Below, piece by piece: positions 1 to 64,000 of a DNA stretch of 64,000 nt. A program made the translations under genes and the position numbers. The notes beneath the pieces are model-generated. The model had not been told where the DNA came from, did no database searches, and was given only the letters and a program-made list of their open reading frames with translations. Position 1 is the stretch's first letter. Every line of letters begins with the position of its first letter. Source of the DNA: Fragilariopsis cylindrus CCMP1102 (lineage: Eukaryota; Bacillariophyta; Bacillariophyceae; Bacillariales; Bacillariaceae); NCBI GenBank assembly GCA_900095095.1, contig FMBT01000181.1:1-64000 (forward strand), in the 5' to 3' direction.

Positions 1-1
1 A

Positions 2-55
2 GTGGTTGTTGCAGCAGCCTTACTCGCATTTTGTACGATCCTGGTGGCAGCGTAA
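2..55 (+). CDS. 3' end of an upstream gene, hydrophobic C-terminus (partial)
   Basis: The first 18 codons read as one hydrophobic run (VVVAAALLAFCTILVAA) followed by a TAA stop, which is what the last transmembrane helix of a gene entering from the left would look like. There is no homology to judge by, and a chance open stretch of this length is quite possible. The gap from here to the SAR1 start shows only a (GAC)n-type run at about 413-439. Confidence 0.25.
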   Translation: MVVAAALLAFCTILVAA

Positions 56-474
56 CTAGCCTTTCTAATTGCGGTGATTCTCATATTTTATTAATGTAGT
101 AAGTCTTTTATTTTAGACCATTAGCTCAATTGAAGTTCAAAGTAATGATTGCTTCTCGATGTTCATTCAATGAAGTGTACAGTATGTTATCGCCTTCTTC
201 GCTCCTGAAATTCTTCATAACGCGCCACGTTCGTTCGATCGTGTGTTTACAGTGACTTCCCCCGAAATGTTGTCCCCCAAATTCGAATATATTGAGATGT
301 ATTAGTATCATCATGAATAAAGTTTCCGAAGAAATTAAAAATAGCAGAATGTTATTGTTGTGTCAAACAACAAAAACATAGACATTATTGTCTACAATAC
401 ATACCTCATGCCGATAACGACGACGACGACGACGACGACAAGAAGTTCTTAAATTTGCAACGTAAACATTAAAA

Positions 475-1057
475 ATGATATTCCAATCAATATACGAAAC
501 ATGGAGATCACTCTTGGATACATTGTGGAAGGCATTAGGCTTTGAAGGGAAGGAGGGTTCCTTAGTTGTTTTGGGTCTAGATAATGCTGGCAAAACAACG
601 CTGTTACATCGATTACGGACGGGTGGTGATGTTAGGTCCTTTCCACCTACGGATCGACCACATCAAACAGAAAAATTTGAATCCCAAATATTAAATTCCA
701 GGCCTGGGATATGGGTGGCCATGAGGCAGTTCGACATTTATGGGAAGATTATGTATGTGAATGTTCCGCTGTGTTATTTTTAATTGATGCAGCTGATACA
801 AAACGACTGGAGGAAGCATCGTTTGAACTAGATGCTTTAATTGGTGAAAAGTCGTGAAAGGATTGCCTGTTGCGATACTGTTGAACAAATGTGATTTAGA
901 AGAAGAGGCAATGTCAACGACAGAGATATGTAAACGGATACAATACGACGATCTTCGAAGGATGCAGGGCGAAGATAATATATCAATATTTCGGATATCG
1001 GTATTACGTGGAGAAGGGTACCAATCAGCATTTCGGTGGATAGCTGATTTTTTATAG
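475..1057 (+). CDS. SAR1: SAR1-type small GTPase (COPII coat assembly), two apparent frame breaks
   Basis: SAR1 recruits the COPII coat at ER exit sites in its GTP form. The start at 475 gives the amphipathic N-terminal helix expected of SAR1, followed by the P-loop GLDNAGKTT (about residues 34-42), the PPTDRPH switch I, DMGGH switch II, NKCD for guanine recognition and the C-terminal SVLRGEGYQ block ending FRWIADFL. All SAR1 parts are present in order and no intron is seen. The frame changes twice, near 683-685 (CCC run) and near 847-850 (AAAA run); each needs one more base to stay in the homologous frame. Because both flanks are highly conserved, these look like missing bases in the assembly rather than decay. 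A pseudogene cannot be excluded from sequence alone. Confidence 0.85.
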
Positions 1058-1529
1058 TATAATTTCTGCCAACAGGTCATGAAGAGAAGCTAGCTGTGTA
1101 TGAGTACGTCATAAGGGATGCGTCTCTGACTAGCTTATCTAAATAGTACTAATCGTTCACTATTTGAACAATGAACTATGGACATTTAATAATTCACTCT
1201 CCTGATACATGCAACCAGTGAGATTTAGAAACCGATCGAATTCATTCCATAATACACACTACTTAGAGCTAAGATATAGATACATGTAACAATTGATTTT
1301 TTTAATTTTCATAACTAGTCGACACCCCTCAATCAACTGTCAGGTGTTCTGTTACATAAGAATGTTCTTCTCTGGTATTACTTGTGTCGGATTTTCGAGA
1401 GCAATATCATGTACTGCGGCTTCTACAAGTTTTCATTTCATTGTCTGTTACGTCTATAGTTGCGTTACATCGTTTTCAAATAAAGGACGAGAACAAAGAA
1501 GATCTTAACAAGAACAAATAGATAAGGTT
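1058..1529. other. Intergenic, convergent 3' ends
   Basis: This is the gap between the SAR1 stop and the stop of the minus-strand membrane protein, so it should hold two 3' UTRs. AT-rich; no recognisable gene, RNA or repeat was seen. The short plus-strand open frame near 1293-1508 has no coding character. Confidence 0.5.
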
Positions 1530-3219
1530 TCAAACCCATACCAACTCATCAGGTATTTCTTCGTGCGTCTCTGTGACAGTTTGAGAACCGTCTGCGTGTC
1601 GTATTGTTTCAACGACTTTGATTTCATCTTCTGTCACCTCTGTAATAACTTCACAGTCATCTCCAGCTCCTAGGCCTGGGTGAGCAACAAAGTCATCATC
1701 GATTTTTATCTCTCCTTCCCGCTGATATCCATCTTCGGCGATTTCTTCTGTTGTCTTTGTTACAGTTTTAGTACCATCAGCGTGTGTGATATCCTCGACG
1801 ATTTTGACTTCGTCGTTTGTTACCTCGGTAACGACCTCACGGCTGTCACCAGCTTTTAGTCCAACCAATGTGTTGAAGTCGTCATTATTAATTTGTCGAA
1901 CCCTATCAGCAACAAATGTTCCACCCGCGGCGACTAATCCTTCCTCGTGTTTGTCTTCCACCACTTCTTCTTCTATTTCTTCGAATGAATTGTTATTGAA
2001 TTCATCAATACTCCTCGTGACATTTTCGTGGTTACCACTGCCAGAGCCGTCAGAACCATCATTCATGAAAGCACCGGTGGTGTAATAAGCAGGGGCCCCG
2101 GACGAAACATTATTTGATTCATTATTGGTTCTCAAACCGTCATCGGGATTGCCACCAAAATTTCTATACCCGACCTCCTCATTTTTACTTTCTTCTCCCA
2201 TGGCGGTTGCAACTTTCGACTTTGTTGTCACTCCAGGAGCTAACACGGCTGTACTATCTGGGGCAATTTGTTGTTGTCTCGCTTTCAATGGTGACGATGA
2301 TGGGAAAGAAGACGTTTTCTTCTTGTTCCAACGTGGGCCAGGATAATCCTGTGTACAGCAAAAACATAAGCCCGATAAAAAGAAGCAACCCATTGATACG
2401 ACACTGAATCCCGCAGATCGAGAAAATGTACATATATATTCTTCACAGAAATCATTATTAGAATCAAATGTATAGAAGGTAAGTCCCTGAAGTGTTGTCA
2501 ACACCACGCATAGGAATACTGTATTGAAATATCGTACCCCACGAGTTTGTGACGAGCACGTGAACGATAGAAGGTAACAGAAGAAAAGAAACGACAAGGA
2601 CGAGCTCAATCCACCACAGATCCTGGATATTTCCCAATCTTTTCCTAAATATCGGTGAATGTTTGTATTTGTTCTTCCGGATTCGAGCCCCTCATTGTAC
2701 CAATAGCATGATCTTGATAGCATTATGGATTATGGGTCCGAAGAAATGATAATGATGATAATGATAATAATATTGAAAACGAAGATGTGAGCTTTATTTA
2801 TCATCAACAATACAGTAATTAGAGTAATATTTAACAAGTAACCAAATAATGCAAATAGAAGAAAGAAAGAAAGAAATCGAAGATACAATACAATGCAATA
2901 CTGCAATGTACTGTACTGTGCTTACCCGTCGAGTTTTTTCCATGTTAAAAATCCTATATATTGTGTTTGTGTAACATCAATTGGAAGATTAATACCACCT
3001 TCACCGTCGATATCATCCGGAAGAAATAAACGTTCATTTAATTCCATAAAGCTACAATCACCTAATGCTGCTATTGAAAAGAACATTCCAATCATAGCCA
3101 GGAGTTGTACTCCAACTATTGCAACCCATCCATTCAAATAACCGCAACCTTAATTTTTTGTTTTTAGAAAGATAGAAATCAACGAAGACGACGAAGATAC
3201 AGATAAGATGACGTTGAAG

Positions 3220-3256
<37 letters not shown>

Positions 3257-3385
3257 TATGGTAGAGCATATAGTACAAAGTACAAAGGAAACTCCAAATA
3301 TGTTTCACTCACCGCACATGCATGTGTCACCCGACATGTGTTTTTCATCCTCATCGTCGTGACAGCTGCAACATGTTTTCGGCAT
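1530..3385 (-). CDS. Four-TM-type membrane protein with duplicated acidic C-terminal module, three exons
   Basis: Exons can be joined as 3385-3313, 3148-2926 and 2712-1530 with GT-AG introns and matching phases, giving 492 residues. The start gives a Cys-rich opening (MPKTCCSCHDDEDE). The first membrane helix (about 32-52) precedes a Cys-bearing loop ending GFLTWKKLDG, then a CYWY loop and three more helices within about 120-240. The cytosolic tail is Ser/Asn/Glu rich and carries two copies of a roughly 50-residue module (KAGDSREVVTEV and GAGDDCEVITEV, each followed by HADG), encoded near 1868-1730 and 1690-1545. The general layout resembles a large family of uncharacterised four-helix proteins in diatoms (from memory, not searched). 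Function unknown. Intron 1 holds a (TA)n run near 3222-3247. The splice model is inferred from sequence. Confidence 0.7.
3222..3254. repeat. (TA)n then (CA)n microsatellite
   Basis: A run of alternating T and A followed by CACACACA lies inside the first intron of the minus-strand membrane protein. Simple dinucleotide repeat; a polymorphic marker candidate with no evident function. Confidence 0.9.
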
Positions 3386-3878
3386 ATTATATTTTGATAC
3401 TGTTAATATTATTCACTGTGCGATGTAAAGGGATAGTATGTTGTGAGGAGACGGTGATGAGACAATAAACTGTATGTCCATCGTACAAGTTGAAGGTAAC
3501 ACACAGTATTATTAACACTCATTCATCATCCATCGCCTTGGGCCTTAACTTATATACCAGTGATTGTATTACTAGATGACCAAAATTTACAATGTTTTTG
3601 GCGCGCCAACCAAACCAAGACAGAAGAGTACGAAAGGTATCCATTCTAATACAGTACGCGCGACACGTCACAATCATAGTAAGTACCTGGAGTCATTTAC
3701 GACAGTTGATTGCCAAAGCAAAAAGAATTTCAATATTTTACCCAGTCCCTAAAAACAAAGTACCATTGCGTTACCTGGTTTTCTTTCAGAGTTGGTAACT
3801 ACCGGTAGATGAGCAATTGGAAGTGATTGAGATTGATTGATATAGATAACCGAAATAAATTATACCGGTAATAGCATA
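3386..3878. promoter_or_regulatory. Divergent promoter region between membrane protein and SLC35 gene
   Basis: The two start codons at 3385 (minus) and 3879 (plus) point away from each other across 493 bp, so both promoters and 5' UTRs must lie here. No TATA box or other element can be singled out with confidence. The plus-strand open frame at 3592-3798 has no coding character. Confidence 0.45.
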
Positions 3879-5573
3879 ATGGCGGGGCGGACAATAACGG
3901 AACGACGGTCTCGTTCTCCCATTATTACGCCATCGTCGCGGAATACGAGTACAAGTAATGGTATTGATGATTTGGAATCAGAAATGGACAACACTGTACC
4001 ATCAGCATTAGTAACAGCAACAACAACAACAATCAGCATCATAACACGACCGATCATTGGTTTGAAAAGTTAAGCTCTCCAATACAATTTTCGTTACTAG
4101 TTTGTGGAGTATTTTTCTTCTTTGGGATACACAATTATCTACAGGAGGCTATTATGTCAATACCTGGCTTTCGATTTGGTGTCATGTTGGGTTATCTAGA
4201 GGTTCTCGGGTAAGAGATGAAAGGAAGATTCGTTGTTATGTCATTCATTTGTCAAAAATAATAATGTATATCTACCATGTAACAGCCAACATTCGACCTT
4301 TTCGTCGTTTGCTCACACACACTTCGACACGCAATCATTCATTTGTCTGCACGTACTGTTATGTACGATTTTAATACGAATCTATTAATAAATCAGAGTG
4401 ACAGTCTGTTCATTCCTAGAACGACGGTGTATTGCACAAGAAACACAACGGATCGCACCATTATCGGCATATCCTTTGTTAACATTTTGTCTACTAAGTT
4501 CATCAAGTTTATCCAATCTAGCATTAAACTATATCAATTTTCCAACGAAGGTGGTTTTTCGATCGTGTAAATTAATACCAACAATGATTGTTGCATCAAT
4601 TGTACATAAAAAGATATTTTCTTCAGTGGAATATTTCTGTGCATTTTGTATATGTTTTGGATTAGTTTTATTTGCTGCAGCCGATTGGACATTAACACCA
4701 TCATTCCATCCTATCGGACTAGCCTTTGTTTCATTAAGTGTTTGCGCTGATGCTGTTCTACCCAACGCACAAGAAAGATTATTCCGGTTGGGATCAAGTC
4801 GATTAGAAGTTACCTGTAAGTTTTGTTGAATCAAAGATAACGAGCTACGATATTAATTGCAGTCATTTGCAGATAAATTAATCAATCCATTCCATGCTTG
4901 GTTCTTTTTCTGTCACTAACTTCCTTTCTGCATTCTTATTCTAATGCGCAACACAACAACATTCTACATATTACTATTACCAATTTACGTAATAGTCTAT
5001 ACCAATATCTTCACTTTGATCGTTATGACGTTCACAACGTATCTATCAGGAGATTTAATTGGAATGATTGAATTCGCAAGGACAAGTACCAAATTATGTA
5101 ATTACATAGCAATTTATACTTTTGTGGCATATATTGCTATATCTGTTCATATGAATGTTGTGAAACGATTCGGGGGAGTTTCGGCTGTTTTGGTAGCAAC
5201 AGGACGAAAAGGTATGACGTTAGTATTATCATTCCTTTTATTTCCAAAATCATTTAGTTGGTTTTATGTAATGGGCGCAATAATGGTACTGGGTAGTCTT
5301 TTATTATCAAGTCTTGTTAAAATTCGGGATAAAAAGAAAAAGAATCTTAAACAACAGCAACAAGAACCAATACTTGCTGCCAAGGATGGTGACGATGAAA
5401 CGATACTGATGTCCCCTCTTATCGTATCCGACGGATCGGTTAAGGATAATGATGACAGTGGGGTTGTTGGAGTTCAAGATACTCTTGAGCTCACAGATCG
5501 TCGACGTGAAACTCAAACTAGTAACGGAGGTGGCCTATTTGGATGGACGACCGGACATAAACACCAGAACTGA
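3879..5573 (+). CDS. SLC35B-family nucleotide-sugar / PAPS transporter, three exons
   Basis: Multi-pass Golgi/ER transporter of the UAA/SLC35B group, which exchanges nucleotide sugars or PAPS for nucleotide monophosphates. Exons 3879-4209, 4397-4815 and 4996-5573 join in phase across GT-AG introns. Family blocks are clear: FFFFGIHNYLQEAIMS in exon 1, NYINFPTKVVFRSCKLIPTM in exon 2, and ATGRKGMTLVLSFLLF in exon 3. The N-terminal tail (Ser/Thr rich) and C-terminal tail (after KIRDKKKK) are cytosolic and poorly conserved. Within exon 1 the frame changes between about 3970 and 4036, in a CAA-rich tract upstream of the first conserved helix; one extra base would join the start to the transporter. 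The substrate cannot be told; the Lys-containing motif is closest to SLC35B2/B3 (PAPS) in my reading. Confidence 0.82.
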
Positions 5574-6196
5574 TAGCCTCTTTTTAGGAAAATGAATTTC
5601 AAGTTAACATCATTTCGCAACCACCTTTTAAATGAGAGAGAGAGAGATAGACAGAGATATATACACACTTCTGGCAGGGCGAATAAACACTCGGATGATT
5701 CATTATTCATAAAATGAACTGCTAACTGAACTTTCTACTTCTCATTGTGTTTTAGTGACTGACACACCATGAGAAATAGAAACATGATAGTTATTATCAG
5801 TGGCTTCAATCTATTGAACAGCATCAAGTTCAGGTAATTTACCACGCATTTTGAAGAGAAAATAACTGGATAGCTACAGTATCATTATTACTTCCACACA
5901 CTTCTCGCTTTCTCTTCTGGATCTAAAAAAAAGTTCTGAAAAACTTTTTATCCTACAAACAAAGCAGACATACTGACCGCTTTTCGAATTTTTTTAAATA
6001 AGAAATATAGAATATAATGTTCTTTTCATAAAGTTAAATTATGATAGATATACACCCTTTTTTTTCTTTAGTACTATTGTATGATTAATTGCCATTGAAT
6101 AAATATTAGATAATGGTTCAATAGTATAAGCAATCTTCGTATATTATTTGGATTGATTCATTTCGATTTAACGTTGATTGAGTAAGTAATTAAAAA
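5574..6196. other. Intergenic, convergent 3' ends
   Basis: The gap between the SLC35 stop and the SPC2 stop. AT-rich, with a short GA run near 5633-5647 and A/T runs; no gene, RNA or transposon signature was recognised. Confidence 0.5.
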
Positions 6197-6946
6197 TTAA
6201 TCCTTTTTCTTTTCTGCGGCACTCTTGATATCGTAATCAGCATCTTCTAAACGTCGATATAGTTTTTCTACTTCCATTTGAAGACCGATCTCATCGAACA
6301 TACCTTCCGTATCGAAGAATTGTCCAACACTCCATTTTTGTTCAACACATGGCGTATCCTTCTTTTGTTCAAATTCAAGAATTACCGTATACCATTCCGA
6401 AAATCGTTCAAATTGTGACCGAACTCGGACACCGTATCCAAATAAATCCTTATTTTTAATATCCTTTGGAGACTTTCTAAAGATCGTCCTTCCAATGATA
6501 TCAATATCGTTTGGATCGTCCTTCTTCCCATCCTTCGGTAATGGCCGAGTTAACAGAATACAATCCTGATCAATAATCGTTGTGATTAATTGTAAAACAG
6601 TACTCAATACAAAGTACGATGCACAGCATACCCCAATAACGATTCGTGATTCCGGAAATGGTAACGGTGCGAATTGTGCAACCATAGCAAACGCACACGC
6701 AATAGCCATTAATAACAATTTAAAATTATCAAAATGATAGTCTTCATCAATCTGCTCTAATACCGTAGCAGCAACTGTTTCATCTAAGATTTGTTTCACC
6801 TTAATCATATCACCAACATCGACTTGTAATAATTCCATTTCTTCCTCCTCTTCCTCCTCCTCGTCGTCTTCTTCTTCTTCTGCCTCAGACTCCACAACGG
6901 GTTCATCTTCGACGACGGTCTTCTTGCTTTGCTTTTTCTTCGCCAT
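6197..6946 (-). CDS. SPCS2: Signal peptidase complex subunit 2 (SPC25 family)
   Basis: Non-catalytic subunit of the ER signal peptidase complex. It is 249 residues when started at the ATG at 6946 (MAKKKQSKK), which fits the family; the open frame runs further upstream but that extension has no family match. A long Asp/Glu tract (about 12-45) is followed by the typical cytosolic segment, a helical hairpin of two membrane spans (about 80-130: LLLMAIACAFAMVAQF and IGVCCASYFVLSTVLQ) and the conserved C-terminal cytosolic/luminal domain with FERFSEWYTVILEF and FFDTEGMFDEIG. Single exon. It faces the mitochondrial carrier gene head to head across 513 bp. Confidence 0.88.
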   Translation of the reverse strand: MAKKKQSKKTVVEDEPVVESEAEEEEDDEEEEEEEEMELLQVDVGDMIKVKQILDETVAATVLEQIDEDYHFDNFKLLLMAIACAFAMVAQFAPLPFPESRIVIGVCCASYFVLSTVLQLITTIIDQDCILLTRPLPKDGKKDDPNDIDIIGRTIFRKSPKDIKNKDLFGYGVRVRSQFERFSEWYTVILEFEQKKDTPCVEQKWSVGQFFDTEGMFDEIGLQMEVEKLYRRLEDADYDIKSAAEKKKD

Positions 6947-7459
6947 GATTATATCTTGTATATCCTTTTGTCTTTTTAGCAAGTACGGTAGTGTTCTTAG
7001 AACCGTTTGAATCTTGCTTTGGTTGCTTGTTGGATGTACTAACAGTACTCGTACTTCGTAGGTTTGAAGGTGTCTCCGTACTAACTCTTGACTGACTCTA
7101 TTAACGAGTAACAAGAAACGACATGAGAAAATATGCTTATCGAGTAGTGAATGCCAGCGTGATTTCTCCGCGTGGAACTGCGAGAGGCGGTCTTCTCTAC
7201 TGTAATACCCCTGATAATAATATCATTTTTGATGGGATTCGATTTGATTCATGAAGTGTACTCTGGGTACAAGTCGTACTTCTTGATGATACTACTGTCT
7301 ACATGTACCCTAATCAATTTCGCGAAATGATTTTATTATGTTTTACTTTATTTATTACATTAAGAACTAAGAACTTACATTATACTACATAACACATTCA
7401 TTCACTAACTAGATTGGTCGTCCAAGATATATCTATTGTATAGCGGCAATTGATAATTG
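6947..7459. promoter_or_regulatory. Divergent promoter region SPC2 / mitochondrial carrier
   Basis: 513 bp between two outward-facing start codons; the promoters of both genes must lie here. No individual element is recognised. Confidence 0.45.
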
Positions 7460-8747
7460 ATGGCACCAACAGAAAAGGCGAATGGAGAGGACGAATCGTC
7501 GTCGATTGACGGCGATCGCAACAATCAACAACACACGAGAAGAATAACTCATACTTTCAGACGACGCAAAACGACTACAATACGAGGACGTCGGTTGACT
7601 GAATACGATGACAATGTCAAGAATATAACAATAGTGGGGGAAGAATGGGAACCAACACATCAGGAGGAGCAGCAGCACCGTCGAGAGGCCGTGAGTTCTA
7701 TGTCCTTTTTTTGCGGAATAACAGCAGGAGTTTTTCAGGCTGGTATTTTCAATCCCTTCGACAGAGCACTCTATCTATCTATAACAAATGAGGTACCCTT
7801 TTTACGGCATGAAAACTTTCGCAATCCTTATACTGGGTTCCTTCAATCTGTCGGTCACAGAGCTTTATCGTCTGGTCTTTACTATCCGTTGGAAAATTTC
7901 TTTTGTTCGTTCCTTGTTCCATCTCATTCTCATCCTAATGAATGTGAAGAAATTATGAGACAAAATCCAGGGATGATTCATCTGCATCCCGCCTTGGCAA
8001 ATTTCTTAGCGGGAACATTTGCCGGTACAACGAATGCATTGGTACGTAACTTGTAACCTGTACAAGTGAAATGAAAAGAAAAATCAATGTTCATCTCTGA
8101 TCAATACCGGTGACAATCCCTCTTACCCTCTTCTCTTTATATATCAAATTATGTACTATAAAAAATAAAAATAAATGCAGATGGTCAATCCAGTAACCGC
8201 AATAAAATATAAAAGCTGGGGTCGAGATTTTAATCGGGGGATGGTAACAGAAGCGATGGAAATGTTTCGTAAGGGAGGCTTGCGACCTTTTACAAATGGT
8301 TTGTATCCCACAGTCTTGCGAGATTTATGTTTTGGTGGTACATACACATTTTTACGATTAGAACTTCAGTATTTGTTCCAATTACGTCCCGATCAACAAT
8401 GGGCGGCTAATATGACAGCTGCCGCGCTGGCGACTGTTGTTAGCGCACCATTCAATCTAGTAAGGAATGTTCAATACGCTACACGGTCAAGAGAAAAGGC
8501 AGATACAATTTCTGTGATATTACACGATTTCATGAGGGATGCTCGGGGTCAACAAACTACTTGGCAACGTATGAGATATATCCAAAATCGACTACGGGTC
8601 GGTTGGGGAACAGTAAGAGTGGCAATCGGGATGGCATTTGGTCATTTGGTATACGACAGTCTCATGGGAATGTATGAAGATTACGATGATGAGCGGGAGA
8701 TAAAATTGAAGCAGCACAATCAGCACCATCAGCACCAGCACCAGTAA
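7460..8747 (+). CDS. Mitochondrial carrier family (SLC25) protein, two exons
   Basis: Inner mitochondrial membrane solute carrier. Exons 7460-8041 and 8181-8747 join in phase 0 across a GT-AG intron to give 382 residues; the start at 7460 is the first ATG. Three carrier repeats can be followed by their signatures: NPFDRAL (PxDxxL), NPVTAIKYK (PxTxxK) and APFNLVRNV (PxNxxR). Repeats two and three depart from the classical Px[DE]xx[KR], which is seen in atypical carriers. The N-terminal 75 residues are charged and disordered, and the C-terminus is a Gln/His tail. The substrate cannot be deduced. Confidence 0.8.
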
Positions 8748-9463
8748 CCGACTGCATTATTTCGAGTAGAATCGTCAGAAAGAAGAGAGAATCGGTAGCA
8801 GCAGCATGCAGCGAGTTTTCGTGGTCGGTCTCTCTTCTCCTCTACTACCTATTAGTACAATATATGCGGGGGGCATCTACTATTTACTTATGTAGATCAG
8901 CAGATTATACAGGCTGATGATTCGATTCCTCTATTTGTGTTTGGAACACTCAATATTGATTGTCATTATCTTTCTCTGCTTCATGATATTGCAATATCCT
9001 AAATCAAACCCTTCTTGCTTGCTTGCTTGTTTGTTTGACATCTTCTAAATGCATCGATTTTTAATTACCAATTGATCGAAGGTCCTTGAACATTGTTTCT
9101 TCGCCGACGACTACCGTACTACAAAAATAATACTAACGTTGAAGATGGAATGTTTGAGATTGAGAAAGAAGATAATTGTTATGGTGACATAAAAGACGAG
9201 TTCTTCTACACAGTCAAGTGAGTTGATTGCTAGTTAACTTTTAACTAGTAGATTCATAGAGGTCACTTTTGTTACACGCACAAATCAATAGAGTTAGATC
9301 TACCCATTTCTCTCATGTGAAAAAAAATCATTGTAACAATCTAATACTTAATGACATGCTATAAATGTATATCTGTATAGTGTTATTAAATTAATTTAAA
9401 GTTCGTTAATTCGTCCTCCTTCTTCTACTTCAAGTCAATGTCATAACATGTATATATTAATAT
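8748..9463. other. Intergenic, convergent 3' ends
   Basis: 716 bp between the carrier stop and the NSA2 stop. Contains a short tandem GCTT/TTGC stretch near 9013-9035 but no gene, RNA or mobile element that I can support. Confidence 0.5.
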
Positions 9464-10246
9464 TTACACCAGTAGGACAGAATTGACACATCCATCCAAT
9501 TCGGGATTGTTGGTAACTTGTGCCATCTTACCCCAAGCGACTTTACCTGATGTTGTTACCAAACCTAACTCGCTAACGTTAACTTCGATTATTGTACCTT
9601 TCGTCATGACACCAAGATTGGTATAAATTTGGGATGATGGATTCTTTCTAACACCCAATATATCCAATTGGAATGTAGTTTTTAATTCAGGATGTGTCAC
9701 ATTGGCACGTTTCATTCGTAATCCAGATGGACGGATGAAACGTTCATACTTAGGATTTTTTCGTGTAAAACTTTCACCACAAAATGTAACCTTTGTGACA
9801 ACTCGTTTCCAGGCTTTCTTTCCACGTTTACCACTTTTCATGACCTTAAACATTTCATCGTCAGCAACTGGTTTGACCTTTGGGATAGGTACCTCCCATT
9901 TACCAGCCTTTTCTTTACGTTTTTGTTTCACGGTATTACTTAAAACTTTGGCACGACTTACACCCTCCCGATCCAACAAGTACGCAGGAACAGCACCTTC
10001 CGCAACAGCCTCGTCGTTCGCATGAGTATTGGTGCGTTCGTTATGCATAGCAATTGTCTTGCGCATAGTCGCCTTTTCCTTAAATCGTCGTTTTTGATAA
10101 ATCTTTGCACGTATACCATGAACCTTTTGTGAAAATTCAGAACGTTTATGTACTAACCGTGCTTCCTTTTTTCTAGTCCTTTCTTCGTGATCCATCCGTA
10201 CTCCATGGAGTTTCCGGTGGCGTTCCATATGCTCATGTTGAGGCAT
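9464..10246 (-). CDS. NSA2: NSA2 ribosome biogenesis protein
   Basis: Nuclear factor for maturation of the pre-60S ribosomal subunit (27S pre-rRNA processing). It is 260 residues in one exon, the exact usual length of the family. The N-terminus [15 protein letters not shown], the basic coiled-coil region (about 20-75), the AYLLDREG block and the C-terminal eS8-like beta domain ending with [10 protein letters not shown] are all strongly conserved. The start is unambiguous. Confidence 0.96.
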
Positions 10247-11015
10247 TTTGTTGTGAAATTAAAAAGAGTTGTTTCTCTATAATAAGGCAGTTCAAGAAAT
10301 TGAAGATATTGTCAGGAAGATGAAAGAAATCTATCGATATTGTCCAGAGTCTGGCTTTTCTTGCACAATAATATGAATAAACAAGAGCAGTATGAAGTAA
10401 GCAACGTTGTTATTTGTTCTGTAGTAGCAGGTGCAAGCTTCGTGTTAGAGATTTTTAATCGTTCTACCACTAGAAGCAGTAAGACAGCATGTAACGTTAG
10501 TCATCGCCTAATTCGTGCATATAATGTTTATGCGCCTTATTGCGTGTACGTCGTTTTAGATTGAGTGGTTCAGAAAAAAGTGAAAAACAATTTTGAACGG
10601 TCGGCGCAAGACCCTCATTATCAGCATAAAATTACCCCATTTTAAACTCTCCCTTCGGAACAAGTGTGGGGTACGACGGTAAAGTACTCCTAGTATGTTT
10701 ATGATTATAATATTTTGAAGTATCCAGGGGTTACCGTACAGTATAATATTTTATTTGGCACTCAACACAGAAGATATTAATAACTTGTTCTCAAACTAGT
10801 CAGACACACATTACATCTACTGATAGTAGACACTAGTAAAACGAACAGGATTATTGATAGTGATGTAGTTAAAACATCATGATGGTGTATCGCAGCATAT
10901 CTATGTAATACAGCATTATTTATAAAACATGTGTTTGTATGAATAGTATGTACATTCAATAGCTTGTTTACTACTATTTTCGAAAAATGGTTGGTGAAAA
11001 AACCCAGAACATATT
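10247..11015. other. Intergenic between two minus-strand genes
   Basis: Contains the NSA2 promoter and the 3' region of the GOGAT small subunit. The plus-strand open frame near 10340-10564 shows no domain or composition suggesting a gene. Nothing else recognised. Confidence 0.45.
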
Positions 11016-13688
11016 TTAGATATTGGGAGAAAGACTGCTAAGGTTTGCAAAAGCACCCGTGATCTGTGTGGAATCGACTTCGTCAAAACGCTTTTGTTGT
11101 AAATATTGATCACATGCATCGGCAGTACCACGCCCTTCGTTGATGGCCCAAACAACTAAACTCTGTCCACGTCGACAATCACCACCTGCAAAAACACCCT
11201 CTACACTTGTGCGGAAGTCACCGTATACGGCTTGAATATTATTTCTTTGGTCTACATCTAAACCGAGCTCTTCTGTCACGTACGCTTCGGGAGATAAGAA
11301 CCCATAGATAGAACAACCAAATCTGCAGGCCATTCACGTTCACTACCTTCAATCACCTTTGGACCTGTGGAAGTCATTTCGACATCTTGAGTGATAAGGG
11401 CCGTGACGTTACCATCAGCGTCGCCAGTAAGTTCCTTCGTCATGACAGAATAAACACGGGGATCCTTTCCTGTTGCCGCACGAACTTCAGCATGCCCGTA
11501 ATCGATTCCAAACACACGAGGCCATTCTGGCCAGGGATTGTCACTCGCTCGTTCCATGGGCGGTTGTGGCATGAGCTCAAAATTTGTCACCGAGTTACAG
11601 CGATGGCGCATAGACGTTCCGATACAATCTGTACCGGTATCTCCTCCACCGATAACAATCACATCCTTTCCTTCTGCAGTAATCCAATTATCCTCTTCCC
11701 ATTGAGATTCGAGTTTCCCTTCCTTCGTCATTAGTAACTTCTTTTGATTTGCGGTGAGAAATTCCTACGATCATTTTTTTTGAATTATAAGGATAGACGA
11801 GATAGAGATAAAAGCACGTTGAAAGTAGGTAGAAAAATTCAAGTTCAGAACACGACCAATTATTTTTAAAGGAGAGGCAGAGCACTTGGAAAATAAAAGG
11901 ATAAACCGTGTACACACAGCACTGCACCCCAAACCAGTCAAAATAATAAGCAAACGTACCATAGCGAAATGGACACCCTTCAAATCACGTCCCGGAACTG
12001 GCAAATCACGGGGCTTAGTGGAACCTAAGGTCAAGCAAAGTGCATCAAAATCAGCCTTAAGTTCGTTAACATCAACGTTTTTACCGATGTCAGCATTTGT
12101 AACAAATTCAATTCCTTCTTCACGGAGTAGATTGACACGACGATCTACGGTTTCCTTCTCTAATTTCATGTTGGGTATACCATACATGAGTAAACCACCC
12201 ACACGATCGGCACGTTCGAATACTGTAACTTTGTGTCCCATTTGATTCAATTGATCAGCAGTGGCCAATCCAGCTGGTCCCGATCCGACTACAGCAACAG
12301 TCATCCCACTACGATCTTCGGGGATACGTGCAGTGATTTTTCCATCTCTGAATGCACGATCTACGATCGAATATTCGATATTTTTGATAGTAACGGGATC
12401 ATCAACAAGACCAGCCACACATGAACCCTCACACGGAGCGGGACAAACACGACCAGTAAATTCAGGAAAATTATTCGTACTGTGTAGATTTTCAATAGCT
12501 TCATCCCAATGATCTTGGTATACTAAATTATTCCATTCGGGAATTAAATTGTTTACCGGACAACCTAAAAATAAGAAGAAAGAAAAGTGGAAGATATTGT
12601 TGGCACTCAATATTAAAAATAAAATAAATCATACTCACAAAATAAAGAGATGATGAGAAAGCGATATTTATTCGCTTTCTTCTGGTAGTTTTCCACACAC
12701 ACAACACACAACACACAACACACAACACAACATAACATACACATATACATATACACATCTCTAACAGCAATAAAACGATCGTCGTCATCATCATCATCAT
12801 CATCAATTCTATTACTGTATTGATTACTAACTAACCTGAATATGTTTGACAAAATGGTGTACCACAATCCATACATCGTGCAGCTTGGACCTTAAGTTCC
12901 AATGCAGTATGTGCAACATCAACATCACGATCAGGTACAGGATTAATTTCTTCCCAATCCTGTAAACGTTCTAATGGTGGTCGGTATGGTTCTGGATTGC
13001 GTTGATAATTTAAAAATCCACGTAATTTTTCAACATTTTGCATTGATCCATCACGACGTCGGACTCTTTTATATTACATCAAATTAAATTTGATTTGTTT
13101 TTTTGATATTTGAAAGGGGCGTAAAAGTAGAATAAATGTTAGAGACAATTCAATTCGTCACCATTTCGTCGTCTTAGAAGGAAAAAACGAGAGAAAAGAA
13201 CGAGACGATCAAAGTTTTCGAATCAGAATTCCTCAGATAATCTCGTTTGTTCTTGCATGGAAATGTATGAAAGGAGGCTGCAAGTACTACGTCGGTATCC
13301 TTTGTAAATAATCCATTTTATCTATTAAAGGCATGGCAATGCTGCAGTCGAATACGCATCATTTAGGTTTGATTATTACGAGTTTTCGTCGAATAGAAGA
13401 TATCGTAACAGTAGAGAATTGTTTTCTCTCGAATAACATACCGCAAACGTACGCGTAATAACGAGTAGAAGCGCGCGAAATTCTGAATTGGAATAGGATA
13501 CTAATTACTCACTTGACGCTTTCACTGTCATGTTCGTAATCTACTGCATGGTCGATTTCGTGACGGCCATCGGTAGCAATAGGACCCTTAACAGAAGATC
13601 TTTCTACTTGTGTGCTTTGGGTACGAACGGCTCTTGCTAAAATAGCTGTACGACGGTTGCTACGACCAAGGATATTACGCAACATCAT
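11016..13688 (-). CDS. gltD: Glutamate synthase (GOGAT) small subunit GltD, mitochondrial, four exons
   Basis: FAD/Fe-S electron-transfer subunit that passes electrons from NAD(P)H to the glutamate-forming large subunit. Exons 13688-13513, 13065-12836, 12564-11960 and 11764-11016 join in phase, about 586 residues. The first exon is a mitochondrial-type presequence ([13 protein letters not shown]...). Cluster motifs CMDCGTPFC (about 123-131) and CPAPCEGSC (about 175-183) bind 4Fe-4[11 protein letters not shown] and [10 protein letters not shown] are the two dinucleotide folds; the C-terminus has [11 protein letters not shown]. In exon 4 the frame changes near 11299-11300 (AA run on the plus strand), one base short of the conserved frame, between LVVLSMG and [12 protein letters not shown]. 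This is a single copy of a highly conserved enzyme, so an assembly error is likely. The subunit is not fused to a large subunit, unlike plant and fungal NADH-GOGAT. Intron 2 holds a (ACACA)n repeat near 12695-12735. Confidence 0.9.
12695..12735. repeat. (CACAA)n-type microsatellite
   Basis: Imperfect tandem run of CACACAACACACAACACAC units in the second intron of the GOGAT small-subunit gene. No other role apparent. Confidence 0.85.
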
Positions 13689-14229
13689 GCCAACACGGTA
13701 CGTAATTTTAATTTTGTGCAAGTGAGGGGGATTTTGGAAGTTTATGAAGGCGATGAGCAACGCGATGAAAGAAAGTTCAAAAGTAGTGATGCGCTGCGTC
13801 AAAGTTCCGACAATTTGTCTTTACTACGATGTAGATCAGCTGTCCACGAGATTCACTAATTAAAAATGTACAAAATCAAATCATCTATAAAGGAGAAAAC
13901 GCTAATCAGGTTTCTGTGGACAGTTGACTTGAACTTCGTTGTAATCGCAATTGCAGAATTTCCAGTAGAAAACAGGGGTAATAATGAGAAAAGGAGTTCC
14001 ATCCTCCCCCGCCTTTACCTTCAATATACAACTCCCCCGAATCGAATGAAGAAAGATCTACTACAGGCAGTAATATGCTTCCTTTTATTTTACTGTCAAG
14101 AAAGATAAGAAGTTTGTTTAGTTAGTTGTTTGTCGTAAGTCAGTTGTGCAGTTTTATTTGTGATCATTGATTGATAACAACATTCTGAAGGCACTTACAA
14201 CAAATTATTGTAAACTTTAGGATACGAAG
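13689..14229. promoter_or_regulatory. Divergent promoter region GltD / CZIB-like
   Basis: 541 bp between outward-facing starts at 13688 (minus) and 14230 (plus). No element resolved; the open frame at 13866-14108 has no coding support. Confidence 0.4.
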
Positions 14230-14772
14230 ATGGGTGTAATTTTTATACTGTTTATGAAAGCCGAGACGGAAAATGTTGGTGAGATTGAGCTTCGTTCGGA
14301 TATTAACCTTAGAATAAGTGTAAAAAATTCATTGTCCGAAGAAACGAGAGAAAATATTGTATTCAATCGGTCTGAGACCGTAGAACAGTACGAGGGAGAT
14401 CGAGAAGCACCCTATCATTTTTCTCTCCGATGGGAGGGTTCCAAAAAGCCCTCCATTCTTCGAGCTCTTAATGATAAGGAGATAGCGACCGCATTAAAAA
14501 AGAAAAAGAAGTATAAAGGTGGTTTACCCCGAAAGTTTACGGGAGATGATGGTGACTGTTTATCATGGGTCCCACTTTGTGCATTCGAATGCAGAGGACT
14601 GGAACCATATGCATTCCATCCTATGACAGATGAATTTGTTATCACAAGTGAAAACGGGTTTCGTTTCGATGAAGATATCGAATTAGAAGATAATGAATGG
14701 GCGGACTATGACGCAGAAAACGATGTCCCTGTATCTATACAAGACGTAGAATTCAAATTTGAAGCAGTGTGA
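14230..14772 (+). CDS. CZIB / UPF0587 family protein lacking both CXXC zinc motifs
   Basis: 180 residues, single exon. The family (human C1orf123/CZIB, yeast YCR090C) is a small two-sheet protein that binds one zinc through two CXXC pairs. The match is in the N-terminal strand (FMKAETENVGEIEL), the diagnostic FECRGLEPYAFHP segment (about 118-130) and the C-terminal WADYDAEND...VSIQDVEFKFE. Where the family has its first CXXC (after the second strand) this protein reads RISVKNSLSEETREN, and where the second should be it reads HFSLRWEGSKKPSILR: neither has a cysteine. The fold is probably kept but zinc binding must be lost. Function of the family is poorly known. Confidence 0.75.
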   Translation: MGVIFILFMKAETENVGEIELRSDINLRISVKNSLSEETRENIVFNRSETVEQYEGDREAPYHFSLRWEGSKKPSILRALNDKEIATALKKKKKYKGGLPRKFTGDDGDCLSWVPLCAFECRGLEPYAFHPMTDEFVITSENGFRFDEDIELEDNEWADYDAENDVPVSIQDVEFKFEAV

Positions 14773-15251
14773 CAATCATAATACTTTATTATTCCTGGAA
14801 GTTCACTAACAAAAACTCTGACACGTCAAAATAACATCATGAGAAAGAAAATTCACAGTCAATTATAATACGTAATATAATGTTTTTCATGCTAAATAAA
14901 TCAAAATAAAATACTTACACCTCTTTCATCAATCAACAAATAATAAAGATTACGTAAAATATTACTAAGGCCGATGCGAGCTTCTAATATTTTATGTAAA
15001 CATACTCTTCATGCAAATGAAAATGACGTATTTTTTAGTTTTTGAAAACTTTTAAATTAAATATGTGTAGTAGTTTCGCTCGAGATCTGCAACAGTTTTT
15101 TAACTACTGCTTGCTCAAAACTATAATCTAGTAGAATCATACGGTAAGCATGTATCTCAAAGCGAAATTGTATTCTTTGCCAATATCATCCCGTGCAAAG
15201 TGGGACTTTCGTGCAAAGTGGGAGTTTAGTGCTTACTGCATCAATGTTACG
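14773..15251. other. Intergenic, convergent 3' ends
   Basis: The gap between the CZIB-like stop and the phosphodiesterase stop. AT-rich with a short direct repeat (TGCAAAGTGGGA) near 15195-15225. No gene seen. Confidence 0.45.
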
Positions 15252-16879
15252 TCATACACTATCATCCTCTTTTTCCCCGGCAAGATTAAGTTTTTGTTTT
15301 TCCTTCCACCATTCTAGGTTTTTTTCGATCTGTGGTACGATCTCTTTTTCTACTCGTGGTATCAGTTTTCCAAGCATTTTAAAAGATGGTAAACAATGAA
15401 GTTGATAAAACCAATCTGCGATTCTTCTCGAGTCTGTGCATTACGATCACAGCCTAGCGAAAAAGGTAAACCTAATTCTTCTTCCTTATCTCCTTGACGA
15501 TACCATTCTTCAAGTAATCTATCGGTCCATTTCAACGCAGTTTTAATGTCTTTACTTGGGTTTGAAATATCTGCCAAGTGAGCAAGGAACGTCAAAACTC
15601 CGTGCCTCAAACAAAGATCTTCCGGGACGGAACAGCAAGGCGCAATGTTCCCATCTTCGGAATTCAATAGTATACCTTGGATGAAGCTCTTTTTTGCGAA
15701 GTGCTTTGTCATGTCAGTCGATAATATTGCCTTAACGATAAATTTTCTGGCTTTAGAACGTTCTTTTTCGGGGAAGTTATCAAATATGTCTAATTTTCTC
15801 TGTCGATTTTCTCCCATGATCATTTTAAACGCTGTAGCGGCATGCATATTTTCAAGCACCGAAACATCATTATACAGCAAGGCCAATTCCGATCTTGAAT
15901 TGATATGAAAACTATTATTTAAACCCCCATGTCCGACATCGTGAACCACTGCCGCTATTAATATCGAAAACAATTCCCATTTCTCGTCTGCGAATTTTTT
16001 TCCGCCCATTTGAAGCAATGCATGTAAACTTTGAGTTACATCCGCCGCATGTACATCATTATGATAACACACATCCTTAATGTACCTATCTTCGATGGCA
16101 TATAAGTATTCTACTAATGTCTCTTCTTTGATATTAAGATTCGGTAGGAAATTGTAACCTTCCCTATCGTTAAAATCCGTAATTGTTGATTCGGAATCGA
16201 TATGAGAATCAGGATTGATTCCAGAATCGGAATCGGAATCGGAATCTAAATCATTATCATCTTCCGAAGAAAATTGTAAACAAGCCAAATCCATGGAATG
16301 CTGTGCCTGAGGAGCCGCTAAGATTGCCCATGCAACGAATACCAGTGTATGCTTCCCTTTTAAAACTTCGTCAACGTCGAAGATGTTGAAATCCCATTGA
16401 GAAATACTATCCCATGAGAGTAGATCTCTTAGTTTTAATTTTGATTCCTCATTGAGAGTTGTCCAATACGCTGGAATGTTCGTTACCTCATTTCCAACAT
16501 CAATTGTTTTTAGGCGCAACGATGCACGGGCAAATTTAGCAATTTTCCTAGCACACCTATGTGCTGATAGGATAACGTCGATGCTTTTAGTTTGTGTAGG
16601 ACGAGTGTATCCGGCATACTCCGATAACAAAATGTCGCTGCTACGGTTTTCATCCGCATCAAGAAGTGCCCGAGGAACGTGATTGACAACACGGTTCACC
16701 CCCAAAAGCATCATATCCTTTAAGTTTTTTAAACCACTACGTTGACGATCCGTCATAACAGCTGACGTTGCACTTCCTGCTGAAAGTAAGGAATTGATAC
16801 ATTCTAAACCATCCTCCCAAGGACTCATTGTAGTAACATCACTAGGATCTGCTGGCTTCTTTTTGTTGTCATCACTCAT
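15252..16879 (-). CDS. 3',5'-cyclic nucleotide phosphodiesterase, class I
   Basis: Hydrolyses cAMP and/or cGMP. Start at 16879 (MSDDNKKKPAD). A variable N-terminal region (about 1-240) with no membrane segment and an acidic Ser/Asp tract precedes the PDEase domain. The metal-site residues are present: YHNDVHAAD (about 270), VVHDVGHGG (about 311) and LADISNP (about 435). The open frame stops at 15362 within FINFIVYHLL, but the next frame continues with the expected family ending (MLGKLIPRVEKEI, then NLEWWKEKQK) to a TGA at 15252. One base is missing at the TTTT/AAAA run near 15377-15384. No cyclase domain is attached, unlike many diatom PDEs. Substrate specificity cannot be assigned. Confidence 0.85.
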
Positions 16880-17806
16880 TGTCTACCTACTGTACTTCCT
16901 AGTTGAATGATATCAAATAGTACTACGTGTAAATAGTATCCGTCAGGAATGAATAACTGAAAATCCAAGATGTATTCTGCTTGTATTCGAAGCAATACGA
17001 TAGAGTAACGTTAGTAGATTGAAGGTGCACCTTTGCTTTGGATTTGTTCGAGACTACGCACACGTAATTATAGTAATTATGAAGCGTATTATCGGAGCGT
17101 ACAATTAATGACACCCCTTTACCGGCAGGAGCCACTTTTCCTTCTCCCAGTCTATTTACCGTGCAACAGTTCTTCGTGGCAGTAGCCTACTTCCTCCGTG
17201 CAACGTTTAATTCACCCGCGCTATCGTTAGAACATTTAGCGCTTGTAAAAGGAAGCTAAAACCTTAAAATATTTAGATCTACTCACAAAATAGAGGGTTA
17301 AAGACACAAGTTTCCCTCATCCTCCTTGCAAATTTCGTCGTTGAAAGTGTCAATTAAGCGCAAAATTTTCGGGCGATAGCGCGGGTGAATTAAGCGTTGC
17401 ACGGAGGAAGTAAATCACAGCGAACAATGCAAAATCACAACGGAAGAATTACTTAAGTACGGAATTTTTATTTATAAACGACCTGGGCAGTATTGTGCTA
17501 GCTTTTTATCATTTATTTTTAAGGCAGGCCTTTCTTTGATTTATCATCTTTCGTCTATTCGATCCTTTTTTATAATAAAATCCATCCACTTCGCTTCTCG
17601 ACAAAACGCCCAGCTCTTGCATCATTCGGATCCTGGATCAAAGGGCTAGCAGATGTCACGGTCGTTGACGGCAAATCCATCAGATTTGTCCTCAAATAAT
17701 TAAATCAACCGCAAATGACCTTCCAATCACTCTAATTTCTACTTTCAAGTGACGTCTATGTATTATCATCTATATCATTTGCGAAAGGCATTCCAACAAT
17801 ACTGGT
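16880..17806. promoter_or_regulatory. Divergent promoter region PDE / SDR, interrupted by a MITE
   Basis: 927 bp between outward-facing starts. The centre is occupied by the MITE at 17190-17410; the remaining flanks contain the two promoters, without resolvable elements. Confidence 0.4.
17190..17410. mobile_element. Stowaway-like Tc1/mariner MITE
   Basis: A 221-bp element with 37-bp terminal inverted repeats (17190-17226 and 17374-17410) that differ at only one base and continue imperfectly to about 55 bp inwards. The ends start CTTCCTCCGTGCAACG, close to the Stowaway/mariner end CTCCCTCCGT, and the element is flanked by TA on both sides (17188-17189 and 17411-17412), the target duplication of this superfamily. 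It has no coding capacity. The near-identical arms suggest recent movement. It sits in a promoter region between two divergent genes. Confidence 0.88.
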
Positions 17807-19345
17807 ATGATCACTACTTTTTCGACGACAATGGCAAAAATATCAGTAACTCGATGCGATCGAACGCGTAACTTCATTATTATTTTCTTATTACTGTCAT
17901 CCATTAATATAATACGAGGAGTCAACTCATTGACATCAGCAACAGCTACAGCAACAGCAACATCATTACCACACGGTCTTCCATATGATAAAATAGTTGA
18001 ACTTGCCCAAAAGCGGTACTGTACTAATTCACCAAAAAGTAACGACAATGAACCTATGAAAGGAAGAGTGGCAGTGATTACAGGTGCTGCTGGTGGTATA
18101 GGTGGTGAAATTTCAACTCTTATCTATCGTTTGGGTGGCACTGTTATTGCACTCGATAGAAATACAAATGGATTAGAACAGTTACGTAGCAAATTATTAT
18201 CACAAGTAATGATACCAGTACAACAGCAAGAAGTAGTTGTACGCGTAGTCGATTCCAATTCCAATTCTGATGATTCGTCCAATTCTGATGCCGATTATAA
18301 TAACATTAACAGAAGTAACACAAGTAACAGTGACGATGACGATAACGATGAAAGTAGGATATGGACAATACAAACAAATCATGAAGATTTATCATCCGTT
18401 GCTTCAACTGCTGAATTGATCAAATCTCGGTATAATCATATTGATTTATTAATCAATAATGCTGGTATGACTTATCCAACAGATATGCATCAACAACTCA
18501 CGATGGAAGACGAAGAAAATGATATCAGAAAAAACGTCCTTTCTGCTCATGGAAAAGATCTTGTATTTACTGTAAATTATCTTTCACATTTTTTACTGAC
18601 AGAAAAATTACTACCGAGTCTATACTCCTCAAACAATGACGACGACAACAACAGCAAAGAAAATGGAAGAATAGTTCATATTACATCAACCTATCATTGG
18701 AAAGTCGATGGAAGTGAACTAATGATACCCGATGTATCACTTGATAATGACGATGGTCCGATTGCTTATCAATCCGATCCAAAAAAACAAAGTTCAAAAC
18801 ATTTTGAAAGATCGTATGCGAACACAAAGCTAGCACAACTGTGGCATTCACGTGCAATCGGATCACGACTAAAAAAACGGCAACAAATCTCGTCGTCGAA
18901 TACAATTTGTAGTGTTTGTGCATGTCCAACTTGGGCTTCAACTTATATTGCGGGTAATGACGGATCGGAAGGGAAAGAATTTTTAGACAAGTATGCATAT
19001 TCCATATTAAATTGTGGACCTGGAATAACGAGTTCAATTAATGCTATTTTTCGGCAAGATGATGAACTTGATGATGCAATAAATGATGGATCATCGTTTG
19101 TTGCTAATTCAAGAATAGTTGAATATCTATATCCTGCGAATATATTGTCATCCGATTTGGTAACAAATAAATTGAAATGGAGAGATGTGTTGACGGATTT
19201 TGCTTCTGTTTTACTTCTTCTTTTACAAAAATTTACACATAAGGAATTGATTATACAGCAAACATCACCAGAAAGTTTTCAAGATAAACAAAAGATCGAT
19301 CAATTTTATGAATGGAGTTTAAAGGAAGTACAGCAATGGTTGTAA
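17807..19345 (+). CDS. Short-chain dehydrogenase/reductase, retinol-dehydrogenase-like, secretory or membrane-anchored
   Basis: NAD(P)-dependent oxidoreductase of the SDR family, 512 residues in one exon. An N-terminal hydrophobic segment (about 24-42, FIIIFLLLSSINII) is a signal peptide or anchor. The Rossmann motif VITGAAGGIGGE is at about 90, the NNAG motif (LLINNAG) at about 220, the catalytic Ser strand IVHITSTYHW at about 290 and the YANTK catalytic Tyr/Lys at about 340. It is much longer than a typical 250-300-residue SDR because of acidic/Asn-rich insertions after the second beta strand and a C-terminal extension. A start at 17831 (MAKIS) is also possible. Substrate unknown. Confidence 0.82.
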   Translation: MITTFSTTMAKISVTRCDRTRNFIIIFLLLSSINIIRGVNSLTSATATATATSLPHGLPYDKIVELAQKRYCTNSPKSNDNEPMKGRVAVITGAAGGIGGEISTLIYRLGGTVIALDRNTNGLEQLRSKLLSQVMIPVQQQEVVVRVVDSNSNSDDSSNSDADYNNINRSNTSNSDDDDNDESRIWTIQTNHEDLSSVASTAELIKSRYNHIDLLINNAGMTYPTDMHQQLTMEDEENDIRKNVLSAHGKDLVFTVNYLSHFLLTEKLLPSLYSSNNDDDNNSKENGRIVHITSTYHWKVDGSELMIPDVSLDNDDGPIAYQSDPKKQSSKHFERSYANTKLAQLWHSRAIGSRLKKRQQISSSNTICSVCACPTWASTYIAGNDGSEGKEFLDKYAYSILNCGPGITSSINAIFRQDDELDDAINDGSSFVANSRIVEYLYPANILSSDLVTNKLKWRDVLTDFASVLLLLLQKFTHKELIIQQTSPESFQDKQKIDQFYEWSLKEVQQWL

Positions 19346-20417
19346 AGTAGTGAATTAAATTAACAATAAGAACTCAAACGAACACACAGAATGTCGGCTT
19401 CTTCTTTTCATCATCATCATCATCCCGTCGTTAATCACTTCAAAAAGTACCCTCAGCAACAATGTGTATAAAATATGCTCGAGCTTGTTTTTTGTTGATA
19501 CGCCTATTGACGTCGACGAGGCGATTATGCTTTGCATGTACAGGACTTAGATCATAATTATTTCTTTAGATAAAGATTTAGTGTTGGATTCGCAATTCCT
19601 TTAACTGAGGATTCAAGCAAATTATGTTCATTATAGTGAAAAGGATCGATTGAGCAAAAATCTGAAACATTTACGCCACCTTGATGATTCATTCAGCCAC
19701 GCGTACCGGTACTACTATTCACATTTCGATGCTCAACATGTAATATGATTCGACCATTTATGTGGGCGGTCTAGTCTCATTCTATCTTACGGATTGATTT
19801 CCAGGTGACATCAAATGCTGTCCTTCTTTGTGAGGATTTGGATATTTCGATATGTATTCTCGTTCAATATACAAGATACAATAATATTGCCTTTGATGCT
19901 TAGTTAGTTTTTCGCTAGTTGGTATTGACCAGCTGTACTTTTGAAAGCAACTTGTGGTAAGCGTCAGATAGATCTATCACTTAACGGATACGAATTTAGA
20001 GACGTAATATTCTGCCATACAAATCTTCATAGAAATTTCAAATTAGCTAGACCAATAAATATATATATTCATATTATATTATATTATATATCAATGAGTT
20101 AAAGTTTAAGTTGAAAGTCAGTCCACGCGTGCTAGGTATTCATTCACTAGTGACTCGTGTATCACTCTAAGACCAACAACGCCACTTTTCACGAAACATC
20201 AAGTACCAGTTAAAGTTTTGTAGAATAATAAATGCTTGTGCAACAGATGCAACATACTGGGCCCTTTTTGTACGAGTAGTAGCGAAAGAGGAAAGAATAA
20301 GAGAGCGAAGGTAAAAGGAGGAAGATAAGAGAGTAGGTGCCGCATTAGCTATAAGACCAGCACCATATAAGTTAGTTTTTGACAGGGGTAGAGCATCTTA
20401 CTTTTTTTTTCTAAATC
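19346..20417. other. Intergenic, 1.07 kb
   Basis: Between the SDR stop and the helicase start, both plus strand. Holds the SDR 3' UTR and the helicase promoter, with an (AT)n-rich patch near 20057-20092 and a purine-rich stretch (20279-20335) just upstream of the helicase. No gene, RNA or transposon recognised. Confidence 0.45.
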
Positions 20418-23400
20418 ATGTCCAACGAATTCATGCACGGTGGGAAGAATCAGAAGAAAAGAAAGAATGATTCCAATAACACGAACGGAACTGATAATCA
20501 CCAACAACAACAACATCAAAAACAACAACATAGTAATAATACGAATCGGCGCCGTTCTTCGTTCTTGTCTGCATCGTCGGCGTCAACATCAACATCGAAG
20601 ACGACGGCATCTTCCTCCTCTGTAGTCTCGTCTTTATTAGTATCATTGCTAGAAGAAAAAGCACGCCTATCTAAGATCCGAAAAGAACTTCCAGTATATG
20701 CCTTCAAACAAGATATCCTTCGAAGAATACGTGAAAATGACGTCTTATTGGTCATGGCGGAAACTGGAAGTGGAAAATCCACACAAATACCAGCCTATCT
20801 CGAAGAAGGTGGGATTCTTCACTCTACTATTAACGATGATCACGATTACCACAACAATAAACATGATAGAAAAGGCAAAGGCAACAAAAAAATAAGATCC
20901 TCGTCCTCCTCTACTATCAATTCTTCAACATTATCATCTTATGCTCGATCTATTTGTGTTACGCAACCTCGTCGTGTTGCTGCGATAACGGTAGCAACTC
21001 GTGTGGCTCAAGAACGAGGTTGTGTCTTAGGAACAACTGTAGGATATCGCGTCCGGTTCGATGATTGTAGTCATCCACGCAAGACGAAAATTTTGTATGC
21101 AACGGATGGTATGCTTTTAAGAGAAGCGATGGGTGATCCCTTACTGAGCAGGTATGGTGTGGTCGTTTTAGATGAATCCCACGAACGATCGCTTCAAACG
21201 GATATACTAGTAAGTAGTAGCAGTATATTGATCTATATTCTAGTAAAGCGAATGCCATTTCTATATAAATGATACATCTATGTTGAACGATTTGGGAACC
21301 AGAAAAAAGACAATTACTTACTTTCTGTCCTCTTTTTTCCTTTGTTTCGCAGTTTGGAGTCGTCAAGAGAGCTATGAGAGCGAGGGGGCACCATACCGAT
21401 GACAACGATGACGAGAAAAATAATATGGAAGTGACGAAAGACAAGAAAATGGAACTTTTGTTGCGAGGTAAAGCCGAAGAGTGGAAGTTACCTAGATTAA
21501 AAGTGGTGGTTATGTCGGCAACACTACAAATATCTACATTCCAATCCTTTTTCCCGGAATCATGCTCGACTATACAAATACCCGGTAGGTTATTTCCCGT
21601 ACAATCTGTATATACTACAGATTATCAAGACGATTACATCGATTCGGCGTTATCAACTGCACTACAAATTCATTACGAAACGAATATCGAAGACGGTGGT
21701 GACATCCTGGTGTTTCTACCCGGTCAGGAAGAAATCGAAGATTTAAATCAATTGTTGAAAAGACATCTCGAAGAAGACCAAAAAGGTGGTAAAGTACAGA
21801 AGCATATTTCCGATATCGTGCAAAATGTCAGTGGGATCGGAACTACTATATCGAGTCAAAAGGGAGTGGCCAATATCGTCAACGGAGTTATGATTTGTGT
21901 TCTTTATGCCGCTCTTCCGCCGGAAGTCCAAATGCTGGCATTTGCTCCCAAACCTAAGGGATGTTCTCGAAAAATCATCCTCGCTACTAACATCGCAGAG
22001 ACCTCCGTGACGTTAGACGGGATTCGTTACGTAGTTGATTGTGGCAAACATAAAATACGTGATTTCTCCAACTCGACAGGGATGGAATCTTTGACGGTAC
22101 AAGATATCAGTAAAGCTCAAGCGGCGCAAAGGATGGGCCGTGCCGGACGTGTAAGCGCTGGAATATGCTTCCGTCTTTACACCGAGGATGCATTTGATAG
22201 TATGGCAGAAACTGCTGTTCCTGAAATCTCCCGCGTAAACCTAGCTCAAGTAATTTTAATGCTGAAGGGAATGGGCGTCTTCGATCCGCTTCAATTTGAC
22301 TATTTAACTAAGCCCAGCGCTGCATCGATTAGGCGTGCCTGCCAAAACTTGTTCGCGTTAGGAGCCTTGACGGAAAATATGGAGTTGAGTAATCACGGTA
22401 AGAAGATGGCTCGATTGCCAGTGGATCCTATTTATGCCCACTTGTTGCTACAAAGTCCTAAATATGGATGTACTCATGAGATGCTGACGGCGGTAGCTAT
22501 GCTATCCGCTGAAAATGTTTTGTTTCGTCCTGGTGGAGGAGGAGGAGATCAAGGAAGTGGAAGTTTAGCGCATAAGGCTGCTCAAGCTCACCGACGATTT
22601 GCGAGTTGGGAGGGTGACCTACCGACACTATTAAATATATATGAATCCTGGCGAAAGGAAGCAATATATGCACCGACAAAACGAGGTGGATCGAAATCGG
22701 TATTGTCGTCCTCTGGCTTTAAGGGAACAGGGGGAAAGGTTCTTCATGGCCAGGTAAGATCTTTTTACTTTGATGCCTAATAGTAGATGCGTATTCGTCT
22801 TCTTTTTCTTCTACTCCTCTATTCTTATTGTCTCATTGTGTCTCGATTTCTGCTCTTATACCCAAAGTGGTGTGCACGTAATTTTGTAAGTGGTCGGTCT
22901 TTAGCACGAGCATACAGCGTTCGGCAACAGCTTAGCACCATATGCAATAATAGTCTTGATAAAAGTGGGCTTGGTATGGATGTCTCAGTATCTTGTGGAG
23001 AAGATACCGTCTCCTTCTTGAAATGTGCCTGTGCGGGTCTCTTTCTCCAGGCAGCTGCTCGGATGCCGTCTACCAACGAGGCAAGTGATGGTGGTAAACG
23101 GGGCAATTCTGGTCGACTTTATTCATCAAGAGGACGTTATAAGACCAAGGTTGGCGGTGAAATAGCATCCATCCATCCAACGTGAGTACCATGATAATGC
23201 TGTTTTTCTCTTTGATCAATCGCTTATTACAATCATTTCTAACCTATTTAATTTCCCATTTTGTTCGACTAATTTAAATTAACTTCGTATTCTCGTGATT
23301 CACGACCCTCACGCAGTTCCACTCTTTTCGGTCGCAACCCGGCTCCTAAGACTTTGGTGTACACGGAGCTACTCGTGACGAAAAAGACTTATCTTCGGGG

Positions 23401-23458
23401 AGTGACGCAGATTCGAGAAGAGTGGTTAGTAGAAGTTGCACCAGATTTCTTCAAGTAG
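20418..23458 (+). CDS. DEAH-box RNA helicase (DHX33/PRP22-like), four exons
   Basis: ATP-dependent RNA helicase of the DEAH/RHA family. Exons 20418-21209, 21353-22753, 22868-23181 and 23317-23458 join in phase to 882 residues. A low-complexity N-terminus (Asn/Gln/Ser, 1-75) precedes the motor: motif I AETGSGKST (about 112), Ia TQPRRVAA, II DESHER, III MSATLQ, V TNIAETSVTLDG and VI QRMGRAGR. The HA2 (winged-helix/ratchet) region and an OB-fold ending (VYTELLVTKKTYLRGVTQI) complete the standard set. There is no N-terminal S1 or G-patch domain, so it is nearer to the small DHX33/DHX35 type than to true PRP22, but I cannot assign the orthologue. The function is probably ribosome biogenesis or splicing. 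Confidence 0.88.
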
Positions 23459-23722
23459 TAAATATCCTAATGGAGTGCGCGTATTTATTTCTGCGAAGCA
23501 CTTGTGGAGTACATTCTAGAAACGTTGCATGTCCCGAATACGAGGGGAAAAAAAAAACAAGTACTCGCAGTGTAGTAATGGAAGTAAATATTCAATACCG
23601 CAGAGTAATAATAACATCTGTATCTATAATCAATGCGTGATTTATTTATTCTTTAGATCTATATTTAATCTGAGTTTTGAACAGTTAAGTTCCGTTTCAG
23701 AAACAAAAAAATGGAACGAGAC

Positions 23723-26700
23723 TCAGTTGTTCCACTCATAGAAACCTTTGTACTTGGTCTCACCTAGGATCGATGCCCAAAATACTTGGGAAAATGATTC
23801 ATAAGAATCAAAAGTAGGAAGGTAAAGTCTTCTAGAACATGTATTAGCGCGAGGCAGGCAGCACTCATTCATGGGCAAGCCAATAGGGACGATTTCTAAT
23901 TTTCCAGGCGTCACAATTGGTAGACTGGTCACGAATGACAGGAAATGTCTTCGCTTCTTTGGACTCGCTTCTAGCAATGCCTTAACGACAAATTTGACAG
24001 TCGAAGAGGAGGGATCAAACCGCCGGTTTGCCAATGTTTCCGCATTCCCGCCGATTGCAGCAACTGCCACTAAGGCTTCTGTGTGTGTGGTGCCTTTGCC
24101 ACCTAGTTGAAATAGGTCTCTGATATCCTCTTCGGTCCACCCATCAACGTTGTCTCCCATTCCACAAACGTCATGTTGGAGTTCCTCAGAAGTAAATAAG
24201 CGAAGATAGTCAATAGGGAAAAAGTCATCGATTCCGCTTTTAAAAGCTGATGCTTGTTCAATTACTCCTTCATGCAACATAAAATATTTTGTTTTGGTAA
24301 TCCATTCGCGAATATTATGAATGGTAACACTTCTGTCATACCCATTTGGACACAATGAGTGCGCTTCAATACCTTGTGTCGGGTCTAAAGGATCAACAAA
24401 GGTCCTATCCTGAAAGTAATCATCGAAAGAGCAATCATAATTCTTTCCAAGAGCTATTCGAGCAAAATTCTTATCCGTAGCTATTTGGCGATACTCGCGT
24501 TCTTTTTCTACTTCACTGAGCTGTGGATCCTCTTGAAAATCAATGCGGTCAAGTGCGCGACAAATGTGCATTTCCGTGGCATAAACCTCGCCACCAATAA
24601 ATCCTGGTCGAGGAAGATCCTCGCTGGAGAGGATACATCTTCCGCGTTTTGTGTCACCTACCTCGTCTACAAAGCCCATACCTGAGTCAAAGTGTGGCTC
24701 TCCTGAGTTTTGAACTAGCTTTAAGAAAGAAGCACTCAGCGGTAGAGGAAACATGAAACCATCTCTCATTGCCGCAGCAAATAATCGCCCCATGAATCTA
24801 AAGTACCTCAAGACAGGGGAAAGTTGAGAATGTAGCGGCGATATCGGTCGAGGATAAATACCAAAGATACTGGATGGTGCTGCCCGTGGAGTTGGAATGA
24901 TGACTTGACCACTTGCATCAATATCAGGTATCCAAAGCGGTAACTTAAGTGGTTCGTCGGAGTGCTTAAAAGTAATAGAGGGCGAATTTTTCTGTAGATT
25001 GTTTAGAGATGCACAACTTAAAGAACAACTCACACCTGCCACTAAATCGCAAGACAACAGACTTTCTGCGACATCAGCATAAAAACCACGTGTTACACCA
25101 GCTTCATCTCCAGTAGAGGCATCAAAACCAGATTCTCCATCAAATCGTATCTCTAACCTTCTTCGATTCAAACGTGGATCACTGCAAAATTGCTTCATGA
25201 TGGACATAGCATCGGATAAAAGTGACTTTCTGTGGATAGCCGCTTTTGCTACTTGCAGGGTCATCTCTTCCCATCCTTCAGCACGGAAAGAAGCCCGCAC
25301 GCGGGTAGCAAGTGCATCTTCCATCCCGTACAATTCATCTGCCTGTAATTGAAGGGCGGTCGGATCCTCTACGTCACCAGAAAAAGCATCTGCCATTAGT
25401 TCAACAGCTCTAGCTCGGAGCGAATTCATTCGTTGTCGTAAACGGCCGACATTCACCTTAGCATCTTGTTGACGAAGCGTGCTTCGAGAAACGCCAAAAG
25501 CGACTCGATCGAGAAGCAGTTTCCGAGAAGCATAACTAAAGCTATAGGTGTAAATAAGGCGGAAATACATAATAATGTGAGGGAATTTGATACAAAAAAA
25601 GATTCAATAGGGATATAGGATTCAATCGGGAAACAGGATTTCTACTTACATATTTGGAGCAAAAGCAGGAACAGCTAAGCACCATTCCGGCGCGATCCCT
25701 CCCACAACGAAAAGGGGATCTTCGGATTGTTTGGTAAGTTTCTGCGAGAGAGTTTGGTTCACAAAGATTGATCCACTGGTAGACGTATCATACTGTTTGT
25801 CCTTCGGCAATCTAGAGTTTACTCTAGCCAACAATTCAATTACTTCAATGCATTGAATACAAATTTCATCAAGGCCATCACATCTAGATCCAAGTTCATC
25901 GCAATCGGAGTAATTTGTAGTATGTGACAACTTACGGGATCGACTGCACGTAGCATTCGACCACAAATATTGTTTTTGTGTTGGGTCGTCTTTTACTTTC
26001 AGTGCCATATTCATACCATCGTTAACTATCATTGGAATGTTCGAATTAGTTCCTTCAGTTTTTTTTGGAGTAGGTACTTGATTAAACCATTTTTCTTCGC
26101 CCTTTGATGGTTGAAGGATGACGGAATAGAATATTTGGTGAGCTTCGTCGTCCCGGAAAAAATCACATTCTTCATCTTGGTAGAGTTGGAAAAGCAATGA
26201 AATTAAAGTGGTATCTGATGCAGAAACGTTGACTGGAGAAAGTATCTGAGGAGAACTGAATCGTACTTCTAAAGATGGAGGAAACTCAAGTGAATTGTCT
26301 TCGACATAAATATCAATATTGCGACCATCCAAAGAAATCTTGAACTTGATACTATCAAAACTCGGTGGACCTTGATTATCCGATGTTGCACTTACACCGA
26401 CAGGACACATGGATTCAATAGATGCCAATGCAGACCATGTGCGTTTAAGTACTCGTTTCCCTGCCTTTCTTTGTCCTCTTCCGCTAGAATCAGGGCGTTC
26501 TCCTTCTATGGTAGCATGTCGACGAGAAATGAAGGGAAATGTCCTACTAAGTTGCTCCCGGGCTTCAATACTTCGCCTCACAGCAGGATTCGATCGAGTA
26601 GATCTGGCTTCCTTATCATCATTCCTTTTTCCATCGCACACATTATTTTCTGACACCCCAGTGTTGACCACACCTTCGTCGTTTACCAGATCGTAGGTTT

Positions 26701-29700
26701 TATTTTTATCTGAGGTGTCTACAGCCACCACGGTGTAAGTAGTCCATGAAGATGATTTGATATCACTTTCCACAATTGTCCCAATCACATTCGACAAATC
26801 GTCTCTCGACGAATTATTCAACAATCCTTCGTTGTTGTGCCCTACCATACCTTCTGCAAGCAATTGTTCCATGTCAAACGCTGACTTTTTTTCCGAATTT
26901 TTTTCCCGAAAGATAATCACGTATTTCTTGACAGAAAGAATTTCCTTTGTAGAATCGGCCTCGAATTCCAAAAGAGGAGCTTTCTCGTATTTGAAGTTTA
27001 TGCAGTCTTCGCAGTTTGATTTCTCAACGAAACCAGAACTATATCTAACCATGTGCCATCCAGCTTTCTCATCGAATGACACAATCTTTGCGATACGCCA
27101 TAAATGTTGATCGCCTTCAGCATATGACAGGGTGCGCACTAAAATAATCGCTGAGTCCTCAACTAACTTCCTGCAGAAATTGACGTATTCGCTGAGGGTA
27201 GTCGAAGCAGTTTTGAGAATCTGACGCGAGAGATCGTCAACGGAAACCAGTGGCTCCACAAGAATGGTCACGTCTCGATCCCTTTGTTGTTGTGTGAGTC
27301 GTATCTTAATTGGTTTCTTCAGCGATCGCAGAGAAGATACACCACCCTCTTTTTGAGCAACTTTGATTGTACTCAGGTCTTCGTGGAGTGAAAGAACCTT
27401 TTGCAAACGTCGAAGAAGCTCAGGGAGTTGTTTGGCTCGGACCTTCTCGTCTTTCTGTCCTATCTTTATTTCGTCGTGTTCTTCGTATCCATCGTCACTT
27501 CCATCGTAGTCACCATCACCATCTTGCATGTCCTCGTTGTCATGATCCTCATCTTGTGAGCACATTGGGCTATTATTATTATGGTCAGGAGATTTATCAT
27601 CATCGAGAGATTTCAATATTTCTTTGGCAAATTCAAATCGTTCCTCTTCATTTGTTTCCATTCTTTCTTCGAAGTCGCCAGATACCATGCCTGCAACACG
27701 AGGTTTTTTGGTCCGACGACCAATGTTCGTGCGTTCACTACTGATTTTTTTGCCCATCAACGTCGAGTGAAGAGCCGGCAAGATTATATTTAAGAATTGA
27801 TGCATTGTGACTCTTCCTTTATTTTTAAGCATAAACGCTAATCCTTGAATTGAATCCAGGTCTCGTTGCAATAGTCTGATGGACAAGGTATTAACATCTG
27901 AAGCATTGTCCATACTCTTCAGACCCTCTACCATTCGGGTCCCCCAAATCTTGTCTTCCTCTTTCGTATCATCATCTGCTGGGATCGTACTTTTGCCCAA
28001 GAGTTCTTGGCACTGCGATGCCAATTCTCTAACAAACTTCCATTTCACAATTCCTCCCTCTACCTTGTTACAGCAATGTTCACATTTATCCCAATCACAT
28101 GAGCGACAACCGAACATTATAGCGCCGCATTCTACACCTTTACCACATAGATCACAACGGAAAGAAGAATGTTTCGTAACATGAAGAGTCGCCTTATGTT
28201 TCTTGGGGCAGAGAATAACTTCTGACGCTGAAAAGATGTCTTCTTCGTTTATACTCTCGGCGAGGCGAATTTTCGATACTCGAGAGGATATTTCGGTTAG
28301 TTGATTTAATGCTAGTGCATCATGAGAACACACAAAATCAGCGAATCCGTATCTTTCCATTTCTAGGCTTTGATTCAATAACGGAAATCTCCGCAGTAAT
28401 GTCAAAAGGAGGGTTAGACCCACACAGCCATCAGTTATTCCTTTACTGCTGAGACAATCTTCTATAACAAGGAGCAGATTTGTAAGTTCAGAATCTTCGG
28501 CTAGGGATCGACCCAGAATAAATACCGGAAGAGCTTGCATAAGACCGCATGGCTCTGAGGTGCCTCTTTCTGATATCGTAGAGTATATGCTTTCTTCGTT
28601 CACATCTGAAGAAGTCGATGTAGAAGAAACAATCTTATGTCTCTTGCGTAAAGCGCAAAGTTCAACATTCCCTACGAGAGCGCATGCAATGGCGCGTCCG
28701 CATGTGTCATTTCCCTGCTGTTGCTGTCGACGTTTTAGACATATCTGCACCAATTTCCTAGAAAACGAAACTAGGAATGACTCAGCTTCTTTTCGCAGTC
28801 TTTTATGTTGACTATCCTGGCGTTTCCTTGCGTCGTGAACTATTGCAGCTATAGATGAAGAGCAATTCTCCAAGTCAATCATGCCATCGGAATAAACTTG
28901 ATGCATCAGAAGTGTTGATAAGATATCTGGTAGATCGAGATCCGCAGCAAGTTGGATTTCAATTTCCTTGACAGGCGCTCCACAACGGATAAGTTCTTTG
29001 ATGACTGACAAAGAACATCCAAGTGTTATAGCTAGCTGTAGTAGAGGCATCCCGTCATCATCTGTGGCAGACTTTAGAATCGAAGATTCTCTCGTATTTT
29101 GCTTCCGAGGAACTTTCTTCGCAAAATAATCAAGCATAGACTTTAGCCATGGCAATGAATTCCCAAGAACACCCATAGATGCAATGTTTTTTATCGAAGA
29201 AAGAGGAATTGTGCATCTTTCGTTGGTACCATTAGGGGGGTAATAATTATTCCTACCTCTCAAGAGCGTATCCAGTACCGTTTCCTCTAGTGAACTTTTC
29301 ACAGATGATGGGCGCTCCGATGAAGTAGCAGATTCAATAGGACGAGAATTCTCAAGACGACCATCATCTTGACGTTCACCAGGTCCGAAAACGTTAACAT
29401 CACCATCACTGGGTGGGGCAAAGAAGAGAGCTGCGGCTGCATCAGCGCTCATTTCAAGTGACGGCATCGCGTGCATCTCCCTACCTAAGATATCTCCCAA
29501 AGAATCACCCTCGGATCGACGAGCTCGAGACATCAGGGATAGAAGCATCCTGCGTCGTTGCATTAAAGACGATGAACGTCCACTGGACTCCTCAATAGAT
29601 GAATCGGCGTTCCCCCCAGATCTTACAGTATCTTGCTGATCATCGCTTGCGTTAGAAGGAATATTTATCGAGTGCAAGTCTTGGTATTTACTTGATTGTT

Positions 29701-32700
29701 GTTGGTCCTCATCTTCGCACTCATAGATCAGACTGCTAGCAAGACATTCGTTGGGAAAGGATCTCTCGGCAATTATTAACGCAAGTTTTCCCAACGCGGA
29801 GATAGCGAGGGCAAAACTTTCGTCAATCTCAGATAGCTGGATATTTTGCATCACACAATTTAAAGCTTCTAATACAAAATTGGGTAATCCAGCTTCAAAA
29901 AGCGTTATGAGTGAAGTCGGCGTTTTATCGCATTCTTTGATCACCCTTTCAATGGCAGATGCATCCAAGTACTTCATCATTTGAAAGTCCGACATCACAC
30001 AATCACTAATAGGATTATCGGAACTTGAATTTTGCGTATCATCGACGTCCATTTCGTTGCTGTCATCTTCCCCGTCTTGTACTGTTGACCTCGAAGAACC
30101 TGTTCCTCTACGTGGTTTTTGAGAAGCGCTAAGACCATGAAATGCGGAAGTATGGACTAGACGTGAGGCAGAAACTTTTCGGCATTCTAATGCAAAAGGC
30201 TGTTCCTTGAACGACGAGCCTGTTTGGACAGACGTACTTTCTGCGAACGTTTTACTAACAAATTCAACTGCCACTGAACCGGATACACGCACTCGTGCGG
30301 ACAGAGGACCAGAAATCGAACTCTCTGGTACGATTTTTCCGACAGCTTCATCCACTCTATACGTGGATGATTTTTCATGATTGTCTGCATTTTTGAGTTT
30401 CTTCGGAGCAACCAAATCTCCTATTTTCCACGATGACGCTGATACTTGCTTTCCAACGAGAAGTGTTAGCGTTTTTTCATCGTATCCGTGTAACCGCAGT
30501 ATCCCTTTCATAAACCAAATTCCAGGTGAATCCGTCAGGCCAGAATTTTCCCGGACAAGCGCTTGCGGCTGATACCACCATCGGCGTGAATTGTATACTA
30601 CACGAATTGAATGCCTTGTGTAATGGTTGAGATCATCGTAGTAGAATGAAGAAAATGTTAGAGATTATATGGCAAACTAGATAACGAAGTAAACTTGCGC
30701 GACACGTAACATACCTTAATCCTTGCGCACCCTGTAATTCGATAATAGTCCCTCGATTGCCAGGAAGAAGCGGACCGCTGACGGCATCTCCAAACCTCTC
30801 ATAACTTAAAACAAGCTCAACTTTTTCTCCAATCTGAAGGAAAGAAAAATGGAAAAATGCGTTAGCAGATCTTAAAAATATAATTGAAAACATTTTGTAG
30901 ATTTTTTTTGTACATTTTAGACCTTACCTGAAAGTCTGAACGAGCATCAACGTTGTGACATGATTGTAATGGGTAGACTCTCTTTTCGTCGTCGGTATTA
31001 ATGCGCTCAAGCAATTGATAGAAGTCTTCAAACTTAATCGTCTTGATGTCACCCGCAACTGTAAATTCACGAAATAAATCCTTCAGGCTTGAAAGTTTGA
31101 TACCGCATCGATACCACAATCTTGACGCTTCAGTCTGAGTTAAGCAAGTATGACCTGCTGTTAAATATCGAGAGAATATTTCCTGCAAAACAGATGTTAG
31201 CTTCGGTGTGAAAGATCCATTTTGAACCAACACAGAGTAGTCAATTTTCAGTTGCTTCCGTCGCATAGCCTCCTTTTCGAGCTGAACTTGTTTCCAGCTA
31301 GTTGCAAATGAAGTTAGCAATGGCAATGGTTCTCCGGACATTCCAGTGATTGAAACAGTGGAGCCAGCATTGTACGGAACAACTATGGGGTATAACTGTC
31401 CACTTCTCGGTATATTTGTCACCAAAGTTCCAAGTAACTTCGGTTCCCCCTTTTCATCTCTCCAAAATGTTAATGTGCGACTCTCTAAGTCAACAACACA
31501 AGTGATAACGTCTCTAGAACCGAAAAGAACACCATCATCGTTCCTAGAAGCTTCATCTTCTCTCAATTCTACAGCATATGTAGATCTTCTACGACTACGG
31601 ATACCTTCCCTGGCGGTACTACTTTGACTTCTCGTTCCTTCGTATTTATTCCCACCATCCTCGATTCCAAAGAAGAAGGGAGACTGCTGAAGAGCATTTT
31701 TTTCGCTGAAAGAAGAGAAGGACGTGTTCGTGACTCCAATGAGGTAGCATCCACCCATATTCTCTCCGTTTTCTTTGGAAGGATGAGCAAATGCGACTTT
31801 GAATCCAAAAACACGTCTTGGTTTACGCTCCTGACCGGATGCTCCCGATAGAACACTATTATTTGATGTCGATGACGATGACATCGATGATGACAGTGAA
31901 AACGATGCAAACGGCGCACTTCTCGGAAAGGCTTCCAGTGCTCTCAGCGCACGTCCCTCTCCAGATCCAAGTGGTAAGTAGGCGACATTTTGATTCGCTC
32001 CATCCCCAACTTCTATCCCATTACCTGTTCTCATTCGACCACCAATTTGAGATGGATTCATCCATTTTGGCTGGTACACAGAATCATTATCCCGCGCAGC
32101 TCGCAATAGCTCATCGGGCTCGAGTCTCTGAACCGGTTCTCTAGCAGCTACGGCAAAAGATCTAGCCGCATCGACAATCGATGGAGGACCTCCTCCTGCT
32201 CCTCGAATTGCAGCAACAGCTGCCCTACTACGAGCACTTACGCTATTACTACTACTACTTCCGACACCGGCAACTTCCATAGCCATAGCGGCAATCTCGT
32301 CGTCTTCATCGGCTGCTGCTGCTGCAGCAGCAGCGGCATTCATATCCACATCACCATCCATGACGCTTTCAAAAAATTCGTGGTAATATCCATCCATCAT
32401 CATACCGCTGCCAAAGGGAAGATGATGTTCATTGTCATTATTACTATTGTTGCTGTTGTTGTTATTGTTGCTATTCAAAATATTTCGTCGGGCTGCCACA
32501 GAACTCCTTGCAAACAAACCCGAAGCTCCCGAAGCCCTGGCGGCATATCCAGCTCTCCTCAATATTGATGATCCTGATAATTATTTTTGATGATGAGCAA
32601 TAGTTGACGAGAAAGATTGGTAGAAGCAAAATATTGTGTTAGAGATACGATACTTCTCAAACATTGGGAATTAGGATGACAAGGATGATTTATTCTACAA

Positions 32701-32824
32701 GATCGACAAAACAACTGACACCACAGATAGATGATAGAACAATTTTGGTTGGTTGGGCTGGAACGACAGCAGACCGGATAACCTGCCCTAACATACACAT
32801 CGGGGAATCAAATCAATATTATCT

Positions 32825-32859
<35 letters not shown>

Positions 32860-33045
32860 AGAACGAACGAACGCACCGTTATCTTGACTCGTGCCACAGA
32901 TAGTGCAACTTCTATCACTTTCCGAATTTGTATTGCATCCACAAGCCTCGCATGTCCATCGCCGTCCAGCTGAGCCTGGGGACGACGATCCGCCTGCTGC
33001 GGAAGGCGGCGACTCTTCTTCGTTGTTGCTAGACGATCCTTCCAT
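23723..33045 (-). CDS. Giant HECT E3 ubiquitin ligase with RanBP2 zinc finger, SPRY and ZZ domains, five exons
   Basis: Transfers ubiquitin through a C-terminal HECT domain. Exons 33045-32877, 32573-30928, 30833-30715, 30614-25650 and 25541-23723 join in phase to 2905 residues. Domains in order: RanBP2-type zinc finger (about 29-52, WTCEACGCN...CTICG); low-complexity Asn/Ala tracts; SPRY domain (about 309-474, with DLESRTLTFWRDEKG); an EF-hand-like helical segment (about 516-565); a MIB/HERC2-like beta-barrel (about 606-665, with RRWWYQPQALV); ankyrin-like stretches; a ZZ zinc finger (about 1455-1495, CDLCGKGVECG...CRSCDWDKCEHC); acidic region; a second barrel-like segment; and HECT (about 2480-2905). 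The catalytic Cys lies in NTCSRRLYLP at about 2868. All frames are intact. The domain set combines features of HERC2 and UPL-type ligases. Confidence 0.88.
32827..32861. repeat. (CA)n microsatellite
   Basis: Run of about 14 CA units in the first intron of the HECT ligase gene, 15 bp or so from the donor site. Simple repeat. Confidence 0.92.
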
Positions 33046-35858
33046 CAGTCTCTAATCGAGAGATGTGCTTTAATAATGGCTTTACTAGAAAAAATATGTT
33101 TTCTGTATTACGATCGAAGATTCGAAGGAATTGAAAATCGAAACATCGCCGTGTTTTGTGCTTTTGTACAGTATGTACAGTATGTACAGTTACGGTAAAC
33201 ATTAACTTTTTTGTGCATAAAATCTACAGTCGTATTATTACTGCCTAGGCTTTTTGTTTCTCTTTATTTGAGTCAAATGAATCAATCAATCATCGGCGCG
33301 GTTTAAAATGTGGTTTCGTGCCGTCTCCGACAGGAAATTCTTTGTGTGCGTCTGCAGTGTGTATGCTGAAATACAATAATTACACCCTCTACTATCCGAG
33401 GTCACTGCTGTACGCTACAGTATAATTATGAAATGCTTAAAGATGCTATGTACAATATATTTATATATATACTATATACTATATACTACACTGTTAGCTA
33501 GTTAACTTGTCTATTATTATCTACCTTTTGCATAGATTGTATAATGAATAATGACATGATGATACGACGAGAGAGGTATGCTATTCATCCATCTCTCATT
33601 CTGATCACATCATGTTAACAGGATTCGGGTTATAGTTTTTTTTGTAGGTATTTTTCGTGTGTACTAAAGTATTTACACGCGTTATTCTGCAGATAAAATT
33701 TTCGGAAAAAATGGAAGCGAATAAACATGAAGAACGTGACAAAATAAATTAAGTTTTGACACAGTTACAATTTGAACCCTGGGGTGTAACCAACTGGGCT
33801 ACAAGTGGATTTACATTGATTCATATAAGGATCCAAATATTTTGAGTTCTTATAGTAAAAATTATTGCGCAGGCTTACATCTTGCACCATTTCTTGCGTT
33901 AACTAATAGAGCGTTACAAGCAGTAAGGAGTCAAATATGTTTATAGACTAGAGTAGAAATTATGAGTACTAGCTAGGAGTGAACTTGAGAGACAGAGATA
34001 TTGAGTTCAGTGATATCACATGATAGTGTAGTAGTAGTTGGAGTGGTTGTAAGCCAACGCTGTGGAAACCAGTGGAGTGTAAACCAGTCAAGTGACTTTC
34101 ACTTGTACTGGGATTTCACTTGTACCAGAACTCAATCATCCATGACTGAATGCGCGATATAAGAACTTATATGAGATAATCACAAGTCAAACTTATATGA
34201 AATAATCACAGGCCGGTACACCTACTGTCTGTTGTTAAACCGCAAATATTCCCAGGGTGCTCTTCCATAATTGAGTAAGTACGGGCTTACAGCAGCGTAG
34301 GTGCGGCCCATACAAAACAACCTTCACTTATCTTTACTTAGTAAATAGACACTGCCTGCCCTTTCAACGGGGGTGTACTGTGTCTCAAGATGGGGTGCTA
34401 AGTCCAATTTTTGAGGGAATTACACCCCCCCAAGAAATGAACCCCATAAAGTGGCGCCGTTAACTGCACCATAACCGGAATCCTGTTAACATCACTTAAT
34501 TCTTTGATTGATGTGAGGAACGACGTACGTCAGCATGCCAATTCTGCCCATGACACAATATGGCGGCTAATACAAAAACATTACATACAGGAACCAATAT
34601 AATTTGAATCCCCAACAGTCTACAGCAGGTGTAGCAGGTAGTGACTTGTGTAGTATTGTCTCTTATTTTATTCAGTGAGACCCACAAACAAAGGCATACT
34701 CCTTCCCATTATTATTGGATGAATCAAACTTATCTTCCTATGCCTCCTCCCCATGATGAATTGAATTTCTCACATATATAATACTTAGTTGTTGTTTGCC
34801 ACATTCTGGACCATCAGCTCAGTGGAGAGTACACAACTTGTTCTGGAATCATTGTTCTTTTCTTTACTGCTCTTCCCAGAGCAAAGTTCCTATTCCGTAT
34901 CAAACTGAGAATTTTCCACCCTTCTTTATAAGAATTAAATAGTAACTTTAGGATAATCTTGTTAAACTACCTACCCTCCCATACATTTTCATAGGCCAAT
35001 GACAGAAATAACTACCATGGACCATGAAATGTCTTATTGCTCTCATCATCATCATCATCATCTAGAACAATACCATTTAGGAACTAATGACACACTTTTT
35101 TTTGCTCGGGATATGAGCCTAATAATTCAACTAGTTAATTACTGCAATAATTCAATTACTTAACTACTGCAATAGAGCATCGACTAGAATGCGGGCTTAA
35201 ATTGGTCTAATAGCGTGCACACCGGTCATTATAATAGCACAGAATGAACAGCTTTCAGAAACTGTCATCTCCTACTTATTTTGTTCGCATCTTTTGAATT
35301 TACAAGCATGCCACACTCACTCTCTCTTAGTAAAGAGACGATTTTCAGATTTTTCGAAAAAAAACACGCGTACACATGTTACACGTGGCACCGATGCTCG
35401 GTAAAAAAGGCTAAACTAATTAACATTTTTTCCTCGTAGCGCGTTGGTATGTTTCTACGCGAGCATGAGTTATTAGTTCCTAAACTTGTAGTTTAGAATT
35501 TGATGTTTCTTGACCACGTACGAAGGACAGTCGAGCTTGATGTCGACAGCGCTCGCAGACGTTATCGTTGAGGAAGAAACGTAACGGTCGAATTTTGAGT
35601 TTAAATTCAGTTGTTTTGATTTTCACGGAATTGTCTCGATGGAATGAGCAGGTGTGAACAATCGAACAAATATATAATACTATTCGATCATTGTACGTTT
35701 GCAGTCGAGTGATAACAAAATCCTCTCTCTTTCTATCTTCACTAGCTAGGTTAAGTCAAAAATTCATTACCTTGATAGTCGATCTTGAAGTTGAATTGTA
35801 ATTATTATTAATATCGACAATAAATATTTCGATACCGGTACATCATTATTATTGTAGG
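33046..35858. other. 2.8-kb gene-free gap between divergent HECT ligase and MPS1 kinase
   Basis: The largest gene-free stretch. It must contain both promoters but also transposon-like sequence (33613-34491) and several short simple repeats (TGTACAGTA units at 33166-33192, TATACTA at 33460-33490, CAT units at 35042-35060). Short minus-strand open frames near 34496-34687 have no domain match. No RNA gene was recognised. Confidence 0.5.
33613..34491. mobile_element. Candidate non-autonomous TIR transposon (about 879 bp)
   Basis: The ends are inverted copies: TGTTAACAGGATTCGGGTTA at 33613 and, on the minus strand from 34491, the same with one change (C for G). The repeat covers about 21 bp. TCA lies immediately outside both ends and may be a 3-bp target duplication. 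No open frame resembling a transposase is inside, so it would be non-autonomous. The superfamily cannot be named: TCA is not the TWA duplication of Harbinger elements. Inside, near 33763-33810 on the minus strand, there is a tRNA-like A box and B box too close together for a real tRNA. Confidence 0.4.
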
Positions 35859-38800
35859 ATGCCTCTTCCTAGCAACGACAATCTTTTTGTGATACCTTCC
35901 CTTATCCCTCCTTTGACCTCGTCATCTGCATTGGGAAGCAAACATCTGGGTGGTAAGGAGAATGATCGGAAATATACGACAAATATTATCAATAATAGAA
36001 CGAAAAATGGGAATGGGACAACGATGCAGTCTTCGTCATTACTACATCACCCATCAAAACAACATAGGCAGGACGTGATATCGAAGACTGGCAAGGCCTT
36101 GATGTCATCATCTCCCAATGTGAATAACAATATCAACAAAAAACAGTCACATCACCTTCGAAGAAGTAATCCCAAGCAAACGAAAAGGAAAGCGCTGTCA
36201 CCAATCGAAATTATCTCTTCGTCATCGTCATCGTCGTCGACCAAGAAGATAAACAAAGGTAAAAATTCTCCCTTCTCTTCATCTCCATCATATGCTTCAC
36301 CCGCACCCGCTATACCAATCTCTTCATCTTCGTCCGCTTCTATGCCTAATAGAAGCGGGAAGAAGAGAGTTTTATTGTTCGGCGAAACAATAGAATCACT
36401 CTTTTGTCTAAACAAAATTAGCAACACAAATGATGAACACTACCAACTTTGCAGAGGCATCGTTGATGGACCTTGTACCGATGATCCAGGTGCATGGCGT
36501 CGTGTCTTAGAAATGGCATGGAATAGCTCCAATAATGGTGCGGGTGCTGCTGCTATTGGTAGCTCCAGAAAAGAGAACCTGATACGACTACATCGACGAG
36601 CAACACTTCGATTTTCTTTGAGCGATCAGCAAAAGCTCCAAGAGGAACCGCAGTCATCATCATCGTCATCATCCAATACAAATCGTCGAAGGAATATTTT
36701 TGAAATTTGGCTTAGCTTTGCAAAGACTCATGCAACTGTTGGAAATCTAGAAGAAGCGCGTCGGACTTTTCGATTCATGGAAAATAATGAAAAGGCGTTA
36801 TTGGATTTTTCTTCATCAACGGAACTGGAAGAAGGAATCGGAAGCGCCGCGAAATTTTATATGTCTTATGCAAATTTCGAATCAAATTACTGCCACGAGA
36901 ATGCTCTTGCCCGACAAATTCTTCTCCGAGGAATAAAGCGAAAGGCGGAGCCGATCCAAAAGTTAGAGAAAGCTTTGAAAGTACTGCGTGTCAGCAGCAA
37001 TAATGATCACGAGGAGGACGTTACACGGCAATTTCGGACTAATAATGGGATTAGGGCCGTAGAGAAACATAAACAGTCCCCGTCCTTGTCTGTTAAGGCT
37101 GACGCTAGTCAAATGATTAGAATGGACCATCGTCGTTCTCCACGGGCTAAGCCTCTTATTATGGATAATGTTGTTCAGAAATCGTCACAAAAAGAGTTGT
37201 CATCACCCAGCAAACACCAGCAAAAGAACCAACTAGTTGAAAAAGGGAATAATAATAGTAACAATAACAATGATAATGATAATGATGTGGATGGTAATCG
37301 TATGAAGATCACGATAGAAACATCGTCAAAGATAATGAATAAAGCTGGTGGTCACCATTACACAAACGGTTCACCTACACCAATGAGCACATTAAATCGC
37401 TCCACAAGTAAGGGAAAGCCTCCTGTTAGTAAGAAAAGACCTTCGTTGACCTCAAGATTGGCTAGGAATCGTTTAAGTGGAAAAGCCAAACGAGTCGACT
37501 GCTCTATCAATATTGACGACGACGACGACGACTCTTCCAGTGATGACGAAACCAATAACGAAAGAGCAGGCACTACGCAAGATACAGACGATCTATCTTT
37601 ATTCAACAAACCTGAAGCGTCGTCAAAACCTGGTGAGTCTAAATCTGATAAACCCTCGAAAGTGCCAAGCTTCAAGAAGGTTGATCTTAGCTACATGTGG
37701 GCATGGGATCCAAGCGCCAAAGGAAAGGATCAAAACAACCCTACAGAAAAGTCATCAGACGCATCGAATTCGACTGGAAGTGGACAGTCAACGTTTGCGA
37801 CACATGTCACCGCATCAGGTACTCAGGGATCGGGGGGTTCGTCTAGTGGAGAATTATCTACTACATCTGCAGCAAAGAAAACACCAACACATTCACAAAT
37901 ACCCAGTCGTGCACAGGAAGGCGACCGAAGTGATGCTCCTGGTATTACTGTTGGGATCATTGAAGAAGAAACCGCGGACGTCGACCGTAAGGAAGTTGAA
38001 TACGACGATAAGAAAAGGTTACAATCAGATCCCAGTATGTCAAGGCGACAAGAATTAATCGCGAAAGCTAACCTAGAATTTCTTCCATTGGTTCATGAAG
38101 ACAATATTTTAAGAGTTCGCGACTCCACCTATGCAAAACTTGGAGTTATAGGAAAGGGGGGATCTTGTAAAGTTTACCGAGCTCTTTCTAAGAAATGCTC
38201 TGTTGTCGCAATCAAGAAGGTAAAGCTTGCAGGGATGGATGCAAAAGCTATTGAAGGTTACGCAAACGAAATTTCCTTATTGAAACGACTACGAGGCAAT
38301 CCTGCAATCATTCAAATGTACGACAGTGAGGTTGATCTTCACCGAAAATCTATTTTTGTTGTTATGGAATTAGGTGAGGTAGATCTCAACCATGTTCTTC
38401 AACAACGAGCCTTGAATGACACATCACGTTCACTCAACATGAACTTCATTCGACTGACTTGGCAGCAAATGCTTAGTGCTGTGCATTGCATCCATGAAGA
38501 AAGAATCATCCATAGTGATCTCAAACCAGCAAATTTCCTCTTCGTTCGTGGTGCTCTGAAGCTGATTGATTTTGGTATCGCGAAGGCTATTGCCAATGAC
38601 GACACAACAAATATCTACCGAGAAAACCACATCGGTACGCTCAATTACATGTCTCCTGAATCTATCCTTGATACTGGTTCTGGGGAGGATGGAGCTCGAA
38701 TGAGAATAGGACGCCCTTCCGACGTTTGGTCATTGGGATGTATACTGTATGAGATGGTATACGGGAAGACACCATTTGCGAAGTTGCATTTTATTCAGAA

Positions 38801-38987
38801 GTTACAAGCTATAGTCAATACTAGTCACGCCATACATTTTCCTGAAGACGAAGAAGCAGAGGCCGCGATTGATGCCATGAAGCAATGCCTCTGCAGAAAC
38901 CCGGAGGAGAGACCACCAATTATTGGAAAACACGGGTTATTGAATGAGCATTGGTTTTTACATTCAAAACGGCGTGCCAGCCTATAA
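35859..38987 (+). CDS. MPS1: MPS1/TTK dual-specificity spindle-checkpoint kinase
   Basis: Kinetochore kinase that starts spindle-assembly-checkpoint signalling. It is 1042 residues in a single exon. A disordered Ser/Lys N-terminus (1-180) precedes a TPR-like region (about 280-378: FEIWLSFAKTHATVGNLEEA, then AKFYMSYANFESNY, then ARQILLRGI), as in MPS1 and BUB1. A long low-complexity linker follows. The kinase domain (about 757-1035) is complete: GKGGSCKVY glycine loop, VAIKKV, the MPS1-typical HSDLKPANFLF catalytic loop (HSD rather than HRD), IDFGIAKA, and the activation loop with IGTLNYMSPES. The residue pattern around HSDLKPANF and the TPR make MPS1 the best assignment. The ATG at 35859 follows an AG and might in principle be the start of a second exon. 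Confidence 0.92.
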   Translation: MPLPSNDNLFVIPSLIPPLTSSSALGSKHLGGKENDRKYTTNIINNRTKNGNGTTMQSSSLLHHPSKQHRQDVISKTGKALMSSSPNVNNNINKKQSHHLRRSNPKQTKRKALSPIEIISSSSSSSSTKKINKGKNSPFSSSPSYASPAPAIPISSSSSASMPNRSGKKRVLLFGETIESLFCLNKISNTNDEHYQLCRGIVDGPCTDDPGAWRRVLEMAWNSSNNGAGAAAIGSSRKENLIRLHRRATLRFSLSDQQKLQEEPQSSSSSSSNTNRRRNIFEIWLSFAKTHATVGNLEEARRTFRFMENNEKALLDFSSSTELEEGIGSAAKFYMSYANFESNYCHENALARQILLRGIKRKAEPIQKLEKALKVLRVSSNNDHEEDVTRQFRTNNGIRAVEKHKQSPSLSVKADASQMIRMDHRRSPRAKPLIMDNVVQKSSQKELSSPSKHQQKNQLVEKGNNNSNNNNDNDNDVDGNRMKITIETSSKIMNKAGGHHYTNGSPTPMSTLNRSTSKGKPPVSKKRPSLTSRLARNRLSGKAKRVDCSINIDDDDDDSSSDDETNNERAGTTQDTDDLSLFNKPEASSKPGESKSDKPSKVPSFKKVDLSYMWAWDPSAKGKDQNNPTEKSSDASNSTGSGQSTFATHVTASGTQGSGGSSSGELSTTSAAKKTPTHSQIPSRAQEGDRSDAPGITVGIIEEETADVDRKEVEYDDKKRLQSDPSMSRRQELIAKANLEFLPLVHEDNILRVRDSTYAKLGVIGKGGSCKVYRALSKKCSVVAIKKVKLAGMDAKAIEGYANEISLLKRLRGNPAIIQMYDSEVDLHRKSIFVVMELGEVDLNHVLQQRALNDTSRSLNMNFIRLTWQQMLSAVHCIHEERIIHSDLKPANFLFVRGALKLIDFGIAKAIANDDTTNIYRENHIGTLNYMSPESILDTGSGEDGARMRIGRPSDVWSLGCILYEMVYGKTPFAKLHFIQKLQAIVNTSHAIHFPEDEEAEAAIDAMKQCLCRNPEERPPIIGKHGLLNEHWFLHSKRRASL

Positions 38988-39199
38988 TTGATGAATAATT
39001 TCGTTGTGTATCAAAAATAGAGCAAGGCTGATTTATGCCTCAGATCATACGATAATTAACGACAAGTTTCTTGCACATTGTACCCTAATGAATTTATTAT
39101 TCTTATACTCTGTGAAAAATGCATCTTACTGTAGCTCTGATTGTTATTATTCTTGCTAGTATCTTTTATTAGATTAGAGATGCGAATACTAGATTTAGA

Positions 39200-40541
39200 T
39201 TAGAGTTCGTCGTCAGAGCTATTATTGTCCTCATCATCAATACCTTGAGGGATGTATGTTGTCCTTTCAATACTGTCGGATGAATTATTTTCATTGTTGT
39301 TGTTATTAGTAGAAGTTTCTACTATTACCAAAACATTTGGACTCGAAATTCCTTTTCTCAACCACTGAAAGTCTTTAACTATAACTTGATGCCAATAAGT
39401 CTTTGTCGAACTTGTTCTTGATAATAGTTGGTCTTGCTGTTGTTGTTGTGTTACGATATTAATTTCACTATCAGTATTAGTACTAGCATTATTTTCTAAC
39501 ACTAATGGTAATGGTGGTACAAAAAATATGATATCTTTTGAAGTTTCTAGTATGATCGTTCCCGGTTTCCAAGCTGTTGATGCTGTTTTCGTTTTCACCA
39601 TCGGATTCTGATTCTGATTTATCATCGTTTTAATGTGAAGACCCGTCGATTGATGGATACGCAACTGTTGGACAGGTATTTGAAGCCGTAACGATGATTG
39701 TCCCCTACAATCGGTCATATGAATCGTAGTGTTGGCAATATTATCTGTTGTTGTACTACCAGCCACTGCTACCTTAGAGGATGTGTCATCGTCATCATCA
39801 ACAAAAGTGTTGTTGGTGTTTTCACTACTATTGTAATAGTCAATTGTTGTGTTTTCGATTCCTACAAAGTGAATTGCCGGAAGAGATAGCTCGCTACAAT
39901 TGAACAATATCATATTTGTAGACCCAAAGCATAATGAAAACGATAATAAAGATGATGAATTGTAGAGTAGAACCACAGCAATAGCAGCAGCAGCAGCAGT
40001 AGCAACAATGAAGGCATAGAGTAAGATTACGACTGGTAATAAACAATACAATATCGATTTTTTTATTGTAAATGAACACCTGATAACCTGCACGTCAATC
40101 GAACTTCTGTTCTGTACTATACTATACTTACATGGTAACTATACAATTTCGTAAGTTCCGAATTAGTAACGTCGTTCCAGTTGGGATATGTATGGGTTGT
40201 TGTTGTTGTACTTGTTGCTGTTGTTGTTTTCTATTATTGATAATAACAACCTTACCGTACGTATCTATAATAATCGTAGAATCGGATAGATTTTGTAACA
40301 CAGAGCCACCAATGTCATTACCATCATCGTCATCATCATCATCATCAACGTCATTATCGTATTTGTGTATTCCGTTTGTTGATTCTATCGTCTTCGTCGT
40401 CGTTGTTGCTGACTGTCCTATTATGGAAGAAACATCGGCGGTATTTTGCTGGACCTGGCTACGAATTAATGCTTCTTCTTGATATCGACGAAATCGAAAA
40501 GTACCGTTACATTCACTTCCACTTCTGCTTGTTGTTGTCAT
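39200..40541 (-). CDS. TBCC-domain protein (tubulin cofactor C-like), two exons
   Basis: TBCC-domain proteins act as GTPase-activating proteins for tubulin or ARL-type GTPases. Exons 40541-40132 and 39893-39200 join in phase to 367 residues; the acceptor at 39894 was chosen because it joins the beta-helix strands without adding a membrane segment. The right-handed beta-helix repeats read LLIRNLRNCIVTIELS, IHFVGIENTTI, IHMTDCRGQSSLRLQIPVQQLRIHQSTGLHI and IFFVPPLP. The Q-L-R-I-H motif contains the arginine that serves as the GAP finger in TBCC and RP2. An acidic/Thr-rich insertion splits the domain, and Gln tracts flank it. No N-terminal spectrin-like domain is evident, so it is closer to TBCC-domain-containing proteins than to certain TBCC. 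Confidence 0.72.
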
Positions 40542-40973
40542 TGTACTTATTTCTGGATCACTTGTACTCGTTGTCTTCCAAATCTCAATTATTACCAGAG
40601 TCCATAGATAAGCTCTACATAGTAAGAATGTGTTTTAGTCCGTACGGAACACTATGTTCAGATTTTATGTACTAAATGTGGTAGTAGAATTTTATTCATT
40701 TTTTCGTCAACGTTAAATCCAGTCTTGTGGAGTAAAGTTTTTATTTCATTTAGATCTTTCGCTCTTTCACTCTCGCTCCCAAAAAGTTCAATCTTGCTAT
40801 CCGTATGGTACGGTACTGAATTCAGTACAGTACACATCATGATAGAACATTACATTACAGTAACACAGTGTAACGATCAACAACTAGCTCTACAGTACAA
40901 GTGCAATAAACAAACAGCAACCATAACAGACCCAACCAAAAGAAAGTGCCCATACAAGTAAAAAATTATCATC
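40542..40973. promoter_or_regulatory. Divergent promoter region TBCC / RING
   Basis: 432 bp between outward-facing start codons at 40541 (minus) and 40974 (plus). Contains a GTACGGTACTG...CAGTACAGTAC dyad near 40805-40835, of unknown meaning. Confidence 0.4.
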
Positions 40974-42034
40974 ATGTCCGACCCATCTGATAAAAATGAT
41001 GACGACGGTGGACGTGATGCGTATGAATTTGTTGCTTTCGTGTTATGGTATGTGGCGATGGTAAGCAATTCTAAGAAAGAAATGTTCGTGCAACGTATTT
41101 ATTTGTCTACATTTCATCTCATCTTTTACTGTTACGATCTTAGCTGACTGATATAGAATCTGACACTTACCTTCATACACTTTTCACACGATACTTTTAC
41201 AATGTATACGATACGCTAGGTTCTTTGCTGTATCGTACCAACAACTTGTTCGTATTATCGTCGACGACGGATAGAGGCTCATTATTATCATCATCATCAA
41301 CAAAGTGCAATGGAAATGTATTTACGTGGAGAAGAGGCGAACGAGAGCGCTGAAAATAATGGAGATCCATCAACGACGACGACGATGATAATGAGCGGTA
41401 GTAATAGTAATATCATTTTTTTGTCATCACCCTCCGGTAATGTATACTATGGTGGAGCTTCGATGAGGACAACGAATCAGGTATTGACACTGCAAAGCTT
41501 AGAGGGTGATATTGCAAAAGCAGAACGCAAGAGACGACTTGAGGTTGCAGTAGAAGATACAAGCTTCATAGTAAAATCTGGGGACATTATTCTTCACCAC
41601 GATATTGATATTGATATTGACGACGACGACGACAATCAACACGATGATGATAGTAATGATGTCAAAGATGTCAAAGATGTTGGCGACGATAAGGGTGGAT
41701 CAGAATATGAGGAAGACATCGACATCGAACATGGAATAGAATCGAGCATCACAGTTGACGTAGACGACAACGACAACAATGCAGAACTACGATTGCCATC
41801 TTCTTTTGTCATTACAAACAGCCAACAAAAACAAACTGAACATACTAAGATAATAAGGAGGAACGTTCCTGCCGTTTGTGCTATCTGTCTTGGAAATTAC
41901 GAGGTCGGAGACCGTGTTACTTGTAGTCCATTCCCGACAGTTGTACCAGTATTAGTACAAAATATGGAGGAGGAAGAAACGCAACAAACATCAGCATCAA
42001 CAACAGCAACAGCAACGATAACAACATCCGAGGA

Positions 42035-42100
<66 letters not shown>

Positions 42101-42510
42101 ATTGTCATTGTCATTGTCATGCTGTTCACATGCATTCCATCGAGATTGCATTATACAATGGTGTGCGAAAAAGAATAATGCGCAACCCGATTGTCCCGTT
42201 TGTCGGCGGACATTCTGCACTGTTATACCTCTTACAACAGCGGACCTAATAACGTTAAATAATAATAATAATAATAATAATAATGCTGCTGGAACAACAT
42301 CATCATCAACAACAGCAACAACGACAACGACAGAAAGTCTGTATACTCAGAACACGATATCGTCGTCGATAAACTTCGGTCGTCAGATTCCGATGATAGC
42401 CTTACCAGTAAATAATACGTCAGATAGGATGGTGATGATCCTGCCAACTCCTGATATGACTGTCTTTCACGGACATCATCATCATAATTATCACAATCAT
42501 CGTCAAACGC

Positions 42511-42541
<31 letters not shown>

Positions 42542-42620
42542 CCGACAAAGCGCAAACACCACCACCACCACGACAACGACGGAGGATTCGAATACTTCTA
42601 CTGCTCGTGATCACAGATAA
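40974..42620 (+). CDS. Membrane-anchored RING-H2 E3 ligase with poly-Ser insertion in the finger, two exons
   Basis: Exons 40974-41060 and 41220-42620 join in phase 0 to 495 residues. The junction completes one membrane helix (about 19-40, FVAFVLWYVAMVLCCIVPT) followed by a basic stop-transfer run YYRRRRIEAH. A long acidic region leads to the RING: CAICLGNYEVGDRV (first Cys pair, about 275), then CSHAFHRDCIIQWC and CPVCRRTF. Between the second Cys and the C-x-H-x2-H-x2-C block lies an insertion of about 80 residues with over 20 consecutive Ser, coded by (TCGTCA)n. The C-terminus has His, Gln and Thr tracts. The family (transmembrane RING-H2) typically ubiquitinates membrane proteins; the target here is unknown. 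Confidence 0.82.
42038..42119. repeat. (TCATCG)n / (TCATTG)n coding microsatellite
   Basis: Hexanucleotide run that encodes the poly-Ser then Ser-Leu tract inside the RING gene. Read on the minus strand it gives a poly-Asp frame. Unstable repeats of this sort often differ in length between alleles. Confidence 0.95.
42257..42283. repeat. (AAT)n microsatellite
   Basis: AAT run coding for poly-Asn in the C-terminal tail of the RING protein; a similar (CAA)n Gln tract lies at 42509-42540. Confidence 0.9.
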
Positions 42621-43195
42621 CAATAAAAGACGTAATTTAAAAATCTAGTATGAACCAAAAAAGAAGAAGAAGTATTAGACAAAAGCGTCAATAATTCAAA
42701 AAAAGTCAAAGATAGCGAATTATAGAAATTTTCCCCTCATCCGGCCTTCATTTCTTAATAGTTTTATTGTTTACGGTACAATTGTACCATTAAGTTCTCT
42801 TTCATGCACAACGTAGTCATTTCAGCCTTATTATAAACTGTTTTTATCATATGATTTACCTAAGATATTTTTGCCTCTGCAGAATCAATCCATCGTGACG
42901 AAACTATTGCATTGCTTCAACTTACTCTACTCATACTAAGTGAAATATATGTCATAGTTTCCAGTTTTATTTAGCGAGGCAATCTGATGAGCTTGTTGTC
43001 TGATTAGATCTAAAGAAAATCTACGATAAACGTTTTAGGTTGCTTTTAAGTACTGTGAAAGTAAAATAATGACGATGTGTAGCTGCAAGAATACCACATT
43101 TATTTATTTTCCCAACATAAAGCATTTATCTCTATTATTTATGGTACAATACTATTTACATTACTGATATATTTAATTCATTTCGTCGTCATATT
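42621..43195. other. Intergenic, convergent 3' ends
   Basis: 575 bp between the RING stop and the stop of the chromatin protein. AT-rich; nothing recognised. Confidence 0.45.
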
Positions 43196-46100
43196 TCATT
43201 CCTTCTTTGCGCTATCTTTGGTTGTTGACTTTGTCTGCTTTTCGTTATTCGAAGGAGGCTTGGTGACTGAAGTCGGCGGAGGAGGGATGTAGGCTTGTAC
43301 TGTAGCAGCTGCCACAGGTGGGGGTGGGTTTCGATGCCGCTGCTGCTGCTGCTGCTGCTGCTGATGGTGTGGAGGTACAGTAGTATTCACAGGTCTTGGT
43401 GCCACAGGTCGGACAACGTTAGGTGGCACAGGTGAAAATACAACAGGTGCTCCTCGAACAGAAGATGTTGGTTGAGAAGAAGGGGGTGGATATCGATGCT
43501 GATATGCAGTGTTATCTGTTCCATGCCGTCGTGAAGAATTATTACTAGTCGTTGAGATATCTCCCCGTTGCAAACTACCGGTTCTCACGACGGTGGCGGC
43601 AGCGGCGGCACCACTTCTTTGCTTGTCAGCTAAATCCAGGATTTGAAGAGGCCACATTTCAGTTCTTCCACTCGCCCATAGGGCTGTAACCGATGATTGA
43701 ACAGACTGCATGTGAGACGGATGGGATGGAACAGGATGTCCAGCTTGATTCTCACCTGCAACAACTCCGGGTATAGACATAGGAATGACCTGTCGCCTTG
43801 ATCTGGAAATGGACATAGCAGAGAATGACCGCCTCTTGGGTTTGGGTCGATCTTGAGGTGGAAGCCTATCGGTCATATCTACGTCTGGAGTAGCTCCTGC
43901 CGACTTGTTTTTACTGTCACAAACAACATTACTTGATTTATGGTCGCCTGTTGCATCATCTTGCTTCTTGTCAACAGTATTACTAATTGAAGATGCGATT
44001 CCATTTGGTACGTCATTTACAATATCCATATCATTTCTCGTTCCATCTTCTTCATTCTGATTATCTGTATATGTTTCTCTCGTCTGGGTAGGATTGATGA
44101 AGTTGGAAGATTTAGATAGAATGGACACTCTAGCAGCCAAGCGGACTTCGACTTTTCCCTCCTTGTTCGATTCTTTGTTGGTTTCGATTTTGTCGCACCT
44201 CAACGATGCGTTTTCACGAAACAGTCTCTCTGACTTTCGAACTTCGTTTGCAAGAGAGGGTTCATTTTGAGCGAGAGCTTGCCATCGATCACGACATTGA
44301 CGAGCAGACTTTGGAATGGAGGGAACTAAGCGCTCTATACCTGTAAGACTTTCATTGGTAACTACGTGTTCGAAACCGCTCATTGCGCTTGCAACAAGTA
44401 GCCAATTCATACCAAACTTTTTCGCAGAGTCTTGGAGAATTTTGTCATCTCTTAAATTCCACGAGGATAGAATTTTCTGTTCTCTAGTCGGTTGCATGAC
44501 CTTAACACCCATAGGCAATGAAACACCTACACGAAAACGTGGAGTGGATATACCAGTCATTCCAGATGGTGATGCCAGGTATCCGACTTCAAAAGCGCCA
44601 AAGTCAACACAGCGTGGTGAGACCAACGACCTTCGCAGTTCTTGTCTTTGCATATTTGACTGAAATATTGCAGTATCGCCTGACATTGAACCATCCTTCA
44701 ATTCTTCTATGATACTGGCCCAACCTTGACAAGGACTATTCCGGTCTTTATCAATCGAATATGATTCTTCTACCAGTTGTATCGGTAAACCAGGACCAGA
44801 GTCGTGCGTTAGTGTAGATTTCCACATCAATCTCTCAAGCCGTTCTGCCACCCTCCTTTCTACACGCATCGCTGCTACTCTATATGGAATTGAATCAAAG
44901 AGTGTCAAACCAGTAATTCTCTGTCTTGCATAGTATGAAGCAAGTAATTTGTGCCGATGATCGCCCTTCATCTGTCTTGAGTTTGCCGGAAGAGGCGACC
45001 GAGGTACAATTTGATTGAGCTGGGCACCCACACTACCAGGAAGTCTCGTAAAGGCAGTATGTGGCATTTGGGAACTCAGTTGACTTCCTCTCTTTCTCGT
45101 TTTCTTGCCAGATTCGTCAGCACTCGGATCCTTGGAAGACTTATTTCCAATCGACAAAGGAACGATGCCGGATGCGCCTTGAGCAAATCTGTAGGATGTT
45201 TGTGATTCCAAGTAACTCATAGGTCGCTTCTTGACAAACAGAAGTACGGACTGCATTCCTTCGTCCATATTTTCCAAGGCTGAAGTACCAGTTTCTTCTG
45301 CATCGCAAGGGAAATTGAAAGACGTAAAATCGTATCTGTTGTCACAAAATATGGCTGAATTAGTCGCTTTTGTATCATGGACCGAAAAAGAAATTGCATC
45401 AATGGGTTTAGGAATGGCCCCAGCTCCTAACAAACCAAAATCTTCTTCGATCATTATGAAGCCATTCGATTCGTTTTCGTCAACTTTGCTTTCAATTTCA
45501 GAATTGGGTCCAACTGCAACAGTCTTCGTTATTGCATTGTCTATCACCACCTTTTCCTTAGAGACGACTGGAGTAGATCCATTGGTTTGTGCCGACGACT
45601 CAGGTGCAATTGCACCTACAGAAGATAGAGCATTAACATGTCCGTTCATCTCTGATGGAGGGGATTGTGTCTTCAGTCGTTTGAGATCAGGTTTGACATC
45701 GGCATGAACCTCAGTTAATCCTCGATCCTTTCTCTTCAGAAGTTGATCATTTTCTACGTTATCATTTACTTTAGCGGCTTCCTGAGGATTTGAATCCACT
45801 TTGGATGACGAGGTAGCTTGGTGACCAATTCTTGCCCTCTTGGAGCATTCCTCGAGCAGCGGGAATAGTGGAGGAAAGAATACGAGTGGTTCACAACCTT
45901 GATTCCCATCTCTCACATTAATTCCATCCCAACTGCTACTAAATATCTTTGCGTAAGCGTTGTATCGTCGTTTACTATTGATTTGGAAAAGTTCCTGACA
46001 AGGCTCATAAAAAAGCAAAGAAGAAGGATTTCCATCAATAGCTGGATCAAGAGGTACTTCGTCTACATCAGCAGAATCATTCGTGAACGACCCCATCGGT

Positions 46101-49100
46101 TGCAATGACTGGCTCGAGGAATTCACTCCAAAGTTGTTGGAAACTGAATGAGATTCCATGAGCTTCTCCAAGAAGAGTCGGGATGCAATCACGGGCAAAT
46201 CTTGACGACTCATGGATCCTGCTGGCAATGTACTTCCGTACGAAAGTAACGTCGGAGTCATCGAAACTTTTTCCAGTGCTGATAACTGAATTGAAACCAA
46301 TGAAGATGTTTGTTCTTTCTGCAAGAAATTACGCAAAAATTGAAGTTCTGTTGTAATTTCTTCTTCGTTGATAGCAGGTTTAATTGTATAGCTATTGCGT
46401 CTTGGTAAAAATGTTGCTGCTTCACCTGATCCGAAAAATGAAGGCATGTTCCTCGATGACGCGAGAACATCTGATAGTAAATCTCCTCGCTTTTTCAAGA
46501 TATCTACTGCAGGAAAAGAAAAGTAAGACGGTGCATCTCTTTCGATCAAAAGCCTGTAAATTTTCAAGGCTTCGTCTTGTGAACTAGGTATAGTCAAGAA
46601 TCCTTCACTATCCAATGGCCAAGCAAAGGCTCCTTTGTGATTGTTACAATCACTGAATAATTTTGATTCCACCGAATCAGCACAGACAAGTCTGATTAAT
46701 TTATCTTCCTTGCCAACAAGTTCGTTTTTCGCACGCCACCGTCTAATCAGAGAATCGACGATGTACCCGTCTCTCCCAGACCAATCACTATCCAATGTAA
46801 TGATCATATCGGCGCCTTCAACCCCAAGACCACAATTCCGCCCAAAAAACACCGCAGGGGCCGCAACAATGATATTTGTCTTTCTAGAATTCTTTTTATC
46901 ACAAAATCTTGACAAGGCACTTTGCGATTCTGCCCATGCAGTAACTTCGTGTCGTTTTTGATGATGATCGAGATTTGAGCACAGTGATACATCAAGTTTG
47001 GCATTCTTTCCGCTTATCGCATATGACGAGTCTCTACGAAACAATTCATTTTGTATCCCCAGCGAATTTAAAAGCGTAGAGACAAGGTGCTGTATATCAG
47101 GAAGAGCTGCGAAAATTGCTACCTTCTTGGCAGATTTTTTTGTTTTGTTGTCTGTTTTGACGTCTCCATTTAGCCCTAACAACTTTCGGGTGCTTTCATC
47201 GCAATTAATACTATATCCACCCTTTTCGACGAGGATCAAAACAAGCTCCTTAAGTTTTGCAGAGCTCCTAAGAATAGAATATACACTATCAAAGTCAGGC
47301 TGAGACGGATTATTTCCTGCATTCAGACAGGATGAGTGTCCGTTGTGCGATGCAGAGGTTGAATGGATTTCAAGTCCCTTCGCATGGAAACAATGCTGCC
47401 TCAATCTAAAAAGAGCGTTGGACGCAACAGAAATAGAACGACGATGGCTCGAACTGGATTTTTTGGGATCATCCAACAAGGTCAAAGATAATGCCCCTCT
47501 TACTGCATAACAGCACTTTTCGTATTCTTCACGTTGAGCACTGCTCATGGTACATGGTCGCAAATCCCACTTGAAATCCGAAGATGAAACAATTTGGTTT
47601 TCAACACGAAAACACATTGGATCAATGACATCACTAAGCACGTTTCTTATGCGTGTTGCCTTATCGGTAGTACCGTTCTTTCCTCTTTTTCGAGCCCATG
47701 AAATGACTTGTCGTTGAATTGAATGAGATCCTGAATCGAAAATTTCTGGACCAATTATGCATGCTGCTCTCTTCGCAAGGATCCTAATTTGTTCTTTCTG
47801 TCCTAGACCACATTTCGACAAAGAAAGGGGGTCTGCATCGCAATAGTCGACGAAAAGGCAGCGGGTGTCTCTTTTTTTACTGACAGCTATGATGTCGCCC
47901 CACCAATTATTCGACAGTAATTCCGGTGGAAAATGTGGGTCAACTCCAGATGAAGACGAAGAAGTACCAAGTGATTCTAGAAGACCGTGGAAGTGGCGAA
48001 GATCTATAATAACTGAATAAAGGGAAACACTCATTGCATTCAGAATACTTTTCATTCGATTGACTGTGGAATATTCGCAAACAATCACATCCGCAGGTTT
48101 TATTTCTCCGACATCGTTGCTGCCATTAGGATTACTAATACCGCCAACCAAACCAAACGTAAGAACGCGGATATTTGAAAATAGATTCAGCTCGTGTTTC
48201 CAGCGAATCTAAAAGACAGATGTGAGAAGTTATCTTATTACAAGGAGAAACAATAGGAAAATTAAAGATAGAAAGAAACGAAATTTTATCATTGAATACT
48301 TACCATGCTCCTTGGCGGACAGATCAATAATTGAGGTCCTTTCGTTCGTTGTTTCCAAATTATAGTAGCTGTAGCAAAGGTTTTTCCAGATATTGTCGGA
48401 CCTAAAATCATAGCACTTGTGCACGGTTTCCCCGACCACACTTTGTCAACGAAGTCAATCATTTCTTTCTGTTTGGGGGCAAGTTTAATATTACCAGACT
48501 TAAGTGATTTTGTCGTTGACTCTCTCGTCGACGACTTGTATCTTGATCTGCATACGTTGTGAATATTATCTATGTAATCGTTAATACTATCAAAGTTTGA
48601 GTCCTTCAATCTGCTATCATCTTTATTGTTGTTATCCACGTCTATCATATCAACGGTATTTGCCGTGCTTGTCGTATCTTCGTCGTTTTGTTTGATCGGC
48701 GACAATTTGTCGTTTGGATGATTCTGCGTTGCCAAATATTTGGATGTTGATATTGCTGTCAATTTTTCAAGGATATCTGATCGAGTCGAGACAAATTGTT
48801 TCAATGCTGCTTGGTGATATTTATCAGAAACTTCAAAAGATCCACCTTGCTTTATTGCAACATCCAATTCTGAAATCATACATGATAATATTTGACTATT
48901 CGACTTGGCAATATTCTCATCCTCAGTTGCTGGAGGCGTATATCGACGACGGGTATCTTTTTTATTCAAATGTTTTGTTTCTCTACTACTATTTGGATTG
49001 TCCAAAGAACTGGCAGAGAGCGCTATATTATCGATATGGAGATCTCGAGAAGCATCGTGGCTGATAACTTCGGCGGACCTTTTTCGACGGTCTGATGATA

Positions 49101-50850
49101 TTCCCTGCGCAGGAATCTTTGATGATATAAGACGCGCAGTAGATAACTTCCATTTCCTTTCTTCCATAAAGTCAGACGCTAACCATGACATTTCTTGCAG
49201 TAACGTGTCCCAATGAGTCTTCCGTCTTTGCGGTAGTTGTGCCGGGGATGGAATTTCAAGTTCAGTAGTGACATTTATTTTCTTCTTCATTAACGGTTTA
49301 CTTGTAACGCCACCAGCAGTAGTGACTGCACGCCGAGCATGAGCTTCATCATCAAAATTCGACTTCATCCCACCTCCAGACATTGTCATTATCGATGGAT
49401 CATTACTGTGTTGTTGTCTTTCCATTAGATTCCGCAATTTCATTTGGACCTGATCTCGTTTCTCACGAAGCAATATTGCCTCAGGAAAATGTACTTTTGA
49501 TGATGCTGATGCTTGTGCCAAGGATGAACGAGGGTTGAAATTATTTGTCGTCATCATCGTGGGCCCTGCACTCTTATTTGTATTTTGATCGGTTCTAGCG
49601 ATTATACTTGATGTAGGGGCGAGTTGTTGGGATCCACCTGATTGTCCTGACAATTTGTTGGACGTTTTATTATTTTTACTATTCGGGGGACGTCCTCGTG
49701 GTTGCGGTCGCGGTACTTCAGACTGCTTCGTAGATTGTATTGGATATGGAGTTACTTTATTCGATTTTGGATTGCTATTATTCGCTTGTACGACTGTTTT
49801 TGTATTTGTTGTTGTTGTGGTAGAGGTACCAATCGGATTGACTGGAAGACGTGTAGCTTTTTGTGATATATTCGATTTAGAGGAAGGGGAAACCTTTATA
49901 GCTGATTTCGTACTACTCGTACATTTATCACTTACAGATACAGAAGTTTGTGCTGCTACATCATTACTATCTACTGCATTAGCATTAGCATTAGTTGTTA
50001 GGTTTGATCCCGGTACAAGTGACGAAAGCGCGGCATTCATCCGTTTTCCAATATTTGATCCTCGTCTTAATGATAGAGACGTTCTCTTTTCATTTGTACC
50101 ACCTTTACCGTCTCCATCACCTCTATTATTTTTCCTAGCCGCTTGATTCGCCCGTTTCGTCATGTTCCGAAATGCAGCAATTTCTTCGTCGTCTGTAAGC
50201 TCATTATTACTATTATTCCCCTGGCTTTTCGACGAGAATTCCCCAATACGTTTTTCTGCTGATGATCTACAAGATTTAACTCTTTCCAATAACATAGATC
50301 TATGCAAGATCATATCTTGCATTCTTTTCTCACGACGATGATGGTTGTCGTCGTCGTCATCGTCGTAGCTCGCAGTATGTAGCGCATGCCTTCTCGTTGT
50401 CGACGTTCCATCTTCACTCGAACTGCAACTTGATGAAGCATCTAAAGAATTCGTATTAGATTTTTTATCTGTCATATTTTCATTAGATGAAGAAGATGAG
50501 GAGTTGTCGACCTTCTCCTTCTCATTATTTTTGTCGTTGTTGATTGGTTCCTGCACCTTTTTCACTCCAACCTGTTCGTTCGTATTTTTCGTCCCTCCTT
50601 TCTCTCTCGCTACCGTTGGGAGCTGAGACGATGACGAGGCTTCTGTTTCATCTGATGCTGATGGTTCTATTGCGATGTTATTAGTAATTGGTGTTGATCG
50701 AGAGACGTTGTCAGCTGTACTTGTACTACTTGTAATGGCACTATCTTGCGCGGAATCGGGTGCCACTGCGCGCTGCTGCCGGTTCGAAGCAGTCGAATTA
50801 ATACCAGCCTTGGAACCTCTCTTCCGCTTATTATTTTTCGTGGACGACAT
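43196..50850 (-). CDS. HSA-SNF2-SANT chromatin protein (EP400/Eaf1-like) with degenerate ATPase, two exons
   Basis: Exons 50850-48304 and 48208-43196 join in phase 0 to 2519 residues, all frames intact. Order: disordered charged N-terminus with an AT-hook-like RPRGRPPNSK-type motif near 390; HSA domain (about 545-585, HWDTLLQEMSWLASDFMEER); SNF2-like region (about 805-1390); SANT/Myb domain (about 2092-2165, ILQDSAKKFGMNWLLVASAM, then SARQCRDRWQALAQ); Gln/Pro-rich tail. This is the layout of EP400/Domino/PIE1, scaffold of NuA4/SWR1. The motor is degraded: motif I is GPTISGKT, motif II is IDLRHFHG instead of DEAH, the TGTPxQN motif is not found, motif V keeps GLGVEGADMIITLDSDWS, and motif VI lacks QxxxRxxR. 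ATP hydrolysis is therefore unlikely, while the scaffold role (as in yeast Eaf1, which has HSA and SANT only) could persist. Confidence 0.8.
43337..43362. repeat. (GCT)n coding microsatellite
   Basis: GCTGCT run on the plus strand coding poly-Gln on the minus strand near the C-terminus of the HSA-SNF2-SANT protein. Confidence 0.9.
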
Positions 50851-51518
50851 CGTCGTGAGTTATTCCGAAGCCAGCAGCAACCATATGTTGTTCTATTTGC
50901 AATGAAATGAAAAATGGGTAGGTCTTGTCAAGTTTGCTCAGAAGTGTAGCTACTCTGTTCCTATTAGTAGCGTACGAGGTGCTTGTTAATGTGTCGCGGT
51001 GGCTACAACACATACACTCTGTTCGAAATCGTGCGCTGTGTAGATTACTATTTTTTAAGCCGACGAACGGGGTCCAGACAAAAAATAGCTATTAATGCCC
51101 TTTCAAATTCGTTAATTAATATACGTACTAGTGTATAATAATAATAATAATACCTCACCTCCAGTAAGTTACAAGTACAGCTACTCTATTTTAGCATCGA
51201 ACCCAATGACAACATTATGATAATATCATAATATTGTATCATAGTACATTATATGCATTATATCCTAAACTAAACTATACTATCCAGCATGTATTTCTAG
51301 TACAAAAAAGGAAATTATCTCTTAGTTTTGTTCGCAAGTGAGATAGTTTAAATAAAGCTGAACACCGAAGAAATCTCTAAACCCAAACAATCAAACTTAA
51401 AAAACATGATGGCACCAAATAGTAGAATAAAAAGATCCAGCACCAAATTGGTCATTCTTCGCCCCTCTGATATTTGAATTTACAAATCAGATACATTTTC
51501 TTTGAACGGTACCATTGT
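50851..51518. other. Intergenic between two minus-strand genes
   Basis: 668 bp holding the chromatin-gene promoter and the 3' region of the FAD monooxygenase. An (ATA)n-like run lies at about 51137-51152. No gene recognised. Confidence 0.45.
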
Positions 51519-54089
51519 TTATTTATTTTTTGTGACGGAGGAGGATGAGAATGCTGCGCCCCGTGTAACATCTCCCTTCTGAATTGCAATTTCAGTGTGT
51601 AAAAATTTAGCGGCTTCCGAAGACGCACGGACTTTCGTAGAACTTCGATCCATCATTTCTTTCTCGTATAATTCTAATGCATCTCCCAAAGATCGACCTT
51701 CACGACAATGAACTCGATATAGAATACGGGCCAGTGACAGGGCATCTATCAGTGCTTGATTAGCACCCTGTCCCTTAAAGGGCGACATTGGATGTGCAGC
51801 ATCACCCAGAAGAGTTGTCGGCAGAAAAGAAAAGGAAGAAGAAGTCGAGGCAGAATCAGTCCCGGTAGTAGTAGTGAGTAGTCGCGGTATTATTTCTCTT
51901 CTTCGTGATGTCGAAAGAATCTCTGCTGTGAGAAGATCACGATCATAAACAGGATATCCCGAAACCAATTCGATGGGTGTTGCGTTTAGGATTTCTGGGA
52001 TGGGGACATGCCATGATTGACACCTCCTCAAAGCTTCGTCTTTAAGAGCCTTCGGTCCACGTCGAGACAAGTCAAGGGCGATTTCTTCATCGGGAATAGG
52101 AAAACTAAGTTGCCACATATATTCGTTATTTTTCTTTGAGTAAGGCATAAGATAAATTCGAGTTGTTCCATCTGCAGTCTGAAAGACAGTTTCTCCATCT
52201 AAAAGTGCAGATAACTGTATCTGTTTCTGCTTTTGCTGTTGTCGCGTCAAATTTGTCGATTCTTGCTTGAATAGATCTCCAAGGGAACATATACCAAGAA
52301 TAACAATGCAGTGCAAGTAACGAAGAGGTGTGATTTGTTTCACGATTCCTTTTGCTTTTGTTGCAATGGGTTCAGTAAATAATGGAACGCCATCGTTATC
52401 GTTATCACTATCAGTATCATCATAATTGCTATCATCTTTTCCGTTATGATTGTCCTCATCACCTACTCGTAAAAATTTCTCTCGCACGGATGAAAATATC
52501 CCATCACATCCTACAACTAGATCAGCTTGTGAGGTCACGACGCCTTGATCGTTTCCATTCTCATCTATGACTTGAAAAGATAATCCCACTTTTGGCTGTA
52601 GAAGATAGGGCGCCGAGGTTGATGATTGTTGTTTCGTTTCAGATTCTATCTTACTAAGGTTGGTATTGTCTGTCGTACACATGTTATTCGAACTATCTCC
52701 AAATACCGGTTGGATATCCACTAGTTTGTGACCCCACGAAATATCAGGACTATCGTCATTATTATCTGCACTCGCCTCCTTCAACGCCTCATATAATACA
52801 TAACGTAGAGTCTGTCTTGGTACATGCAAATTTTGTCGTCGCTTTTTGTTCTTACCGCGACTAGATTGCGGTTTGATCCTGTTCTTCGTTTCGTTCTTCT
52901 CGTTTTTCGAAATGTATGTCTCGTTGTTGTTCTTATTATTGGCTTCACCGGTCCATTTTCGAAGACCCCATTCCCCACAGATCGAACCGTCTGGTGTATG
53001 CACTACGTGCTTGGTTGATGTGACCGCATGCTGTTGCAGTATTTTACCGCTGCCGCTGCTTCTGCTATTGTTATTGCCATCATTGTCGTCGACGCTGTCG
53101 CTATCCTCATCATTTTCGACGATGCCAAGGGCTCGTAATGCCCTTCTGGCTTGTTGGAGTGTTAACCCGTACTTTTGAATTTTACGATAGATGAAGGGAG
53201 AAAAGAGAATTCGTTAGTTCTGGTCACTTGCATGTAAAAGATCTAAACGAAAATATCTAAACGTTTCGTTTGTACCAAAAAATAAATAAAAAAACTTACA
53301 CCTTGCGACCGTTGATCGAAACGAGAGTCTTTCTCAAAAATATGAAAGGGAATCTGCCGATGTCGTAAGGCTACTGCTAAGGCCATGCCACCAATACCAC
53401 CACCTATGATAGCAACGAATGGAGGATGATTTCGAATTGGATGAGTGATGCGTCGGTGTTTGTTACGGAAGATATTGTTCCGTTTTTGCTCGATGGTATC
53501 AAGAGACCAGTTTGATCACAAATTTACACGAGTCCCATCGTCTTGGTAGCATTGAAAAGGGTCGTGTTTTCACTTCATTGTCTTTGTTTAATAAATTATT
53601 TGTTGTTCTCGTTGTTGTCGTCGTCGTCGTCGTCGATGGTAATCCCGATGGTGATCGTTTGACGCGCTTGTGATCGTTATCATTCTGCCGTTGTTGTTCC
53701 TCCTCCTCCTTTTGTAGTTCAATAAGTCGTTGGTGTCGAAGCCTTGATTTTTTCGATGGAGCCTTAGAAATTACACCCTCACCATAGCACTTGGGGCACA
53801 AGATCGGGACAGCGGAGGACAGCATTTGAGTGGGAGAAATTTCAGCAGTGGCGGAACCGGTATCGAGATTTACATCGGCATCGGTCCCAAATTCGTCGTT
53901 GTTGACGCCATCCTTCTGTATGGGAATTATAGAAGTAGTAGGGATTCCGACGTGTGGATACCCGATGAATCTGATGACGAACGTTGAGCGCAGTACATAA
54001 ATCTTGATTGATATGTAAAAGCACAAGTAAAGATGCAGTTCGAAACATGACATGTGATTACAATAATTGCGCAAGAAAAATATTCTCAA
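51519..54089 (-). CDS. FAD-dependent monooxygenase with N-terminal DnaJ-like CXXC pair
   Basis: Aromatic-ring hydroxylase-type flavoprotein. Exons end/start at 53300 and 53171 (GT-AG, joining RSQG with YGLTLQQARRALRALG). The FAD fold is clear: IIGGGIGGMALAVALRHR (GxGxxG), VVGCDGIFSSVR, and TTLLGDAAHPMSPFKGQGAN (the DG/GD motifs). Upstream, LCPKCYGEG and SCKFCDQTGLL form a CXXC pair like half a DnaJ zinc finger, separated by a basic/Glu-rich helix. Two places there (AAA near 53520-53522 and TTTTT near 53483-53487) each need one more base to join the CXXC region with the FAD domain. The true N-terminus is uncertain: two different frames upstream of 53940 could supply it. Substrate unknown; the fold is shared by kynurenine 3-monooxygenase and zeaxanthin epoxidase. 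Confidence 0.75.
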
Positions 54090-55103
54090 AATGATGTTTC
54101 TTTTCTTGGAGATACGATGGATTTCTTAAATAGATGACACTCGAAGAATTCACAGTACTTGTATGGTGATAGAGCAAGTACAACAGTTCGGTTTCATCAT
54201 TGCGAGAAATTGAAAAGCTCTATTGATTCCAATACTTATTTGATTTGTGTATTTGAAATTGTCGTATTTATATATTCATACAGTGTATTTTGATATGATA
54301 AACGATAAAAAGATCAACAGAAAAGATGATTGATTGATTCGATTGATTCGATCAATGATCCATTCTAATTTCAATATTCTGTGGCGATGCATAAATCTCA
54401 TGCTTTCATAAAAAGGGGCGGGAATAGAAATGGGGGCATGGAATCTCACAATGGCAACCACTTGAGATGAAATAATGTCAAAACAAAAAGAACTATTATT
54501 ACGGTCATCTGTCACCTTCCTGAGTTCTTCTTGAAATGGGGGCGGGGATCATTCTGAAGCTGTATGGAACCAGCTCCATATGATATGACCTGCCACACTT
54601 CCCTAGTGTTACTGTCACTAAGTTCAGCCCCTGCTAGTGCACCAGTAGTAGGTAGCAGCTTGGCATTTGTAAAGGAAGCTTTCTGACATTGAATGAGGCG
54701 GTGTTCAGTATGATTGATAGCACCAGGTAGTTTATGTAGTGCATTCCGCTGGTCTACAATTCTCAAGGTTCCATCCGAGATCCAGCTACTGCGTGGACCC
54801 AATGGCTTTTCACTGCTTGTTGGCTTTGCTACCATCTTATTATCTCAACATATACTGTCCATCTTCAATAAATGGCCCATCTAAGGGGTCTAGGTGGGAA
54901 ATTTTTTTCTACTGTGGAAGTAAGTAACGCTTGTTCTCCCTGAGGTTGCTAGAGATAAGGACGCCACAGATTGGCAATCCGTGCAAAGAAAGTAATCTGG
55001 CCTAGGGCAAAGTGTTTCTTCTTTGCGTTTCTGATGCCAAATCAAGCACTGCTGGAAGCCCTTCTTGAAGTGGTGGTGCATATTGCGTAGTTGGGACCCA
55101 TTG
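54090..55103. other. Intergenic, with two unexplained minus-strand open frames
   Basis: About 1 kb between the FAD monooxygenase and the glycosyltransferase gene. Two minus-strand open frames, 55114-54890 (74 aa, with a CTDC pair) and 54835-54512 (107 aa), have protein-like composition without low complexity but match nothing I recognise. A GATTGATTC repeat lies near 54325-54352. Confidence 0.35.
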
Positions 55104-56849
55104 TTACCCCTCATTTGCTACTTTTCTCCCTATAGGCATTATTGTATTTATAAAATAATCAACGGAACGGTGATCTATGTCTTCTAAGTTGACGGATCTT
55201 CTTATCAATCCCGGATTGATAAAAAGAACTGCTTCCGACATGGCACTTAGCCCATGCAGGAAGAACGTACATTTCGAAAGTGACAACACGTCTGTTAGAG
55301 CCTCAACATTAGTACGATGACGAGAAATACCAATATCGAAGGCGGCCGTTTCATTCTGAGTTAGACCTAATACCAATGGTTGCAGAACTATATGATCAGC
55401 GACATGCTTGGGCCATTTATTTAGAATCGTTTCTACCACCTTTGCCGAGTCTGTAGCGAGATAAATTGACCCTCCACCGTTATTAACAAATGCTTCGGCA
55501 TAGACCAGGAACTTTTTAGGTTTTATAATGTCTCGTTCAAGGTATTTGTCTCCATGTCGTATATGCATGCCAATGGAAAACTTAGGATTTGGTAAAGAAC
55601 AACGAGCGCGACGTTCCATCATAGGATTGAACAGGATGTACCGACGGGTTGTTTCTGCGGCATGGCGTCGTTGAGGTTCGAACCATTCATTCCAAGAAAG
55701 ATCCTTTCGTATTATGTAAGGGGCTTCTCCGTAACGCCATGCTCGCGGCGCCCACGGTGCATTTGCATGGATACCGGGAACTATGTGGTCATCGTTGAAT
55801 TTGACCAGTGGTTTATTTCGACACGATGTATCACCGGGAACGAAATCATTTGGCGGAAGGAAGTAATGTTCCCATACACCTGTACCATGGACGAAAAATT
55901 CCTGTAAATGGAGTTTTTTTTCTTTTAGGAAGGGCCTTCCTGGGAAAATATGGTTCTTACTATCTCTTTTGTCTCTCGCCCACCCAATGTCCATCCCAGT
56001 TTTCATTGTAAAAGTGCGATTATCATAACTGATACTTCTTGAATTATTGTGTACTAAATTATCCCAAATGGGCTTAGTGTAGCCATCCTCGATATGGATC
56101 CATGGAAGGTAGTTATGTTGATCAGCCCAGTTCAGCATCCCGATTGTAAATAGGAAGAATACCGTTCCACTGGCACCACCTTGATCAAAATGATGAATGT
56201 GTAGGACTCCATTATAACCCTCGCACGCATTGTTAGATGGATTTCGTAGCGTAGGAGGTGAAGTCTCGACGTCTTTCATGAACCGGTCGCACTTAATTTT
56301 CTTATCATTCAAAGACAATACAACATTAGTACTGGAAGTATTCAGGCGGCTTTTCTGGTGGGCTTTCGGAAAATACTCCCAATCCGCAACTTCTGCGTTT
56401 GGATCTTTGAAGTACGTGTCGTTATCGTCACTCTCTTCTTCCGTTGATGCTGATGTTTCCTCTCCCTCTGATCTGTCATTTTCTGGTAATTCGTCACCAT
56501 CATTGTCGTCATCTTTATCGATACTTTGACTTTCTTTATTCATAGTATCGCCATACCGAGACTTTGAATATCTTATTTGACGCTCCCCCTCTTCGTCCCT
56601 GTCATCGTCCTCATTACTTCTTGGTGGTCGCAATATTGCTGTGGTTTGTTCACGTTGATGATGTTCCGTAGAAGATCTTATATCGCCGTATGTTGACAAT
56701 TGATATTGGGACTCATTCGGATCGCCCGCAGAAGATTCGAATCTGAGGAAGGACACAACTTGGGTCAATATCGATATCACTACTGCGGAAACGAAAATTG
56801 TAAATATTCTTCGTCGCTGTCGTTTCTTTTGTTGCTTGATACGTTTCAT
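55104..56849 (-). CDS. Type II Golgi glycosyltransferase, fucosyltransferase-like
   Basis: 581 residues in one exon. A short basic cytosolic tail (MKRIKQQKKRQRRR) is followed by one membrane helix (about 16-38, IFTIFVSAVVISILTQVVSF) and a charged stem region to about 190: a type II Golgi topology. The luminal domain has a glycine-rich entry (HHFDQGGASGTVFFLF), IGMHIRHGDKYLERD (about 425) like the HxRRxDK donor-site loop of the alpha-1,6/O-fucosyltransferase superfamily, a YLATDS strand and a terminal CTFFLHGLSAMSEAVLF segment matching the conserved Ser region of that superfamily. The exact sugar and acceptor cannot be named. Confidence 0.6.
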   Translation of the reverse strand: MKRIKQQKKRQRRRIFTIFVSAVVISILTQVVSFLRFESSAGDPNESQYQLSTYGDIRSSTEHHQREQTTAILRPPRSNEDDDRDEEGERQIRYSKSRYGDTMNKESQSIDKDDDNDGDELPENDRSEGEETSASTEEESDDNDTYFKDPNAEVADWEYFPKAHQKSRLNTSSTNVVLSLNDKKIKCDRFMKDVETSPPTLRNPSNNACEGYNGVLHIHHFDQGGASGTVFFLFTIGMLNWADQHNYLPWIHIEDGYTKPIWDNLVHNNSRSISYDNRTFTMKTGMDIGWARDKRDSKNHIFPGRPFLKEKKLHLQEFFVHGTGVWEHYFLPPNDFVPGDTSCRNKPLVKFNDDHIVPGIHANAPWAPRAWRYGEAPYIIRKDLSWNEWFEPQRRHAAETTRRYILFNPMMERRARCSLPNPKFSIGMHIRHGDKYLERDIIKPKKFLVYAEAFVNNGGGSIYLATDSAKVVETILNKWPKHVADHIVLQPLVLGLTQNETAAFDIGISRHRTNVEALTDVLSLSKCTFFLHGLSAMSEAVLFINPGLIRRSVNLEDIDHRSVDYFINTIMPIGRKVANEG

Positions 56850-57341
56850 TGTTCCTTACCGGTACTAGTATGTTTAATGTTGAGGTTTAATGTTGTCATG
56901 TGATTGTCATACATAGTACCGGTAGTCAAAGTGTACATGACATGCGTATAATAAACAATTAATTTAAAAAGAGAAAGTACAATTTTAATTAATTGCGCAA
57001 AATAATAAAGCTCGCGCACGCACGTGTCACACTTCTATAAATGTTTGTTTTGAGTGTATTTAAAGAACTGGTTCTCTTGTTTTTTTTAACGTACTGTACA
57101 GCAGCGAGTAGTACTGTAGATATGATAGAAGAGTTCTTGATTTATATTTGGTACTCTTGTTGTTTTGACACTCTACTACTGATCCAGAAGGACTATACAG
57201 TAATGCGGGCTCTTCGCTGTATTACGAAGTAGTTTTTATCTATACAGGAAGTAAATTTAGGCGATACGTAGAGAAACCAAAAGACCAAGATTTGTAATTT
57301 ATCTATTATTGTTATGGTATTTTCACCTCTGTAGTGAAATA
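56850..57341. other. Intergenic between two minus-strand genes
   Basis: 492 bp: promoter of the glycosyltransferase gene and 3' region of the RCC-reductase-like gene. Two short GTACCGGTA-like sites lie near 56859 and 56918. No gene recognised. Confidence 0.4.
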
Positions 57342-58570
57342 TCAAGATCCACCACCAACATATCCTTCATCTAATGGACCTGATTCACCAACTGCAAGTT
57401 TTTGACCATCTTCCGAACCATATATATTAGAATATTCTCCTAACAATGCACCATAAGCATTCTGCTTGAATTTAGTATCGTATACATATTGAGTATTAAC
57501 CGGTGCACCAGGACGATGTTCATGTTGATTGTCTTTCGTCCACGAAAGCCATAAGTTGGCAGCGTTTTCTCTGGCAGCTACGACAGCTGCTACATTAGCA
57601 TCAGTATTGGGCATAGTAACACTTGTAAATAATGGCCCACGAGTTAGTAAGTCTAATTCACTTTGATTAGGATCGTACGGAGTGGCACCATCAAACGAAG
57701 CTAATGTTGAGGATAAAAATTCTTGCATTTTATCGTTACCAAATTTCGATTCAAATTCCTTTCGTGCACCAGAATATTCAAAACTTTTTCGTCCAAGCTC
57801 ATCAGGTCCAGGATACGTGCCATCTGGACGTTTCATTTCATATGCACCATAACATCGTGGACGGAAATCTAATTTGAACTGTAACTGATTATCACCAGAC
57901 ACAACACATTGAGATACCAAATGTGGGACATCAGTCATTGGCCCATTGAAAAAGTCAAGGACGACATTTTTGATTCCACACACAAACCTGCCATCCATGC
58001 TATATTAGCTGGACCGGGAGCATCCCTCGCGTCTACTGTAGTGAAACATCCACCATCCACTGTTACACCATCTGCAGCAGTCCAAGTAAAGTCTGGTTTG
58101 AGTGCAAGATCAGGAATCGCAGAAGCAATATTATTTATGGTCGCTGCCTGAGATGCTTCCAATGTTGCAACAGCATCTTCTCCTCCTCCTACAGCAGCAG
58201 TGGCAGCGATAGGTGCAACAGGAGCTACTATGGGTTGTTGCTGTTGCATCACGGGGACTGCGGGTGCAACTATAGGAGGAGCATCAGGAGCAGCAGCATC
58301 GGCGGTACCACCACCACCATCTCTCATCTTCAAGTATTCTTCGAAACTAGGGGCAGCGCTGATACTCTTGCGAGGGTCTTCATTGTCTTGGGCATCAGGG
58401 TCACGTGTATCGGCCATACCACCGGCACCAATTACAGGCCCATTATTATTGAACAAGGCCGTGGATGTGGATCCCTTTTTTGTGGTGATAGTTGGATTGA
58501 AATTATTTTGCCTAGTTGTCACTACGAAAGCCGTAGCAACGTTCAGAACGCAAGCCAATCGGAAAAGCAT
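57342..58570 (-). CDS. Plastid-targeted RCC-reductase / bilin-reductase-like protein
   Basis: Start at 58570 (MLFRLACVLNVATAFVV) gives a short signal peptide ending at an A|F site (ATAFVV), the hallmark of plastid import in diatoms. A Pro/Ala/Gln-rich linker (about 65-130) precedes the catalytic-like region. The block NGPMTDVPHLVSQCVVSG with KLDFRPRCYGAYE resembles red chlorophyll catabolite reductase, a relative of ferredoxin-dependent bilin reductases that acts in chlorophyll breakdown. The frame changes at a run of five T on the plus strand (57967-57971, A on the coding strand), one base short of joining AWMAGLCVESK with VVLDFFNGP. The family assignment rests on partial similarity by eye and is moderately sure; the plastid leader is clearer. 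Confidence 0.6.
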
Positions 58571-58860
58571 GGGATTAATGAATAAGTTATTGATAGTGTT
58601 GCTATGACAAGATTGAGGAATTCGCAACAGAGTCTATCGATATTTCTTGTGTTTCAGTTGTTGTTGTTGTTGTTGTGTGTTGTCTTGTGTCGTCGTTCTT
58701 GTTGGTCTATTGTTTGCGATCTTCTTCGTATTACAAGTGCTAGTACGTCACTTAAAGCCGAAAATTCTCGAGTCGTGCTCATTATTTTTTGAATTCTTGT
58801 TAATTGTTGATTTTTTATTATCTATTACCCCGCTAATACCTCTACATTACAATTGATTTG

Positions 58861-59481
58861 ATGAATGATTTCGAATCGGCATTCAACGACGCTAATACAA
58901 TAACTACTACTGCCGCCACCGCCACCGCTGCTGCTGCTGCGCCTTTGAATAAGGCCATCAGCATCTATCTCATCAGCAACCCTTGTCTTTCTGGGAGGAC
59001 TTGATTGGATCGCCTATTATTGAAGGGTATGTATATCAAGTTTATCCGCATGATCTCACGGATCATACATTAGTGCTGCTGTACCAACAATGAGTCACAA
59101 TTGTAGCTCGGTCTATAGAAAAGGGCGAAGCTCGCGATCGGAAAAAAAAAACATTCGCCGTTGTCATCTTTATTATTAAGATACAATAATTTTGATACCG
59201 ATCCTCAAACATTGAAATAGGAAAGATAGTCCACTACGACCCGATGATGACGGGAAACTCAAGCACTACTACATCTCGTTTCATCGTGTGTACGGGCAAT
59301 GAAAAACTTGTCAATACTATAATGCAAATTATGAGAGAATTTTAAGGATTAGATCCGACAGGAAATAGAATTTGGAATTATTCCTACTATTACTGCTACT
59401 AATGACGACGACGATGACGATGTCGATGACAATTACAGCGATGCCGCCGATGTGCTGGTTTTGGATCAAGAAGGTAACTAA
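58861..59481 (+). pseudogene. Probable broken host gene of unknown function
   Basis: The stretch begins with an ATG and an Ala/Thr-rich lead (MNDFESAFNDANTI) and then shows protein-like segments in changing frames: PLSFWEDLIGSPIIEGYVYQ, IEIGKIVHYDPMMTG, LDPTGNRIW and an acidic ending DAADVLVLDQEGN. At least four frame changes and one internal stop separate them. Other genes in the window carry one or two such breaks, so this higher load points to real decay, although an error-rich patch is possible. The conserved-looking segments suggest a small soluble protein; no family recognised. Confidence 0.45.
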
Positions 59482-60000
59482 CATCACCTTACTATAATTT
59501 ATACTACGAATTACAACAGCCAGATTGAAGCGCAAAGTTATTGTAATGGCATCATGCATTGATAACGATAAAATTGAACTGATGTTCTAGAATGAAAAAC
59601 CAATGGAATATATTATTAGAATTATCAGCGTAACAAATTGAAGAAAAATAATAAGGAAAACTCAATATTATTAGTAGTAGATAGGTAGATAGATAGGTAG
59701 GTAGGTAGGTATTAATACTGACGAAATGTAGTAGCCAGAGTAACGCCAAGACGATGACCTAAATGTGGTATTTAGTATAATTGTACTAGCAACGTCATAC
59801 TTTACATCAAAGAGGGAAGAGATCTTCAATGTTCCAACTGAGGAACGATCCATCTCTATGTATAATTATATATCACTCTTGTAACGCAGAACATACAAAC
59901 AAAATACGGTTCATCTTTTCTTATACTACAAATAGAATATAAGATTTATCATAGTTGTATCCGTGACTATTATTACTATTATTTATTATTTTTGTTTATT
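59482..60000. other. Intergenic, with short simple repeats
   Basis: Between the broken gene and the stop of the XPA-like gene. Contains a (TAGA/TAGG)n tetranucleotide run at about 59680-59711. No gene recognised. Confidence 0.5.
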
Positions 60001-60546
60001 TTATTTAAATATATCTTTTGCGTCATTCATATCCTTTTCTAATTTACGTTGTCTTCGTTTATTTCTTTCTTTTATTAATCCATTTAATCCACCGTATCTT
60101 TTGTGAGCGTAGTACCGAACTTCATCGCGTTTATATAATTTCATTGGTTTAAATTTAGAATTGTGTGGATTTACTTTTTCTTCGTAGGTACAAACTGCTA
60201 TTGATCCTTCCGGTAGGCAATACACATTCGTTGCCTCCTTCTTTGTTACATATTGTGATGCACCTACTTCAAAATCTTCTAATGGTAATGATGGATCATT
60301 CTGGGAATCCGCAATTATTTTCTGTTTCTTTTCTGATTTTTCTACTTCTTTTTGATGATGGATAACATTGTCGTTGTTGTTTGTTGTCGGCGATGATGAT
60401 CGTCGTTTGTTGTTGTTATTATAGTGAGTATGTCTTTCTTCCTTTTTATTTTCATTTTGCTGTTTTTGTTTTCTTTCTTTTTGAATCTGCAATGCTCTTT
60501 CTTTGTTTCTACGGATTCGTTCTCTCTGTTCTTCAGTCAGTACCAT
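60001..60546 (-). CDS. XPA C-terminal-domain protein without the zinc finger
   Basis: 181 residues, single exon, start at 60546. XPA is the damage-verification scaffold of nucleotide excision repair. The N-terminal helix MVLTEEQRERIRRNKERALQ matches the XPA start, and residues about 93-175 match its DNA-binding C-terminal half: ASQYVTKKEATNVYCLPEG, NPHNSKFKPMKLYKRDEV and a long basic helix LIKERNKRRQRKLEKDM. The four-cysteine zinc finger that normally lies between them is absent; a short Lys/Asn/Ser linker takes its place. Either this is a reduced XPA or a paralogue using only the C-terminal fold. It is shorter than animal XPA (about 270). Confidence 0.72.
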   Translation of the reverse strand: MVLTEEQRERIRRNKERALQIQKERKQKQQNENKKEERHTHYNNNNKRRSSSPTTNNNDNVIHHQKEVEKSEKKQKIIADSQNDPSLPLEDFEVGASQYVTKKEATNVYCLPEGSIAVCTYEEKVNPHNSKFKPMKLYKRDEVRYYAHKRYGGLNGLIKERNKRRQRKLEKDMNDAKDIFK

Positions 60547-60714
60547 TGTGTTTTATCTTTTTATTATTATGTATTGTCTCGTTATTTTAGTTTTTGTGTG
60601 AATATTTTCTTTTTTTGATCCCATTCTCTTTTTTATAGTTGAATACTGCGATATAAATGCAATTCAATTCTATCTGCTGTGGGCCTCTATTGTGTGTGCT
60701 CTTTATTTGCTGCT

Positions 60715-60873
60715 TCACTGGGACTCACGACTGTTCATAAACAAATAGGAACCGTGTAATACACTGTAATAAATACCAAGTTTACCGAAAAACCAAAGTT
60801 TCTGTTTCAATGCTTCTGAAGAATTTCCTGGACCACCCACACCACCTACACCGTCAGGACGCAAAACAAACAT
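60715..60873 (-). CDS. Small membrane-protein ORF, 52 residues
   Basis: ATG at 60873, TGA at 60715. The product is a Gly/Pro-rich N-terminus (MFVLRPDGVGGVGG) and a single membrane helix around residues 25-45 (KQKLWFFGKLGIYYSVLHG) with a short polar tail. Composition is unlike the surrounding AT-rich intergenic DNA: there are many Gly, Trp and Leu codons. This fits a small single-pass organelle or ER subunit, but no family is recognised and a chance ORF remains possible. Confidence 0.4.
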   Translation of the reverse strand: MFVLRPDGVGGVGGPGNSSEALKQKLWFFGKLGIYYSVLHGSYLFMNSRESQ

Positions 60874-62123
60874 TTGATGATTTGATTATTATATTGAATT
60901 ATGAAAAATATGTCGTAAGGTGTGAAAGTAATTAAAACAACAACTTGACTAGCTAGTTTACTGTTTCGGCTTAATAAGACAGCCAAGAGCACAAACGAAC
61001 AAGCAGCTCGATGGGCAAGGAAGGCTGTTGAAATTAAATTTTGGAGCTAATTTAGTGTTTTTAAAACTAATGGTACACGATAGTCGTAATAAATAATATT
61101 ATTTTATTAATACTGTATTTAGAAACACGTATATATATTGCAAAAGCCTGTTTCTAAACAATCTGTTCATGGTGATAAAAAATATTACTTATACATTGGA
61201 AGGCGCAAACATATGCATTAACAACTTTGTTTAAGAAACCGAAAAATTGATCGTGATAATATTATTTTTTAAGCTTTCGACATTATGTCAAAGTCATTGT
61301 ATTCCCTTCTAGTGAGAGAATATAGTATTCGTTATGACCTAAGTAAAAAAATTAGTATCGTAAAAACTTGAATCCGGTATTTGTACTCGTAGTTTTTCTT
61401 TTATTTAACGTCACGTGACAATGTATTTTTTAATTTTTTTTACCGATTGACATTCTTTTTATTTTACGTACTATAACCGTTAAATACATGCAATCTTAGT
61501 CATCATTACAACTTGGTTCAAATCTTCGTTCAATCTTCGTTCATCTTCGTTCAATCTTCGTTTGTATCACTGGTACAACTTACGCAGTAATTTTTAATAA
61601 TTACACAACACAAAGACCTCTAAATTGTCCTGTTTCTGTTTCCCGTTACGTGAACTTGTTCAATCATCCTCGAGCGAATGATACGTGGTTAAGAAGCTGA
61701 CAACAACACCAAATAATTCTTCCGATAATAACAACAACAACAATAACTTACCATCCGTACTGTTATTACAAGCAAGCACAACATTGTTGTAAATCTTCGG
61801 TAAGGAATGCACCCGAATCGTATTAGTTCTTTCGAATAAATAGTACCGGAAGCACTTTTAAATAAACCAGAAGGAATACAATACTTACTCACCTAGCGTA
61901 CAACTCTCCTATCAAACTTTAATATATTTATATTACACAGTACCAATCACGTTTCAAAGTGTTAAGTTTACCTTTACAATTGTTGTACCGTCTCGACCGG
62001 TACCTTGTGAAATAAGAAAACCCGCCTACCGTGTATTAAACAACGAACGTCACAAAGGGACATTATTTTTTACATTTTCGTCCATCGATTCATTATCATC
62101 TTTATCATCATTTACCATTCATC
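60874..62123. other. Intergenic, 1.25 kb
   Basis: Upstream of the receptor gene and of the small ORF. Contains a tandem of CTTCGTTCAAT units at about 61524-61563. On the minus strand near 61880-61750 a short open stretch is bounded by AG and GTAAGT and might be an isolated exon, but nothing upstream or downstream supports it. Confidence 0.4.
61524..61563. repeat. Short tandem repeat (CTTCGTTCAAT-type units)
   Basis: Three to four copies of an 11-14-bp unit ending CTTCGTT. Minor minisatellite without apparent role. Confidence 0.75.
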
Positions 62124-64000
62124 ATGAAAATCATGAATAATCTACTACATGCACTTCTTTGCTGCAGACCGTCCTCGTACTACTGTCTCCATACAACACT
62201 ATTGTTGTGTCAGGACTTCGCGAAGAGGCACCTATTAAACATTTTGCTGAGTGCACATCACGAACATTACGTACGGACGACGGTGGTTCTACATACTATT
62301 CTGAGGTTAGCGTCAACATGGACGTGAATAGTACTGATTTCGATGAACGTGGATTAGACGATGGTGACGGTATATCGGATGACTTACCTCCGTATTGTCC
62401 ATTGGGGTATTACTGCGATCTTGTGGAAATAACTAATCATACTGGGGATGATTATATCCAAGGTATTTGTAGAGATTGTGCCGGTGGTTCGGAACGTTGT
62501 TTAGATGGTCGTTTCATGTTATCTAATACAACCACAGCTTCCAATTTTGCGGATGTATTAGAAATGGCCTCGGTAGGAGAATGTCAAGAACGATGTGGAA
62601 TAGAGACCAATCTTTGTTCGTCAGTAGAAGATTGTCCTAATGGTTTGTTCTGTAATTTTGAATCTGACGGAGAAGGGCACTGTCATGGTTGTCCTGTTCA
62701 TTCTTTTTATTGCCAAGATATAATGTATGGTGATAAGAATTTGACAAGTAAAGGGCTTGATACTTGTGTATCGAGTTGTGATCTTCAATGTAGAGTCGGG
62801 GCTAGTTTGACAACAACCGACACTACTACCAGCATCTCTACTGAAGTGGTTGATGTCAATGGAATCTATAATACGATTCAGGTATCAAGAACTGGTCCAA
62901 TTGTAGATTGTGGATTAGGACAAGAAATTTGCGAAGGAGCGAAGGGGGCAGTTTGCCTTATTGAACGAGGCTTATCCCCGTTTATTAACAAAACTAGAAA
63001 CTGCGCAGACGGAGGAGGTGTTGCTGCAGTTATTTATAACGTTGCAGGGAACTGTGAAAATATTGATGGTTCATTTTTTACATCTGAGTCTCTCATTCCA
63101 GCTATTACATTGACACACATTGATGGAAAATCTTTATTGGAAGAAGCAAGGGCAATTGCTATAGAATCACCTGACTCTCCCATGTATGCAACAGTTGATG
63201 TTGGTGGTTATGATGTGTTACCAGGCCGTTGCGTCTTCGGTTGCATGGAAGGGCTTGAATGTTCAGGTGCAAATCAGACTTGCGACTGGGAAAATGGCAG
63301 TTTCGGAGATTGCGAGGAGGTAGAATCAAGACAATTTTGTAATGGTGAGGCATCGTTCCTCGCTGAATACCTACCATGTCTAGGTGAAAATGAATATTGC
63401 GATTTTAGCTTAGGTGATTTGGGGTTCTGTAATACGTGTGTTGACGATCCCATTCAATGTTTTTATTCTGGATTGGATGGATTAGGAGTAAAGGAATGTG
63501 CAGCTCGATGCACCAATGGCAAGTCAGACGAAGTTGAACTTGAAAGTTCAAATTGTAAAGTCTGTCCCGTATTAAACTTCACTCTTGATGACGTCAATGA
63601 AGGTTTTACGTCAACGTTGGAAGAAGTTGAAAATCCGTGTAGTTTTTGCGCTGAAAAGAATGCTACAGAACAAACTACCTGTTCGCCTAGGAACCGATGG
63701 GATATGGAATACCCCGATCGGACTATACGTTTGTTTGGTAGTGGTGTTGAATGCTGGGCCGTTGCCGAGTTTTATCGTAGTTTGAATTTAGATGCAGATA
63801 GTGCCTACTGTGAATCTGCCCGAACGTTCAACTACGTATGTGGATGTAGTGATAGTGTCGGGTATGCGGGGGCGAATACTACGTCAAAACAGATTGCGTT
63901 AGTTTGGTTGCCACGAATTGGTGCTATATTATCTATATTGGTAAGGGAAATACAACCGGTATCTCTACAGATCATCTTTGTTATCTTTGTCATGTTTAAA
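62124..64000 (+). CDS. Cys-rich receptor with protease-associated domain, probable GPCR-like (5' part)
   Basis: Partial: exon 1 runs to a GTAAGG donor at 63941 and the rest lies beyond the window. Start at 62124 gives a signal peptide (MKIMNNLLHALL...). Its hydrophobic core continues in the next frame if one T is added at 62158-62160, after which the frame stays open for about 590 residues. The ectodomain has many CxxxC-type cysteines (YCPLGYYCDL, then CRDCAGGSERC), then a PA domain (about 250-340: GAKGAVCLIERGLSPF, then NCADGGGVAAVIYN), more Cys-rich modules and several NxT/S sites. It ends at WLPRIGAILSIL, the likely first helix of a seven-TM region, as in a diatom receptor family I recall. 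Ligand unknown. Confidence 0.7.

What the first reader, a model, noticed from the sequence alone, without database searches (positions are those of the whole stretch)
43196..50850. HSA-SNF2-SANT scaffold with a dead SNF2 motor: possible EP400/Eaf1 intermediate
The protein has the full order HSA, SNF2 ATPase, SANT known from EP400, Domino and plant PIE1, yet the ATPase lost motif II (IDLRHFHG for DEAH), motif III and the arginine motif VI, while keeping GKT, MSSAQREEYE and GLGVEGADMIITLDSDWS. Frames are intact over 2519 codons, so the loss is under selection for something else. Yeast Eaf1 has HSA and SANT without any ATPase. This gene may show the step in which NuA4's platform lost its motor while still carrying the fold.
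Basis: partly seen in the sequence, partly recalled or inferred. Interest (0 to 1): 0.78.

Follow-up and report, generated by a model that had tools for sequence, protein, structure and literature searches.

The report
Dead motor kept inside chromatin scaffold
A microbial eukaryote has a large chromatin protein that looks like the platform of a histone-acetylating machine but still carries the worn-out remains of a DNA-moving motor, which could help show how such platforms gained or lost their motors.

Summary
On the minus strand two exons (50850-48304, 48208-43196), split by a 95-nt GTAAGT...TTTTAG intron, encode 2519 aa with an HSA helix (540-579), a decayed two-lobe SNF2 region (about 790-1380) and a C-terminal SANT/Myb-like domain (2099-2161). 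SNF2 descent is real: Pfam SNF2-rel_dom scores 27.0 bits (cut-off 24.9), and a SNF2 profile scores 34.9 bits against at most 3.0 for 5000 shuffles. Decay is heavy: a SWR1-like gene from a fetched contig scores 306 bits. P-loop GKT, motif Ia and motif V survive; DEAH is DLRH (catalytic Glu lost), motif III is unrecognisable, motif VI broken. The long inter-lobe insert of SWR1/SRCAP/EP400 is also missing. HSA matches EP400, then SRCAP, then Eaf1. Best reading: an Eaf1/EP400-type NuA4 platform whose motor is a pseudo-ATPase kept as a structural or binding module. The 'evolutionary intermediate' claim is only partly supported: no orthologue, genome or lineage could be tested, the SANT did not match EP400 or Eaf1 in the PDB search, the SNF2 remnant cannot be placed in a subfamily, and loss here may parallel, not precede, yeast Eaf1.

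The parts
48304..50850 (-). Exon 1 (residues 1-849): low-complexity N-terminus, HSA, linker, start of SNF2 lobe 1 up to half of motif Ia
48209..48303 (-). 95-nt spliceosomal-type intron, GTAAGT...TTTTAG, phase 0, inside motif Ia
43196..48208 (-). Exon 2 (residues 850-2519 and stop): rest of SNF2 remnant, linker, SANT, Pro/Gln-rich tail
49114..49233 (-). HSA helix, residues 540-579
   Evidence: Pfam PF07529 E 3.1e-10; PDB EP400 4e-9, SRCAP 5e-7, Eaf1 3e-6
48379..48402 (-). Motif I / P-loop GPTISGKT, residues 817-824 (kept)
47993..48004 (-). Motif II, DLRH for DEAH, residues 918-921 (catalytic Glu replaced by Leu)
47828..47863 (-). Motif III position, RCLFVDYCDADP, residues 965-976 (TGT lost)
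47381..47704 (-). Second SNF2 stretch, residues 1018-1125 (Pfam profile 187-288), including MSSAQREEYE and LRQHCFHA
   Evidence: Pfam fragment scan 13.7 bits, E 0.034 on its own; SNF2 profile, middle stretch 10.0 bits
46778..46831 (-). Motif V region GLGVEGADMIITLDSDWS, residues 1309-1326 (kept)
46736..46759 (-). Motif VI region VDSLIRRW, residues 1333-1340 (DRxHRIGQ not kept)
44273..44461 (-). SANT/Myb-like domain, residues 2099-2161; 63 residues on 43 profile positions, so it holds an insertion of about 20
   Evidence: Pfam Myb_DNA-bind_6 E 8e-4, below gathering cut-off; PDB Myb proteins

Best explanation
An Eaf1/EP400-type platform subunit of a NuA4-like histone acetyltransferase complex. 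The HSA helix would carry the actin/Arp4/Swc4 module and the SANT domain would dock on Tra1/TRRAP (inferred from the yeast and human structures). Between them lies a SNF2 motor that can no longer work as an ATP-driven remodeller: the Walker B glutamate, motif III and most of motif VI are gone, and so is the inter-lobe insert that relatives use for RUVBL. Shown here: the domain order, SNF2 descent and loss of catalytic motifs. Inferred: NuA4 membership, and that the remnant serves as a folded spacer or DNA/nucleosome-binding module, possibly still binding nucleotide through its intact P-loop.
For: HSA E 3.1e-10; as a short query it matched only EP400, SRCAP and Eaf1 among the 9 PDB sequences up to E 10. 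SNF2 descent: Pfam above cut-off on the spliced region, two stretches in the right order; own SNF2 profile 34.9 bits in three stretches in the right order, reversed region -0.3, best of 5000 shuffles 3.0. Decay: two SWR1-like proteins of fetched contigs, with complete motifs, score 306.3 and 296.7 bits on the same Pfam model. Missing insert: at most about 36 residues between the middle block and lobe 2 against 239 in SWR1, 520 in EP400 and 1128 in SRCAP. Precedents, from passages: Drosophila DOM-A supports H4K12 acetylation without a functional ATPase, and an ATPase domain put between HSA and SANT of yeast Eaf1 did not affect its function (PMC7239659); HDA2/HDA3 are proposed to use a helicase-lobe fold as a DNA-binding scaffold (PMC7062823).
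Against: No NuA4 partner gene, orthologue or genome could be examined. The SANT match is below Pfam's cut-off, the SANT query found no EP400 or Eaf1 chain among 15 PDB sequences, and BLASTP with EP400's SANT finds a 13-residue piece (E 5e-4 for that one comparison). HSA also matches SRCAP, which is not a NuA4 platform. The middle SNF2 block alone did not beat shuffles (1.8 bits against a best of 9.9). In pairwise comparison SNF2 (13.9 bits), a bacterial SNF2 (12.4), SWR1 (12.1) and SRCAP (10.5) composites are level and EP400 lobe 1 plus middle scores -1.3. Structure prediction gave no independent support.
Confidence: 0.58

Rival explanations
1. A fast-evolving but still active EP400/SWR1-type remodeller that tolerates odd motifs. 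It would hydrolyse ATP with a non-standard motif II.
For: P-loop GKT, motif Ia and motif V survive. Human EP400 itself departs from the consensus: DEMQ in motif II and LIDSPLHN in motif III.
Against: EP400 keeps the Glu of motif II; here it is Leu. TGTP and DRxHRIGQ are not recognisable, and the long inter-lobe insert of this class is missing. The Pfam score is about a tenth of that of a SWR1-like protein.
Confidence: 0.08
2. The SNF2 remnant comes from another SNF2 subfamily (SWI/SNF or ISWI type, which have short inter-lobe linkers), so this is a different scaffold and not an EP400/Eaf1 relative.
For: The only PDB matches of the remnant up to E 10 were four SNF2/SMARCA-like chains (14.2, 14.1, 13.0, 12.3 bits; one of them is named a WD40 protein). 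Inter-lobe spacing of the SNF2 chain 6iy2 and of MtISWI is 24 and 21 residues, close to the 36 or fewer here. The SANT found no EP400 or Eaf1 chain.
Against: All these scores are insignificant (E 0.11 to 0.4), and composites of SWR1 and SRCAP score nearly as well. HSA matched EP400, SRCAP and Eaf1 but no SNF2, BRG1 or STH1 chain. A C-terminal SANT without a bromodomain is not the SWI/SNF ATPase layout (recalled). The long insert may simply have been lost with the motor.
Confidence: 0.19
3. A pseudo-SNF2 scaffold of a lineage-specific complex, working like yeast HDA2/HDA3 as a DNA-binding anchor, with no NuA4 tie.
For: HDA2/3 complex structures rank 5 and 7 among matches of the alignment-guided model (3hgq, E 0.003-0.004). 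Published precedent (PMC7062823, passages).
Against: HSA plus SANT is the signature of NuA4/SWR1-type platforms (PMC4358907). The model was guided by SNF2 rows, so its matches are biased.
Confidence: 0.12
4. Pseudogene or assembly artefact.
For: Strong sequence decay of the motor.
Against: 2519 open codons, one canonical intron, 0 stops in the SNF2 frame against 14-48 in the other five, and synonymous codon usage favouring the coding frame over both shifted frames in 7 of 8 stretches, the short HSA stretch being the exception.
Confidence: 0.03

Closest known systems
EP400 / Drosophila DOM-A / plant PIE1 (HSA-ATPase-SANT platforms)
   Same: Same domain order; best HSA match is EP400; C-terminal SANT-like domain; Gln-rich tail as described for DOM-A (PMC7239659)
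   Different: SNF2 catalytic motifs lost; no long inter-lobe insert; SNF2 region barely detectable by Pfam; SANT not recognised as EP400-like by phmmer
Eaf1 / plant EAF1 (HSA-SANT platforms of NuA4)
   Same: HSA similarity (E 3e-6 to Eaf1 chain 7zvw, 0.01-0.06 to three other Eaf1 chains), SANT on the C-terminal side, no working ATPase
   Different: Eaf1 is described as lacking the ATPase domain altogether (PMC4358907); here a two-lobe SNF2 remnant is still readable
SWR1 / SRCAP
   Same: HSA plus SNF2 order; SRCAP HSA E 5e-7
   Different: Intact motifs and a long insert; Swr1 is described with HSA and ATPase, no SANT (PMC6089883)
HDA2/HDA3 of the yeast Hda1 complex
   Same: Helicase-lobe fold in a noncatalytic subunit of a histone-modifying complex, proposed as DNA-binding scaffold (PMC7062823)
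   Different: Resembles only the C-terminal lobes; no HSA or SANT (recalled); deacetylase complex

Membership tests
SNF2 family (descent) | Recognisable SNF2 two-lobe sequence with motifs in order | tested here: met
   PF00176 27.0 bits above cut-off on the spliced region, stretches in order; 34.9-bit profile match against a best shuffle of 3.0. Pfam Helicase_C did not match lobe 2
Active SNF2 ATPase | DExx motif II, motif III, DRxHRxGQ motif VI | tested here: not met
   DLRH, DYCDADP and SLIRRWRA at these positions; no activity assay possible
EP400/PIE1-type platform | HSA-SNF2-SANT order in one protein | tested here: met
   the SANT match is below the Pfam cut-off
EP400/SWR1/INO80 class of motors | Long insert between the lobes | tested here: not met
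   At most about 36 residues against 239 (SWR1), 272 (INO80 7zi4), 520 (EP400) and 1128 (SRCAP)
EP400/SWR1 subfamily of SNF2 | SNF2 lobes nearest to this subfamily | tested here: inconclusive
   Best matches mixed and insignificant; no tree attempted at this divergence
Eaf1/EP400-type NuA4 platform | HSA of the Eaf1/EP400 kind | tested here: met
   SRCAP also matches, so it does not separate NuA4 from SRCAP-type platforms
Eaf1/EP400-type NuA4 platform | SANT domain of the kind that docks on Tra1/TRRAP | tested here: inconclusive
   A Myb/SANT-like domain is present, but no EP400 or Eaf1 chain matched it and BLASTP with EP400's SANT finds 13 residues; docking cannot be tested
Eaf1/EP400-type NuA4 platform | Physical membership in a complex with Tra1, Epl1 and a MYST acetyltransferase | not testable with these tools
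   No genome, no proteomics
Eaf1/EP400 evolutionary intermediate | Relatives showing stepwise decay, and a separate active SWR1 in the same genome | not testable with these tools
   No genome held; no relatives in the viral or prokaryote collections; no eukaryote collection is offered

The most novel reading that the evidence does not exclude
In this lineage the NuA4 platform is a former EP400-type remodeller whose motor died but whose fold was kept as a pseudo-ATPase. It would be a living intermediate, implying that Eaf1-type platforms (HSA-SANT) can arise by motor decay from an HSA-SNF2-SANT ancestor and that EP400 need not be a late fusion of Eaf1 and Swr1.
Probability: 0.28. Interest if true: 0.78.

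Novelty: new variant of a known kind. Interest (0 to 1): 0.55.

Why it matters
Published accounts treat EP400 as a merger of Eaf1 and Swr1 (passages of PMC11995519 and PMC6089883) and list Eaf1, Swr1 and p400 as three architectures. A platform that still carries a dead motor between HSA and SANT would be a fourth state, and it makes the direction of change testable: orthologues would show whether the motor decays in steps. It also asks what a dead SNF2 fold is kept for in an acetyltransferase platform.

Tried and rejected
Structure prediction: the single-sequence model of exon 2 residues 850-1420 failed (pLDDT 35, pTM 0.22) and Foldseek showed no SNF2 chain in the 50 rows printed of 253. A second model (residues 850-1401) guided by 7 SNF2 rows from fetched loci reached pLDDT 50, pTM 0.50; it matched Mot1 (E 4e-4) and ISWI (8e-4) with TM-scores of 0.28 and 0.25 by query length, EP400 at rank 37 and SWR1 at rank 40. 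Because its rows were chosen as SNF2 proteins, this is not independent evidence.

Search for relatives: exon 2, exon 1 and an HSA alignment in viral contigs and the HSA alignment in genome contigs gave none. Scans with SNF2 alignments, two of viral contigs and one of genome contigs, gave 16 loci: phage-like and bacterial SNF2 genes and two SWR1-like ones (L008, L013), used as comparison. Seven of the 16 loci went into the profile; L001-L007, L015 and L016 were left out as more distant.

Shuffle controls: 3000 and 5000 shuffles of residues 760-1420 were made; HMMER listed scores for 1485, 1402 and 1233 of 3000 and for 1933 of 5000, the rest having no reportable score. The lobe 1 and lobe 2 block profiles beat every listed shuffle (9.6 against 6.4; 13.5 against 10.9); the middle block did not (1.8 against 9.9). 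Scanned as fragments, the two Pfam SNF2 stretches scored 18.2 and 13.7 bits, each below the cut-off, and lobe 2 matched no Pfam family. NCBIfam gave nothing; PHROGs gave a helicase at E 5e-4.

Rejected: pseudogene and active remodeller (see rivals). ICA69 (E 0.0043, below cut-off) was taken as a chance match in an Asp/Ser/Asn-rich stretch. PMC9236257 (passages) held nothing on the point.

Full report
The gene. Two long minus-strand ORFs, 48289-50850 and 43196-48151, are exons of one gene. The 95-nt stretch between them (48303-48209) begins GTAAGT and ends TTTTAG; removing it gives 2519 codons. An in-frame stop lies just upstream of the ATG. The intron splits motif Ia of the SNF2 domain (CPPRSM|IRWKHEL), which then reads like SWR1's VVPTSVLLNWEMEF. 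This fixes HSA and SNF2 in one protein. The organism is a eukaryote (spliceosomal-type intron; neighbours such as SPC25, S8e, HECT and XPA_C), but no call identifies it as a diatom and no whole genome is held.

The domains. HSA, residues 540-579, matches Pfam at E 3.1e-10. As a short query it matched EP400 (best 4e-9, four sequences), SRCAP (5e-7) and Eaf1 (3e-6 for chain 7zvw, 0.01-0.06 for three others); these are all 9 PDB sequences up to E 10. With the whole exon 1 as query, 4 EP400 sequences and one Eaf1 chain were listed. The C-terminal SANT/Myb-like domain, residues 2099-2161, reaches E 8e-4 but stays below Pfam's cut-off. Of its 15 PDB matches up to E 10, 10 are Myb or Myb-like proteins and none is EP400 or Eaf1; BLASTP with EP400's SANT finds a 13-residue piece.

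The SNF2 remnant. Pfam found no SNF2 match in either exon alone (E up to 1) but scored 27.0 bits, above the 24.9 cut-off, on the spliced region. Scanned as fragments, two stretches appear in the right order: residues 822-918 on profile 29-132 (18.2 bits) and 1018-1125 on profile 187-288 (13.7 bits), each below the cut-off on its own. A profile built from 7 fetched SNF2 proteins plus block composites of SWR1, SRCAP and EP400 scored 34.9 bits in three stretches in the right order (16.8, 10.0 and 4.3 bits), against -0.3 for the reversed region and at most 3.0 for 5000 shuffles. Block profiles from PDB letters gave 9.6 bits for lobe 1 and 13.5 for lobe 2, above every one of 3000 shuffles, but 1.8 for the middle block, which is not significant alone. 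Two SWR1-like proteins found in public contigs (69-75% identical to the yeast SWR1 lobe 2) score 306.3 and 296.7 bits on the same Pfam model, which measures the decay.

Motifs. Kept: a glutamine at the Q-motif position (LAPKQ), Walker A GPTISGKT, motif Ia, the DV...Y strand, the LR..C.H helix, and motif V GLGVEGADMIITLDSDWS. Lost: motif II Glu (DLRH), motif III TGTP, most of motif VI. The register of motif VI is uncertain: phmmer keeps the second arginine, MAFFT keeps neither. Human EP400 is itself unusual (DEMQ, LIDSPLHN) but keeps the catalytic Glu. Motif names and the catalytic role of the Glu are recalled.

The missing insert. Between the middle block and lobe 2 this protein has at most about 36 residues (1129 to 1166), plus some 30 extra residues inside the start of lobe 2. 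In chain coordinates the same gap is 239 in SWR1, 272 in the INO80 chain 7zi4, 520 in EP400 and 1128 in SRCAP, and 24 and 21 in the SNF2 chain 6iy2 and MtISWI; block ends differ by a few residues. In EP400 the insertion domain works with the RUVBL-type AAA-ATPase ring (passages of PMC11995519 and PMC9643008).

Is it coding? In residues 781-1420 the coding frame has no stop while the other five have 14-48. Synonymous codon usage favours the coding frame over both shifted frames in 7 of 8 stretches of the gene; the short HSA stretch is the exception (0.007 against 0.015). The effect is small because the codon bias of the reference genes is weak. No dN/dS was possible without orthologues.

Where does it belong? 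HSA plus a C-terminal SANT points to the Eaf1/EP400/PIE1 group: PMC4358907 (sections 5 and 6 read; passages) and PMC6089883 (section 16 read; passages) describe three architectures, Eaf1 (HSA-SANT), Swr1 (HSA-ATPase) and p400 (all three), and the latter predicts Eaf1 and Swr1 homologues in brown and green algae. The SNF2 lobes do not settle the subfamily: the four PDB matches were SNF2/SMARCA-like at E 0.11-0.4, and in pairwise scoring SNF2 pieces (13.9 bits), a bacterial SNF2 (12.4), SWR1 (12.1) and SRCAP (10.5) are level while EP400 lobe 1 plus middle block scores -1.3.

How it may work. In yeast NuA4, Eaf1's HSA helix carries Arp4/Act1 and its SANT binds Tra1 (PMC9643008, passages); in human TIP60, EP400's SANT and HD domains bind TRRAP (PMC11995519, passages). 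In Drosophila, DOM-A supports H4K12 acetylation without a functional ATPase, and a Domino ATPase domain put between HSA and SANT of yeast Eaf1 did not affect its function (PMC7239659, passages). An acetyltransferase platform can thus carry a motor it does not need. Once a separate SWR1 does the exchange, the motor is free to decay; what is kept may be a spacer or a DNA-binding surface, as proposed for HDA2/HDA3 (PMC7062823, passages). All of this is inference for the present gene.

Structure. Neither model is independent support: the single-sequence model failed, and the alignment-guided one matches SNF2 chains with TM-scores of 0.25-0.28 after being fed SNF2 rows.

Prior reports. Ten searches of the paper library listed no title or abstract about a degenerate ATPase inside an Eaf1/EP400-type platform; only open-licence papers are held and most were seen as listing only. 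PMC3145265 (passages) lists MYST acetyltransferase homologues in two diatoms and a brown alga.

Verdict. Calling it a pseudo-ATPase platform of the Eaf1/EP400 kind is the likeliest reading; calling it the evolutionary intermediate is a good hypothesis that needs orthologues.

Noticed in passing
L008:3264-5705: A contig titled as a Euryarchaeota MAG (PBDU01000012.1) carries a SWR1-like gene (75% identical to the SWR1 lobe 2 query) beside ORFs that look by eye like glutathione reductase and cyclin: probable eukaryotic contamination.
   Followed up: partly
L013:2249-5569 and 7362-10146: An IMG/VR contig holds a SWR1-like gene (HSA and complete SNF2) next to ORFs that look by eye like phage capsid and scaffold genes: probable chimeric assembly.
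   Followed up: partly
window 25646-30511 (-): A 1621-aa ORF with no Pfam match at E 0.001.
   Followed up: no
window 51519-53003 (-): FAD-binding monooxygenase-like ORF with Asn/Asp/Ser-rich stretches; its start (GTG) is uncertain.
   Followed up: no
window 43196-43600 (-): Pro/Gln-rich C-terminal tail of the protein, reminiscent of the Gln-rich region after SANT described for Drosophila DOM-A.
   Followed up: no
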